64,000 bases of DNA from Mesaphorura yosii. Lineage: Eukaryota; Arthropoda; Collembola; Poduromorpha; Tullbergiidae. The notes beneath the pieces were generated by a model. That model had not been told where the DNA came from, searched no databases, and saw only the letters and a program-made list of their open reading frames with translations. The position numbers were made by a program, and so were the translations under genes. The DNA lies in assembly GCA_009869945.1 (NCBI GenBank), contig WIXG01000074.1, positions 62,001 to 126,000 of the forward strand. The letters run 5' to 3'. The stretch's first letter is position 1; each line of letters starts with the position of its first letter. This document shows positions 1 to 64,000 of this stretch, piece after piece.

Positions 1-2870
1 TTACATGAAATTTGGATACAGGCGGCTCAGGCTTCGAGAGAGCAGGCTCGGCAGGGCTGCAATTAAAGTTGATACCATTACGATTCGAGTGCGCCCAGGC
101 CGAGGTTGAATCGTGGTCGTAAAATTATGCGGTTTGAATTTGGCATGCAGCGTGGCACAGCTTACAGTAAATGTACAAATACGAAGAAATACCAAGAAGA
201 GAAACGATGATGATGAATTGTAAAAGGCAAAAGGAAAGTCTATCATGGTTCGATCCTGCTGTGCTTTTGTCAAGAAACCCAACGTGGTGTTGGCAATGTT
301 TGCCACTTCACTTGTGCACTGCGCAGACCAGGCTGCTCGATTAAGAATCTGGCAAAAGGCAAACAGACAACTACAACTGCTGATCTGCGGTACGAGAAAC
401 TGAAAGGGAAACTTTTGCCTAATTCCAAGGGAACTCACAAAATCGTGCAAAAAATTAGACCCATCATGGATCTATTGCTTGGATCGATATGAGATTGAAA
501 GGTTTGTTCATTTTAAGATAACCTTTAAAAACAATACTTTTTCCTGAATCCAACAATAAATTACCATTTTTATTATGCAGGCTGAGAGGAAGTTGATTAA
601 ATTTTGTGATCGTAGGCTTTTTGTATTCCTGGAAGTCAAATACAGAAATAAAGAGTAGAAGAGGAGCGACCGCCTTCTCAAAATTGAAATCAAGCACCTA
701 ATTAGAGAGGATCTGCCGAGTACCTCAGTCTAGTGAAAGAAGCACAAGGAAAAAGAAGCCGCATGATTAATTTATGACCTCACAACTTCAACAACTGCGT
801 CTCACCCTTCTTCCACGAACTCCACCGTGTTTTACACCCTTTCATCTCACAATTCTCGCTCTCGTCTTGCCGCTGTCTGTCTTGCTTGATTATGATTACG
901 AGTTCCAACTGTGTAACGTTCAAGTTCAAGTTCAACAATGATGTCGGTAATGGAGTTCAAGCCACGAAGTTCAGCAGGGTGCAAAGCAGTGCCTGCGTGC
1001 TCTGTCTCCATTAAATGGCATCAATTTCTTAATCAGGCCGTGAACTGTTGTTTGGTAGCAATTTGATTTGATTGACTTCTTTGATTAAGGATTAAGACCG
1101 ATTCGATCAAGGCAATCAAGAGATCATATTTTGAAGAGGTTCATGTGTGTTCGTGGCGTAAATTGTAACATGCTGTTCCAAACCAATTCTCCAACTTGAG
1201 TCGCCAACATGAAAAGCGTGCTCGTGTTCGCAATCACGATAGAATATTCTAATCCCACTATTTTGAATCACCGTTTCAAGTTGAATGACAGAATACAAAA
1301 TAGCAATAATTTGGGACAATTGATGAGGACGACTGCGGAGACACGACGGTCGAAAATATGAAGTTTAGGCAACTGAACTATCAACAAGCCACGTGTCACT
1401 TTGTTCAATCAACCATCAACGAGTTATGGGATTAGTGGGTTAAAGCTGTCTCTCGTGCAATGCAGCCTTCGCTTGCTTGCTGCGTTGCTCACGATTAAAG
1501 AGCACTCATGCTCACGTTTCAAGTTGATAATTCACATTTCGATTCAGAGAGTGTTCACAGACGCTTTCTTTCCCTGTCTGCGCCCGAGCCTGAGTCAAGT
1601 GCAGTGCATGAATTATTGCACTTGCTAAATGTGAATGTGAATTTATGGCTATTCGTTTGAAAGCTGAACAAGGAAAAATACGGCGGCGACGGTGACAGCG
1701 GCATAGCCTGGGAAAATATTTTGTTCATCAAGAATTGCTGAACTGCATGAAAATGAAATGAAACGAAGGCTGTGCTGTGCCCTGAAACCAAAATCCCGTT
1801 GACTTTATTTACACGTTGCTAATCACGAACAATCAAGTATAATGCTTGGCAGAAGGTTGCCTTTACGCTGGACGTACGTTCGCTGAATTTCAAGTGAAGT
1901 TTCCTGATCTGGTCGGCATAAATATTCACAGCCACACTGATAAATGCTAATACAAGCCTAATGAGAGCAAAATGGCAAAACGTTGCCGCTGCGCTGCACA
2001 GGATAATCACCTGAATCAAGAGACAATGTGATTGCCCAAAGGGATGCTAATCAAGTCGAAATAAATACAATTGGCATACAATGGTCGAAGAGGTTGCTAC
2101 AAGTTACAAATACAAAATATATGTAGGCTCAAATCGCTCAGCACTTGATTCCTGAGGTATTCGACAATTTTTGCAAACCAAAATTGGTTTATTTGTATTT
2201 TAAAGAATACTGATAGCAAAATCGTCAACGCTAACATTTTGTACTGTGTGTATAAAAATTGTGCAACCCTTGGTGGTGTCATTTTATACGCTCAAGCGAT
2301 TTCATATTCGATTCAATGGAGTTCTTTATTCTTTACTTCCCTTCCCGAGTTGGACTCGCACGAGAGATGAAGATTGATATCTGCTGCTCCGTCTGTGTCT
2401 GTCTGTGTCTTTTCCCTTTCGCCCAAGGAGTGTGTTTTCGTGGGTGAGTCGCCCAATGAGGACCATACCTGAGACAACTCATGCGCTCCGCCTTAACCCT
2501 TACTGCGACTATTGCGTAATACGAATCACATCGGCGTACGTAAATATTGGCATGAAACTCACATGAATTTCATACAGCCCAGAGCCCAAGCTCAAGCGCA
2601 GTGCGATGTCAATTCGACATCGACAGAATTCTTTTTCATTTTGTGCTTCATATTTTCGTATTCGTATTTCTCAGCAAGATGATCCTGCTTGCTCTTGCTT
2701 CGTGGGTGGGAATCGACGCAACGGAGCTAAAATCGTGAAAGCTTGTTAGGATTTCGGAATTTCGTAATCGCAAGTGCAAGTTTATTGAGCGATTACTTCT
2801 TCTGCCTCCATAACTCGTGAAATTCACTGTGTAACTGAGAGTGCGTTATTTCCGACTTTCTCAAATCCCG
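1..2870. other. Non-coding region upstream of the Arrowhead-like gene
   Basis: No exon could be supported on either strand. Open frames here, including a 149-codon minus frame at the left edge, show no recognisable domain and no matching splice phases. The stretch is AT-rich with scattered TAATTA-type motifs towards its right end. It is the likely place for 5' untranslated exons, promoter and enhancers of the LIM-homeobox gene, but nothing specific was identified. Confidence 0.5.
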
Positions 2871-5800
2871 ATGGATCTCAGCAGTGCGCCAGAAGAAAAC
2901 AATAACATCAATTCTAAGGTGGTAGCACTTTGTCTTAATTATGATTAATTTCATTCGAATCCCATCTGTAAATTAATTAGCGATTAGTCTGACTTGCCTT
3001 TTGTTTGATTTTAAGATCGATCCCAGTATTTCCACATGCAAGGGATGTGGCTTCCCAATATACGACAGATTCATGTTGCAAGTCAGCGGATTCTCATGGC
3101 ACATCAAATGTCTCAAATGTTCCTCGTGTGGAATACTCCTGGAAAATGAGTCAATTTGCTACCTGAGAAATTCAGTCGTATTTTGCCGGACCGACTATCA
3201 AAGGTAAGGTCGAACTCTGACTTTCTGCTACTTGGCACGGGCAAAAAATTTCATTCGTACATCTGCATAGTGCAATGATGCATGCTCACGGCTCACTCGG
3301 TAATAAGTTCAAATTAAGAATGATAATATTTTCGCCCACATTGTCATTTACTTGTATATTGTCACTTTAACTCAATTACAAAGCAAAAACACAAAAGCTT
3401 GGCATCTTTATTTTCCTAAAATACTGCATACATTTTCCGAGTGAATGGCACAGGGTTTGGCGCGCGTATCAATCAGCAAATACAATTACTCAAATAATCA
3501 ACACCTATTCAGTGGACCCAAACCCCAAATAATCCAATTACCACCCATACAATGCAATGTGTGCGCCGCAATTGGTTGAATGGATGGGTATTTTATATTT
3601 TCTACATGCTTGTTAGCGAATGCAAGAAAAGACAATCCAATAAAATTTAAAAAGAACACAAAGAGCACAACATACAAAATAAATTCTGAGCAACACGACA
3701 GGAACCGAAACGCTGGATTTCTGGAGAGACTGCGCGTGTGGTAGAAGACAAATTTGAACGGTGTGAGGAAACTGCTGGCCTTATCTCAAAGCGTGGAAGT
3801 TGATCAACATTTTACATCTAATGAAATTGTAGAAGATGAACGAATATTCGAGCCTTAATCCGTGTCAGCCTTGAATTTTTCGTTTCTGTGAATAAATTTT
3901 CTCTTTTTGTTCCATGTGAATTTCGCCCGGACAAATTTTCGACTCGCTGTTTCACTTTCTCCATTCTTCTTTTGTTAGTTTTTCAAATCACATCCTTTTG
4001 ATTTGTGAAGCGAAAAAAGACGAAATGTAACAATTGGATGTGAGAATTTGCATTTTCCAGAAAATCCAATACGCAGCGTACGAACACCGAGCTCGAGCTA
4101 GTGCATGGAACGGGAAACGGCAAATTAGATTTGGAATTGTAAAAAAAGAAATATCCGAGGACGAGAATTGAAAGGAAATTTAGAATTCATAAGCTTTCGT
4201 CTTTTGTATTTGCGCTTTGTGCGTTGCGCTCGTTGCTCGGCACGAATTTATGCTTTTCGAGCGAGTTCAATCTGAATTCTAAAGTTTAATTTTTATTTCG
4301 TATTCTTGTTTGACAAGGTTGTTCTTCACAAAATGTGCTAAATGCTCCCGCCCAATTTGCGCATCCGACTGGGTGCGGAGAGCCCGAGACCAAGTCTATC
4401 ATCTCGCGTGCTTTGCGTGCGATGGCTGCAAGCGGCAACTATCGACGGGGGAACATTTCGCACTAGCCGAAGATAAGGTCCTTTGCAAGCTACATTTTCA
4501 AGAACTGTTTGACGATGGCCACACGTCCAACGAAGGTGAGAAAACATCAATGCAATCGAAAGACTCAACTTTAAGCTAACTCGGCTATCTTGAGCTTTTG
4601 CTTCTATTTCGACGGGCAGCAAGTAATTGAAGAGGCTTCCATTTAAGGCCATTTCGTACCACTCATAAATTAGAAAGTATCACTGCTTGCGTCTGTTGAC
4701 ATAAAAAGTTTGTCGAGACTTTACTTCATTTGTCATCCTATTCAGACTCCTAATTTCTTTTGAAGTTGCTTCGTGCATTTGACAAAATATTTTGATTTTT
4801 TACTTCCTAACTCGATTTAACATTCTCGTATTTTGCATTTCTCTAAAGTATTTCTGCATAGACGAGATCGAAATAGATTAGGCAGGCTGAATCACTCCTT
4901 CTCGTAGTTGTAATTTCATGTTACGTACACAGCAGATCATAATTTTGTCTATTTTGTGCTTTGTTTCCAATCCCCTTTCCATATCGTAGACAGTTGCGAA
5001 GACGGAGACGGATCCTCCTCCTCGTCGAGTAAATCGAAGACGAAGCGCGTGCGCACAACTTTCACCGATGAGCAGCTGCAAGTTCTCCAGGCCAACTTTC
5101 AGCAAGATTCGAATCCCGATGGGCAGGTACGTGACTCAAAATACGGATAGACGGAGATTCAACAATCACCACGCTACCAGGCTCCACCGAATTTATGACT
5201 TAATACGCATGCTTTTAGGACTTGGAGCGAATAGCCCAGATAACTGGGTTATCGAAGCGCGTAACACAAGTCTGGTTCCAAAACTCGAGAGCCCGTCAAA
5301 AGAAGCATATGGCGAAACAAAAGAAGAATTTTCATCATCACAACAATCAACATCATCTGCTACAGCATCATAATAATGCCGGTAAGCGCACAAACTGTTT
5401 CCGTTTCAGTCTCATTAGCGGATATTTATTACGTTTCGTTATGAAAAACAAATCCAATGCCAATACGAGATGATTCGTATTGGATGCGCATGACAGAGTA
5501 GGATTATTAATTCGAACTGTCTTCTTTGCCACGACTCGGCAATTTCCGACTTCGACTGAGTGCACCTGAATAGAAATCTTTTCGGTTTCTTGATTGACTT
5601 CAAGAAACAAGCACTTTACCTACAACGTTGCCTGCGCAGTGATGCGGCACTTCAAAACACACATAAAGAAGTCCTTTTACCTGCGATGGGACATACCACG
5701 ATATTCATTTGATCAAAAACTCTCATTTTTCTTCTCCTGTTTGTGTGCAGGAAGAAAAATGACTTAAAAATATACCTCCATGTCTTGTCTCACTTGTCTG

Positions 5801-5947
5801 GGCTTCCTTACATTTAACCACATGAAATATGATTTTCTTACAGAAAGTTCATCCTTCGAGAAGCCCGCCCTCCACACCTCGCAACTGTCTGACTCGGACT
5901 CAGCGTCAGGAGCCTCGCCACTCACAATGCTGTACACCTTCAATTGA
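2871..5947 (+). CDS. Awh: Arrowhead-like LIM-homeodomain transcription factor (LHX6/8 class)
   Basis: DNA-binding developmental regulator acting in the nucleus; in flies Arrowhead controls imaginal and histoblast precursors and a subset of neurons. Six exons: 2871-2918, 3016-3203, 4318-4535, 4990-5126, 5219-5381 and 5844-5947, all phase-consistent, giving 285 residues; fly Awh is of similar length. Exon 2 holds LIM1 (CKGC, SWHIKC, CSSC, then a late Cys and Asp). Exon 3 holds LIM2, including the family signature [20 protein letters not shown]. Exons 4 and 5 hold the homeodomain, from [20 protein letters not shown] to [13 protein letters not shown], with Gln50 and Asn51 present. A Ser-rich linker precedes the homeodomain and a His/Asn-rich stretch follows it. 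The C-terminus ends LTMLYTFN. The first exon ([16 protein letters not shown]) is the weakest call because its donor is GTGGTA. Two introns end in AAG rather than CAG or TAG. The family call is firm; the exact start is not. Confidence 0.93.
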
Positions 5948-5956
5948 TCGTCGAAT

Positions 5957-5962
5957 AATAAA
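5957..5962 (+). terminator. Poly(A) signal of the Arrowhead-like gene
   Basis: AATAAA starts 10 nt after the TGA stop at 5945-5947. This is a very short but plausible 3' UTR; further signals downstream could be used as well. Confidence 0.5.
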
Positions 5963-8900
5963 ATGCTGAGTCATTCCTATGAGCGTTTATCACTTGTAAT
6001 CCGCTGTAAAGCTGTAATATTGTTAGCACAGCGTTTGGAATGCAAGATGAAGAGTCGGACGTCTCAAGATTTTAAGAGCCAAGAAAAGGAGGCCAGGCCA
6101 TGCCCACAAATCACCGTCATCAACCCGAAAATCAACCAACCGAACTGAATTAAAGCAAGCATTGCATTGACTTCAGAAGATTTGAAACAAGTTCCGCCAT
6201 TAATTACCCAAGTACAAGAAGAGTACGTTTGCATTTTTTGTCTCATTAGTCAATAGGGGACATTTTAACAAGCTTTAATTGGAAAATCTTGGAATAAAAA
6301 AGTCGAATTTATTGGATCAACCATTGTTTATGAAAATGGGCATTGATTTATGAGAATGAATTTATTATTTTAGCGATAAAATCATGTACGACAATAAAAA
6401 CAATCTCGACCGATCTCTTCGGAACCTCATCTCATTCGAGAAAAAGCACGAGGAATGACACTCACATTTTTAGGATTCAGTGTTAAAATGGAAAATGATC
6501 TCTCCTGCGTCTATTTGATTTCGTGACACTCCATTAATAATAATTCATGTATAAAAATACTTTTAAATTATTTGTATGAGTACAACTACAGCAAAGCATT
6601 GTGCATTGCATTGGATCTTGGATGTTTGCAGAGTGACACAACAATAACAACATAAAAAACGAATGCAGTCGTAGCAGTATTCGTATAAAAAGAATGGCAG
6701 TGAGATAGCAAAAGATATGGAACATTCGAATTCGAACATTATTTTCATTTCAATTCAATTTTCGATTGTTGCTTGCTGTAAAATACTGCATGCATGTTCC
6801 CAGACACGAGATACTCGATCGGATAAGAATTTACGTTGGGGATTGAGCAGGTACGATATTGTAATTGTAATGGAGACGCGGTCGCAGGCGCAGACGGAGG
6901 CATTACGTGTTTGGCGTTCAGCGTTTTATATGCATGCGATATCAAAGTGCGTTTCCTGCATAGCATTTTTTGTTCTGTCGAGTTAACAATTGAGTTAATG
7001 AAGGAAGACGGGAAAAAATTAAACGAGGAACCTCGAGCACATCACCACACTACTGAAGTCATAGCTGTATAACCACGTTAAAGAGGAATGGGCCGTACTT
7101 TTAATATTTCTTTCGGTATCGAGCCTGAGTCTGAACGCTGGCTTCGTATTTGAGTTGATAAATTATCATTTTCTTAGACGTTGACCACAAAAGCGCAAAT
7201 TCACGTAACGTAACCCTTGCGCAACTTGAAATTATTCTTCTACAAGCCGCCACCACCGCAATCGTCACAATGACATACTTGATTGAGGGCGCAGTGGATT
7301 CTGTGCTTTTAATACTGGGCAGCAAAACATTTCTGAATGAGTAACTCCAATCCACCCTGATTTCACGATTCCACCCTCTGCTCTGCCGCATGCTCGACTG
7401 TGTCTCCCGATCCATTGTAATTAGGCTCAATTTAGGATGCAGAAAATTGGGAAACACCGAAGTGTATAATGCGCCTCGGCAGGGGGCTGCAGTCACCACG
7501 ATTTGTTAAACCAGACTGATTTTTCGGATCTTTTGTTGTCTGATTCCTCTTGCTCAGTGCGTGCACATTGCGTATTACGGAATAAAAAATGCTCGCAGCA
7601 GCTAATTCGTTTATCTGTATCGTCAAGCCAAGTTGCGAGTTGCACCGCACCGGGTACCGTTTTTACGTGAGGCCATGTGAGGCGTAAATAATTTATTGAT
7701 TGGTTGTAATTCTCGCTGATAATCTCGTCCAGCGCATTTGCGTTTTCATTTGCATGTGTATTTACAGAACGACAAATGGGAGTTGTTTGGGCGAGATTTT
7801 ATTAAGGTGGATTCTTGCATTGCATTGCGTGTAATCCTGTCCTGAATAAACTGAACGTAATTGACTGGGTAAACAAAGGACAGCAAATGTTACAAATACG
7901 TAACAATCCCTGGTAATATCATTTGCGAGGCAGTCGATGCGATACACTGCTAAAATGAACAGAAAAGGGGCCGAACTCGAACTCGCTGAACAAGACGAAC
8001 GCGTCGCCCCAGCCCAAGTTTTCTATTCTTCCGTGTTGGCGTTGAGCTGCTGCCGCTTGTTTCGTTGGTATTGGCGTGTCCTGCATTATAAATCGACAGA
8101 GCGGAGAAAGTTGTACGATTTGCTGTGTCGCGTAAAGAGAAATTCAGAAACTCTGTCCTGCTTTCCCTCGATACAAATAAAACGAGTGCAGAACGAAAAT
8201 ATCTCAGCAGAGCGGGCGATTCCCCTTCAAGTTTCTATTCAGGTCCAACTGAACTCTCGTTCTCGTTCTTGAAGGAGATAATTCAATTTTTGATCAAAAC
8301 TATGACCCACGCCGTGGCATGCGCCTGGAATCTGGAATTATCTTGAACAATTTCTCGCAGCACAAGCACAATGAATTCACGTGAACGTGTACAATGTATG
8401 GATTCATTCACTCAGTGTAGAGTTCACGATGAACTGCGAAGTCCACCAGTCCAACATCAAATTAAATCAGGCGCGCCTGTACCAGTTCGAGACTTAAGAC
8501 TTAAGAGTCCTCAAAAGTGTATTCACTGGAAACAAGAGTCAAACTACTAAATGCTGGATACTGGAGTGGATGAGTCAAGGACGACTCTTTTAAAACAGCC
8601 TGCAGTCTACTGCAGTCAATTTTAACCTTGCTATATATCCTTATTGACTACATGAAATACAGAAGTACACCGAAGAAATTTTTCGAAAGCCGCTCGTTTA
8701 AAGCAATTTCAGTTAGACAACAATGCCCAAAGACGTTGATGTTAATTCTCCGATTAATTTAATGCAATGCAGCGCAGTTGGCAGTTCTACGCAGGCTTCG
8801 AGTAATTTACTCACACAAGTTGTAATTATACGTCGGAAGAATGATTCTTAATGAAGTCAGTAGTCGACACAGCACAAGCCATTAAACCATAGGACCTGGT

Positions 8901-10583
8901 GACTTTCTTGCTTTGGTGGTCCAGAAAATAGCACATTTATCAAACGATGGTCGTAGAGTCTACGTCTGAAGTCTGCCGATACCGACAAAGACAAAGCACA
9001 AGCGCACTGATTCACTGATATTCAATGTAACGCCGTGTTGCTATTAAGGCACAGTAGGAAGTTTACCCTTCGGCTCCGCTCCGCTGTGTAATTATTGTTA
9101 CAGTTGATCTTGATTGAAAGTGCATGGCATGGATTGCTCTCGCTCTATTGTCTTAATAATTTGGATACGTTTATTTCGCAATTTAGCTTGATTAAGTCTA
9201 GCAATTAACAAAGAAGGCCTCACCAAGCCGAGACGCCAAGTCGGTGTTTGTATAGAACGTGGAAAACCTCTTGCATTAGTAAATATTCGCTCTTAGTTCC
9301 AAATCCCAATGTTGTAACGTTGAGCCGAAGCCTAAATACAGTCGCTGAGGGTGACGAGCCATCTCTCGAACCTGAAACTAAAGATTTCCAAGTAGCTAGG
9401 CCTGGAATTCATCCGTGACTTGCCACTGTGAGTTGAGATTCCACATCTTTGTCCACGTCCACGCTTCCAGCTTTACTTCTAGTCCAAAGAAGTGCCGTAC
9501 TTGGCAAACATTGTGACCTCCTTCATCTGCATTCTTCTCAATTCAGTCACCGTCTTCGTGTGGCAAATCACGTTTGGGACACCAATATGGTGATGGTAGT
9601 AGGAACAATGACGAACGTGTTGAGTCCATGGTGGGAATTTCTGGAGATTCTTCAGCCGAGAGTAGCACAGATGACACCACGAATTTAGCCTGCCTGTTCG
9701 CAAACAAAGTGCACAGACGAATTAACCTGAGGTATAGATAGCGTTAATAATTATCGCGCACAGCACGAGAATACCTTTGTGGTAATCCCCGAGTAAAAGG
9801 CGTCTGCAACTCTTACAGGAATCTCCGCCACTGATGAAACAAACTACAGGAATCGGTCTTCGTAATTCCGCAGTCCAACGTTTCAGCCCAACGTTGTAAT
9901 GTCCCGGACTGACAGACGTGAATCAATCATCTTTGTCTTCGTGTGCATTGATTTTGTTAATGGAGAATATTTTTATGGTGTCACAATTTTGTCAACTTAC
10001 CCAGGTGTCCCCATGAATTAAAGGTTAGTCTCAAACATCCGGTGCCAGCGCCAGCAGGTAGTTGAAACGGCAGTGTCCAACTTTCAACTGAAAAGTGACC
10101 AACCACCGAATGTTCTAAAGCCCTAAATGAAGTCATGATTATAGCTCATGACCGTGTATTAGATTGAATTTGGTATGAAAATTGGTCGTGGCCAAATTGA
10201 TCACATTTCTCAATGCTGCAGAAACTCATCGCTTTGCTCCTGACGGTCCTTTCGTTTACATTTGCATGTGCGCGTGCACGTCCAAAAGTATGGCCCGTCT
10301 ATCATTACTGTAATAGTTGTGTTTATGTGTGCAATTTTTCATCCATGATTTTTCACCATGAATAAATAAAATCCTGAATAGAAATAAGTTCGATCGTGCA
10401 TGACAAATGAGGTATGAGCACGAGATCGCGATCTTTTCAAAGCATGGGCACGAGCGAAATTGGCTTGCATTGGGAGAAACGCTTGTGCGTTTCATGCTTT
10501 ATGTAGAATGATATGATTGCTTGATTATGATTGGGGATAGATAGTCCGGCAGTAGTAAGCAGTACACAGCTTTTAGACCGTCA
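5963..10583. other. Intergenic region, no gene recognised
   Basis: About 4.6 kb between the plus-strand Arrowhead-like gene and the end of the minus-strand dynein-tail gene. Short open frames occur on both strands (for example 7101-7499 minus and 7937-8272 plus), but none has a recognisable motif or consistent splice borders. I searched specifically for motor-domain exons on the minus strand downstream of the dynein tail (P-loop regions, further linker exons) and saw none. Confidence 0.5.
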
Positions 10584-10589
10584 TTTATT
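10584..10589 (-). terminator. Poly(A) signal of the dynein-tail gene
   Basis: AATAAA on the minus strand, about 60 nt downstream of the TGA at 10651-10653. Its position supports transcription ending here rather than continuing into motor-domain exons. Confidence 0.5.
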
Positions 10590-10650
10590 TAGCAATTCGT
10601 ATTTCATGAGACACACAAAACTTCTTGTACTCCAATTGAGCTTACCAAAA

Positions 10651-13600
10651 TCAAGATCGCTGCTCCTCATCGAATCGAATTTCCATTAAAAATAGATCCC
10701 CAGGAGTCAAGCGATCCGGGTCGAAGTCAAAACGAACACCTAACGTGAAAGGACAGAATTATGCCAACAAATTACAAAAGTCAACACAAAACTTCCGATT
10801 CACCATTCCTGTCGTAGAGTGTCACTCTTTCCAGGGTGCTTTCGTTTCTCAGGTCCATAAAGACGGGAATCGATCTTCTGAATTCCTTCATGGCGGCCTC
10901 GAGCTGTTTGCCAACTTCAGACGAGCGAACTGATTTTGGAAGTTTCCTCAGCTCTTGAAGATAGAACTCAATTCCGTCAGTTAAAAACTGCGCATTCAAT
11001 TCCGTCCACAACACCTGGCCCCAAGAAGCTCGCGCTTCCTGGGTATGTAAAATACATACATGACGAGATAACTGCAAGCTTGGCTTTGTTGTTGGCCCAT
11101 AAGATGCAATTAATTAATGCCCGCGTACCTTCTGACTTTGGTATATGCTGAATAAAATTGAAATCGTGTCCAAGTCTTTCAAGACTGCCAGCAATTCCGG
11201 GTAAAGGCTGCACTCAAGCCCAAAAACCTTCTCCGAGTTTGCCATTGCAACTCTTTTCTGCTCTATTATTTTATACTTTTCCCGAAATTCCTTAAATTGA
11301 CAACGGAATTTAATGATGCACTTCACTTGCATGCGCTCTCACACACTGGCACCTTACTTCCACTAAATCGACACCCCGATCCAAATCGGCACCAACTGAG
11401 CCTGGCCCTTCGTCGAAGTAACTTTTAGCAAAATCCTTGACCAGTTCACGGAAAATACCTCCCTCGTCCTTTGTGATTTTCTGGAATGTTCAAGAAGCAT
11501 GCATTGTGAGTTCTCACTTCACACCAGGCGTGATAAGGCAAGTACTCCTTACAGTAAATTTCATTTTGAGTGGCTGCATTTGTTTATCTACAACTTTAAC
11601 TTCATGAAGCCACAGCATTTGCCACCGGCACCAGATTTCTTCGAGTCGGCCAATATCCTGCTGCGGGAACTGCACGACAAAGAAATTCGACAATGGGGCT
11701 TCCAAGCCACAACTTATGGCCAATGATTCCAATGTCATGAACAAACCTCAATCTCGTACAATTTCAGAACATCATATCGTTTCAGGAGGTCTCTGTAGAG
11801 CCCTTCCACGTAAATCGTGGCGTCTTTGATGGCTTGAATTGTTAAGAATATGTGCTTCATTTCGTCCACATTCTTCGGTAAAACATGAACGTCTCGATCA
11901 TACTCCTACGTAAGCAACCAGTCAAATTACGAAATGTCCTCACAGTTAATTTGTTTAAAATCTTACCGATACAATGAGATCGAGCTCCTTGATGAGTTCC
12001 CGTGAGTTCGCGTGCAAGGCAGCACCCAGCTTGAACACCCATTCTCGCGCATGTCTGCAAATTGCGCTCATCAGTGGCTGCACGTGCAGTTTGATGCAAC
12101 CGAAAACCTTATAAGTTGATATTTCTGTAATCCGTTTTTCGATTCGAGAGTAAAAATCCAATTTCTCGTCGTATGAACCCACAGGAGGTTGCATGCTAGC
12201 AAATTCCTTGACTGTTCTTTCTTTGCTGAAGCGGATCAAGTTCTTGAATTTTCTGAACCTGTTTGAAATGCAACCAAGTGCGTCAGATTAAAAAATACGC
12301 GACCAATTAAATTAAGATTTATTTCAGCATACACACTTTTTCAAATGGATCCAAATGTCTGAGAGAATGGACTGGATATTTTCTTGTATTTTCAAGAACA
12401 TTTGAAGCATTCTAGGAATTCGACCAATTTCCAAGTAGAACGAGTAAATGAAGGGTGGCTGACCTCCTCCCTGAGGCACTGGAGGAGATTCCGTGCAGGA
12501 TGCTCGCATCCAGCGGACGAATTCTTGAGTCCTATGTTTATTATCACGGTAATCAGTGTTTTCAATCGACTTCCTTGACTGTAGCAAGCCCCTTCAGCCT
12601 TTGCCAACTTACCCTTCAACGCAATCTCGAGCTCCTTTCAATACGAGGTTAAAGATTTCGTGCGGTGGAGGATTCAGTCGGATCTCACGAGCGTGAAGCA
12701 CAGCTTCCACATAAAATAAAGGCTCGTTTTCCAATAATCGTTTTTCGTAAACGTACAGGCTTCTGATAACGAATCTATTACAATTCGTCAACAAACTTAG
12801 TGTTTTTATATAATATAACTTAGGAATGAGAGTGAATCGTACTTTCCCATGTACTGAAATATTAACTTTTCCCATCTCGCAAAATAGTGATGGAATGACG
12901 CGTGTTTACCAGTCGAGGAATTCTGAGTCAATGTTTCGAGTTTAACAAACAGCGGTGGCAATCCACGATAGTGAAGCAAAAGTTTCTCCCATATTTTAGC
13001 GCGATGCTTCTCCCAGTATTGAAAGTAGTCCTGGAACAGCCAACCTCAACACTACAATAAAGTGAACCGACAAAAAATATATTAACCATCGCAATTACCC
13101 AGCAATCAAATATTGGAAGGTCATAAGAAGCGGTTTTGTAAGGCGGTTCTTTGAAGAGAACGACATTCTTCATTTCCAGCACACGGAACCGCACGTCTCG
13201 GCCGATTTTGTTTATCTGTGACACAACTCCTCCAAAATGGCCTACTGCGTCGCTGAGAGTATTTGCATAGTCCGCCAGTGCCAACGCTGCCCAGTTCCAG
13301 TGTGTGGCTCCTTGCTCAAAGTGCTTGTCCATTTCCTGGAACAACTTGTCACACAGTTGAGCCTGTTGAAATCCCAAGTACGAATGTCTTGCATGGAAGT
13401 GCATCAAAATAGTATGCAAGATCCCTAATGCACCGACATCTCACCTCCGAAGGGCGTAATTCCAATCGTAGCTTATAATATTTCTCGACGACAGCTTCGA
13501 GTGCGAGAATGTTCGCGGTGTACTGACTTTGCTGGAGTGACACCGTTCGCAACGACTCGGCAATTGGGAAGCCGCCCATTTCCTCCAAAAGCTGGACTTC

Positions 13601-14350
13601 CTGGATAATTTCCAGTATGCCCTCCGGTACATTGACTTTGTAAATGTTTTTGTTCTTGCATACTGTGTAGTTTCGCCCCACTATAAATCAGTTTCACAAA
13701 GCCATCAATTCGAGTTCAGGCCATTTTCAATTCAGCAAATTGTGAAATCTCAACGTACAGTCTTCCTCAGTCGCCGGCACAGAGACAAGGACGTTATCCT
13801 TCAAGTTTGCGGGTAGTGCGTTCACAGCGTTCTCATCCCATTCAGCATACAGCTGGTCTCCATAAGCTCGCATTTCATGGGCTAATTTCAAGTAGTCCTG
13901 CAGGGCCTAAATTAGAATCGAGGCAAAGGACCAAGTAAAGACGAGCTCCAATTAGACACCACAATAGAAACTGCATACCTGCTGAGCAGGGTCAGTGATC
14001 ATCACTTCCTCATCCTTTTTTAATTCTACCATCGGCTTCTTGATCCGATGAAACAATGACTTCATCCACCAAATGCGTCCAGCGATTTTTGGGTGACTCT
14101 CGAGAAGCGGAGGGTCGTCCTTGTTTGCCTGGATTAGTTTGCCAAAGAGCTTCAAAACGTACGTGTCCGCGTGTTCATGACATGGCTCGACCTTTTCTGG
14201 AAAACGTACCTCGAAGATCTCTCGCACATCTTTGAGTTCCTGAATGTAGTTCGTTAAAGCTTCATTCTGTTTTTCCACAATCTGAGTGTGGAGTCCGAGG
14301 ATCCCACCCCTCGAGGCCCCGATAATCGATTTCATAATAACAGACTTCAT
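10651..14350 (-). CDS. Tail-only axonemal dynein heavy chain fragment (DHC_N1 region)
   Basis: Fourteen minus-strand exons: 14350-13979, 13906-13759, 13680-13445, 13362-13099, 13030-12910, 12853-12613, 12531-12334/12333, 12242-11967 (or from 12258), 11905-11747, 11669-11553, 11480-11358, 11290-11129, 11038-10804 and 10739-10651. They total about 913 residues. The order of tail motifs matches dynein heavy chains: IAGRIWWMKSLFHRIKKPM near residue 100, YLKLAHEMRAYGDQLYAEW, RDCVEGTQEFVRWM around residue 465, DEKLDFYSRIEKRI, W-rich helices, SVGADLDRGVDLVE, and ELRKLPKSVR. It ends at the first conserved linker segment (LTPGDLFLMEI), followed six residues later by TGA. Full heavy chains exceed 4,000 residues with a tail near 1,400. 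This gene lacks roughly the first 400 residues and all of the linker, AAA+ ring, stalk and microtubule-binding domain. The start Met (MKSVIMKS) is the first in-frame one before homology begins. One splice junction is abnormal (see findings). It could be a tail-only protein or a decaying fragment; subfamily not assigned. Confidence 0.8.
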
Positions 14351-14670
14351 CTTCAGGCACGAGTCGTGCTCACAACACAGCAAATGCAATGTTAGACTAC
14401 TATGACTGTAATTGTTGTAACCTTAAATTGGTGTCACTTGTACGCAACTTGACACAGCAATCTCAAGCACTTTGGCTTTGATCTAACTTGATTGGCGATA
14501 TTTCCTTATCAAATCTGCCTGCTGCCCACTGAAGGTGGGCGGATCCCTCGTATTATAAGCATTGAATTTTGTTTACTAAACGGTTGCCTGGCGTGCACTG
14601 CGCATCGATCAAGCAACTGGACATGAAATGAACCCTGTGAACAGACGTTCTAAGATATCAGCACGCAATT
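14351..14670. promoter_or_regulatory. Short gap holding the likely 5' end of the dynein-tail gene
   Basis: About 320 bp between the poly(A) signal of the upstream HMG-box gene and the first dynein-tail Met, both genes on the minus strand. No exon carrying the missing dynein N-terminus can be read here; a short frame opening around 14624 closes at a stop without a good donor. A promoter must lie here unless the two genes are co-transcribed. No clear TATA or initiator motif was assigned. Confidence 0.35.
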
Positions 14671-14676
14671 TTTATT
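14671..14676 (-). terminator. Poly(A) signal of the HMG-box gene
   Basis: AATAAA on the minus strand, about 140 nt after the TAG stop at 14817-14819. This is a normal spacing for an animal 3' UTR. Confidence 0.5.
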
Positions 14677-14816
14677 ACGATTGTAAGAAATTCGTAAAAC
14701 ACATTGCAATTTGCACTTTACATTGTTGCGTTACACTGTCGAATTTGGGTAAAATTATCGATTGATTCAAGGAGCAGGAAATTCGTTGACACTTATGTAG
14801 TTACCAGCATTTGATC

Positions 14817-15953
14817 CTAATCGTCATCGTTGCCCACGTCGTCGACGTCGTCTCCACCCGCATCATCATCGTCATCGTTCGAGTTCCCATTGTCAGAATC
14901 ATCACCACCCTGGTCGTCTTCTTCATTGTCGTCAGCCGAGTCGTCTTCATCATTAACAGCTTGGTTCTCAGCGGGAACTGCTCCAACATCGGCATTGTTC
15001 GCAGCATCTGCGGGCTGAGCGACTGCAGCAACACCATCTCCTATTCCATTGACATTCTCGTTGTCGTTACCGACCCTACAAGTAATAGACAACTGCATGT
15101 CATGAAGGTTCATTCATCGGAGAGCCTGGCAGGCTCCAAGAGTCGGTTTCCTTACGCATTTACTAAATCTTCAACACGCAAGTTCCCAGACAGAATTTCA
15201 GTCATGCGAATCTTGTATGCTTCCGCATTAGCTGCGTAACGCCGACGGTACTGTTCCCTGACTTCTTCAGGCGCACCATCCCACCCTAGCTTGCATTGGG
15301 TGCCTATTTGTCTAACTCCTCCGTCGACTCTTCCTGCTTCTTTCTCACGCTAAAAATCATAATCACGGATGTTTATTGGCATAGAGTTAAAGAACAAGTT
15401 GGGATAACTGCTGTGTATTTACCCGCCAGAAATCTTTCACATAAAGTGCATACGCTGAGGCCGGCCTTTTGATAGCACTCCTCTGTCGTTTCCAAAGATC
15501 CTGGAAATAGGCACCACATACATGGTGATGATAATTACTAAAATCAGATGAGGATGGGCCACCAAATCGACCAAGTAAACTAACCATTTGTCGCTGATAG
15601 CGGTCTCTGTCAGGTGCACAGAGGTCGCCATACTGTCCCTTTTGATCTTGAGGCAGATTTCTCCAGGCTTCACCTGCACGTCGAAGCGTTTCGTGGGACT
15701 GCAAGGAGCACAAGTTGTAAGGAGTAAGTCACGGCACATCAGCCATGGGATGGAGCTGAGTCCTGGGTGTTTTCCTACTTACTGAAACTCCGGGTTCTCG
15801 CGGATGTGTGTTGAAATAGTTTCTCAGGAACACTGTGTAGCCAGATAACGCTTTCTTCGGTCGTTTAGGCAAAAGCGTGCTCTGTTTGTGCCTGCGTCGA
15901 CGTTTTTGTGGTGCAGGCGCATTTGCTCCATCATTGTTTGGGGCGTCAGCCAT
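14817..15953 (-). CDS. HMGB-like protein: two HMG boxes and an acidic tail
   Basis: Five minus-strand exons: 15953-15783, 15698-15585, 15500-15423, 15349-15156 and 15075-14817, phase-consistent, encoding 271 residues. The N-terminus carries a basic cluster (QKRRRRHK) followed by HMG box A (RPKKALSGYTVFLRNYF, then AWRNLPQDQKGQY and RDRYQRQM), about residues 30-95. Box B starts at AIKRPASAYALYVKDFWR and continues through WDGAPEEVREQYRRRYAANA, about residues 105-175. The last 85 residues are an Asp/Asn/Glu-rich acidic tail. This is the architecture of HMGB chromatin proteins, which bend DNA without strong sequence preference; the acidic tail tempers binding. A TFAM-like mitochondrial role is less likely because no clear transit peptide precedes box A. 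Box A is divergent compared with vertebrate HMGB1. The gene lies head-to-tail and close upstream of the dynein-tail gene. Confidence 0.85.
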
Positions 15954-16940
15954 GACTCACTTCTGATTAGTCAACACCAACAAGGAATTGACTGTCCTAA
16001 CCCTGATCAAAAGCAACAAATTACGAAGTTCATCCAAGTTACTCAGAATTTTTACTCCAAGAATGAGGAAGAAAATTGAGTTGAATTCAATAGCCTGGCT
16101 CCACGAAAACTGGACGTCTTCGATAACGGTCATGAACGACGACCGCCGGCAACGAAGGCGAAAGGGCGTGAAATCGAATGTACTTTGATATTGATTGCCA
16201 ATGTTTCATAAACAAGATACACAGATGAATGTAAGTTGGTTGGTGTTGGTAACGTAACAACTTTGCGGCGTTTATGCATAAAAATCGTCAACCATTCATA
16301 TAAAATCTTGACCATTGCATTGGGGCCGGGGCCGCCATTGCAGTTTTTATTTGAAGGCTGGTCTAGCTGGTCAGCAATGTAAACGGAAAAATAAGCTTGA
16401 AAAGCGGCCCAATTTGCTCCGGCGGAAGGGAAGTTTGTTCAGTGTAATAAATATGTACATTATGTCAAGAGATATTTCACTATTTTAATCATTTCCATGT
16501 CCGCCCGCCCGCAAAAGCGGTAGCACCAGGCTCGTGTGAATGTTTAGCGCAACTTTATCTTCTCCCTCTACTGCTCTAACCTTCACCATCAATTTTGCTA
16601 AGGCTAGAACAAGCTGCAGAATGAAAGTGAGAAATGGCTATGGCACCTTGCATAAATAATAGTTTGCACGTTTGCAGATGATCATCTTACAGCCCAGCCC
16701 GTCATGGTTCACGGCTATGTACTAAAAGGTGAACAAAAAATGTACTGTATGCAGTTTGTAGTAATCTAAATGAATAATGAACGTTCTGCCTGCCCGTTTC
16801 CATTTTCCGCCGCCTGAACGCAGCTGAATTCCAGACGGCATTTTTGTATTTGAATGAGTTGTAGCATCATATTGGGCAATATGAAATGAAACACACCACT
16901 AAGAGCGATGACCACTCAATAACACTTTATGTATTTTCGG

Positions 16941-17088
16941 ATTTGCGATTTGCCAATTGGATCAGCGATTTGTCAATTAGATCGGCAGCCGTGCTTAACG
17001 AATCAACAGACTTGCTTAACGAGTCAGCAACCGTTGTTAAACGTTCAGCAGCCGTGTTTAACCAATTAGCAACCTACTTAGGAATTTG
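16941..17088 (+). repeat. Degenerate 20-21 bp minisatellite, about seven units
   Basis: Successive units share a core of the type AGCAGCCGTGCTTAACGA. They begin near 16941, 16961, 16981, 17002, 17023, 17044 and 17065. The first two have the related core GCGATTTGTCAATT. Because the period is a multiple of three in most units, one plus-strand frame stays open and would encode a seven-residue repeat (LNESTDL, LNESATV and similar). I see no splice or domain evidence that it is translated. Confidence 0.65.
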
Positions 17089-17494
17089 GTAGCCATGCTT
17101 AGGCATCAAGCATGGGGAAAATTCGGGCCGCTTCCCGCGTCCATCTTGGTGCGAGCGCAGGAAAGGACCCGAGGACATGTTTATTAGAAGTCGCTGTGAG
17201 AGAAAATGTGCAAAAACAACAGAGGCAGCAGGCGTGCTTTGCTTATGCTGAAACGGGTTAAAAAGAGCCGGTTGGTTTCTGAGCTCGTTCAGTCCTGAAA
17301 TCGCTTCTTGTGATGTCTAGACCGGAGTGACTGCTCAGAGCAAGCAAACAGCAATTCACAACAACGCTGCGCCGTAGTGAAGGTAATTTTTGGTCTTTGT
17401 ACTGGCGAAGTTTATTTAGTTTGTCAAACGACGATTGCATAAAGACGTCATCTGAGCACAAAGTAAAAAAGGAAATTGAAAAACTGTGTTCCAG

Positions 17495-17605
17495 CTTTAC
17501 ACACGAAATGGATTTCTGCCTCGCGCGGTCTCGCGGCGCGCCTCGTGGAGAAAGTGATTAACAAGTGTACACACGACGGGCGGACGTGGCAAGTGGAAGT
17601 TGATG
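17495..17605 (+). other. Orphan candidate coding exon, phase 1-1
   Basis: The segment is flanked by TTCCAG on the left and GTAAGC on the right, and is open in one frame with both ends in phase 1. The translation includes SASRGLAARLVEKVINK and DGRTWQVEVDG. It is more GC-rich and more protein-like than its surroundings. I do not recognise the protein and found no partner exon with matching phase nearby, so this may be a chance open segment. Confidence 0.25.
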
Positions 17606-20600
17606 GTAAGCCTATTTGTGTTTGCGCTCCGCTGGCTGCTGCTCTCGAGCACTTAGCGTCAACGGGCTCGGGCCTTAATGACAACTCAAGCCATCGTTGT
17701 CATTGCCATTGTGTAGTATGAGAAGTGGCAATATCCGGATGACACCCACTCTACTCGTCTGCCCTGGAGCGGAGTGTTCATCAAACTGGGCTTTAAACAG
17801 AGACTCGGCCCGGACTCATAATTCATGAATGGACAGCAAATTGAAATAATGGAATTCTAATATTCAATACTTTTTCAGAACAGCAACCAAGTCGATGCGC
17901 GTGACAGTCAGAAGCTTTGACAACCGAGTAGAGAGCATTTGGCATTTCAGCAAGAGCCGAGCGCACTATTTAAAAGACAAATTCAATTATGTTGAGTTAT
18001 AAGAAAGTGCTTCTCGTATTTTGAGAGAATAATCGAATTCTTTTGCCTGAATTCGTGCAAGATGAGACGATAAACTTTTGGAGAAATAAGTTTTCAGCCT
18101 CAAGGCCAGAGTCGGGTCGCGAGTCGCCAAATATGTCCCGAACAGCGGCGCAAATTTGGAGATTAAGTCAAGATGGGGCAAAGCGAAAGGCGGAAAGCAA
18201 AGAAATGGACAGAGTCTGCAATTATAAAAAGAATCGTAGTTGGAAAAGAAAAGCGGGGCTTTGGCTTTGCTTCATTCCTTTTACAAAGGCTTCAAACTTC
18301 TCCTTAAAACGCGTGTTATAGTGGAATAATGAGCACGTAGAATGTGGAAATTGCAGTTGAGAATAATTCAAAGAAAACCGAGTCTTGTTAATGAGTATAG
18401 TTGAACCAACTTTATCAGGTTGCAAAGCCGCATTTCTTGTGTTTATCGAAATAATTTCGAGCCAGGAGCCTGAATTTTTCCACAATTTTCTTTAATTTTG
18501 GTTGGACGTCGGATTCGGTTCGGATGTGGTTCGTCCGTAGATTCCAAGTTGGATTACACCTTATTTGTAATGAACATCTGGTCAGGAAGCCCGAAGGCTC
18601 GAGAAACACGAATCCGTAATTGTCCACGGCCAAGAGCGGCGTAAATCCAATGCCAATGAAGCAAATACGATGCAGACTGGATGTGGGAGACTGCTAAACT
18701 GAAGACTCCACGTTTTAAGTACCAATGAAAGAGAATCTGCTTATGGCGTATCATAATTAATGGAACTCATTGAGTAAAGATTAATATTTGATGTGGACGC
18801 TTTTAATTAATTTTGCACTACACGCCATGTCTTTTCAAATTTCTATCACAAAATTTCTATTAGCGTCGTCGGCTCGATGGCATGTGACAAAGTGCTGCCT
18901 ATCTCGGGTCCTGCCGACACTAGGACACAGTTTTGCCTTCGATCAGACAGGCTGAAACTTTGTCGAACAGTGCACGAGTGGCGAACTTGAAAAGAAAGTA
19001 ATTTTTTCGTTTCTTTGCACACAGCCTCGGCTCAGATTTAGTTACCTCATTTCGTTCATAGAAGATTAGGCTTATACCCAGACCAGGCCGAGGAATAAAC
19101 GGAATACGGAATAAAGCATTAATCATGTGCGTTACTGTTTCGCTTTATCGCAATGCCATCGGTAAATACGCGAGCACAAATAGAAACGCCCGTAAAGATA
19201 AAATCTCTGCTCTTAAAATTATGACCTACATAACTTTTGTAGGCGAAGACGCGTCTGGGCTGAGCCTTGTTCACAGCTAGATTAACAATAATAGCGATGG
19301 CCGCGCGCGCTCGCGTTTTATGCATTAGAATTCACAAGCAGGAGCGAACGCGAGGCAGCTACTGTGCTGGAGCCAAGAAGTTGTGTAATCTAATCCTTTC
19401 CATTCGTGCTGAGCGCTGACTGCCCTGTCCCGTGCATTATTTCTGGAGTGCATAAATATTAAATGCTGTTAATTGCATTAATAAGCCAAGGTTTCAAGAC
19501 ATGGCCGTAATTCTTTTATGTTCCGTAGGAATTTTACGCTCATAAAATTAGCATGGCATGAAAGCTGAAAGCAATATGTCACGCTGCAAATAATACAATG
19601 AGATTTTTGTCTTAATTGCTTACTTTGTTAGACTTTCATTGAAAAAGAATGACCTAAATTAGTCACGGCGTGGCGCGTGAAATTGCTGGAAAAGTGCTCG
19701 CAACTTCGCACTTTTTGGATTATAAACCTGAAACTGGGAGCCATTTATTGGGTAAGGAGGCGAATCTCTTGAAGGAAGATCGATGGAGGAACCAGGTAAA
19801 GAGAAGATTCCTCCTGCTCCTGCCCGATACAATTGAAGATAATGAAAATACAAAAGTACTGATTAGAACTAGAACGCCACGGCACAGGGGCAGGCAGCGT
19901 AGAAATTAGCAATCAATCAGAAATCAAGCCGAGTGAAACAAGACAAACGAGAAAAAGTGAAGAGGTGACAAGCTCATCGTGCTCGTATTTCTAAAGGCTT
20001 TGTTCAGCGCTTTAATAACATCGCATTAGAACATTTTGTCTGAGTACAAAGACAAAGTCCAAAATCTTCTTAAGATGGAGGTAATAAGAAGTATGGAGGC
20101 ACCCACACGTCTCTGATACGCTACTGAAAAATTGGCAAGGTTCCTTCGGACAAGACTCAGAACATTGAAATAAATTGCAATAAATGCCAACTCCAAGTCC
20201 ACTGCTTGCATTGGGCACGGACAAGCAGGCGTCCGGCTTTCGGACGGGACGAAAGTTTCAATTAAGAAGTATTTAGTGAGCTGAGTTGAATAAATCCAAC
20301 CGTGCTGAGATGAAGCACGAAGTGACTTGAAGTTGGGCTCTCCTACTGGCGTATTGCTCTCCACGCCTGCCTCATGGTCACAAGTTTTGACACTTACAAA
20401 TGGTGGGCCTGACATCCACTACAACTCTCGCTGTCTAAACTGTCGGCCAATATTGCACTCTCCAACATAATTGCATCTCTCCGCCCAATTTGATTACGTC
20501 AAGATAAAATCCGTCCAGGTATGTCGGGTCCTGCGGGCTGCCTGATCCGATGCCCTGTATTTTATTATGGCCCGCTTTTAGAGCAAACGTGACGTGGCCT

Positions 20601-23600
20601 TGAAAAATTGAAAGGCTCAGGTGGGCTGTACAGTTCCGACCGCGACAGGAACGGGACGACAATCATGACAGAATCTCAAGCCCGAATTTTATAATTTTGT
20701 AAGAGACGCTTCAAAAGTCAAAGCTTTTATCTCTGTCTAGACTGTCTGTCACGACGGAAATCATCCAGATTTTCCAGTTGATTTTGCATTCATTTGGCGG
20801 ACCCAGACAGTTTTTTTTAAATCAGGCACAATTTTCACCACTGGACGACCGAACCTGAATAAAATGAAAGAAATTACAAATGCATGACTTGACTACATTC
20901 TTCCTTCACCGCCGGTTCATAGAAATATTTTTTGAGATGGAATACGAGTAGAGAAATCAGGTTCATTTTGAATATGGATGAAGTGTACTGGAAACACAGT
21001 TTGGCTAATTTTCATGGCTCTAACAAGTCCAAGTTCAAGTCGAATGATTGATTAGAGCCCAAAGTACTAATCAACTCTGAACCGGCTTTGTTGCCGTTTC
21101 ACGTGCTGTACATGCATTCGGCAAACATATATTATTGTATGCATGATACCATTATTCACAGTAACCATCATTTGATTAGTTTAGGAAAAAATATCTAACC
21201 AGGCCTACCAAGCAGACATACATAAATTTTTTCATTTCGAATTCGAATTGAGTGATTGTCAATTCGACACAATAATCCACTTGCAATGTCACCAAATGTC
21301 AGCGGGTTTGGGCACCGAGTTGTGCGTGGCGTGTGCAGTCTTGAACACTATACAATACTTTCTTTCTACCACAGCGCCCGCTCGTGAAGGTGCAGGCATT
21401 AGACGTTATCAGCGCACGCGTGGCCTGTACTTTCTTTCTTACTCGATGCCTCGATGAGCCAGGTGGATTACTTTTCTTTGTGGTGAAAGTTCCGATCTTC
21501 CGACAGTGCCTGTGTAATCAAGCCGAATTTTCAACGTGAACAGCGCTAAGCGCGAGACAAGAGAGTGACAATAAAGAATATTTTATGATACTGCATTGCA
21601 TGGATGACTACGACCTGTCAAGCGTTAACCCATGACATATTGACTTAAGCGAGCTCAATACGCGTGCCACACATGCATGATGCAATACAACCAATGTGAT
21701 ACTCTTGAGTCTTGGCTTGGTGTGGCTTGGCACTCGATTCATGCACTGTACTTGTCAGAACAAAGCTACTTTCATACATCCTTCAAGCTCAAAGTATTCG
21801 ATCCGTTTGCTCTTAGGCAGAAGAGACAGGAGAGTTATTCTAAGTTAGCTTCGTTAAATTCGAAACTTGTAACAAAAGCTGTCATTCCCATCAGAGCTTG
21901 TTGAAAATTGTTGGCCAAGCCAGGAGGTCCAAACTGAAACTGAAACCAATTTCCTTCCTGAATGGCTATGGCTTGAGCTTGAACTCATTCGTTAACGAGT
22001 ACAATCGAATTTTTAGTGAGTGAGTAGTTTAGTGACGGCGGTGAGCACTACAGATCAGATTCAAATGATTTCCTTGTAAAACAAATTCGATCAAATTGTG
22101 CCATTACCCAGCCAGCTCAATTTTGAAACATTTGTGAAGCATCATTACCATAAGACGTTTATTTAATGATTCTTTATCTGCAAAGACGTTCGAGAGTGGC
22201 AAATCTGAAGTCGGGGCCAAAAGAAAATTGCTTTCGATTTCTTCTTCCCGAGGGTGTTGAAATTACATTTTGTGTTGTAGAGCAAAGTCTTTAAGATTCC
22301 GGGATCTGGAACGTTGGTGACATTCTGGGCTTTGTTGAATTATCAAAAACAGGCGCAGTGGTTTCGTGGATGCATTCCGCATAAATACAAAAGAATCTCG
22401 ACAAGAGAGCGGAAGTCACGTTCTTGTATTATCAAAAGACCTCGGGAATTACAACTACTTTTCTCCCTTTCCATTCTCCGTTCCGGTCGGCCCGAACAAA
22501 ACAACAGAGAACAGCTGAACTTTCTTTCCGTTCCGCGGCCGTTCCTTCTTTCCATGAAGTGAAGCGTGGCTGAAAATTGAAAAGTAAAATCCCATTGAAT
22601 GCGAATATGAACACATTACGCATTGCGCATTACTCGGTAAATAAGATTCTATTTTCGCAATCACCACTTAACCTACAACGCACTGCAGCATGCGATGGTT
22701 CGAAGGTGTCGCCAGCCTTATTTTCGCAAATCATCAATCTACGTCGGTTCAATTTGCGGGAGATTGGGACCGAGCTGAGTCGGCTTAGAGAAGGAGCAGA
22801 GTTCATTCTGATTCTGATTTCCAAACAGAATTGAATTGGCAATGGTACTCAGTGAATAGCTTTCAAATGGAATTCTGTACGTGAATACAGAAACGGCAAG
22901 ACGCCTTGGTTTTATGATCCCTGTCATGCTCGTACTTTCGTGCTTTCACGAACCACGAAATCAATGGCAGGATTGAAATCTGAGATTGGCTACAGAATTG
23001 CCAGGTGGAAGAGGATCCGAGGCAGGATTTGCCATTTTCGAAACGACTTTCGCAAACTCATATTTGCAATTCGCATCGGGCTGACAACTTGACATTGATT
23101 ACTTGACTCTAAACCGCTTGAATTTGTTTCCATCTACCATTTTCTTCAATACCCAACGTTCTTCTTGCGGAGCTTTAGAAAATGTGCGCAAATATTCAAT
23201 AAGACTATGGATCGGAAATTCTTTGTAAACTTGCAGACTGTGGATTCTGCTTTTATAAAACACGAGCCATGGCACACGCAGTTTGTCTCGCTAACACGAA
23301 GCATTAATCTTTCTGAAGGGGTTTCCATTCAGGATATCATCGCATCGGCCATTTATTTTAGGCAGAATTCGCAGAATGGAAATGGAGAGTATGTGCCTTG
23401 TATTTCGCTCGTGCTTGTTTGTTTTGTTTGTCTCGTCGATTCGACACGAGAAACAAATGACGCAAAACCCAAGTTCAAAGGAACTCTGTACAGTATTTCG
23501 TGCATCAGAGACTCTTTCATCTCATCTGCCCTATCCGGTCTCGGCCCACGACACCGACACGAAACGAATCACGCAAGATTGAAAAGATAAATAAAACGAA

Positions 23601-24654
23601 TGAGCGCAGTGGAAGATTTCGGTTTCGGCTACCGAATTTCGTTCGCTCGTGCGACGAGGGTGGCAATAAACGTATGAATGAATCAAACACAAAGTTTGTG
23701 GATCAGTAATTGACGAAATAAACTCGCAATAAATCATACACGTGCGCTAATACATTTGAGGACTGAGCGGGCGGGTCTCGATGGAACCAATTTGATCCCG
23801 ACTGCCTGCCAGACTCCGCATATTTTTTGTTTCGAAAGTTCTCACGTCAGCGGAGCGTCTCGTCTTGTCCCAAGCGAAGACTTTCATAAAATCGATGCTT
23901 GCCTTGCTGCGCCGTGCCTTGCCGTGAATGTCAACAGCAGATACTTTACACTTTGCTTTTGATGCGTTGTTGGTTTCCCTTCACAATGAATCCTTTACAA
24001 TTAACAGAAACTTTGCATCTGCATCAATAATTTGTTTTCAAAGGAGGTCGGGCCAGACTTCGGTTTGGGTTTCGTTTTTGATTGAAAGCCCAGTCTTCAC
24101 CGCATACCTGAACGACCTGAAGATGTAGGATTCCGATACTGTCGGAAGGATGACATGACAGCGACGGCGCCAACATAGCACCGCATAAAATTCCGGCCGT
24201 CTTTGCCTTGAAACAATAATCGAATCGAATCGAAGCGAGTGCTACGAGTTTATAAACTAAACAAAGCAATAGCATTGCATGTTTGTTTTAAAGTTTCCGT
24301 TCACAAAGATCGAATTTCACTTCAGGCAGCAGCTGACTGCAGTAGCACAAAGCAAAACTACGAACTGCAAAACTACAAACACGGAGGCCATATCAATGCT
24401 CTGAAATAAGTTTGAGTCAATTCTATACATGATGCTACTCTTTTATAGACGCACAAAGTGCAAAAGTAAAAAGCACTGATCCTTTAATGGTTTTCCAGAG
24501 TCAAGAATCCTGTAAGATGGAATATGAGAATGGAACTTCAGTGTCGCTGTTTTTGCTCTGGGCTAAATTCTGAAGACTCTCCGATTCTTCCAACAAGCAA
24601 GAGTAGAAACCCAACTTCAGGCCTAACTCCAAGTTAAGCGAAGTCAGTGACAAG

Positions 24655-26668
24655 ATGTTTCTGCGGACAGCTCTGTCTATAATTTTGCTCCTAATGAGTC
24701 CAATTATCATCGCGTGCAACTTGTTAATTCTCTACACATGGTTCAGATTCAAGAGACTTCGCACGCCGTCGAACTTCCTCGTCATTTCACTGTCCTCCGC
24801 GGATCTCGGATTCGGGCTCGTGCTCCCAGCCGCTGTTGCAGTGGATCTGACACTACAACGTGCAGGACACGTTAACGTGTACAGTGATAACAGTGAACGG
24901 AGTGGTGCGGTGAATGATGATCTAATTACAGGCACGGCCGAAACATTAATCAGGAACGTTACGAGCCTAGCCTCGCCCACGACTTCTCCGGTTGCAGGTC
25001 TCGAGTGGACAATTACCGCAGCCACGGCCACAAGCAGCAGCTCGACGGCTAATAATGTCATTAATTTTGAGCCCGAAGGAGCAGCAAGTGGAACAGGCCA
25101 GCATGGGAGTTTTATGAATGCGGACAGCGAGTGCAACGACACATTGTGTATGACTCATTTCATTATCCTCCTAATATTCTGCTCAGCGGCCATTCTGTCC
25201 ATGACGGCAATTGCATTAGATCGACTGATGTCCGTCGCTCAACCGCTCCGCTACAACCACTTCGTCACAATGTCGCACGTGCAAAGATTCGTGTTGTGTT
25301 ATTGGATTTACTCTGTCCTTCTCTGTAGCTGCGTGCCAATTTTAGCTCCGTCTTACAGATCTAATCCCGAAGCACACATTGTTCTCTTAAGTGCTTGCGT
25401 CTACGTCCCGTGCGCTGCTCTGACCACAATGAGCTACTTGTACATTTATTTGATCGCGAGGAGTCACGCGAGAGCAATCTACTCGGTGGAAATATCACTC
25501 AACAACGGGGGACTGATAGAAGCCAGCGACACTTCGGCTTCCACGTCTTCACATCCGCGCTATGGTCTGACGCTAGCTGGCATTGTGTCGGCGTTCGTAC
25601 TGTGTTGGTCCCCAATTCAAGTGTATGCGTTATTTGATGTAATTGCGGGCTCGAGGATCTTGTATCAACACAGTTGGAGGCTTCTGTTGGCAGCTCCAAT
25701 CGTACTGAACAGTCTACTGAATCCTTACTTGTACGCATATCGTTCTTCTGAGGTAAGGTTGTCAGTTTTGTCGGCTAAGCTCGCTAAGCTAAGCTTGATT
25801 AGTAATCGTATTCAATCGAAAATCACTCTAAGAATTTATAGAATTACATTGGAGGGCTTGATCCATTCCTTTCACTTCGGATAGCGCGAATGTAAGTTTA
25901 TAGAAACTTTCATTCAAATTGGAAGGGAATAATGGAGAAAGCAGTAGGCTCAACGGAATAGCTGAATTCATTAAACTTTAAGCTTCATTTACTTCACATT
26001 ATAAAGCCGTAAGAGATATCCTGAAAATCCAAAGGGAAAACATTGAACTCAAAAGAAGCAAGTGTCTCTTTCCTGTTATCATCCTCTTTTCACTCGATTC
26101 GATCAGCCGAGACTCGAGAGATTTCTCTCGTGCTGTTGCTGCGATTTATGCAAAGCGAACGCCAATATTTACTCTACACGCTTCCACTTAACTTTATATT
26201 CTATACCTTCTTTGCTCCAAAGTGGAAAACGATGACTATCAAGGTTGACGATTAAAGTAGAAGCTGAAACCTCGATGATTTGGCAAGTTACGGATAACTT
26301 TATAATTTCTGACTTTGCTAGACTATAGTTTTTGAGCTGATGTCAGCAACTCTCATACTATTTCTAATTTTGTTCTCGTTCTCTCATATCAGATTCGTAT
26401 TGCCATCATCCGAACTGTGGACATCATCATCACGAAAATTACTGGCCGTCCGCCGAAAATCCCAATTTTCATACAGGAGAAAGGCGACTTCACCAGCTGT
26501 GCCTCAAACATTCGGCTGCTGGGCGTCTCACCGACTCAGACAAGTGTCCAATGCAGCGGAGAAGGAACCAATAATGCTGGTGCTAGTACATCACCGATGC
26601 TGATTCCCGAGAATAATCAAAATCATCTCAACTTGTTTATTTGTGATTATCACGTCACGCCTCTGTGA
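24655..26668 (+). CDS. Class A GPCR, adenosine/melanocortin-type (MECA-like) receptor
   Basis: Two exons, 24655-25752 and 26393-26668 (phase 0 junction), 457 residues. TM1 begins almost at the start Met and reads into LLILYTWFRFKRLRTPSNF. TM2 carries LSSADLGFG. TM3 ends SMTAIALDRLMSVAQPLRY, so the usual DRY is DRL. TM5 runs into YLYIYLIARSHARAI, TM6 has the CWSP motif, and TM7 has LNPYLYAYRSSE, an NPxxY variant. The PLRYNHFVT and YAYR motifs resemble adenosine receptors; the ARSHARAI segment and short second extracellular loop resemble the wider MECA clade. The TM2-TM3 loop is about 95 residues and Ser/Thr-rich, with NVT and NDT sequons. Exon 2 gives a cytoplasmic tail ending VTPL, a possible class I PDZ ligand. 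GPCR identity is firm; the ligand is unknown. An upstream exon adding an N-terminus cannot be excluded. Confidence 0.88.
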
Positions 26669-26969
26669 TTCAAAACACGATTTTGTAAAAGATTCGACCG
26701 ACAAATTCTTGCAAACAAATTGTTCTGACAAATTATTTTAACTATGCCAAACTTAAGCGGGCCAATGTAATATTTTATTTTTGCGACATTAAAATGTGCG
26801 CGTACCTGAGTACTTGTCATAAGCGGTAATATTTTGGTCATCCTAACACAGATTGTGTGTATCCATCCGTTGAAATCGAGCTAATTGCGATAGATTTGAA
26901 ATCTTATGCGTACAATTAAAATTGTCATATTGAACCGGGCTGAATTTGATGTCGTTTATTGTCTTGGCG

Positions 26970-26975
26970 AATAAA
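26970..26975 (+). terminator. Candidate poly(A) signal of the GPCR gene
   Basis: AATAAA about 300 nt after the GPCR stop codon and about 700 nt before the next gene. An ATTAAA variant also occurs earlier, near 26788, so either may be used. Confidence 0.35.
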
Positions 26976-27680
26976 AATTCTCGTTTATAATGTATTTCAA
27001 TCTCATCTTTCCTTCGTACCAAAGTCACATATGTCATGCTTAAAGGTAAGGCTTAAAGTCATTTCTTGTGTGGCTCCTGCGCACGCCCCTTTCTATCTCA
27101 CTTTCAACTCTGTTGCTTCGTATTGAGACTTCGGACTGTAATAAACGGTGTACAATAATTGTTCCATTTGTGTTGTCAACTGTGTAGTTAATTATCAACA
27201 TACACAACAACGTTGTTGGAAACTGACAATTTCCTTCGAGAAGGTTGTACCCATTGGTTCTGGCGTTCAGTGATTTGTATCCTGTGGTTCTTGATGTCAA
27301 GAACATAGCACATGGCAATCGACACATCTAATCAGCAAATGGAGAAGTAATGTCGAAAGTTGAGCAGACTCGTTCATTAAGTTGGAACAAAGCGCATGTC
27401 AAGAGCTACTATGCAAAATACACACGCTGAGTCTCGTGTGTGAACAGACGACGAAAATTCGAACCAGCTCCCGGCCGAAACCGATACCCAAACCTTGCCA
27501 TGCAGCATTTCCACAGTAAATAGCAAAGTTGGTTATTTATCAGTTGCTGGTTGAAATTGAATTTATTTGTGCTAAAGAAGACAACAAATAACTAATCAAT
27601 AGCTGAGGAGTGACTGTTCCTTGATTTAAATTTACTGCATATTCAGCTTATTCAACTATGAACGCTCGCAGTTAATGACC
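26976..27680. other. Intergenic region between the GPCR gene and MRPS7
   Basis: About 700 bp with no exon. It must contain the MRPS7 promoter and 5' UTR. I could not assign a core promoter element. Confidence 0.4.
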
Positions 27681-28871
27681 ATGGCGGCCCCGGTGCTAAG
27701 AAGTACGAGTAATGCTTGCCTGCAGTGCAAAACTGGTGCCACGTTAGGGAAGCGAAGCTGGAAATGGGCTCCTATGCAATCACAGGTGAGGACTGGACTA
27801 TTGGCAATTGACTATCTGTGCAGGTGAATTTGCGCAACCTAATGAGTAGCTCGTTTGATTTTAGTGCCACAGCAAGGTGCTGTCCCTGCCTCTAAGTGCT
27901 CAAAGGGCAACGGGTATCACCGAATCACATCTAATCCCAACTAGGCATTACAGCGTGTATCCTCCAACTTATATAAAGCCTATTTATGAAGAGGAAAAGC
28001 TTCAAGAGTTGGAAAAAACTGGCGAAAAGTCGAAGTTGGCGTTTTCTCCAATTTACCCCGCACATGGGGATGAAAATGCGTCGGTCTTTCATGACCCAGC
28101 TGTTAGTAAGTTCATTAATTACATCATGTGGGAGGGTCAGAAGGAAGCAGCGCGGGCAATCGTTGAGCAGGTAAGTTGTTACTTGGTTATTTTGAGGGAG
28201 ACAGTCAGTGGAGTGTATGGAGCCATTTATCCTGACCTTGATCCGCGTTTATTTGCAGACTTTTGCAACCATAAAGCGAATTCAGCTCGGAAAGTACTAC
28301 AAAACCACTGATCCCAAAGAGCGCGAGAAAATAGAGCTGAATCCATGGGTAGTTTTCCACACTGCAGTCAACAATGCTGGTCCAGTTCTAGAAACAATGT
28401 CCATTAAGCGAGGTGGTGGAACGTATCAGGTGCCAGTGCCTGTGAGAGACAGACGGAAACTATTTCTGGGGATGAAATGGCTTATCGAAGCAGGAATGGA
28501 CAAAGAGCCCACTATCCCAATGTACAAAAAGTTGGCCTGGGAAATTTTGGACGCGGCGAACGAAACTGTGAGTTATAATTATATTGCAATTGTATTTATT
28601 GCTCCTTTTCAAATTACAAAACCTCAAGTACAAAAGTATCACGTTATGTATCAGTCCTTCCACCATTCAATTAATAGAATTTCAAATTCTAATTTCTTAT
28701 CATTTGACATTATTAGTGAAAGTGTAAAGTGGACGTCAATGACCAAACAATTCATGCTGCACTTCTTGATATTTGTGTCTCTTTTCACAGGGTCGTGTGG
28801 TTAAACGAAAACAAGACCTGCATAAAGTTTGCGAAGCAAATCGAGCCTACGCACACTACCGATGGGGATGA
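27681..28871 (+). CDS. MRPS7: Mitochondrial ribosomal protein uS7m (MRPS7)
   Basis: Component of the mitochondrial small ribosomal subunit, binding the 3' domain of 12S rRNA near the decoding region. Four exons: 27681-27785, 27865-28170, 28259-28567 and 28791-28871, all phase 0, giving 266 residues against about 240 in the human protein. The N-terminus is basic, Ser-rich and lacks acidic residues over about 50 positions, as expected for a transit peptide. The uS7 core follows: [50 protein letters not shown] and [14 protein letters not shown]. The C-terminus reads [11 protein letters not shown], very like the metazoan mitochondrial form. The start is ATGGCGGCC, the first Met in the open exon. 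The gene is convergent with POLR3D, with stop codons about 270 bp apart. Confidence 0.95.
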
Positions 28872-28916
28872 AACGGTCCACACTTGACATACCAAACTCT
28901 TGCTAATTTAGGATGA

Positions 28917-28922
28917 AATAAA
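28917..28922 (+). terminator. Poly(A) signal of MRPS7
   Basis: AATAAA 46 nt after the TGA stop at 28869-28871, at the expected distance for a short 3' UTR ahead of the convergent POLR3D gene. Confidence 0.6.
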
Positions 28923-29141
28923 AACCATCACAATTCTTGGATTTTGCCTTGACTCGATTAGTTTTTAAGGTAGTTTTCGAATTTTCGTGTCGTTTCGCGA
29001 CATCCACAATGTTGCGTGCTGGCGAAAGTTCTTCTTGTCGTTTCCAATTGACTGAATCGAACCAATAAAATCTTCATATTCGAAAGACCGCCGGTAATAA
29101 TGGTTGAGCATACCAACAACTTTGTTATTACTAGACCAAGG

Positions 29142-30496
29142 TCAATGCCTGAATTGAAGCCTGTTGAACAGAGGAGCTGGGTCAGGTGCACAAACGAATT
29201 TGTGCTGGACCTTTCCTAGCATGGTGAACGATTTCTTCTCGATGTCGATTGCGATTAACTCCTGCCAATCAAAAATAATATTGGTTCCACTTTCGACTAA
29301 CTAGTAGGGGAAGTCTTAGTTTAAAAAAATGAAGCATATTATTTACCTGGCGAAAACCAACAACTTTGCTGGGTTCTACTTCTAAAGTGACCTGGTCAGA
29401 CTTGGATTTTCCCAAGAGAATGGAACATTTTCCAGATTTCCGTACTTGCAATTTTCCAATGCATCCTCCTTTCACATCACTCAGATTTTTCGCGAAAGTT
29501 TTACTCCTATCTCCAATTGTTTCAGATAGTTCAGAATCCTTCTTCTTTCTTCTGAAGGGTAAAATGTAAGGCATTTGTAAACACGCCAGAGCTCCTGCTG
29601 GGGCTGAACTTAAAAATTGTGAAAATGAATCTCCGGGTTTAGCTTTCTTGGATTTCTTTTTCAGCTCATCGGTTTTTGTAGTGAGTTTTGCGAAATCTGC
29701 AAAGGACAGTCTAGTGTCATGAAAGATATCAACGTGGCAAAAATAATCGAACTTACAATCATCCAATGGAAGTGAAACGGGTTTGAGATGATGTGGTAAT
29801 GGCCCTTGACTCAACCCTTCCAGAAACGTTCCTAGCCCACCAATTGGCTCATCATCGTCGTCATCGTCATCAATGTCAAAATCCTTGTCATCTGGAGTGA
29901 CTGCTTTTCTCGAACCTTTTGTGAGTACTTTCTCTAATTCTGTTGTACTAATCGAGGGTCGACCACCTCCGCCTCGACCCCGTCCTCTACCCCTGCTCGA
30001 AGAAGAGAATGTCGACGGAGTTCGCCTGGATGTCAAAGATTTGATTCCAACGCCTTCTGAGAATATTGATGCTGATTGTACCAGCTCAGGCTTTTCTCGA
30101 CCTCTGGTGCCTCCTCTTCGACCATGAATTCCTAATCCTGGTGCAACTGCAGGACGTGGTCGTTTGTGTTTTAGCTCTGAAGGCCCGGGTAGAGACGGTT
30201 GAGCGAATTTTGGTGACGACTTTGGCGACTGAGTTGGAGCAACAGTAGATTCCCCGCGCTCTCGTTTTGGTGGGATGTTGGGAGCATATTGGCGGCGAGA
30301 TCGTGCTACTGAACTCAAAGTTAAATCTCTCGGGCCCTAATTACATGGGACATAAACTAGTAGTAATTACGTTGATTAGTTCACAATAATAACTTTCTAT
30401 ACTGACTGTAATTACCTTAAATGTGGGGAGCCTCGACACAACCGTTGGAGTCGTTAGGTTAATGTGCTTCTCCGCGTTTCCTGGAGTGCCGGCCAT
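29142..30496 (-). CDS. POLR3D: RNA polymerase III subunit RPC4 (POLR3D)
   Basis: Pol III-specific subunit that pairs with RPC5 in a TFIIF-like subcomplex used in initiation, termination and reinitiation. Exons on the minus strand: 30496-30416, 30336-29757, 29696-29347 and 29261-29142, all phase-compatible, about 376 residues. The N-terminal half is basic and disordered with an RGRGRGGGGRP run, then a short Asp-rich stretch (DIDDDDDDDEP). The C-terminal RPC4 domain contains IGKLQVRKSGKCSILLGK, then TLEVEPSKVVGFRQ and, in the last exon, ELIAIDIEKKSFTMLGKVQH, followed by KFVCAPD. These align with the conserved C-terminal block of human POLR3D. The 60-nt intron 29756-29697 is a multiple of three and lacks stops, so its removal is inferred from GTAAGT and TTTGCAG borders. 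No clear minus-strand poly(A) signal was seen. Confidence 0.92.
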
Positions 30497-31080
30497 CGTT
30501 GGTATTCCTTAATCCAAGCTTACTCACTAGCCAGACTAGCCACCATCCAGATCCAGGTACAAACACCCACTCCAATTAAATTGTCAGCTTCGGAACTTGG
30601 ACTTTTCAACCATTTGTTGCTTAAGTTTTGATTTTGATTTATAGAGACTCCATACACGAGATCTAAAATGCTGCCATTTACGTTTAGGGTTTGAACTCGA
30701 GCAAGACACCCAACAATGCACCTAAATTAATAGAATCATAATTTCATGTAATTAAGCCCAGCACTAAAACTAAAGCTATATTATTAGCCAACACGCATAT
30801 AGGTCAAATAATCATCATAGCTTGTTTAATTAGCGCAAGACGCATTAACCGGGCTTCATCGGCTGTGCCTCCACACAAAGTACAGTTAATAGTCACCGTG
30901 GTTAATCCGTAATGATGTACCTGTTTTAATTAGAAATCTTCAAACGATGGCGTGTTGCAACTCCTCAGACGTTTGCGTCGGTGTTGTTATCCAACAATTG
31001 GATAATTACTCGACAAGGGACACGGTTTGAAAATACACGCTAAAACTTCACACCGAGAGAAATTGATAATTCGTTAATTA
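30338..31080. promoter_or_regulatory. TAATTA-rich block upstream of POLR3D
   Basis: Eight exact TAATTA hexamers occur at 30338, 30364, 30409, 30749, 30827, 30927, 31003 and 31075. TAATTA is the core of many Antp-class and LIM-class homeodomain sites and is palindromic. For 60% AT sequence of this length, roughly half a copy would be expected by chance. The first three fall in POLR3D introns, the rest upstream of it. Whether this is an enhancer is not shown by the sequence. Confidence 0.3.
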
Positions 31081-34000
31081 CTGGAATTTACTAACTGGAC
31101 ACGCTGTGATCACGACCGGACGAAACAACATGATGGAAGCTGCAGTCAGTGCACATGGATTTTGAAACACGAACCGAAAGCGAGACTGTCAACATTACGA
31201 AACTTCCCAAACCAAACTTGAATCGGAAAGCGTGATCGAGTTGCTGCTGGTGAACAGCGACAGATAGGAGCGAGTCTCAACCTTTAGTGAATCGAGTTTA
31301 TTTGGTGAACTGCTGTGGAGCTGTCGCTTTGTTCAACTGCGTAGTTGGCTGAAAATGGTAACAAGTGGATAATTTGACCCACTGCACCTGACAATTAAAT
31401 TCCAATATGATTTAAAATTAACGTATTTCTTGCCATTCTTATTTCACAGCGTTTCAGTTCCAGCCGAATGACGACGCTCTTGTTATAAAGCGAATGGACT
31501 CGCTTTTGAGTGTAAGAGTTTTGTAATTATATCGGTTCGTGTTCGCTGACAGAGCAGTATCGAATTCGAAGCAGCACACGAATTGGTGGAATTAGGATTA
31601 GTAGGGTTTCATATCAGAAAAGAAGAAAATTATAATTCAGCTTATTGCAATGTCCCATAAGATTGCCTTCGTTAACTTGTATTCTAATAATCGTTCCATT
31701 CATTCAAGACTTCATTTATGCTTCGCCGCTCCAGTTCCAATGTGCGAAAGCGAATACTCGTCAACTAAGAGCATGCATGCGGGATAGATTACTGCTCCTG
31801 CGTGAACTTTAGTCAATAATTTTGGCACAGAAACACTTTTCCGTAATGCTTTCCTCGCATTCGCTCTTCATTGCATTTCCAAGCGTGCAGAGTGCAGAGC
31901 CAAGCGGACGGAGGTTCTCTTTCTCGGTTCGGTTCCGCACTTTCCGTTTGCAAGTCGTCAGAGTTTCCTCAGCCGGGAAACAAGTCACTACACTCCGAAG
32001 TCTGTTCCCTGCTATTTTGCTCCAGTCATCTTTGTGTCAAGTTTATTGACTTGGTCGGTTAAACACGATCTCAATCTCTCCTCTCCAGTCCTTCCTACTT
32101 CCAGATTTAAGACAATCAAAATCATATTAAATTCTTCCTTCCTCGGTCCAAGCCGTGTCAGCTGCAGCCTGCCTGTACTAGTGAACTCAGTGTTGTGTGT
32201 TGGCTTGACTTGCCTCACATATTGCAATTTCTTGGAACAAAGCCCAAAATTTTCAATTTGATGTATCACGGCTACGGCATTTGTGCATTAAATCTCAACC
32301 GCAGAGCAAAGACAGACAGGAAGAGGCTCGTAAAAGTAGTGGCAGACGCCAAGGCACGTGCTTGTTAAACCTCTCTTTACGTAATGAAATTACAAAGTCA
32401 AACTACAAAAGAGCTACGACCATGAGCAAGAATCTACATTCAATTATAAAGGATCGAGAAGGTGAAGAAAGCTTGAAGACAATCTGGAATGCTGGAATGG
32501 AAACAGGCGACTGACGATAGAAGAGACAATCTTCAGTTTTATAGTTTCCTTCCAACTCAAATAAGTACAAAGTCTGAAGTTGTAATTAAATGAGTTGGAA
32601 GTCAAAGTTGAGTTCTTAGCACCGAAAAGTTGATGCCACGTTCGTCTTCGCAGCCGTTTCAGTTTCTAATTTCTCGTGGAACCTTCCGGCCTGAGGCTAT
32701 CATTAATCTATCCAAGTACCAAGTGAAGACCTGCACTTTAGAAGTGAAGTATAATCTCCAATAGTAAAGCCAGCGTAGTAAGAAAGTGCGATTGCCGCCG
32801 GATGGTTCATAGTTATCTGTAAAATTGGAACTCGCGTGCGGTTGCAGTTGCGAGGAGCGCACGTGCGAATGATGTTGCAGGTTCCCGGTTGCCCTGAGCG
32901 GCGTAGACGTCGTGTGTGGTCTCTGCCAATTTCATTTTCATCTCCGATGTGCTCTGGAATCTGTAAGTAAGCTCTGCCGTGTATCAACCTGGAAAGTCAA
33001 CTCAGAAATCAGTGAGTAGGAAGGTACGTTTATTTAGTTGCACACAATATATAAACGACACGTGAGTTTGGACCCAGTCTCCAGTTCACGTCACAGTGAG
33101 AATTCACGACATATTCGATTTGTGTACATTCTGCATATGCCTTCGGGGCTTCGCGTTAACAGAAAACAGGAACACAATTCCTGATTTCAGTCTCTTGCGG
33201 TTTCCTCTCTGATAAGGTTGACACACAATTTTTATTTGTGGTTGTGATAGTGAAGCCGAATGCTAGCGCAGGCTCTGAACTCACACCAAAAGCATGCATA
33301 AGTTAGCCATAACACGAGTCGTGCATGAAATTGCGCTTTAAATCAGTATTTGTACTTGACAGTAAAGTAAGAATTGTGTGAATCACGAAATATGGACTAT
33401 TTTTAGTAAATGCAAGGACATGCCATCATAACTGCCATTATTATTTGCGAGCAGAAATGCAAGCCGCGCGTATTCCATTCGTTCTCCATCTCAAAGTCAG
33501 TGCAACTTCCTGTGAATTACATAATTACATTGCTCTTCTGGTTCTGGCAAATTCTTGCTCTGACTGTAGCCGACTTGTGTGTATACACAGCCCGAAGCGC
33601 CGTAGCCTGCCCGGTGATAATTACAGTTGCTTCATCTGCGGCCGGTAATTGGAACCTGAACCTCATGAAGTTTGCTGACCTGAAAGTTTTACTAGCTGAC
33701 TAGGCAAGGCTAGCTCATACGCCAACCCATGTAGTCATGAAGTGTGTGTGCTGTTCTTCTGTTTCTATTCATTCTAACACCGTAGAACCAGTATAGACCA
33801 AAGCCAGAGGACCACTCACACTCACCTAGTTACCTGTCGACCAATTCTCTCATGTAATCAGTGCCCTGGTGAACTGAATATCTAAACATTGTCCGTGGCA
33901 GTAGTGCGTGCTCAGGCAGTAATTGATTCATTATCATTTTTATGATATAGCTAACGATAGCAGCTAAAGGGTTTCAAAGAACCGCACACACAGCACAGCA

Positions 34001-37000
34001 CGTAGTACTTGTTAGATTTAGAGTGGACCTAGAATTACATTTTTATGTAAATTTTTTCAAGGTTAATCATCACCATTCATCCACTACTCATTGCGAAAAC
34101 AACACAAAAGAATGCACGGACTTCTGAATAGTGTGTGAGTGCACATGAAACTGACTGGGCTATTTGCATGTTTCCCTAAACTTCAAGTTTCTTGTGAACT
34201 GCGAGGACCGGTTCGGTTTGCCATGCGTGCTGTGCAATTATCGTGGCTTGTGTATGCAAATAGCGAGACCATAAACATCGAATTAACCCAACACTCAGCA
34301 TTGTCAACAGTCAACAACACCAATCGACCGACGGCGCACGGCACGACGGCAGACAAGACATGTGGAAGAATCAGAAGTTTACTCTGTTGATTCACTCCGC
34401 GTCCTCAACGTGCGCAATTCCGCATCAGGAACAGTGCTACCAATTCAGTCAGAGTGCCTTCAAAAGTGTCGTCAGAAATTACCAGTTTCGTGCTCCAGCC
34501 GTAACGAGGAAAGACAGCTGCAATTGCAGTACAAATACAAACACTAGAAATATGAGGCGGTTCGGGTACGCGTGCGTGTTCAAATATTACCATTGTGATC
34601 GGGCTGGCGGTGGCGGAAGTGGTGCTACGTTGCAAAAAATTAGGACTGACAGCATTCCAATGCAGGCACAACAATGGAATTTGAGTGTTCGCCATCTGGT
34701 TCATAGCACCACGATTTCACTGCAAGAAGAGAACGGAGTCAGAAGTTGTCGGAGTCACTGCTCATGGCTGGAAACACTAAACAAACAGTCTTCTTCATAT
34801 TCTTCGACTACGGTAAGAAATCGCACACGGCACACGCACGGTTTGGATTATTTTCGTTCTCGGATTACGTTGACACATGTCGCATGTCGTAATCATAAAC
34901 AAATTCGTCCAAGACTACCAAGACTCAAGGTTTAATAACTTCTCTCGTATCCAGTCTAGCACTGCTTGTGATTCTAGTTTCTTATGCATAAATATGCGTG
35001 AACAAATTGTTGACAGCGTTTGGTATTTTGCACTTGACAGTTGATTTTGGCGCAGTGACTCACAACCACTGCCACGGCCAGGCTCAAATATTGAGTAATG
35101 GTAAACGAATGCTGGATGTCGACAAATAAGAATTCTGGCGACTGAACTCTGAGCGACTGAAAATTACTGCAAATGAAAAATCCATCACACAACATAGGCG
35201 CGAGGTTAATGCGATTTGTGCTGAAGTGCTATGCTGATGTTGAGGCAATGACAGGTTGCCGAGCTGCATGCAATCTTACCTGACGTCTTGTTCTTCTTCC
35301 TTTCCTTACTTTCCTATCAACTTACTTCTTGATACGATTTTATTGCGAAGACGAATAAGGTATTCTTGCCCACTTAATCATGCGTGCATGATGCACGCCA
35401 TACCCTGCTTTTCGCGTTGCATCCGGCTCCAGTCTCGACGACTCAAGAAAACCATAATAAATATGTTTCGATTTCTTTCCAATTCTGATAAAGTTGAGCT
35501 TATTATCCATAAATATAAGGCCGGGCTCGGTGAGAAAGGCAATTTCACAATTTTGAAAAGGTAAATATAGGTTCAGAGCATGCACGCGAGTTGCGAGTGC
35601 AAAATTTACTACATTCCGCGCTTCAATCCGCTTCGCTTGGTTCACCATTTTCAGTCTTCGCCATCGCTGACGTCAGAAATCCATTCAATCATTTTTCCTT
35701 TGTGCAGACGATTACTTCGTCGATATTACATATTTTATTGTGCTTATTCACTCGACTTCGAATTCACATTCACATTCGCCTTCCGTTTCCTTTCATCAGC
35801 AAGCGACTGGAAAATGTTGACTCCCGGAATATTTTCTCTTCGCGTTATCCACAATGCAAGGTATGCATGCCTGTTCCGTATTGTACAACGGGTGACTGAG
35901 TCATGGTTGAATTGTTGGTTTTGTCTCGTTTTGTATTCGTGTCGTTCTTTGTTTTTGCTTTTCGCAAAGGTGCAGAAGTTTTTGCACCAGACGAACAGAA
36001 GGGTTAATGCCATGTTTTGGTGTTGCTGGTTGAGTGAATGAAACAAATGGAATAAAGCACCTCAAACCCGGAACCAGACTTAGACGGCGAACGAATCCAA
36101 GAATGGAGAATGTGTATCGAGCCCAGCATATTTGATATGTTGCAGTTTAAGAACGAGCAACTTTCTTTCCGTCGTGTCTAGCCAGCCGCACCAGTGTATC
36201 GTGTGCCCGTGCCCGACTTTCTTTCATTCTCTAGTTGTAGGCTTTATTATTTTGTAGCATGTTATGTAACCGACTGCATTGCGGTAGACGTACAAAAAAG
36301 TAACAGCCACGGTAACCGTCAAGCAACGTACGCAAAATAACGTAGCAGAGAAAGGATCTAAAGAATATCCACGAGACAACTTGAAGAGTTTTTGCGTCGT
36401 GCTGCACTTTCCACACTTTCACTGGACGCTTGCGGGCCGAAGCTAAAAAGAGAAAGCATCAAGCACTAAGAGAAAAGATAGCAGCGTAGCGAGTAATTTA
36501 GCCATTGTCGTTGCCCCATATCGAGAACCCACCCACCCACAAAATGAGAATGAGATGAAAAATTTAAAGCGTCCACGTTAAATAGGTACAAGACAGCCTG
36601 CTTTGCCGACATCGCCGGGCTCACCAGCTCGTTCAAGTTTATTGCACGTGTTTAGCCCGAGTAATGGATTGGAGTAGGGAAGGCAGGCGTTAGACTTGCA
36701 TTAATTTTTTAAATGAGCGATAATACACACATTGACCGGCCATGGAAAGCAAGCATCGCACGGGGAAGAGAAAGTGAGATTGTAATACCATCAAAGCCAA
36801 AGTCGACGCAGTGGGCCAGGCCACTGTAATGGAAGACCGAAATCATGAAATATGCCCTGAATGAATTCCTCCTTCACTGCGGGCAGTATTGGCGAAGATT
36901 AATAGCCACGCGATAAAACAAAATGAAATGACTCGGTAGATTCGACCAACATGGGCCATTTTCCATTTTCAACGCCCATGGCCCGCATGGCGTGGCGTGA

Positions 37001-40000
37001 TGTTCTAATCGCAATTCGCGATTATGAAAATATAATAAATGCTCTTGCTCCTAAATTACACCTGCTTCGTGCTTCGCTGTTTGACTGCAAATTAAAGTGG
37101 GCTATCAAAAGACTGTACATGCCCTCATGATTATGAAGATTATAATGGCTGACCCGCCTTTCTCATACAAACCTACATGAGATGATTAGAGTCTTCTTAT
37201 TTAGTTCTCGTTATCTATTTAATTGAAACTGCCAAAATTGAGGTGATGCCCTAAGCATTCAATGACTTTAGAAGCTTGGTTTGAATGCTGGTTTGGCTAG
37301 TGCGTGCCTGAAAAGAATTTGTGAAGCCGCGTTTCCAATTATCAAACCTCTTCGTTCAATTTCCAGCAAAGGCGTAGAACAGAGCAGAGCAGAGAAAGCG
37401 ATCATTTTGTATCTTGTTGTCAGCCTACAAATACGGGCGGGCCGTATTGCCTATTCTCCTTTCTCACTCCTCAGAACAAGTGGAACATACATGTGGAAAA
37501 TAGAAAGATAGCATTACGTATGTGTGTGTATGTGAGACAGCTTTTGCTTTTGACTTTCATCTCATTTTCGAGAGTGCGTAAAAGTTTCTTATGAGGATTG
37601 TTATTGTTTTTGCAAGAAATGAGCAAGGCATCACAACTCTCCTGCTTTTTGCTTTTAAAATGAAAGAAAACAGGAGTGCACTTCTGCATGGCGCTTCCTT
37701 TCAGAAAAGCTGTCTCCGTATGTTCTCTTCCTCGGATTCAGCATTTGTTTGTACGAAGGCATTTATATTAAAGTTCTTTCATTTCAAGTCACCACAGACA
37801 AAAGTTGCATCATTATTACACGATGCGAACGCGAACCCAGAACAAAACGGAAACTAATTCGTCTCGCTTGTTCCTCGGTTCAAGATTTTCTTCTTCGGTG
37901 GTTCCTCGCTGTGCTATCGACCGAGAGAAAGTACAAAGAAAGGAATCAAAACTAAAACTCGAATTATAACAACGCTTTCCAAGTACGAGCAGCGCGAGGA
38001 TTCGGCATCCGCAAATATTTTTGGTGCCTTGAGATTTAATATCCTGAAGAGCCCGTCAACTTGTACGAAAAACACTGGAAATTGAAATGTTCTCCGTTTC
38101 AACTTCAACCAATTGCGAGCGCGACTTCGAACGAGAATCCGAACAAGGCGTATTTATTCAGAATATACTTGAGATGAATTTCATGCATTCCATCACAATG
38201 ACATCGACATCTGCTTTCTGTTCAAAGCAATGCGTCGTGCGTCAGTCACAAAAGCTTCACACGATTTCTTCCTTAATAACGTTGTCAGCGTCATCATTTG
38301 TTTTTCTCTTCTCAAGAATTCAAGATATTTTTCGAAGTTCTAACTACTCTTTTACTTACTCTCCTTTTGGTAGAAAGTTCCTTACACGACTACATTGGAT
38401 TTTCCGGCTTACCCCTGATTATATAATTTGTCACGTTCCTTAATGTCTATTGTCTTCATTTCAGGACAATTCTCAGGGCACTGAGTAGCTTCGGCACAAT
38501 TTCACACTCTAATGCACTCACTGCCTTTGATTAATCCCAGTAAATGTCTCCTTTGAAGAGATTAATATTTAATTTCCGAGACTGGGAGTAATTCCATTAC
38601 TTGAATCCTATGCCGTGCACCGCGCGGCTTCTGAGTAATTTTCACAAACGGAAGGATACAGATTTATTCCAGCTCTGTACTCCTTTGCACTCTCGTGAAA
38701 TTGGACTCAGGCTGTTCAGTTCAGGCGGCTTCGTTTTGTCATGTCGTTGTAAGGAATTTCGATTTGTGTATTTCATTTTTACGCGCTTCAGCAACAATGA
38801 ACAAAGATCTTCTGACTTATTACGGGTCTGTTCGCTCTCCAAGTCGAATGCGGTGCCTTCTCGGATTGTCTGCAATTCTCACGCCTGACCTTATTGGCGA
38901 TCAATATCTTCTCCATCAGCCCTTTTGCCTCAGCTTTGCGATCTTGATTTCTCAATAACAATGAAAAATGCATAAGTCAGGTCAGAATTCGAGAATTCGT
39001 TACGATTCGTGATCATAAAATACTTTCACGTTATGATTTATGGTTTCCTTCATGCTCGTTCGCGAACTGGCGAAATGTGCTGGATCGTATTTTGTATATC
39101 GTATTCCGTCTCTGGAGAATTGCAATCGTATTTCCGTCTGCAGATGTATTTTTGAAACTGCACGCTGACAACTGCAGATGGTCGGTCACGTATATTTTAT
39201 TGAAATAGCTTCATAAATTAAATGTACTGCTTACTGCTTGCATTGACCATTTGGCAGCAAAGGCAAAAACTTCATTGTGCTTGCATTCCTTGACCAGTTC
39301 GGGCGAACCTGCTTGCTCATCAATCAAGATTTGCCTTTCCAGGGCACGTCTCGCATCCCAGGCGTTTGACAGTTGGCCTCTGAAAGAGATACTAACGTGT
39401 CAGGAGCATCTATCTACTATAAAAAGGAAAGCTAGAAGATGAAAACGTATTCTTGGCCTCGGTAGCAGCGGTCGCTTGCGGAGTTGCGAGTCGCGACTGG
39501 AATCGTGGAGAGCACGCGATGTGGGAAAGAAGAGGAAAAGAACACCAAGCCAAGTGCTTGAAGTGGAAGCCGATTTGAGATTTATGGGATGCGAAATGAT
39601 AATCTGGCACTTTACAACGACATTATTGTCTTTCGCAAATTGATAAATCTTCTTGATGAATTGGTTAAGCTGAGCACTGCGTCTTGCCAGTCTTGCGTAT
39701 CGTCGTACTGATACTTAAGTTTTTGAGTGTAATAAATTTTAAGCAGAGCAAATATTTGTCAGGATATCAGAAATTAGTGAATTATAGGTTCACAGTTAGT
39801 TTACACATCTTGTCTTCTGACCACCAACGTGAAAGTGCGCGGGAGGTGGCGAGGTCTCAGTCAAGTCAACATTCTGCTGAGGCGGCAGTCAGAATTTTTC
39901 TTGGATATGGACTTGGACGTGTTTCAAATGTCTTTATTCCAGTTCGAGTCTCGGACCTCTGAAACTAATGTCCATTTTTTGTCTTTGTTTCCACCACTGC

Positions 40001-41806
40001 AGGCTCACCTCCTGACCTCGACGAGGAATTACAGCAGCAGCAAGACCACGTGGGACGTCGAGCTTGACACGGGAAGCAGTGGAAAAACTTCTGACCATCC
40101 GCTGTCGCCGAAGAAAGGAGAAGGTAAGGCCTGTCCGCATCAAGACAATAGACAGCAAACTTACGAGGCCGTGCCAAGTGAAAACCGAAAGCAAAGTTTC
40201 TTCATAATGCAGCAAGACACGACGCTGCAAACTATAAATAATTCAGTACCTTTCATCGTCGCAGAATGCAGGAGGCCAGACTTCATTTTAAGATGATAGC
40301 AATCTTTACTGTCGACTCTCTCCAAAATAACAAAACAGAGCTTTCCAAACAACTTGCAAACTCCACTTTAAGAAAATTCATGCCAGGCAGGGAATTGTGA
40401 ACTGAAAATTGTATGCGTTTGGGCAATAACGGCCACGCCATAAAATAAACTATGCGTCGAGTTTGCCTATGAGAGTTTTAATTTATCCAGCGTACAATCG
40501 TTGCAGCTTTGGGACCTGATTTTAGACTCTTAAATTCTTTCTCTTTTTCCTGCATCCTGCAGCATTGTGCTGCTGGAGAAAGAAAGTATTATAATGGGAA
40601 GGAACCTCCTCCTTCTACTTCCTCTACTTCTTGCACGGCTAGAAAAGCAATTCTTTGGCATCGGGTTTGGAATTTGGAATCTTTGGCAAGCTGCCAGCCA
40701 GCAAGCCGTTTATTGTGTCGTATTTAATTCTTTATCGCATTGAATTAAATGTAAGTACAGTTTCAAGGTAGTATATTTCGCAATTGTTCTGCCTCTAATT
40801 TGATGCAAAGCATATGCGTATGACGTGGCTTTTGGTTGTGGCCAGAAACAATTTTTAAATTGCTTTTGGCGTAATAATCTAGGATAGATTGAATTTGCTC
40901 TTCCTTAACGACCACTGCAATGCAGCATTCGTGGATTGTCTCACCAGCTTCAGCTTCAGAACCATAAGATCTGAAGGCCCTGGCTGGAATGAAGGCTGCT
41001 TAAACTCAAGTGTTTCATGCTTGTGAATGAAACTCCAGAACAAAACGGCCATTGATTTCTCCATTTTAATTGAGTTCTTTTGAAATGTGGGATGATTGAA
41101 TTTCCGAATTTGTTTGAGCCACAGTGTGTAAAATGGCAAGGCGCACTCCGGGCTTGTTGTAAATGAAAGATTTATTGATGGCACAGAATTCGGTATTCGA
41201 CTGCATTTATTACTATTTGTAAAACAAAAGAGTGCTGCAGCTCCGACGTTTATTACGATTCCGTGAAATATGTCCTTATTCCATATTCACAGTGCATGCC
41301 ATTCCAGGGAAATGCTAGCCGCTTTCGATGCAATGCGAAGCACTGCACGTTTGATGGACGAATGCGATTGGCGATTAGTACACCCACGTGTGCGTGCCTT
41401 GCCTCGTGCAATTACCAGCCCAAATGGGAAAGTATTTTACTAAACCAATTTCGAGTTTATTGCCCCAAAGCAGAAGTACTTTGTTAACAGTTTGGTATTT
41501 TTGCAGTTTATGATTCTCGGTTTCAGGATGCGTGCCTGCGTGCACACTGAAAATAGAAGGCTGAGTGCTGCGCTGCCGTTTCCTGAATGAATGGCAATAA
41601 ACGTACATTGTTTTATTCAAACATCATTATTTCATCGTATACATGCACGTCCTCAAGAAATCATCAAGATAGTACGGTTTAGATATAATTAATAGATGCG
41701 AGACGGGCATCGGGGAAACGCGGCATTCGCTTCCTTAAGCATTGACAATGTCCTGGATGTCCAGCTAATGAACGAAGAATGAAGATTAAAGCCTACGATG
41801 CACGAT
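30497..41806. other. Long intergenic region between POLR3D and the Ser-rich gene
   Basis: About 11.3 kb without a supported gene, apart from the TAATTA block and one candidate exon pair near 40 kb listed separately. Open frames of 100-190 codons on both strands (for example 34360-34935 and 35580-36041 plus) have no recognisable domain, low-quality composition and no splice partners. A short inverted repeat (AATCGC ... GCGATT) lies at 37007-37023. Confidence 0.45.
40003..40594 (+). other. Candidate 3'-terminal exon pair of an unknown gene
   Basis: A first segment, 40003-40123, follows CACTGCAG and precedes GTAAGG. It is open in one frame only, reading TSTRNYSSSKTTWDVELD and ending SPKKGE with one base left over. 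A second segment begins after CCTGCAG near 40562. Joining them keeps phase and gives a C-terminus ALCCWRKKVL followed by TAA near 40594. Cys-Cys-Trp before basic residues could be a palmitoylation site. No upstream exon or family was recognised, so this is tentative. Confidence 0.25.
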
Positions 41807-41812
41807 TTTATT
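41807..41812 (-). terminator. Candidate poly(A) signal of the Ser-rich gene
   Basis: AATAAA on the minus strand about 370 nt after the TAA stop at 42185-42187. A second copy occurs at 41612-41617 and could serve instead. Confidence 0.35.
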
Positions 41813-42184
41813 CGATACTAATCTAATAATTATCCTGGGAAACGACTAAATAAGAAACTACGCGCTGGAAATTCGTGCTAATCTTTCTTGTTATTAGAAT
41901 CAATATAATCAAGATTTAAAGTATTAAACTAGGCTAGCTGTTAATGTGATCGATACAACTCGTGAAACTAATAGAAAGAAAGAAGTAAAAGTAAAAGTTG
42001 AACACGAACAGAAGAAGATAACACGCAACTTGCTCATTTTGGAAGTTTGACTAAAATGCGCGACACGGACGCGAAAAGCGAAATCACTCTTCTGTTAAAA
42101 CCCTACATTTGACTATGCTTTCTAGTTCTACTTTCAACTACAACTTAAATAACAACTTGCCTTCGTTGGTTTTTAAAATGTCGT

Positions 42185-45100
42185 TTAAAACCAAGCTCCT
42201 TCTGCAGCCTCGGAAAATTTCTTGCTGCTCACCGCGCTGTTTTCATTCTCATCGCCGTCGTGGTCGCCGTGGCCATTGGTCACTATCGTCGTTTCAGCGG
42301 AGACAGGTGGTTTGATGCAATTATTATTGCCATCACCCTTCTTTCCACGAGCGGCAGTTGCAATCGCAGTGGTATCTTCTGCTCCGCCAGTGCCATCCCC
42401 ATGTTTATTGATCCAGCCCTCCGTTCTGCTGCTTTGTTCAGAAGTTCCAAGAGATGAGCTCACGGAAGCGTTGCTTTCACAGCCTTCCGGTGAGTTCCTT
42501 CCTTCTGCGATAATTGAGCCCATCATCGTGCCAATGGGGGAATTACTTTTAGTTGGTGAATTTGGTTGGGATTTTGGTTCGACGGAAATTATGCGCGGAA
42601 TGTCTTCATCGTCGGGATGTCTGCTCAGTCGACTGGATGGCGACTCGAACTCCATGAACCTGAACGATGCGAAATCAATACCGCTCCCGTTTCTGGTTGC
42701 GTGATTATTCTGCCTGTTTCTCTCGGGCGTGCTGGATTTTGGTGAAGTCTTATCGTCCTGATTTGGCCGTGCGGTGAAGATTATGTCACTTGGCGGTGCA
42801 ACTGCAAAGTCGACTTCATCTTGAGGATTTGTTTCTAATTTTACTGGAGGCAGGATCAAGTTTCGGTTCTGAATAGTCTTTGCAACAATTTCACCGCCAA
42901 AGTAGGTCGTTGTTGTGCCACACGAACGGATTTTGTTGAGAACATCTGGTGAAATCATTCTTGGTTCCTCGTCGTCCCCAACAATCGTTCCTAGGCTGCT
43001 GCCCACCGACAGAAGCGAGTCTTGTTCTCGATAATAATGGATGTCCCTCCGCTGATTGAAGGTGGGGAACGAGTCTGTTCTCTTCCCAATCTCAAAAGCT
43101 CGTTTTTGAGGTTGCCTATTAGTGTTATCTCTTTTCATTTCAGTCGTACTCTCCACGGGTTTTCTCCCATTGCCGTTGACCAAATTCTTGTGCACTCCGT
43201 TGCGAAGTGCTTCCACCTTCTTCGCTTTGTTCTCCAGTTCATTTGCTTTCGGCGGGCTGACTGTGGCTGGCAGTGGTGGCAAATGTCCATTTAGCAGTAT
43301 TGGTTTGCCATACCGTGAGTGTTTGATGGAGTCATCCCGCATACTTTCTGATCTAAGAATTTTGCTTGTCGGATTGGATTTCACACTGGAAAGACTCTTC
43401 TTGGCTGAACTCTCAATTGAATTAGTGTACGCGCTGGCTTTGTGATGCAGTGGCGTGATAATGACAGCTGGTGGGTCGGAAGATGAGGCTTTCTTGTGGA
43501 GTAACTTCTCAAATACATTGCGAACATTCTTGACCGTGTCTGGTGCGGGTAGTTCCTCGGCCAAGATGCATGGGCGGCTCTTGTGCACGTCTTCGTTCGA
43601 CGATGACTCGTCAGCGTCATAGTTGTCTCTTTTGTGCAGTCCACCGCCGACACTTTTGGATCTTCTCAGGGAGGAGTGCCGGGTGGAGGAGTCGGGCGTC
43701 AGGCGGTTGGATTGCGAAACCTTCACGCGGTCCATATCTTGAAGTCTGAGAAAATAGAAAACATAAATCCTTAAACTGTAGTTTGATTTTCAGGCGAAAA
43801 ATAGATACATTTATCGGCGCGGGCGTTCCCAAGCATTAAAGACATATGATTCACAATTCTTTGCTATTCTTGTGTAGCACATACAGTAAGCAGCTCACTG
43901 GTGACGACGGGGGTTTAGTCGAGTCTGGTACATCAAAAGCCGAACCTTATCAGTTAGCAATAATAATACATGAGTACTACCCGGATTTAAGATTCCTGCA
44001 GAATCCCCAGCCGCAGTACTACAGATTTTATATACCCGCTTTTATATGCAGCGCCAGCAGCACAGTATGGACGAGAATGAGACTTACGCCTTGGAGACTG
44101 TGTGTCGTGTAGGAATTAATTAAATATGGTTGGTTGTCTTTACCGCACCCGTTGCACTTGTTTCACTAAACTCAGAAGTAGTTTTGTAGTTTAATATTGA
44201 TGAAATCTTGTTTCTGTGTATCTTCACTTGTCAAGATCAAAGCATGTCAGTATAACTACTGTGTAACACATGGTGGAAATATCACTCAACTCGTATAAAT
44301 CTCTTGGAGTTAATGAAACGTTCTAGGAATTCTGGGCTTCGACTGTCGACTCCACCAGAGTTGGAATGTGAAGGCAGGAGTTTGGTGCATGTAGAGGAAA
44401 TTCCTGAAATGCTTTCATTAACGGCAAGGCCTTGCCAATTCCCGACTACGGGCTTCGCTTCATTGACGTGACGGTAATCGGCTAATTCGAAATTAATACA
44501 GTGCAGTACCACAAACACAAGCGATACGAAACAATTCCGGCCGGCGTCACAATTGCAATGAATGGATTATTTGAGCTTATTGCTTGTTCAAGCGATTGGC
44601 GATTAGAGAACGTTTCATAGCTTCACTGTTTGCCTTTCGCAGAAATTCCTCTTATTATTCGTTGGCACACTTTAAATGATAAATTCCTGAGTGCTGGTAC
44701 TGAATTACAATTACTGCTGAATGGGACAAGATTAGATAAGACGACTTGCGCCTGGCCTACCTTGCTGAAACTGACCGAGTGCAGAGGGCTCAACTCAGCT
44801 TCAGTGAATGAGAAGTTCTTGATCAAATATTTCATTTCCAAGCAGTAAGCAGCCAGTCAACCGTCGAACAAGAAATTCCTTAATAATGGACTCGCCTATA
44901 TTAACTAATTATTATGCCTCCAGTTTATGCTTGTATTTGTAACGTACAAGAAAGGCAAGAATGATATGAGCAATGTTCGTGGCTGTTTGCTTTACACGCA
45001 AGAAACCAGCCGATTTGGTTTATAACTGCTTTGTCGCATGCAAAATGGCTATTAAAGTGTTTATGAATCATCTTAATGTCGTATTGATAAAACGTGTTAT

Positions 45101-48100
45101 CGAGTCAAGGCTTTCTTACACATAAAAGCGAGCGAATGCATATTTGAAATTTCTATTTCTTTTCCACTTTGAAGTGGAAGCGGCTCATCGGTTAAGCGAC
45201 TGATTTGGAAGCTTTGCACTTGTATTTACAGTTTACAGCTCAAGGCTTCAGAAATTTCAAATTTCCTATTTTATGGATTCCAATGGTATGATGATATGAA
45301 TAATGCGCGTATGACTTGGAATTCTGGAAAACTAATATCACAGAAAGTAAATATGCATGGGGCATGAAACAGCGAGATGTGAGATGATTTGCCCTTCAGA
45401 GGAAGGACGACGCAATTTCCTACGATTTCTTATGAACTTCCGTCAAGAGCAAACATTTAACAAATGCAAAGGCACAGAAATTCGCTTTCAATAATTTCAA
45501 ATTCTGAATTCTCCACACAGTAATGCGGTTCTCGAGCATTCACGGTTGGAGCACCGAATTAATGACAAATTATCCCACTTCTTGGTGCGTTAACTCCACC
45601 GAGAACTTTCCCCTTCAAATTGGCGTTCCGGAACAAATCCAATCAACTGCCTCGATAATTTCCATCAAAAAGTTTCCTTGCAGTGCTTTAGTACTCAATG
45701 CTCTAAGTTCAGGGTACGAGCGCAAACTTCTAAGACCAATTCATTATTTTCCAATTTCTCCCTTCATAATTAGGATCCCAAATACTGAAGTAAAGTTCAC
45801 ACTAGGCTACAGCCAATGGAAATTATGGATCACAAACTTTTGCACAAACCTGGAACGCTGTTTTTGAAAAAGATCAGGCGAATCCTCGATGATGATGTTA
45901 TCATTGACTAGGAGATCCACAAAATCATACTTTTCCATTTGGTTGAGTTGAAGTTGGGAGTACGCCGAGCGGATGAGGGGGCTGCTGCCCGTAGTGCTGC
46001 GACAGGATGATGTTGACAGGTTCAGATCGCTTCCACTCCGATCCTCCACGCTCAGTAATGATGTTTTGCTCGTCGACAGAAGCTGTGGACACGTTTTCTT
46101 CAGAACCGGCGACGGGCCTGACGACGGTGACGCTTTCTTCCATGTAGAAAACGGAGACGACGAAGAAATAGTGCTCTCAGGTTCTGAACCAGTGTTCAGG
46201 TTGTTGCACGAGTTCTCGAACAAAGCTCTCACGCGCTTTACATCTGGCATTGGCGTGGGCGAATGCGAATCTGAATCAGTGCTGCTGGATTTCTGCTGCA
46301 TGATTTCTTGCTTGCCATTGGCGTAAGACGAAGCAGATAATGAGGATGCTGGAGAAACGGATGAATTCAAATTGGGCCTTTCATAATTGATGCTGATGCT
46401 GCTCTTGGTTGCCGTCGTTGTCGCAGAGCTTGCATTTGGAGAGAAACTCGAGTCCCTTTGCTTGTCACTTGAACCATTCAAATTAATGCCACTGCTGCTG
46501 GAAAGTAAAAGGAAAACATACACAAACGTGAACGAAAGTTTGCAGAGCACGATGAGGGCGAGCACAAAACTTGAAAGTCAGGTTTCAGAACGAATTCTCT
46601 GGAGAGATTCCTCTTTACGAGCAGAGTACAAGCGTGTACGAATGCCTGGCTTGGGCACAGAAGAAAGTTTCTCAAACTACACGGGAACAAGAATGAAGTA
46701 GGTGCAGAATGTGTGTCTGTGCTGCGAAATGCGAAAGAAACTACTTGCTCGAAGATATTGTCGTGTTGTACTGAAGCTCAAGTCATTTTTTCATTTTTGC
46801 AAGGCTCGGTTATGGGGCAAAGTGCCGTCAGTGTCGCTGCCGTGAGCTGCTTTACATAAGAAAAGATAGGTTCGTGCTCTGTGTGTGTGATATTATTGTG
46901 CCAACAATCAAATTACTTTTCTCACAGTTCTCATGCAGTGAGAAAGAGACGACTCATGACTGCACTGCACTCGAACCACAGAATAAATTACGTTTGGCTT
47001 GGTTATTACACTACTACTGGATAACTGCTCTGCTCTGCACCGCTACGAAACCAAAGCAAAACTCATGCCATACCCCTTGCAAGGTATACAGACTGTTAAT
47101 TAGGTTGTTAAGGTTAATTACCACGGCCTGTAATTTAATTTCCCATAAAGTGCAATGCGAGCAGTCATTATAAGCAGAAGTAGAAGCAATTGCAGCAGGG
47201 CAAGCAAGAGCAAGCAAGAGCAGAGAGAGTGACGACGAGCTGAGAAAGAGCGAAATGATATAGGTAAATGTAAATTAATAAATATTCTTCAGAAACCTGA
47301 GGCTACGCGTCGTCGTCGTCGAGATCGTTGAGTTCACGTCATCGAAAGTGTCAATAGCTGCGTAAGTCTCGTCAGTCAGGAGCAGAGAGGCTGAGCCGCC
47401 GCCGCAAGGGTCATGGTCAAAGAAGGCCGCGTCAGCCGCCGTGAAACTCGCAGCACGATCTCGAAATATGTCGTCCGTGTCTCCTTCAGGGCTTGGCATG
47501 CTTGCAGGAGTCGAAATTGGGTTAATTGGAGGAGGCGGAGGACAGTATACTGAAGAAGGGCCCGTGCTAAAAGCCACAGGCACGTAATCGCGATCATGAT
47601 CGCCATCCTCCTCGTCATCGACCAGCCAATTTGCCTCGACTATTTGTCTTCTTGAAACTCGGCTCCGTCTTCCATTTGCGCACGCGTTTCTAAAATTGTA
47701 ATTATGGCTATGATGGCAATTCACGTAAAGCTTCGGGCAAGGCGCGCGGTTCGCGTTTGAGCAATGGCAACGAGATTCATTTTCAAGTTTAGCATTTGCA
47801 TTCCAACCAGCGAACCAGAATTCTCTCACTCGCTCATTCATTCTCGACATCACACTGCACTGCATCGCAATAATTTTGCAATTATAAAGCTTAGTGTGAA
47901 CATCATAACTTTCCTTTCTGGTTGCAGCTCGACTGTGCCACTCCGCAGTACGTTGTAATTAACTCATATTCTTTCTGACTGACTTTGTAATTACTGCTGC
48001 TGCTGTGTGGTGAGATTCATGAGCAGCGAAATCAGAATCAGTTCAAGATCTTTGTCGTGCGAATTTGTATATGCGTACCCATAATTTACATTTAATCAAC

Positions 48101-51100
48101 ATATACTCGTACTAAAAGCTTTCTACGTGTGTACCTACCTTGAATCGATGTCTCCGAACCCTGCATTTGCACCACTTTTTGACATCAACGAGTCACCTGA
48201 GAACTCGTCCCATTCAATGTAACAGGCGTCCATATCACTGCAAAGCAAAATAAATGTAAAGAATACAAGCAAGAAGATAAAAATGGTGATAAAAACAAAC
48301 GCGAGCGTTTTGCATTGTTGCAACACAATTTCAATGAAACATGAATGCATTAAGTATTCAGTAGTGTTTTCGTATTTATGAGGTTTTCCGCAAAACGGGA
48401 CCCATAAAATAAAAATAGAAATAAAATGATCAGGCAATTAGATTCTTTTCTACTATGCTGCTCTGCGGTAATTCAAATCGAGAAAATAAATGCTGCAATG
48501 CCGTATCGCATTGCATTGATATTACTACTATTACAAAGTAGAAGTGCAACAGCATAACAATCAAACCTGTAATAAGTAATACGGTCCGCTTTTTTCTATT
48601 TTTATGATGCTAGCTATAAACGACGTACGACAATGAAAAGAGACGAGCGGATGAAAGATGCACGAGACTTGTGGCCGTGGCGGACGACGATTGCAAACGA
48701 TAAACCAGAAACATATTTTTTACATTTTATTCTACTCTCCCGCTAGCGAATATGATTGTTTTCTTAATGACCCTCGCGTTACGTACCGGCCATTTCAGTG
48801 CATACATCTCTTAAGGATTATATTCTCTTGCCTCGCATCTCCGTATCTCGTGTTTTGGAGACACAATTTGTTTAATTGAGCCGTATGCCGTTCTTGCCCT
48901 TGTCTTCTACTATTCTGTACGTAGTCTTTTGATACTTTGTACTGTATGACAAAATGATAAATCTTCTTCCTGCGCCAAAGCGAAATGGAATGAATGTCGG
49001 TTGACATCGGGTGACAAATGAAGACAAGACAAGCTGCGAGCATGCAGCAACAGAAAGACAGTCAACAAGCAAGCAAGATGGAATAGACAAAAGAAACACT
49101 TACAAACACTTATACACGCATCACGCATACGCGCACGCAAGCATTTAGTGGCTGGATTTGTTTGTTCAGATTTGTTCTCCATTTGTAGAATCAGCTTGTG
49201 GTGAAAGTCTACACTCGTATCAACTCAATTTCCAACAAAATGCTTAACCGCAGTGCCGCCCGCATGCGGAGAAGGAAGGAAAGCTGAATGATTGAATTAC
49301 TTCTGGAACACCAACATCTTTGTTATGCTTTTACATATTCTCTTTATCCAACAGGCTTTGCAATTCATTAATGTTTACTTTCGGTAATCCGAAACCTCTC
49401 AACAAATCATACTTCTAAGCCTGGATTTGGATTTCTTCTCACACAGGAATCGCTCGAGTGCGTAGCCATAAGTGTTTGAGAGCGTCTTATCTTTGCCTCG
49501 TGTTCTGGATCTTTATGATCCTTGAATCCGAAACTTTTTCGTTGCGCTCATGACTCGTGAGACTCATGGTGATGGCCCTGAGTCAGTTGTGTTTAAGCGA
49601 AATGATAAATGCCCTTTGAAGTCAATCTTTTATTGTAGACGGGCAGACCACTTTCACCGCCCACATGCGACTTTCACCGTTCGGTACGCGAATTTTGGTA
49701 ATAACTGCTTTGGATTCATGAGCACGATGTCCGAAACAAATGCTGCTCAAGTTTTTGACTTTTCTGACCGCAATATAATAATTTCTTGCTGGTGATGGTG
49801 TCCGGAAGTGCCGAACTAAGTTTGCAAAGAACGTTGTGTGAGTCGCAGTCGCAGTCACACGCAAATGACAATATGCCAGGCAGACCCATAAACGACTTTT
49901 GATATCCAATAAAGAAAACTTTTGTCGGTCCACTTTCACTCTCTCACATTCCTGCCTTTACGCGAATCGCGATCGACATTAATCCATTCGTGTGCGTGAT
50001 GTAATGGTCATTACCGCTGTGTAGTGTTAAGAGCAGACTTTTTGCTGGACAGGATTTCGAACTGCACTGTGAGTACGCTTTTACTTATTACTTTAACCGC
50101 ACGAGAGTCAAAATAATCTGACCTCTTTCACCACCGCCAGAACATGGTCGACGTGGTCATTGTCCGTTTCCGATCGATACGAGACTTTTAAAGGTGAGCC
50201 GTTCGTGACATAATGCTGTTGTATTTTACATGACATAAAACACAGGACGGGAGAGGGCACAGGCAAGTCGCAGGCACAGACAGAGAAACAGTCCAACAGT
50301 CCCACCGATACGGTTACGGTTAGATAACAAGAAAATAATAAAAATCATGAGGCAAGTAAAGATTACGGAATGGGAACATTCTGTTCTGGGATCTGGCCCT
50401 AACTCGAAAATGTTACGACTGTGCCGTGTTCCGTGCTTTGGCTTTCACTGGCTTTGGAAACGGACACGAACTTGTCCACGCTCTCTCTCCTGGTTGAAGT
50501 TTGTGGTGGGATTATTGAAGCTTTCGCTCAAGTTTTGTTTCGCCTCTCGAATAATGTATGGACTTTTATCTCACGTCTTCACGTGCTGGTGATGTTCTCC
50601 TCTTTCACTGCATACGCGAGGAAGGAAAAATCGTCTCATTATTGATTCCATTGCCAAATTGGATTAACTGAACGTTTGCGCTTCGTTTTTGTCAAATCTA
50701 TGTTATTTCTCAAGCACCTAGTCTTCGACTATGAAACTGCCGAATAATTAACATAAATCCACTTTAAAAGTCAGGTGGTGCTTGCGCTTGTTTTGGGGAG
50801 TGTTTTGGGCAATTCAAAGAACGAAGGAATGAAATCGAGAATATTGGGTTGGAAAATGCTGCTCTGGGACTCTCAGCGTTGGCGTTCCGTATAATATTGC
50901 AATTTCCCGTACGCCTGGAAGATTGCGCCTGGCCTGAGACTCTGAAGCCTGAGTGTGACTTGAACTGCCTACGAATGCGATTGAATGATTTTTGTGCTGA
51001 GCCACTACCAGAAAATTTATCTCCAAGAACACATGTGGTTCTCATTCTCATGTAATTTCCAAACTCGAACAACAGACAACACGAGAATTAACGTGTTTCG

Positions 51101-51561
51101 TTTACCCGGCGTTCTCGCACGGTCTTTGAAATTACGAGCCCATTGAGGGCTGGAAGCAATAAAATCCGACCAAGTTGAATCGCGATAAAACAGAAATTAA
51201 CTTCGTACCTGGCCTGTAGAAATCCGTTCAAGCTTTTGAAGCCGCGTGGATCAGCAAAAGCAGCGAGAGAATGATGGCCAGTCGCAGTCGCTGGCGCTGT
51301 CAGTTCACAAGGACCACTTCTTCGTCGGTTATGAGTGCTCTCCAAACTATTACTGCTGCGGCCACTCGGCGTCGACGTCAACAATGAAGAGAAATTGAGA
51401 TGAGTGCTGCTGCGGCTCTCCGTGCAATAATCTTCTTGCGTTGAGAACTCTTCTTGAATTGAGGACCTTCTACCAACAGCACTCGCAGTGCCATGCAAGG
51501 CGAATGAATCCAATGAATTCTGCGTGCGCAACAATAACTCTTTTAAACTGCGTATTAACAT
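42185..51561 (-). CDS. Large Ser-rich cytoplasmic protein, possibly scaffold; family uncertain
   Basis: Five minus-strand exons join in matching phase 2 at every border: 51561-51209, 48237-48139, 47689-47297, 46497-45850 and 43745-42185, about 1,017 residues. No signal peptide, membrane span or enzyme domain is seen. Visible pieces: MDACYIEWDEFSGDSL near residue 120; DYVPVAFSTGPSSVYCPPPP, a proline run; two related short motifs, MPDVKRVRALFE and APDTVKNVRNVFE; an RHSSLRRSKSVGGG basic/Ser motif suited to phosphorylation; and a conserved-looking SPDVLNKIRSCGTTTTYFGG near residue 760. The rest is Ser/Thr/Asn-rich low complexity. Such proteins are often cytoskeletal or phosphatase-binding adaptors. 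A relation to taperin/phostensin or fly chascon crossed my mind from the short motifs but is unverified. The start Met is provisional and further 5' exons may exist. Introns are 0.8-3 kb, much longer than elsewhere in the window. Confidence 0.75.
43746..45849 (-). other. Intron of the Ser-rich gene (2.1 kb)
   Basis: Bounded by donor GTTTGT at 45849 and acceptor TTTTCTCAG at 43746, with a phase 2 match on both sides. No exon or nested gene was recognised inside. Confidence 0.6.
48238..51208 (-). other. Intron of the Ser-rich gene (3.0 kb)
   Basis: Bounded by donor GTACGA at 51208 and acceptor CTTTGCAG at 48238, phase 2. Several open frames lie inside (for example 49622-49939 minus and 50764-51072 minus), but none preserves phase with both neighbours or shows a domain. 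Confidence 0.55.
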
Positions 51562-53073
51562 TCCGCAGCATTTGAGTGAAGATTGGCTAATTGCTTTGAC
51601 GCTGTTGAAGAGATCATTTGAGCAACGTACTCTTATGGAATAATTAGTGCTTAGTGCTTAGCTCTAAGTAAGTATTTTTATGCCCACAAAAGCATTGAGC
51701 AGGATTTGAAAGACTTCTTGTCACGAATCCGACTGTCATCTGCACGCTAATTACGGTTGGGCATGAACAGGGCAGAATGAATACAAAGGACAAATGAAAT
51801 TATCTTGGCCCAGGAACCGTCGTAATTGCCGTGCATAGCGTAAGGTTCTTTGCTTTCGCGAATTGCGAATTGCAGCATAGATTTCTTCATGAACATCATC
51901 CGTTTGCTTTGCATTTCACAATTTCAATCATGCGGACGATAATAGCGGCAATTAAGTTGCTAATTCATTCGTTTGTTCTGCCCGCCGTCAATTACCCTTT
52001 GCCATTGTATTGCGCAATAGCAGAGGAAACAAAAGTCGAGTTCATTTAAAGTCAAATGCACAAATCGGAATCACAAAATTATATTAAGAAACTAACCAAT
52101 GCAGAGCCGAGCTCAGAATCTTCTTCGAAAATTACTTCGAGTGAATAGCCTCTTCGAAGACGACCTCGCCCCATCCCATTTCAACACTTCCCGTGTTTTG
52201 TTACCACCGCTGTAGACTTAAACTAATTAGCATCACGCTTTATGACCCAAGCAACGTTCATGCAGTCCGCGTAAAGCAAGGCATCACCGCGGCTGGGAAA
52301 CCTGAAAAGTAAAAGCAAGAAAATCCAAAATGACAGTTAAATTCGGCAAGGCTTTGACTCGACATGCGCATGCGCCATAAACAGGAAATAAAATTGAAAT
52401 TAGCAGAAAGCTCAAGACAATAAACCTGGACTATAATTAACTCGCCCCAAAATAGCAATATCAAGCATCTCAGTCATTCAGAGCGAGTGGGAGCGAAAGT
52501 TGCCAATTACCAAATTATCACATGTAAAAGTTATGACTTGACGGTTTTACAACTGCATAAACATAGTCGTAAACTCGAAAATGAAACCATGTTTCGCGAA
52601 TAATTATAACACGCAATAGTTATAATTTGCAGCAGCGAGAGACCATCGCACTGATTCCTGATTCAAACGGGACTGTAATTTATCTTTCAATTATATTCTT
52701 TCTGCTGCATGCCATCCGTATACTTGTTATTAATATTTCTCGTATCGTAGTCGCTATCGCTGTCGCCAAATCTTCTTAACTTTCCTTAATACTCGTAAAC
52801 GTCGACTAGCCTGCTTGCCTCCCTGGCGCACTATTGCAGCTGTAGCCTAAGCCAATTCACTTCTTGCTTCTCTGTAATTAGTGCCACTCTTATTTTCATT
52901 TTGCATCCACAATCGCAGCGGCAAATCGCATTGTGGAAGTAGAGCTCTTTACTTGTGTGTAAACTGGATCGTTGTAGCGCTGTACTTTGATTAATTATTT
53001 GTGTAGCATAGAATTAGTCTTTGTAATTGTTTTGCTGCTGCATGCTTATGACTTTATATTATTATCATTTCAG
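51562..53073. other. Region between the Ser-rich gene and the candidate MCU exon
   Basis: About 1.5 kb between two oppositely transcribed genes. It could contain a 5' exon of the Ser-rich gene (minus) and the unlocated transit-peptide exon of MCU (plus), but I could not identify either. Confidence 0.35.
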
Positions 53074-53148
53074 ATTCGGCTTCTGACAGTGAAAGTGACT
53101 CGGAGTTTGAAACAATCGCGAATAGGAGGACGAAACACAAGGACGACG
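53074..53148 (+). CDS. Candidate acidic N-terminal exon of MCU
   Basis: A 75-nt open segment follows TTATCATTTCAG and precedes GGTAATA, with phase 1 at both ends. It encodes SASDSESDSEFETIANRR then TKHKDD. The first firm MCU exon (61867) needs exactly one leftover base, so joining gives KHKDD-G-VKIIYFRGLP with no break. This matches the place where MCU proteins have a variable linker between the transit peptide and the N-terminal domain. The intron would be 8.7 kb. It could instead belong to an unrelated plus-strand gene; the call rests only on phase and plausibility. Confidence 0.4.
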
Positions 53149-56100
53149 GTAATACGCAACACGCGCGTACTCTCCAATTTTGGGTTACACTCACTACGAT
53201 TTGCGATTGCAGCACTCTTACGAGTTATGACTGCTCGAGCCCCAAATTAGTTTAACGATGCTTTGCCATTCCGTTTGTGATTTGTGTCTTGCTTGAATGC
53301 AAAACACGTCGTGGGTTCGTGCGTTTTACTCGTGCACATGTTAAATACGAATATATGACAACCTTTCAGAATGACGACCAAAACTTCAAGCGCTTGAAAC
53401 TTCTGTGACTTTTCGTAGGCCATCTTGTGTATTTGGTGGACCTGCCAGGAATTCATGCGGAAAATTGTACTATTGTTCCACGAGCCGCATTTCACATTTT
53501 CCTTGGTCAGTCTCTCTCTGCACAAATCGATTGCATTGCAGCTTGGTCTCAATTTCAGGTTTCAGACAAAAAGTATGTCAGGAACGAAGAAGTGAGAAGA
53601 TATTTGCCATTCGAATTCCACGTCGGTTAGCTCTCTTTTCAAGGTGTTTACATTTTCAATTTTGTGAATTAATTCTGCTTTCCACTGAAAGACAGTCCAG
53701 TCCAGCAGTCCAGAATGTCGGCTCGGGACGAATTTAATCCTATGAAAAGTTTCCGGTCCAGCACAAATTCAGGATCAAGAAAATGGAATTCACTTGGCCA
53801 AAGTACACAAAAGTCTAGCTGCTTTGAATGAGAATTCAGAATTTAGTTCAGTGAGTACAAGAGTTCTTAGGAAGAAGGTGGCACCGGCGCTAGCGCTGAG
53901 AAATAAAGACGCTACAATTAAAGCTGTAATAATTAGAAATCAGCCAAGTGAACTAAATTAAGCTTTTCTTTGAAATGAACAAATGAACGTTTTCATTTTC
54001 AATGAAATTATGACGGCGCTCAGTCTTTGTACAAATTGCACTCTTATAGCTAAGATTTTGTTTAACAGTTGGTACCGTCGCACGGCAAGCAAGGGGCTTG
54101 AATGATTGTGTAGCGAGCTTTGGGCTAGGTGGTGTGGTGGTTGTGTTCACTGAAGGATGACGACACATTAATTTCGTTATTTGTTTTGCGTGCAAAGTAA
54201 AACTGTTCTTACTACATTGCAGAAACAAGCGAAAAATGTAAACCAAGAAAAACTCATAAAACCATCACAATAATTCACGTAACCAACCCACATTCCCAAA
54301 ATGGAATGGATGCGCTCAGTTTGATGAGCTAAAGCGTGAGCTCGTAGCAGAGCAAAAAAAGAAAGTAAAACGTAGAGTAAATCAAAACCATAAACAAAAT
54401 TACGTGGACGATTCGATTTCAATTTCGGCCTTCCATCTCGTCTGGAAACCGAATTATTAAATTCAGTCAAACCTGAAGTGAGTTGAGTTTATGATCGCGA
54501 ACGACGAATTAACTCAATAGAATGAGATCAAATCACGGAGAGGGCAAGACGTCAAGACGCGATGCGACGCGTCGTCACATTCACTGATTTCAAAATGACA
54601 GTGACACTGAGGCCAATAAATTGGCCAGACGTTAATGAATGACATTTTGTCTTATTCTATTAATTGTCTAAGCCGAGTAGCATTGTTAAATTTTGGGTGC
54701 GTGCTAGTTTCTTGGTTTGGTTGAGTTTCGCAATGACAGGCATGAACCATAACAAACCCAAACATTTGCTCTGCGCGTCACGCTCTAATAATTTGTGCAG
54801 CCCAACATCACAGCAAAAACAAAAACGCGAAAAGGCAAAAAGCAAATGTAAGCAACCGCGCTTAATTCAATAAAAGCACAAGAATGGCCGGCCGAGTCAG
54901 CAATTTGGCTGATATGCGAATCTTTCCCACGCACACTTCCTTGCTTTGCCTTGTGTCTCGTCGTGTGTATTGCACCGGTTTTGGCCTAGCCAGGCTTAAC
55001 ATTCTCCTCGTTAGAATACGCGGAAAATATTTTCTCCGGCAATGTGCATGCAATTACAATGAAATTAGTCGACCGGAGAATTAAGGCTAAACTCTTCACT
55101 CTTGTCATCGAATTCTGCGTTCTGCTTCTGCCTATTTGCACAGAATAGAAATTGAATGTCTTTGTGCTTGAGATTTGTGTGAGATGAGCTTCGATAAATG
55201 ATAAAATTAATCATAATGCACAGAAATGAGAGGAAAGAAAACAAATCATGACATTTAAAAATTACTCGCAGCAGCCATTCGACGCTCGCCTTAAAATGAA
55301 AACGAATGGATTAAACTCACGCAGTCATGCGCTATGGGAATTTGCGATCAGCCTTGACTTGACTGGCTTGAGTCTCGGTGCAGTGAAATTGTACTTCGAG
55401 TTTCGCATTCCGTATTTGATATGCACAATGATTGCGATTGTGAAACTAATACTTTGCACTTTACATTTTGCATTGCTGCACAGTGCAGTGACATGAGAAA
55501 AATTACTCTATTCGATCACAATTCACAAATCAACATGGATCATGAACTTGCACAATGAAAGTGCAGTGCGGGGTGGATAAAGGAAAGCCATGTCATTGTG
55601 GAATGTTGTATCAATTGGCAATGGCAATACTTTGTACGCGTGAGAGGATATGTCTTGTGCCATGCCATGCCTCACCTTCGGACTATTAATAAAACTATTT
55701 CTTGACACTGGCACTTGAAAACAGCAGGAGACCGTATGGAATTTATCTGCATGAAGTTTTGAAGTCGTCCTTCCTGATATGAGCTCACAATTTATGAATG
55801 CGACCCTACGTTGTAAACGTGTACCTATGATGTTTACTCGAGTATGAAAGTCAATTCTAGCCAAATCTTAATCGTCATGATGTAAATGTAAAGGATGTCA
55901 ATTACGTGTAAATAAATATGAATTGGGCAGGAAAGCAGGAGGCAAGTAAATACTAGGCGCACTCGGTAAGCCTTGCATTATTGAGCAAGAATGACATTCA
56001 TTTTTATTTGCCATTAAAATCGTGCCTAATGCTGTAGAATCGCACGACTTCCTCAATCGAATTGAAGTTTAACCATTAAAATTGTGCGTAGAACCTCCCA

Positions 56101-59100
56101 TAACCATTTTGCCAGACTAAAACCAATCTAGTTTTAAGTGCATCCTCTTTCGTTTTCGCGTGCTGGTACTCATTCTCATTGGATTTGATGGAGAAGGCAG
56201 GGCGGAAAGTCCAAGGCGCCGAATTCAGGTGCTTGGAGAAAAAGGAAATTGCTCGAGCACTTTCTGATTGCACTTCCATTATCTCAAACGTAGTAAGCAG
56301 AAATTGAATAAAATTTTAGAACCCATTTAGAAAGAATTCCAGGAAAATATGAAATGGACAGCGACAGCTCCAAAACACTTGTGTAATTTTCGGAAAGGGT
56401 TTTATTTATGCCACGCATTCGAAGAAAAATAAAAAGTCGCTGTCTGTAGTTTTTTAAAGTGACATCAGCCGATGCTTCTTTGAATGCGACCGACGGGCTG
56501 TTTGCCTATTTCTTGTGCATGATTATTTAATACGTCAGAGCCAAAATGTCAACCAGTCAAGTAGCCGTTTTGTCTACCGTGTCTTTTCGCCTTTTCGGCT
56601 GTCTTTCCCAACCGTACACGACTAGCTCTTGTTTTTATGCTTTATTCTATTAGCTTAGAGACCACAATACAATATGCAAAGTGTAATGCTATTGCTGTTG
56701 CTCCACTTGGACTTGAGTATACCTGCCACATTACTGCATTTAAGTATGTTTTCCGTTTTAGTCGTTTGTCATTCTTCCGGCCGCTCAGCCGTACGTGAAT
56801 CGATGATTTTGTCGTCCCTTTCCTGCGAATCGCGCACCTGAACTCCTGAACAGCGTGACAGACAGGTAAAAATACCATGCACAGTGAACAATAGAATTCA
56901 TGACTCAAGAGGTCAATGACTAAAGCTCGTCACTCGCCTGACTTTGACAACAACGCATTCGTTCACCGTGCAATCGCCAATCGCAGATTATGTAATTCCT
57001 GTTGGATGTTAGCAATCTCGGCGGGCTCAGTGTCCGAATCTTATCTGAAATGGTAGTCGAAGTGGAGAAATAGAGATAAGTGAGTGCGTGAAATGCAAAT
57101 ACAAAATAACTGTCAGCGTAAATAACGCATGAAATTAATTTAATCTCTCATTCAAATCTACACGACAATTCAATTCCCGTCTGTCTGAAGGCAGTCTCGA
57201 ATGCAGAGGGGTTGAAAAGTGATAAAAACAATTGCACAGTTAAACGATCAGGAAAAGAACGAATATTAATCTCCTCGTATCGTCTTGACTTGACTTGTTT
57301 TGTCGTGTAATTCTTGCACGCACTACACAGTAGTTCTTTGAATTAATTTAACGACGACGTAAATGATGATAAAGATCGCAAGCCAAGCCAAGTCAAGTCA
57401 GTCAAGATACGAAATACGAGACAAGTAAAAACAATGCGAATTATGAGTGACGCAATATTGAAGACTAATCTCAAGTCGGGTCGGTTTAATAGCATGAGGC
57501 ATTGCATCATAAATCTCTAATCACTCCTGCACTGCTGCGCTGCAATTCGTGCACTCCGCTCCACCGATTTTTATTGGCTTTAAAACCTTCTAAACAATTC
57601 GCTAATAATAGAATTTGTACTCCGCATTACAACATGCAAAATGAACTTTTCGTGTTTCAAACACAGCAGCAGCAGCGGCTCGACTTGACTTCGACTCCGT
57701 GGACCACATTTCCGGGAAACTCATTCATATGAGATAGACACTTTGGGATTTTATCACTTTGTCTTCATCACAGCATTATGATCGTATATCGTGTTTCGTA
57801 GCGTGCAGTGTGTTGCGAGTTTGCAATCTGTGACTGAGAACACGAACTCCAAATGCTATTCCGTTCTGGCTTATTTGTTATTATAACTCTTTAAAATTAC
57901 ATTAAATTTTGGGTACCACAACACAACAGCTGGGTTGAAGCTGCCGCTGAAGCACGTTTCCGGTTATCCTTTATCCTTTGAACGAATACTTTGTATTTAT
58001 TTTTTGTGCATCGTCTTCCTGCTGCTCTTCCCATGACTTCCTATTCCTACTTCCAGTTTTACTGAATTCTCTTACTCGGTCCGCGCAAGAACTGAACGTG
58101 GATCTTTCTATAAAAAATACCCGTGACGGTGACTTGATAATGTAAAATTGATTGAGGAGCATGGGAAAAAGACAAAAAGCTTAACAAAATGGGGCATTAA
58201 ATGTGAGCTCGGCATGTATACGGCACACGGCACACCCGTGGATGGTTACCCATCATCATGTGAATTGTGAACTATTTTTTCGTACTCTTGGCCTAGTAAG
58301 AATTAATAACCCTCTTCTGTAAGAAAAAGGCACATTTCCGGCAATTTCATACTTCGTACGAGAGGGACAGTAAAACGATTCTGAAGAAATATGCTCCTTC
58401 CGTTCGTGTGAAGATTTCTGTTGCTAAAACGACTTGCGTCTCACAAAATGCGATGTCTTTGCATGCGAACGTGATTTACGATAACAATTGGAACCGCGAC
58501 GAGTTGAAAAAGTTTAACAGAGGTTTACTTACTTTTGTCTCAATTTGACTCGGGATGTCCAAAGTCCAAAACGCACAAAATGTCGCGTCGCGTCTCGTTT
58601 CGTGTCAATGTTGAACAATTCGCACTGAAGCCAATTCACTAGAATTTGAATAAATTGTCTCACCAACAGAAGAAGTACAAAGTTCGACTGTTTCAGTTTG
58701 TGATTCTGTAAGAACTGAACTCAATGTTACAACTTTTCAACTTTTCGTCTCATGCACGGCACAACACACAGTCGAATCTCGAATGTGAGCCGGTTGAGGC
58801 CCACAATAATCAAGGCAATAATGTAAGGCTTGTGTTGTTGAGCCGATGGGTGAAATTCAATGGAAACCACCTGCAACCAAAAGCAGGAGCAACAATAGCG
58901 ATAATACGGGCTTAGCAGTGAGTGAGTGAGTGAGCACGAAAAGTAAAGCATTGTTGCCTGTTGCATTATTAGATTCAAGTTTAAAAGAATTTATTTTGAT
59001 ACCTTGCAATTGAAGTGAGAAGGCAAACCTTTTGTGGACTCGCCACACCAACTTCATTTAGTTCTGTTTCTGGTTGCACGAACTTCTGAGCAGGCAAGGC

Positions 59101-61866
59101 AAGCGTATTAGGCTAGGACATCATTCCAAAATGATTACCTGCATGAGAACCTTCCATTTGGGGAACGGGAACAGATTGTAATTGTAAAATGCAGTTAGGC
59201 CTTGGCAAGGCAAGGCAAGAAGACAAAAATGGTTTTGGTTGAACTTGAATTCAATATCCAAGTCAGGCCGGACCTTTCCAGGAAGGATTGAGAGCCTGAA
59301 TCCATTCTTGGATCCCCGAAATCATGAAGTGAAATGAAGTGATGTGTTTATTCTGTCGGCCGTAATCATAATCTGACATTTCAGTGGGCGTGCTTGAATT
59401 CCTGGTCTAATGACGAATTTGAGTTTCTGAAAAAAGATCAGAAAAATTCTTCGTACCATTTCTTTGTGGAAGTATTTTCCCAAGTAATGCCAATTTACGC
59501 TAGACTCTCAGACAGGGCAAAGTAAAGTGAGGACAGGTTAATCTGATTTTCGATTGAAAGGTTGCTTAGTCAGACTCAGGCTGAGATTGGAGACAGTCTC
59601 CATCTTGAGTAATTTGGAGTATGGAATGCAATAATCTCGTGTGACTCGTGTCAAGCCAAAGAAACTGAGACGCAGTTTTAATGTCTGCGACTGATGAGTG
59701 CAGGTGAGGCTGTGCTGTCGTAATGCCAGCTTATGACGATTACAAGGTTTCAAGGCTGCATAGTTTTTACTTTACTCTACAATATAAAAATGCGAAAAGA
59801 AGGCAGGGCGTACAGGAGTTTTTCGTCTTAATCCGTGCCGGCAGTTCATAAATCACATTCAGACAATTGAGTCATATTTCTGGTATGAAATTCGCCACTT
59901 TTTGTGTAATCTTTTGGTTCATTTTCTTCGTTCTGGTTCCAGTTCATTTTACAGAGGAATATCGCGCTTAGATTTCGCGTCTTTAACGTGAATTCGTGAC
60001 TTCGACTCAACTCACTAAATTGTTCACAGTGCCTAATGACCAACTAACCTGAAAAGAGAAGATTGCCTCCAAGGGTGAGGAAGAGATTTATTAATAGACT
60101 AAATTATTAATAATCGCCGCTGTTTCTCTCGTTCTGCGTGAATTGTTTCCAAATCCTTCTTGATACGCCACGCACCTCACAGCTTAAGCTTAGGATCTCG
60201 AGGATGAGATTCAAGTTTGAGAAATTACCCTTTTGATATAATTTCCTCGTAATAAAACGAGTTTGGAGAGAATCTGTTTTCTCGACTGAATAAATAAGGA
60301 TTATGACGAGGAGCAGTTTCCAATCCAAGCAGACTCGACGAAAGCCTGCGCACTACGATACGGGCTGAAAAGTCTCGCTTTTGTAATCATCCCGACTCCT
60401 TGTCCTCGTCCTGAAATATGCTCGCGCTGCTGCATCTGCATGAAAATCCTTCCCAAGGGAGAGCGAGTCTTACTCCATCATCATTACTTTCCGATTTTTT
60501 ACATTTACATTTGAGTATTTTATAACGAGCAACTTTATTGCTATTGTTATGATATTAGCTCGGCAATGAGCAATTGGTGATGGCGACTCGCCACTTGCCG
60601 TAAGGGACGAGTTATACAAATTGCGGTTCGATGTCTTGGTCGGTCAGGGACACAAAAAACGAAAAGTGTACAACTGCGATGACGATGATGATGTGACGAG
60701 TTCTGACGTGCATGCGTAGTGCGTGCACGCTTCATTTGGCTCGAGGAAAGCGTGAATTCCAAACCCATTTGAACAAGCCAAAGAATGCAAGAAATCAGTG
60801 AAGAGTAAAAATAACAATCCAGATGCAGACGCAGTGGACAATTCACGGCGATAAAAAATGGATACAAAAGTTATAATCTAATTATCGTTGTGCACGTAAA
60901 TTAATTCGATTGAATTTTGATCCAAATCAGTTGGTCATGATTTCCCAACAAAAGATTTTAATTAATGAAAGTAGCTTTACCATTTTCTTTTGATTGGACA
61001 GGGCTCAAGGCTTATTGAGTCAGGTCGCTTAAATATTCCGTTCTAATTTTCAATTATTTGCGTAGAAACGACACCTTTTTTAACATTAGGTTTGTCCGTT
61101 GGACGTTCACTCCCAATTTATCCGACTACTTAAACTCCCAGCCGTTATCTTTGATCTCTGCAGGTAGTTTAGTGAGTCGTACGCAGCTACTCGTGTTATT
61201 TTCTTGCCCTGACGCCTTGGCTTGCGTTCGGCACTAGCGTTGGCCTCGTCCATCGTCTTGACAGGTTTACGCGAGCGAGAATTGACGTAAGAAGTGCTGG
61301 GACGAATATCTGATCTTCAAAAACAAAAGGGAAGGACGGTTCACTCGGCCAGACATCTCGAGCAAATGAGTTGGGGTTCAACCATTGAAATGTACGCGTA
61401 CTTAATTGAGTTTGAAAGAAACTTGCGACTGCAACTGCAACACCTCTTCTTTTGTTGGGCTGCACCTAAATTGAGATTGAAAAGGTATCTTTGTGACTGT
61501 GCTGCGTCTTGCGTTTTACTCTTCCCTTGTATTCGAGTTTTCATTTCATTATTGTTGAGTCCCCCAAAACAACGGGAATCCATTATTGACAATGTATGGC
61601 ACAAGGTAAGAGATCTTCAAAGAGTTTGGGTTCAAGGCTGGTCAGCACATTAAGAATTACTGAGACAAGACTCTTACCTTTTTGCTCGGAATGATTTGGA
61701 AGACGAGTCGAACATGGATGAAAAGCTGAAGTTTACTTTCGTAAGTTTGTAGGTTGAAATACTTTCTCGAATTCGGGGATTTGAAACAAGAATCTTGGAA
61801 GCAACTTCGCACGGACTGAACTCATGTGAATCAAGTTATAAATGTGATGTTTTTCGTTTATTGCAG
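53149..61866 (+). other. Long intron or intergenic region upstream of the firm MCU exons
   Basis: About 8.7 kb with no supported gene. If the exon at 53074 belongs to MCU this is its intron; otherwise it is intergenic and holds the missing first exon. Short simple repeats occur, for example AGTG repeats at 58917-58934 and CAG repeats near 57664. Open frames of up to about 120 codons show no domains. Confidence 0.45.
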
Positions 61867-63197
61867 GAGTGAAGATTATTTACTTTCGTGGTCTTCCGCA
61901 AATCACTGTTCCATTGCCGTCACGGCGCGAAAAATGTCGGTTCATTCTGAAGCCTTTGACAAACTCAGTCGGCGACCTGATTCAAATGATTCGGACTGAA
62001 GACAAAGGAGTCGACCACATTTCGATACAATCAAAAGGTAACACTACTCCCAAATTTGATGATGGAATTCTTATTTTATTGTTTTATTACGAGTGGCAAT
62101 AAAATGAATCGTTTTTGACCAGATGGTGTTCGAATTGCGTCATCAAACACGATTGAGATGTTAATGGAGCAAGACTTTTCATTGATCGTCAACGATATTT
62201 TGTACGAAGTGGTGACACCGCCGCAAGAAAAACCGTCAAAGGTAAAGTCATGCAATTTCTACAGAAGGCTGCGTCGTGCTGCGCTGCTTGCTGATTATTC
62301 TGAATGATCTCAGCCCTTTTCCTAACGAACATGGCGCCTGGAAATTTTAAGATGTAGGAAGCGTTACTGATCTCTGATACAGCATTTGCATACAGAGTAC
62401 GAACAACGTCGCGTCGCTGTTCCATTTCTTGTCATTTACGATTATGTTGTCTTGCATTTTGCATTTTGCAGGAGGACTTGGAGAGATTGTCTTCTGTGCG
62501 AAATCTAGTGGGTCAATTGTACGCTGCTTTGAATGTAGATGAGCATCAGCTCCGCCTGGAACGTGAAATTCTGGCTGAAATGGAAAAATTGCAGGTCCAA
62601 CTCAATCCACTTGAGGAAAAACGAGCCCAGCTCTCGCAAATCTCGAGCAAAAGAACAACGCTCCTTACTTGGGCCGGGCTCGGGCTCATGTCAGTTCAAT
62701 TTGGAATATTAGCTCGCCTTACATGGTATGAATACTCATGGGATATTATGGAACCCGTGACTTACTTTGTCACTTACGGCACTGCCATGCTCTGCTATGC
62801 ATATTTCGTTCTCACCAAACAAGTAAGTCCAATCTGGCGCACATGAGCCATAAATTATGCCTGCTGTAACTGGCTTGCACTAATTAATCCTTCTCTTGCA
62901 TTTCAGGATTATGTTCTTCCAGAAGTTCGTGATCGCCAATACTTGATCCAGTTTCACAAGAATGCGAAGAAGGTCGGACTCGACGTAGAAAAATACAATG
63001 AACTGAGAAGCAAGATCGCAGTTCTAGAGACTAACCTGCACCGTCTGAGAGATCCGCTCTCGCTCCATCTACCACCGAGCAAATCAAGACCGTTAGACTT
63101 GACAAAGTTGGACAGCCTAGGAGGTGACGCCAGTTTTATTTACCGAGCACAACAAAAGATTCAAGAACTACTGAAAAAGACCAGAAACCCCAGTTAA
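61867..63197 (+). CDS. MCU: Mitochondrial calcium uniporter pore subunit (MCU), N-terminus not found
   Basis: Forms the calcium-selective channel of the inner mitochondrial membrane. Four exons: 61867-62037, 62123-62241, 62472-62822 and 62907-63197, about 310 residues. The first two give the matrix N-terminal domain (GLPQITVPLPSRREKCRF, DGVRIASSNTIEMLM). Exon 3 starts with coiled coil 1 (RNLVGQLYAALNVDEHQLRL), then TM1 around WAGLGLMSVQFGILARLTWY, the selectivity-filter signature WDIMEP with the key Asp and Glu, and TM2 (YFVTYGTAMLCYAYFVLTKQ). The last exon holds DRQYLIQFHKNAKK, a second coiled coil and the C-terminus KKTRNPS. The signature and spacing are those of functional animal MCU. The transit-peptide exon is missing; see the candidate exon at 53074. 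The reading frame enters the first exon with one base carried over. Confidence 0.95.
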
Positions 63198-63250
63198 GCC
63201 TAATGCAGCTTAGCTTTATTTAGATCATAGACAAATTACAATAGGTAATT

Positions 63251-63256
63251 AATAAA
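63251..63256 (+). terminator. Poly(A) signal of MCU
   Basis: AATAAA 54 nt after the MCU stop codon at 63195-63197, just ahead of the inverted-repeat element. Confidence 0.55.
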
Positions 63257-63280
63257 CTATGAAACTGTTAACTATTATTT

Positions 63281-63600
63281 ACTGGGGGGATTCGTTATTT
63301 GTCACTACTTCGCCACTAATCGCACTACTTGCTATTTGTACTACTTCGATTACTACTCGCGCTACTTCTTTTAACATTGATGTTATAGGAGCAAAGTAGT
63401 AGTGATTGTCACTATTCAAGAATACACTCCGGTATATCTCCAAGTCTTACTTGGTTGAAGGAAAGGTTGGCGTGAATGTAAACGGAGTGAGATAAGGAAG
63501 TAAGAGTTCACGGGCGCTCGTTATGTTTGGTGTTATTTCAAAACTTTGAGTAGCAACTAGTGCCAGCAGTGAGTAGTGAAAAATAACGAATACCGCCAGT
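63281..63600. mobile_element. MITE-like element with 29 bp terminal inverted repeats
   Basis: The left end (63281-63309, starting ACTGGGGGGATTCG) and the reverse complement of the right end (63572-63600, starting ACTGGCGGTATTCG) match at 26 of 29 positions. The interior is AT-rich, non-coding and contains several CTACTT-type short repeats on the left and AGTAGT-type ones on the right, extending the inverted symmetry. The 320 bp size and lack of coding capacity fit a miniature inverted-repeat transposable element. No clear target-site duplication was found, so the exact ends and superfamily are uncertain. Confidence 0.6.
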
Positions 63601-64000
63601 GGCGGTGTTTAATTATGTTATTCAATAATTCATAATTCAATCTTACGAATTTATTACGAGACGCGAGCAGAAGTTGTTCCTACCAAGCGGACCCTTCTAG
63701 TCACAAATCAAATCGACTACTAACTTTAATTGACAATTGAACTTTGAAATTACTTTCGGCATAAAGCGTAATGCATACTGTTCTTTCATTTCCATGATCG
63801 GTACTTCTACCTACTAAATGGTACTAAATATTATTGCGATATTTAATTAAATGTACTCAGACTTCATTCGTTAGGGTTGACCCCTTTTATATTATGTGAA
63901 ATGCTAACAAAAGACGTTTTATAATTGCCTTACCTCAAATCTATCACTGTTCTTGTGGCTAGATCGTTAATATTGGTTGAATAGTTATACTAAATTAATT
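63601..64000. other. Non-coding right edge
   Basis: AT-rich sequence with no open frame of note and no recognisable gene in the remaining 400 bp. Confidence 0.4.

Follow-up and report, generated by a model that had tools for sequence, protein, structure and literature searches.

The minus strand of a 64,000-nucleotide stretch of the Mesaphorura yosii genome (the window, on contig C74) carries what is, by its sequence, a DNAH10 orthologue cut down to the dynein heavy chain tail and ending just beyond the tail-linker boundary. The gene for this motorless DNAH10 is real, intact and present as a single copy. We consider it probable that it is still working, its likeliest role being a structural one in a headless inner arm f.

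Results

Structure of the gene

Fourteen exons between 14350 and 10651 (minus strand) join in continuous phase into one open frame of 913 codons plus TGA, in agreement with the exon count and phase given by the first-pass annotation. The exons measure 89-372 nt and the 13 introns, all GT-AG, 61-90 nt; GC3 is 0.52 against an intron GC of 0.39, and the window contains no N bases. The features of the locus are as follows.

Exon 1, 13979..14350, minus strand: ATG at 14350; residues 1-65 precede the DNAH10-aligned part
Exon 2, 13759..13906, minus strand: splice model
Exon 3, 13445..13680, minus strand: splice model
Exon 4, 13099..13362, minus strand: splice model
Exon 5, 12843..13030, minus strand: splice model; end set by homology to DNAH10
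Exon 6, 12613..12774, minus strand: splice model and DNAH10 alignment
Exon 7, 12337..12531, minus strand: splice model
Exon 8, 11967..12258, minus strand: splice model
Exon 9, 11747..11905, minus strand: splice model
Exon 10, 11553..11669, minus strand: splice model
Exon 11, 11358..11480, minus strand: splice model
Exon 12, 11129..11290, minus strand: splice model
Exon 13, 10804..11038, minus strand: lacks the His-Trp of the Arg-His-Trp stretch of the aligned DNAH10 and Chlamydomonas chains
Exon 14, 10651..10739, minus strand: ends ...LFLMEIRFDEEQRS then TGA
GTAAG, donor-like site, 10641..10645, minus strand: directly 3' of the TGA; score 6.4, within the 4.5-10.0 spanned by the 13 real donors
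AATAAA, candidate polyadenylation signal, 10584..10589, minus strand: about 60 nt past the TGA

An earlier splice model, with the end of exon 5 at 12910 and the start of exon 6 at 12853, was rejected, as the alignment with DNAH10 carries exon 5 to 12843; the corrected junction aligns gap-free and the score is 515.6 bits, compared to 488.7 for the first model. Neither the splice model nor the alignment reveals a stop, a frameshift or a broken splice site within the gene.

The stop codon does follow the LFLMEI motif, at a distance of 8 residues and not of 6 as previously described, and the AATAAA signal was located where the same description had put it. The GTAAG behind the TGA is possibly a relic of the old exon 14 donor; the stop would then have arisen just upstream of that donor, and polyadenylation would now take place in a former intron. 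A three-frame scan of the minus strand from 10650 to 700 (about 10 kb downstream) yielded no Pfam domain, even with E values up to 1 allowed, consistent with the earlier remark that no motor exons follow in the next 4.6 kb on that strand. Since this stretch holds no Pfam-detectable motor remnant and the His-Trp is gone, the truncation does not look fresh.

Several neighbours in the window were named by reading. An HMG-box-like gene with an acidic tail (15956-14817, minus strand) immediately precedes the dynein tail gene on the same strand, and a LIM-homeodomain gene resembling Lhx6/8 (Arrowhead) in its open frames (2977-5473, plus strand) lies downstream on the opposite strand. A 425-residue open frame at 24607-25884 (plus strand) has the look of a rhodopsin-type receptor, and open frames at 62358-63197 (plus strand) resemble the mitochondrial calcium uniporter MCU.

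Identity of the encoded protein

Residues 66-906 of the predicted protein are colinear with residues 600-1431 of the DNAH10 chain 9fqr_K2 (515.6 bits; 33% identity, 276/829). The runners-up are f-alpha-type protist chains, namely 8glv_Cn (306.5 bits), 9y6s_7G and 9e5c_5h, and outer-arm chains score clearly lower (141.5 bits for the DNAH8-like 9fqr_I3). We take 8glv_Cn to be Chlamydomonas f-alpha, and the mammalian, algal or protist origin of the matched chains is likewise our assumption, the search output naming molecules. Some of the names in PDB entry 9fqr look swapped (the DNAH10-like chain is called RSPH9 homolog, the DNAH8-like one CFAP57 and the DNAH3-like one malate dehydrogenase 1B), for which reason all locus identities given here rest on sequence relations.

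In the first-draft protein Pfam recognises positions 337-562 of the 562-position DHC_N1 profile and positions 4-93 of the 403 of DHC_N2; positions 1-336 of DHC_N1 are unmatched in it, and contig C74 shows just positions 360-530 of that profile. An N-terminal part is indeed missing, as the first-pass annotation had claimed; the shortfall is 534 to 597 residues (query residues 66, 68 and 67 align to 600, 659 and 664 in three DNAH10 chains) instead of the 400 or so that it had estimated. Neither the window nor contig C74 gave a match to an AAA ring with its AAA1 P-loop, to a stalk or to a C-terminal domain. The proposal of a tail-only axonemal heavy chain is supported.

Copy number

A search of the genome (93.0 Mb, 1127 contigs) with the 913-residue protein returned 18 matches, 14 of them in the window gene; the other four are weak paralogues on C16, C158 (two) and C33, the best with 20% identity and an E value of 2.5e-7. 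No parent copy was found in the 93.0 Mb. Being the sole locus returned besides these, the window gene is no duplicate and is, as far as similarity can tell, the single detectable DNAH10 of this genome, which weakens the decay of a duplicate, put forward at first as the main alternative. The AAA_6, AAA_8 and protein searches of the genome, together with the class of each motor locus, did not find a motor-bearing DNAH10 or DNAH2 either. A search for COX1 gave no match, and the mitochondrial genome is seemingly missing from the assembly. The 66 Chitin_bind_4 matches in the genome are indicative of an arthropod or close kin, and a tardigrade telomere repeat had no match in it.

Dynein heavy chains of the genome

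The 31 AAA_6 matches are spread over seven contigs (C298, C158, C607, C45, C12, C193 and C260), the 18 AAA_8 matches over the same ones with C183 replacing C607, and the 18 Dynein_C matches over all of the seven but C607, with one more below the cut-off on C183. DHC_N2 and DHC_N1 (22 matches each) add five contigs devoid of AAA_6, AAA_8 and Dynein_C matches, namely C74, C13, C211, C33 and C16. Within the stretches examined, the GPAGTGKTE P-loop is present at all seven motor loci and missing from the five motorless ones. In all, ten loci for axonemal heavy chains were found, half with and half without the motor, besides two motor-bearing cytoplasmic chains; the latter are presumably DYNC2H1, of which C607 and C183 would be two parts, and DYNC1H1 (C260), as judged by reading their open frames. 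The DYNC2H1-like gene is apparently split over its two contigs, the locus being incomplete in the assembly; every other motor locus spans linker to C-terminus on a single contig. The axonemal loci were assigned as follows.

C74 (window), motorless: DNAH10, best solved-structure match, 515.6 bits
C16, motorless: DNAH2, best solved-structure match, 574 bits
C33, motorless: DNAH8/DNAH5 type, with 686.5 bits for a DNAH8-like chain and 669.7 for DNAH5
C211, motorless: DNAH12, 271.9 bits, the next kind reaching 96.9
C13, motorless fragment: DNAH1, 99 bits over 220 residues, modestly ahead of other single-headed chains (86.5)
C298, motor-bearing: DNAH7, best solved-structure match
C45, motor-bearing: DNAH3, best solved-structure match
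C193, motor-bearing: DNAH6, best solved-structure match
C12, motor-bearing: DNAH17/9, best solved-structure match
C158, motor-bearing: DNAH5/8 type, 174/647 identities to the DNAH8-like chain and linker reading

Gene models were built for three of the other motorless loci: 14 exons and 1340 codons for C33, 9 exons and 1189 codons for C16 (one of its junctions is weak, scoring -3.8, and may be an error), and 12 exons and 898 codons for C211. The script accepts GT-AG joins with an open frame only, hence the canonical sites are partly there by construction, and the informative part is that an open GT-AG model exists over the whole tails. On C13 the recognisable piece comprises 263 codons with a stop within the linker, and no tail was recognised in the open frames read upstream of it. 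A degenerate run of ESEMS-type repeats lies upstream of the same piece (C13:309547-310377).

Relative to the Arg-His-Trp position, and counted by hand from it and from the alignment ranges, the chains end at about -70 (C16), -20 (C33), +35 (C74), +58 (C211) and +196 residues (C13). All five ends cluster around the tail-linker boundary over a span of about 270 residues, in a family whose full relatives have about 4000-4700 residues. Because the ends differ among the loci, the five truncations are probably separate events.

Discussion

Retention or decay of the tail

Under neutral drift the window gene would be expected to collect about 3.9 disabling hits per 1% divergence, and the four long frames about 3.6-5.4 each, on the assumption of one indel per 10 substitutions and of 70% of indels being disabling. 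That 913 codons over 14 exons are open in spite of this argues for retention, as does the recurrence of the motorless state in DNAH2, in a second DNAH5/8, in DNAH12 and in the piece of DNAH1, each on another contig.

The main rival, which we consider unlikely, is decay in progress, in which selection for motility has been relaxed in the lineage, the motors went first, and the tails are leftovers in which stops have yet to accumulate. It accords with the loss of the N-terminal part of the window protein, with the fact that 5 of the 10 axonemal loci found are hit, and with how fast the tail evolves: 9fqr_K2 and Chlamydomonas f-alpha agree at 289 sites, and the window protein keeps 147 of them, which is evidence against full constraint, since a constrained animal orthologue should keep more. 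A recent loss of the motors by deletion would likewise leave good tails, and this counts against retention. DNAH1, down to a linker piece with a stop in mid-linker, fits decay better than retention. Against decay, long frames can be read as open at four loci (913, 1340, 1189 and 898 codons), and by a rough estimate the probability that all four are intact falls below 5% beyond 0.17% neutral divergence; the Pfam scan of the 10 kb behind the window gene found no motor remnant, and the P-loop is kept in five other axonemal chains. The motorless tail of C33 shares 207/647 columns with the DNAH8-like chain and that of its motor-bearing paralogue C158 174/647, a comparison that covers the first half of the tail and uses a C158 gene model of our own. 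C33 being the closer of the two, the motorless tail is no faster-evolving, and since C158 evolves fast too, speed singles out no motorless gene.

It is improbable that the tail is instead a regulatory or dominant-negative subunit, one that tunes the number of arms or acts in preassembly by competing for intermediate chains or docking sites with a full heavy chain. Intermediate and light chains do bind the tail of heavy chains, as stated in an excerpt of PMC2239267, and the genome has other motor-bearing chains; however, no motor-bearing DNAH10 or DNAH2 was found that could act as the competitor, which makes the dominant-negative partner envisaged by the first-pass annotation less likely, and a single-copy orthologue is more simply read as the position-holder itself. 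That the gene is split, with the motor encoded elsewhere and joined by trans-splicing as the GTAAG directly after the TGA might hint, or that an assembly error has removed the motor, is highly improbable, given that the in-frame TGA comes before that donor, that motor matches occur on seven loci only, each (bar C607/C183) complete on one contig from linker to C-terminus, that five independent misassemblies are unlikely, and that the window has no N.

A proposed headless arm f

We return to the reading of the window gene as a working gene for a motorless DNAH10, which implies, as we infer, that it is transcribed, translated, assembled into axonemes and under purifying selection. Its product would retain the DNAH10 helical stem, starting at about residue 600 and reaching the point where the linker begins, and would lack the N-terminal part and the whole motor. 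We propose that this tail assembles with an equally motorless DNAH2 and with the intermediate and light chains of inner arm f into a headless arm f, which would sit at its own place in the 96-nm repeat and maintain the outer-arm links and the docking of neighbours, producing no force. The partner does occur as a tail (C16, 574 bits). Assembly with it is uncertain, because the 530-600 N-terminal residues are absent and the N-terminal part is the region where heavy chains pair.

According to excerpts of PMC10266980, the human inner arms are formed by DNAH2 and DNAH10 (f), DNAH1 (d), DNAH12 (a), DNAH3 (c), DNAH7 (b and e) and DNAH6 (g); the tails of d and g make one complex at radial spoke 3, the core of arm f is joined to the outer arms via IC140 and f-beta bundles, its in vitro motility is none or little, CFAP43/44 is its tether, and IC97/DNAI7 is specific to it. 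This last arm f subunit appears to be encoded in the genome, a further point for retention: Casc1_C, the family of IC97/DNAI7, matches on C155 and C178 with 61.8 and 27.2 bits (cut-off 26.2), and Casc1_N stays below its cut-off of 28.2 on C178, with 27.3 bits, and with 22.4 in a Pfam scan of C178:76500-81400 (minus strand). C155:86441-87028 and C178:71196-81257 are possibly two DNAI7/IC97-like genes.

When the human scheme is mapped onto the genome, arms a, d and f come out as motorless and b, c, e and g as motor-bearing. It is conceivable, though we lean slightly against it, that half of the axonemal heavy chains form a headless class, with dummy arms a, d and f kept for docking and outer-inner links while the outer arms, like b, c, e and g, keep their motors. 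A tail-only chain may be kept since its neighbours dock on the tail, an argument that is weak for arm d, where C13 has no clear tail.

The findings suggest that some dynein arms can persist as scaffolding without motors. If the dummy arms are real, evolution has split the work of a dynein arm as scaffold from its work as motor. Provided that the tails are used, the animal is a natural experiment on which of the inner arms are needed as structure and which as engines, and the question of why arm f, with its little or absent motility in vitro, is conserved would become testable.

Comparison with known systems

As far as excerpts tell, a survey of 24 eukaryotes from 2007 built on a C-terminal motor model, used motor residues for its alignment and discarded sequences of <1000 residues as fragmentary (PMC2239267), and a paper on arthropod motor proteins states that dynein heavy chains had been neither analysed nor classified owing to their size and to fragmented genomes (PMC2674883). 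Natural tail-only chains would be easy to miss where heavy chains are surveyed, as is usual, by their motors and sequences below 1000 residues are dropped. Among the matches listed by our literature search, which took in few subscription journals, and as far as their partial texts tell, we recognised no report of natural tail-only or headless axonemal heavy chains, nor one of axonemal dynein loss in tardigrades, arthropods or lineages devoid of flagella.

The window protein resembles DNAH10 of inner arm f (I1) in its colinear tail, with DHC_N1 and the start of DHC_N2, and differs in the absence of the motor, the C-terminus, the N-terminal 530-600 residues and the His-Trp of the Arg-His-Trp stretch. 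For the f-alpha chain, tail fragments are reported to assemble, and the domains of the f-beta chain were reportedly analysed by Perrone et al. in 2000. That work and Liu et al. 2008 are both cited in the reference list of PMC7608865. Mammalian DNAH12, which an excerpt of PMC11949491 describes as lacking the microtubule-binding domain and still mattering through the recruitment of DNAH1 and DNALI1, is likewise a heavy chain without part of its motor, whereas the DNAH12 chains matched here have 3960 residues and the C211 orthologue 898. There is also a likeness with the Chlamydomonas strains oda4-s7 (beta) and oda2-t (gamma), in which the motor domain of an outer-arm chain is absent (PMC11496786, in excerpt). 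Both are heavy chains without a motor; however, those are laboratory mutations of one chain each with the other heads present, whereas the truncations in M. yosii are natural, occur at five loci and include both chains of arm f.
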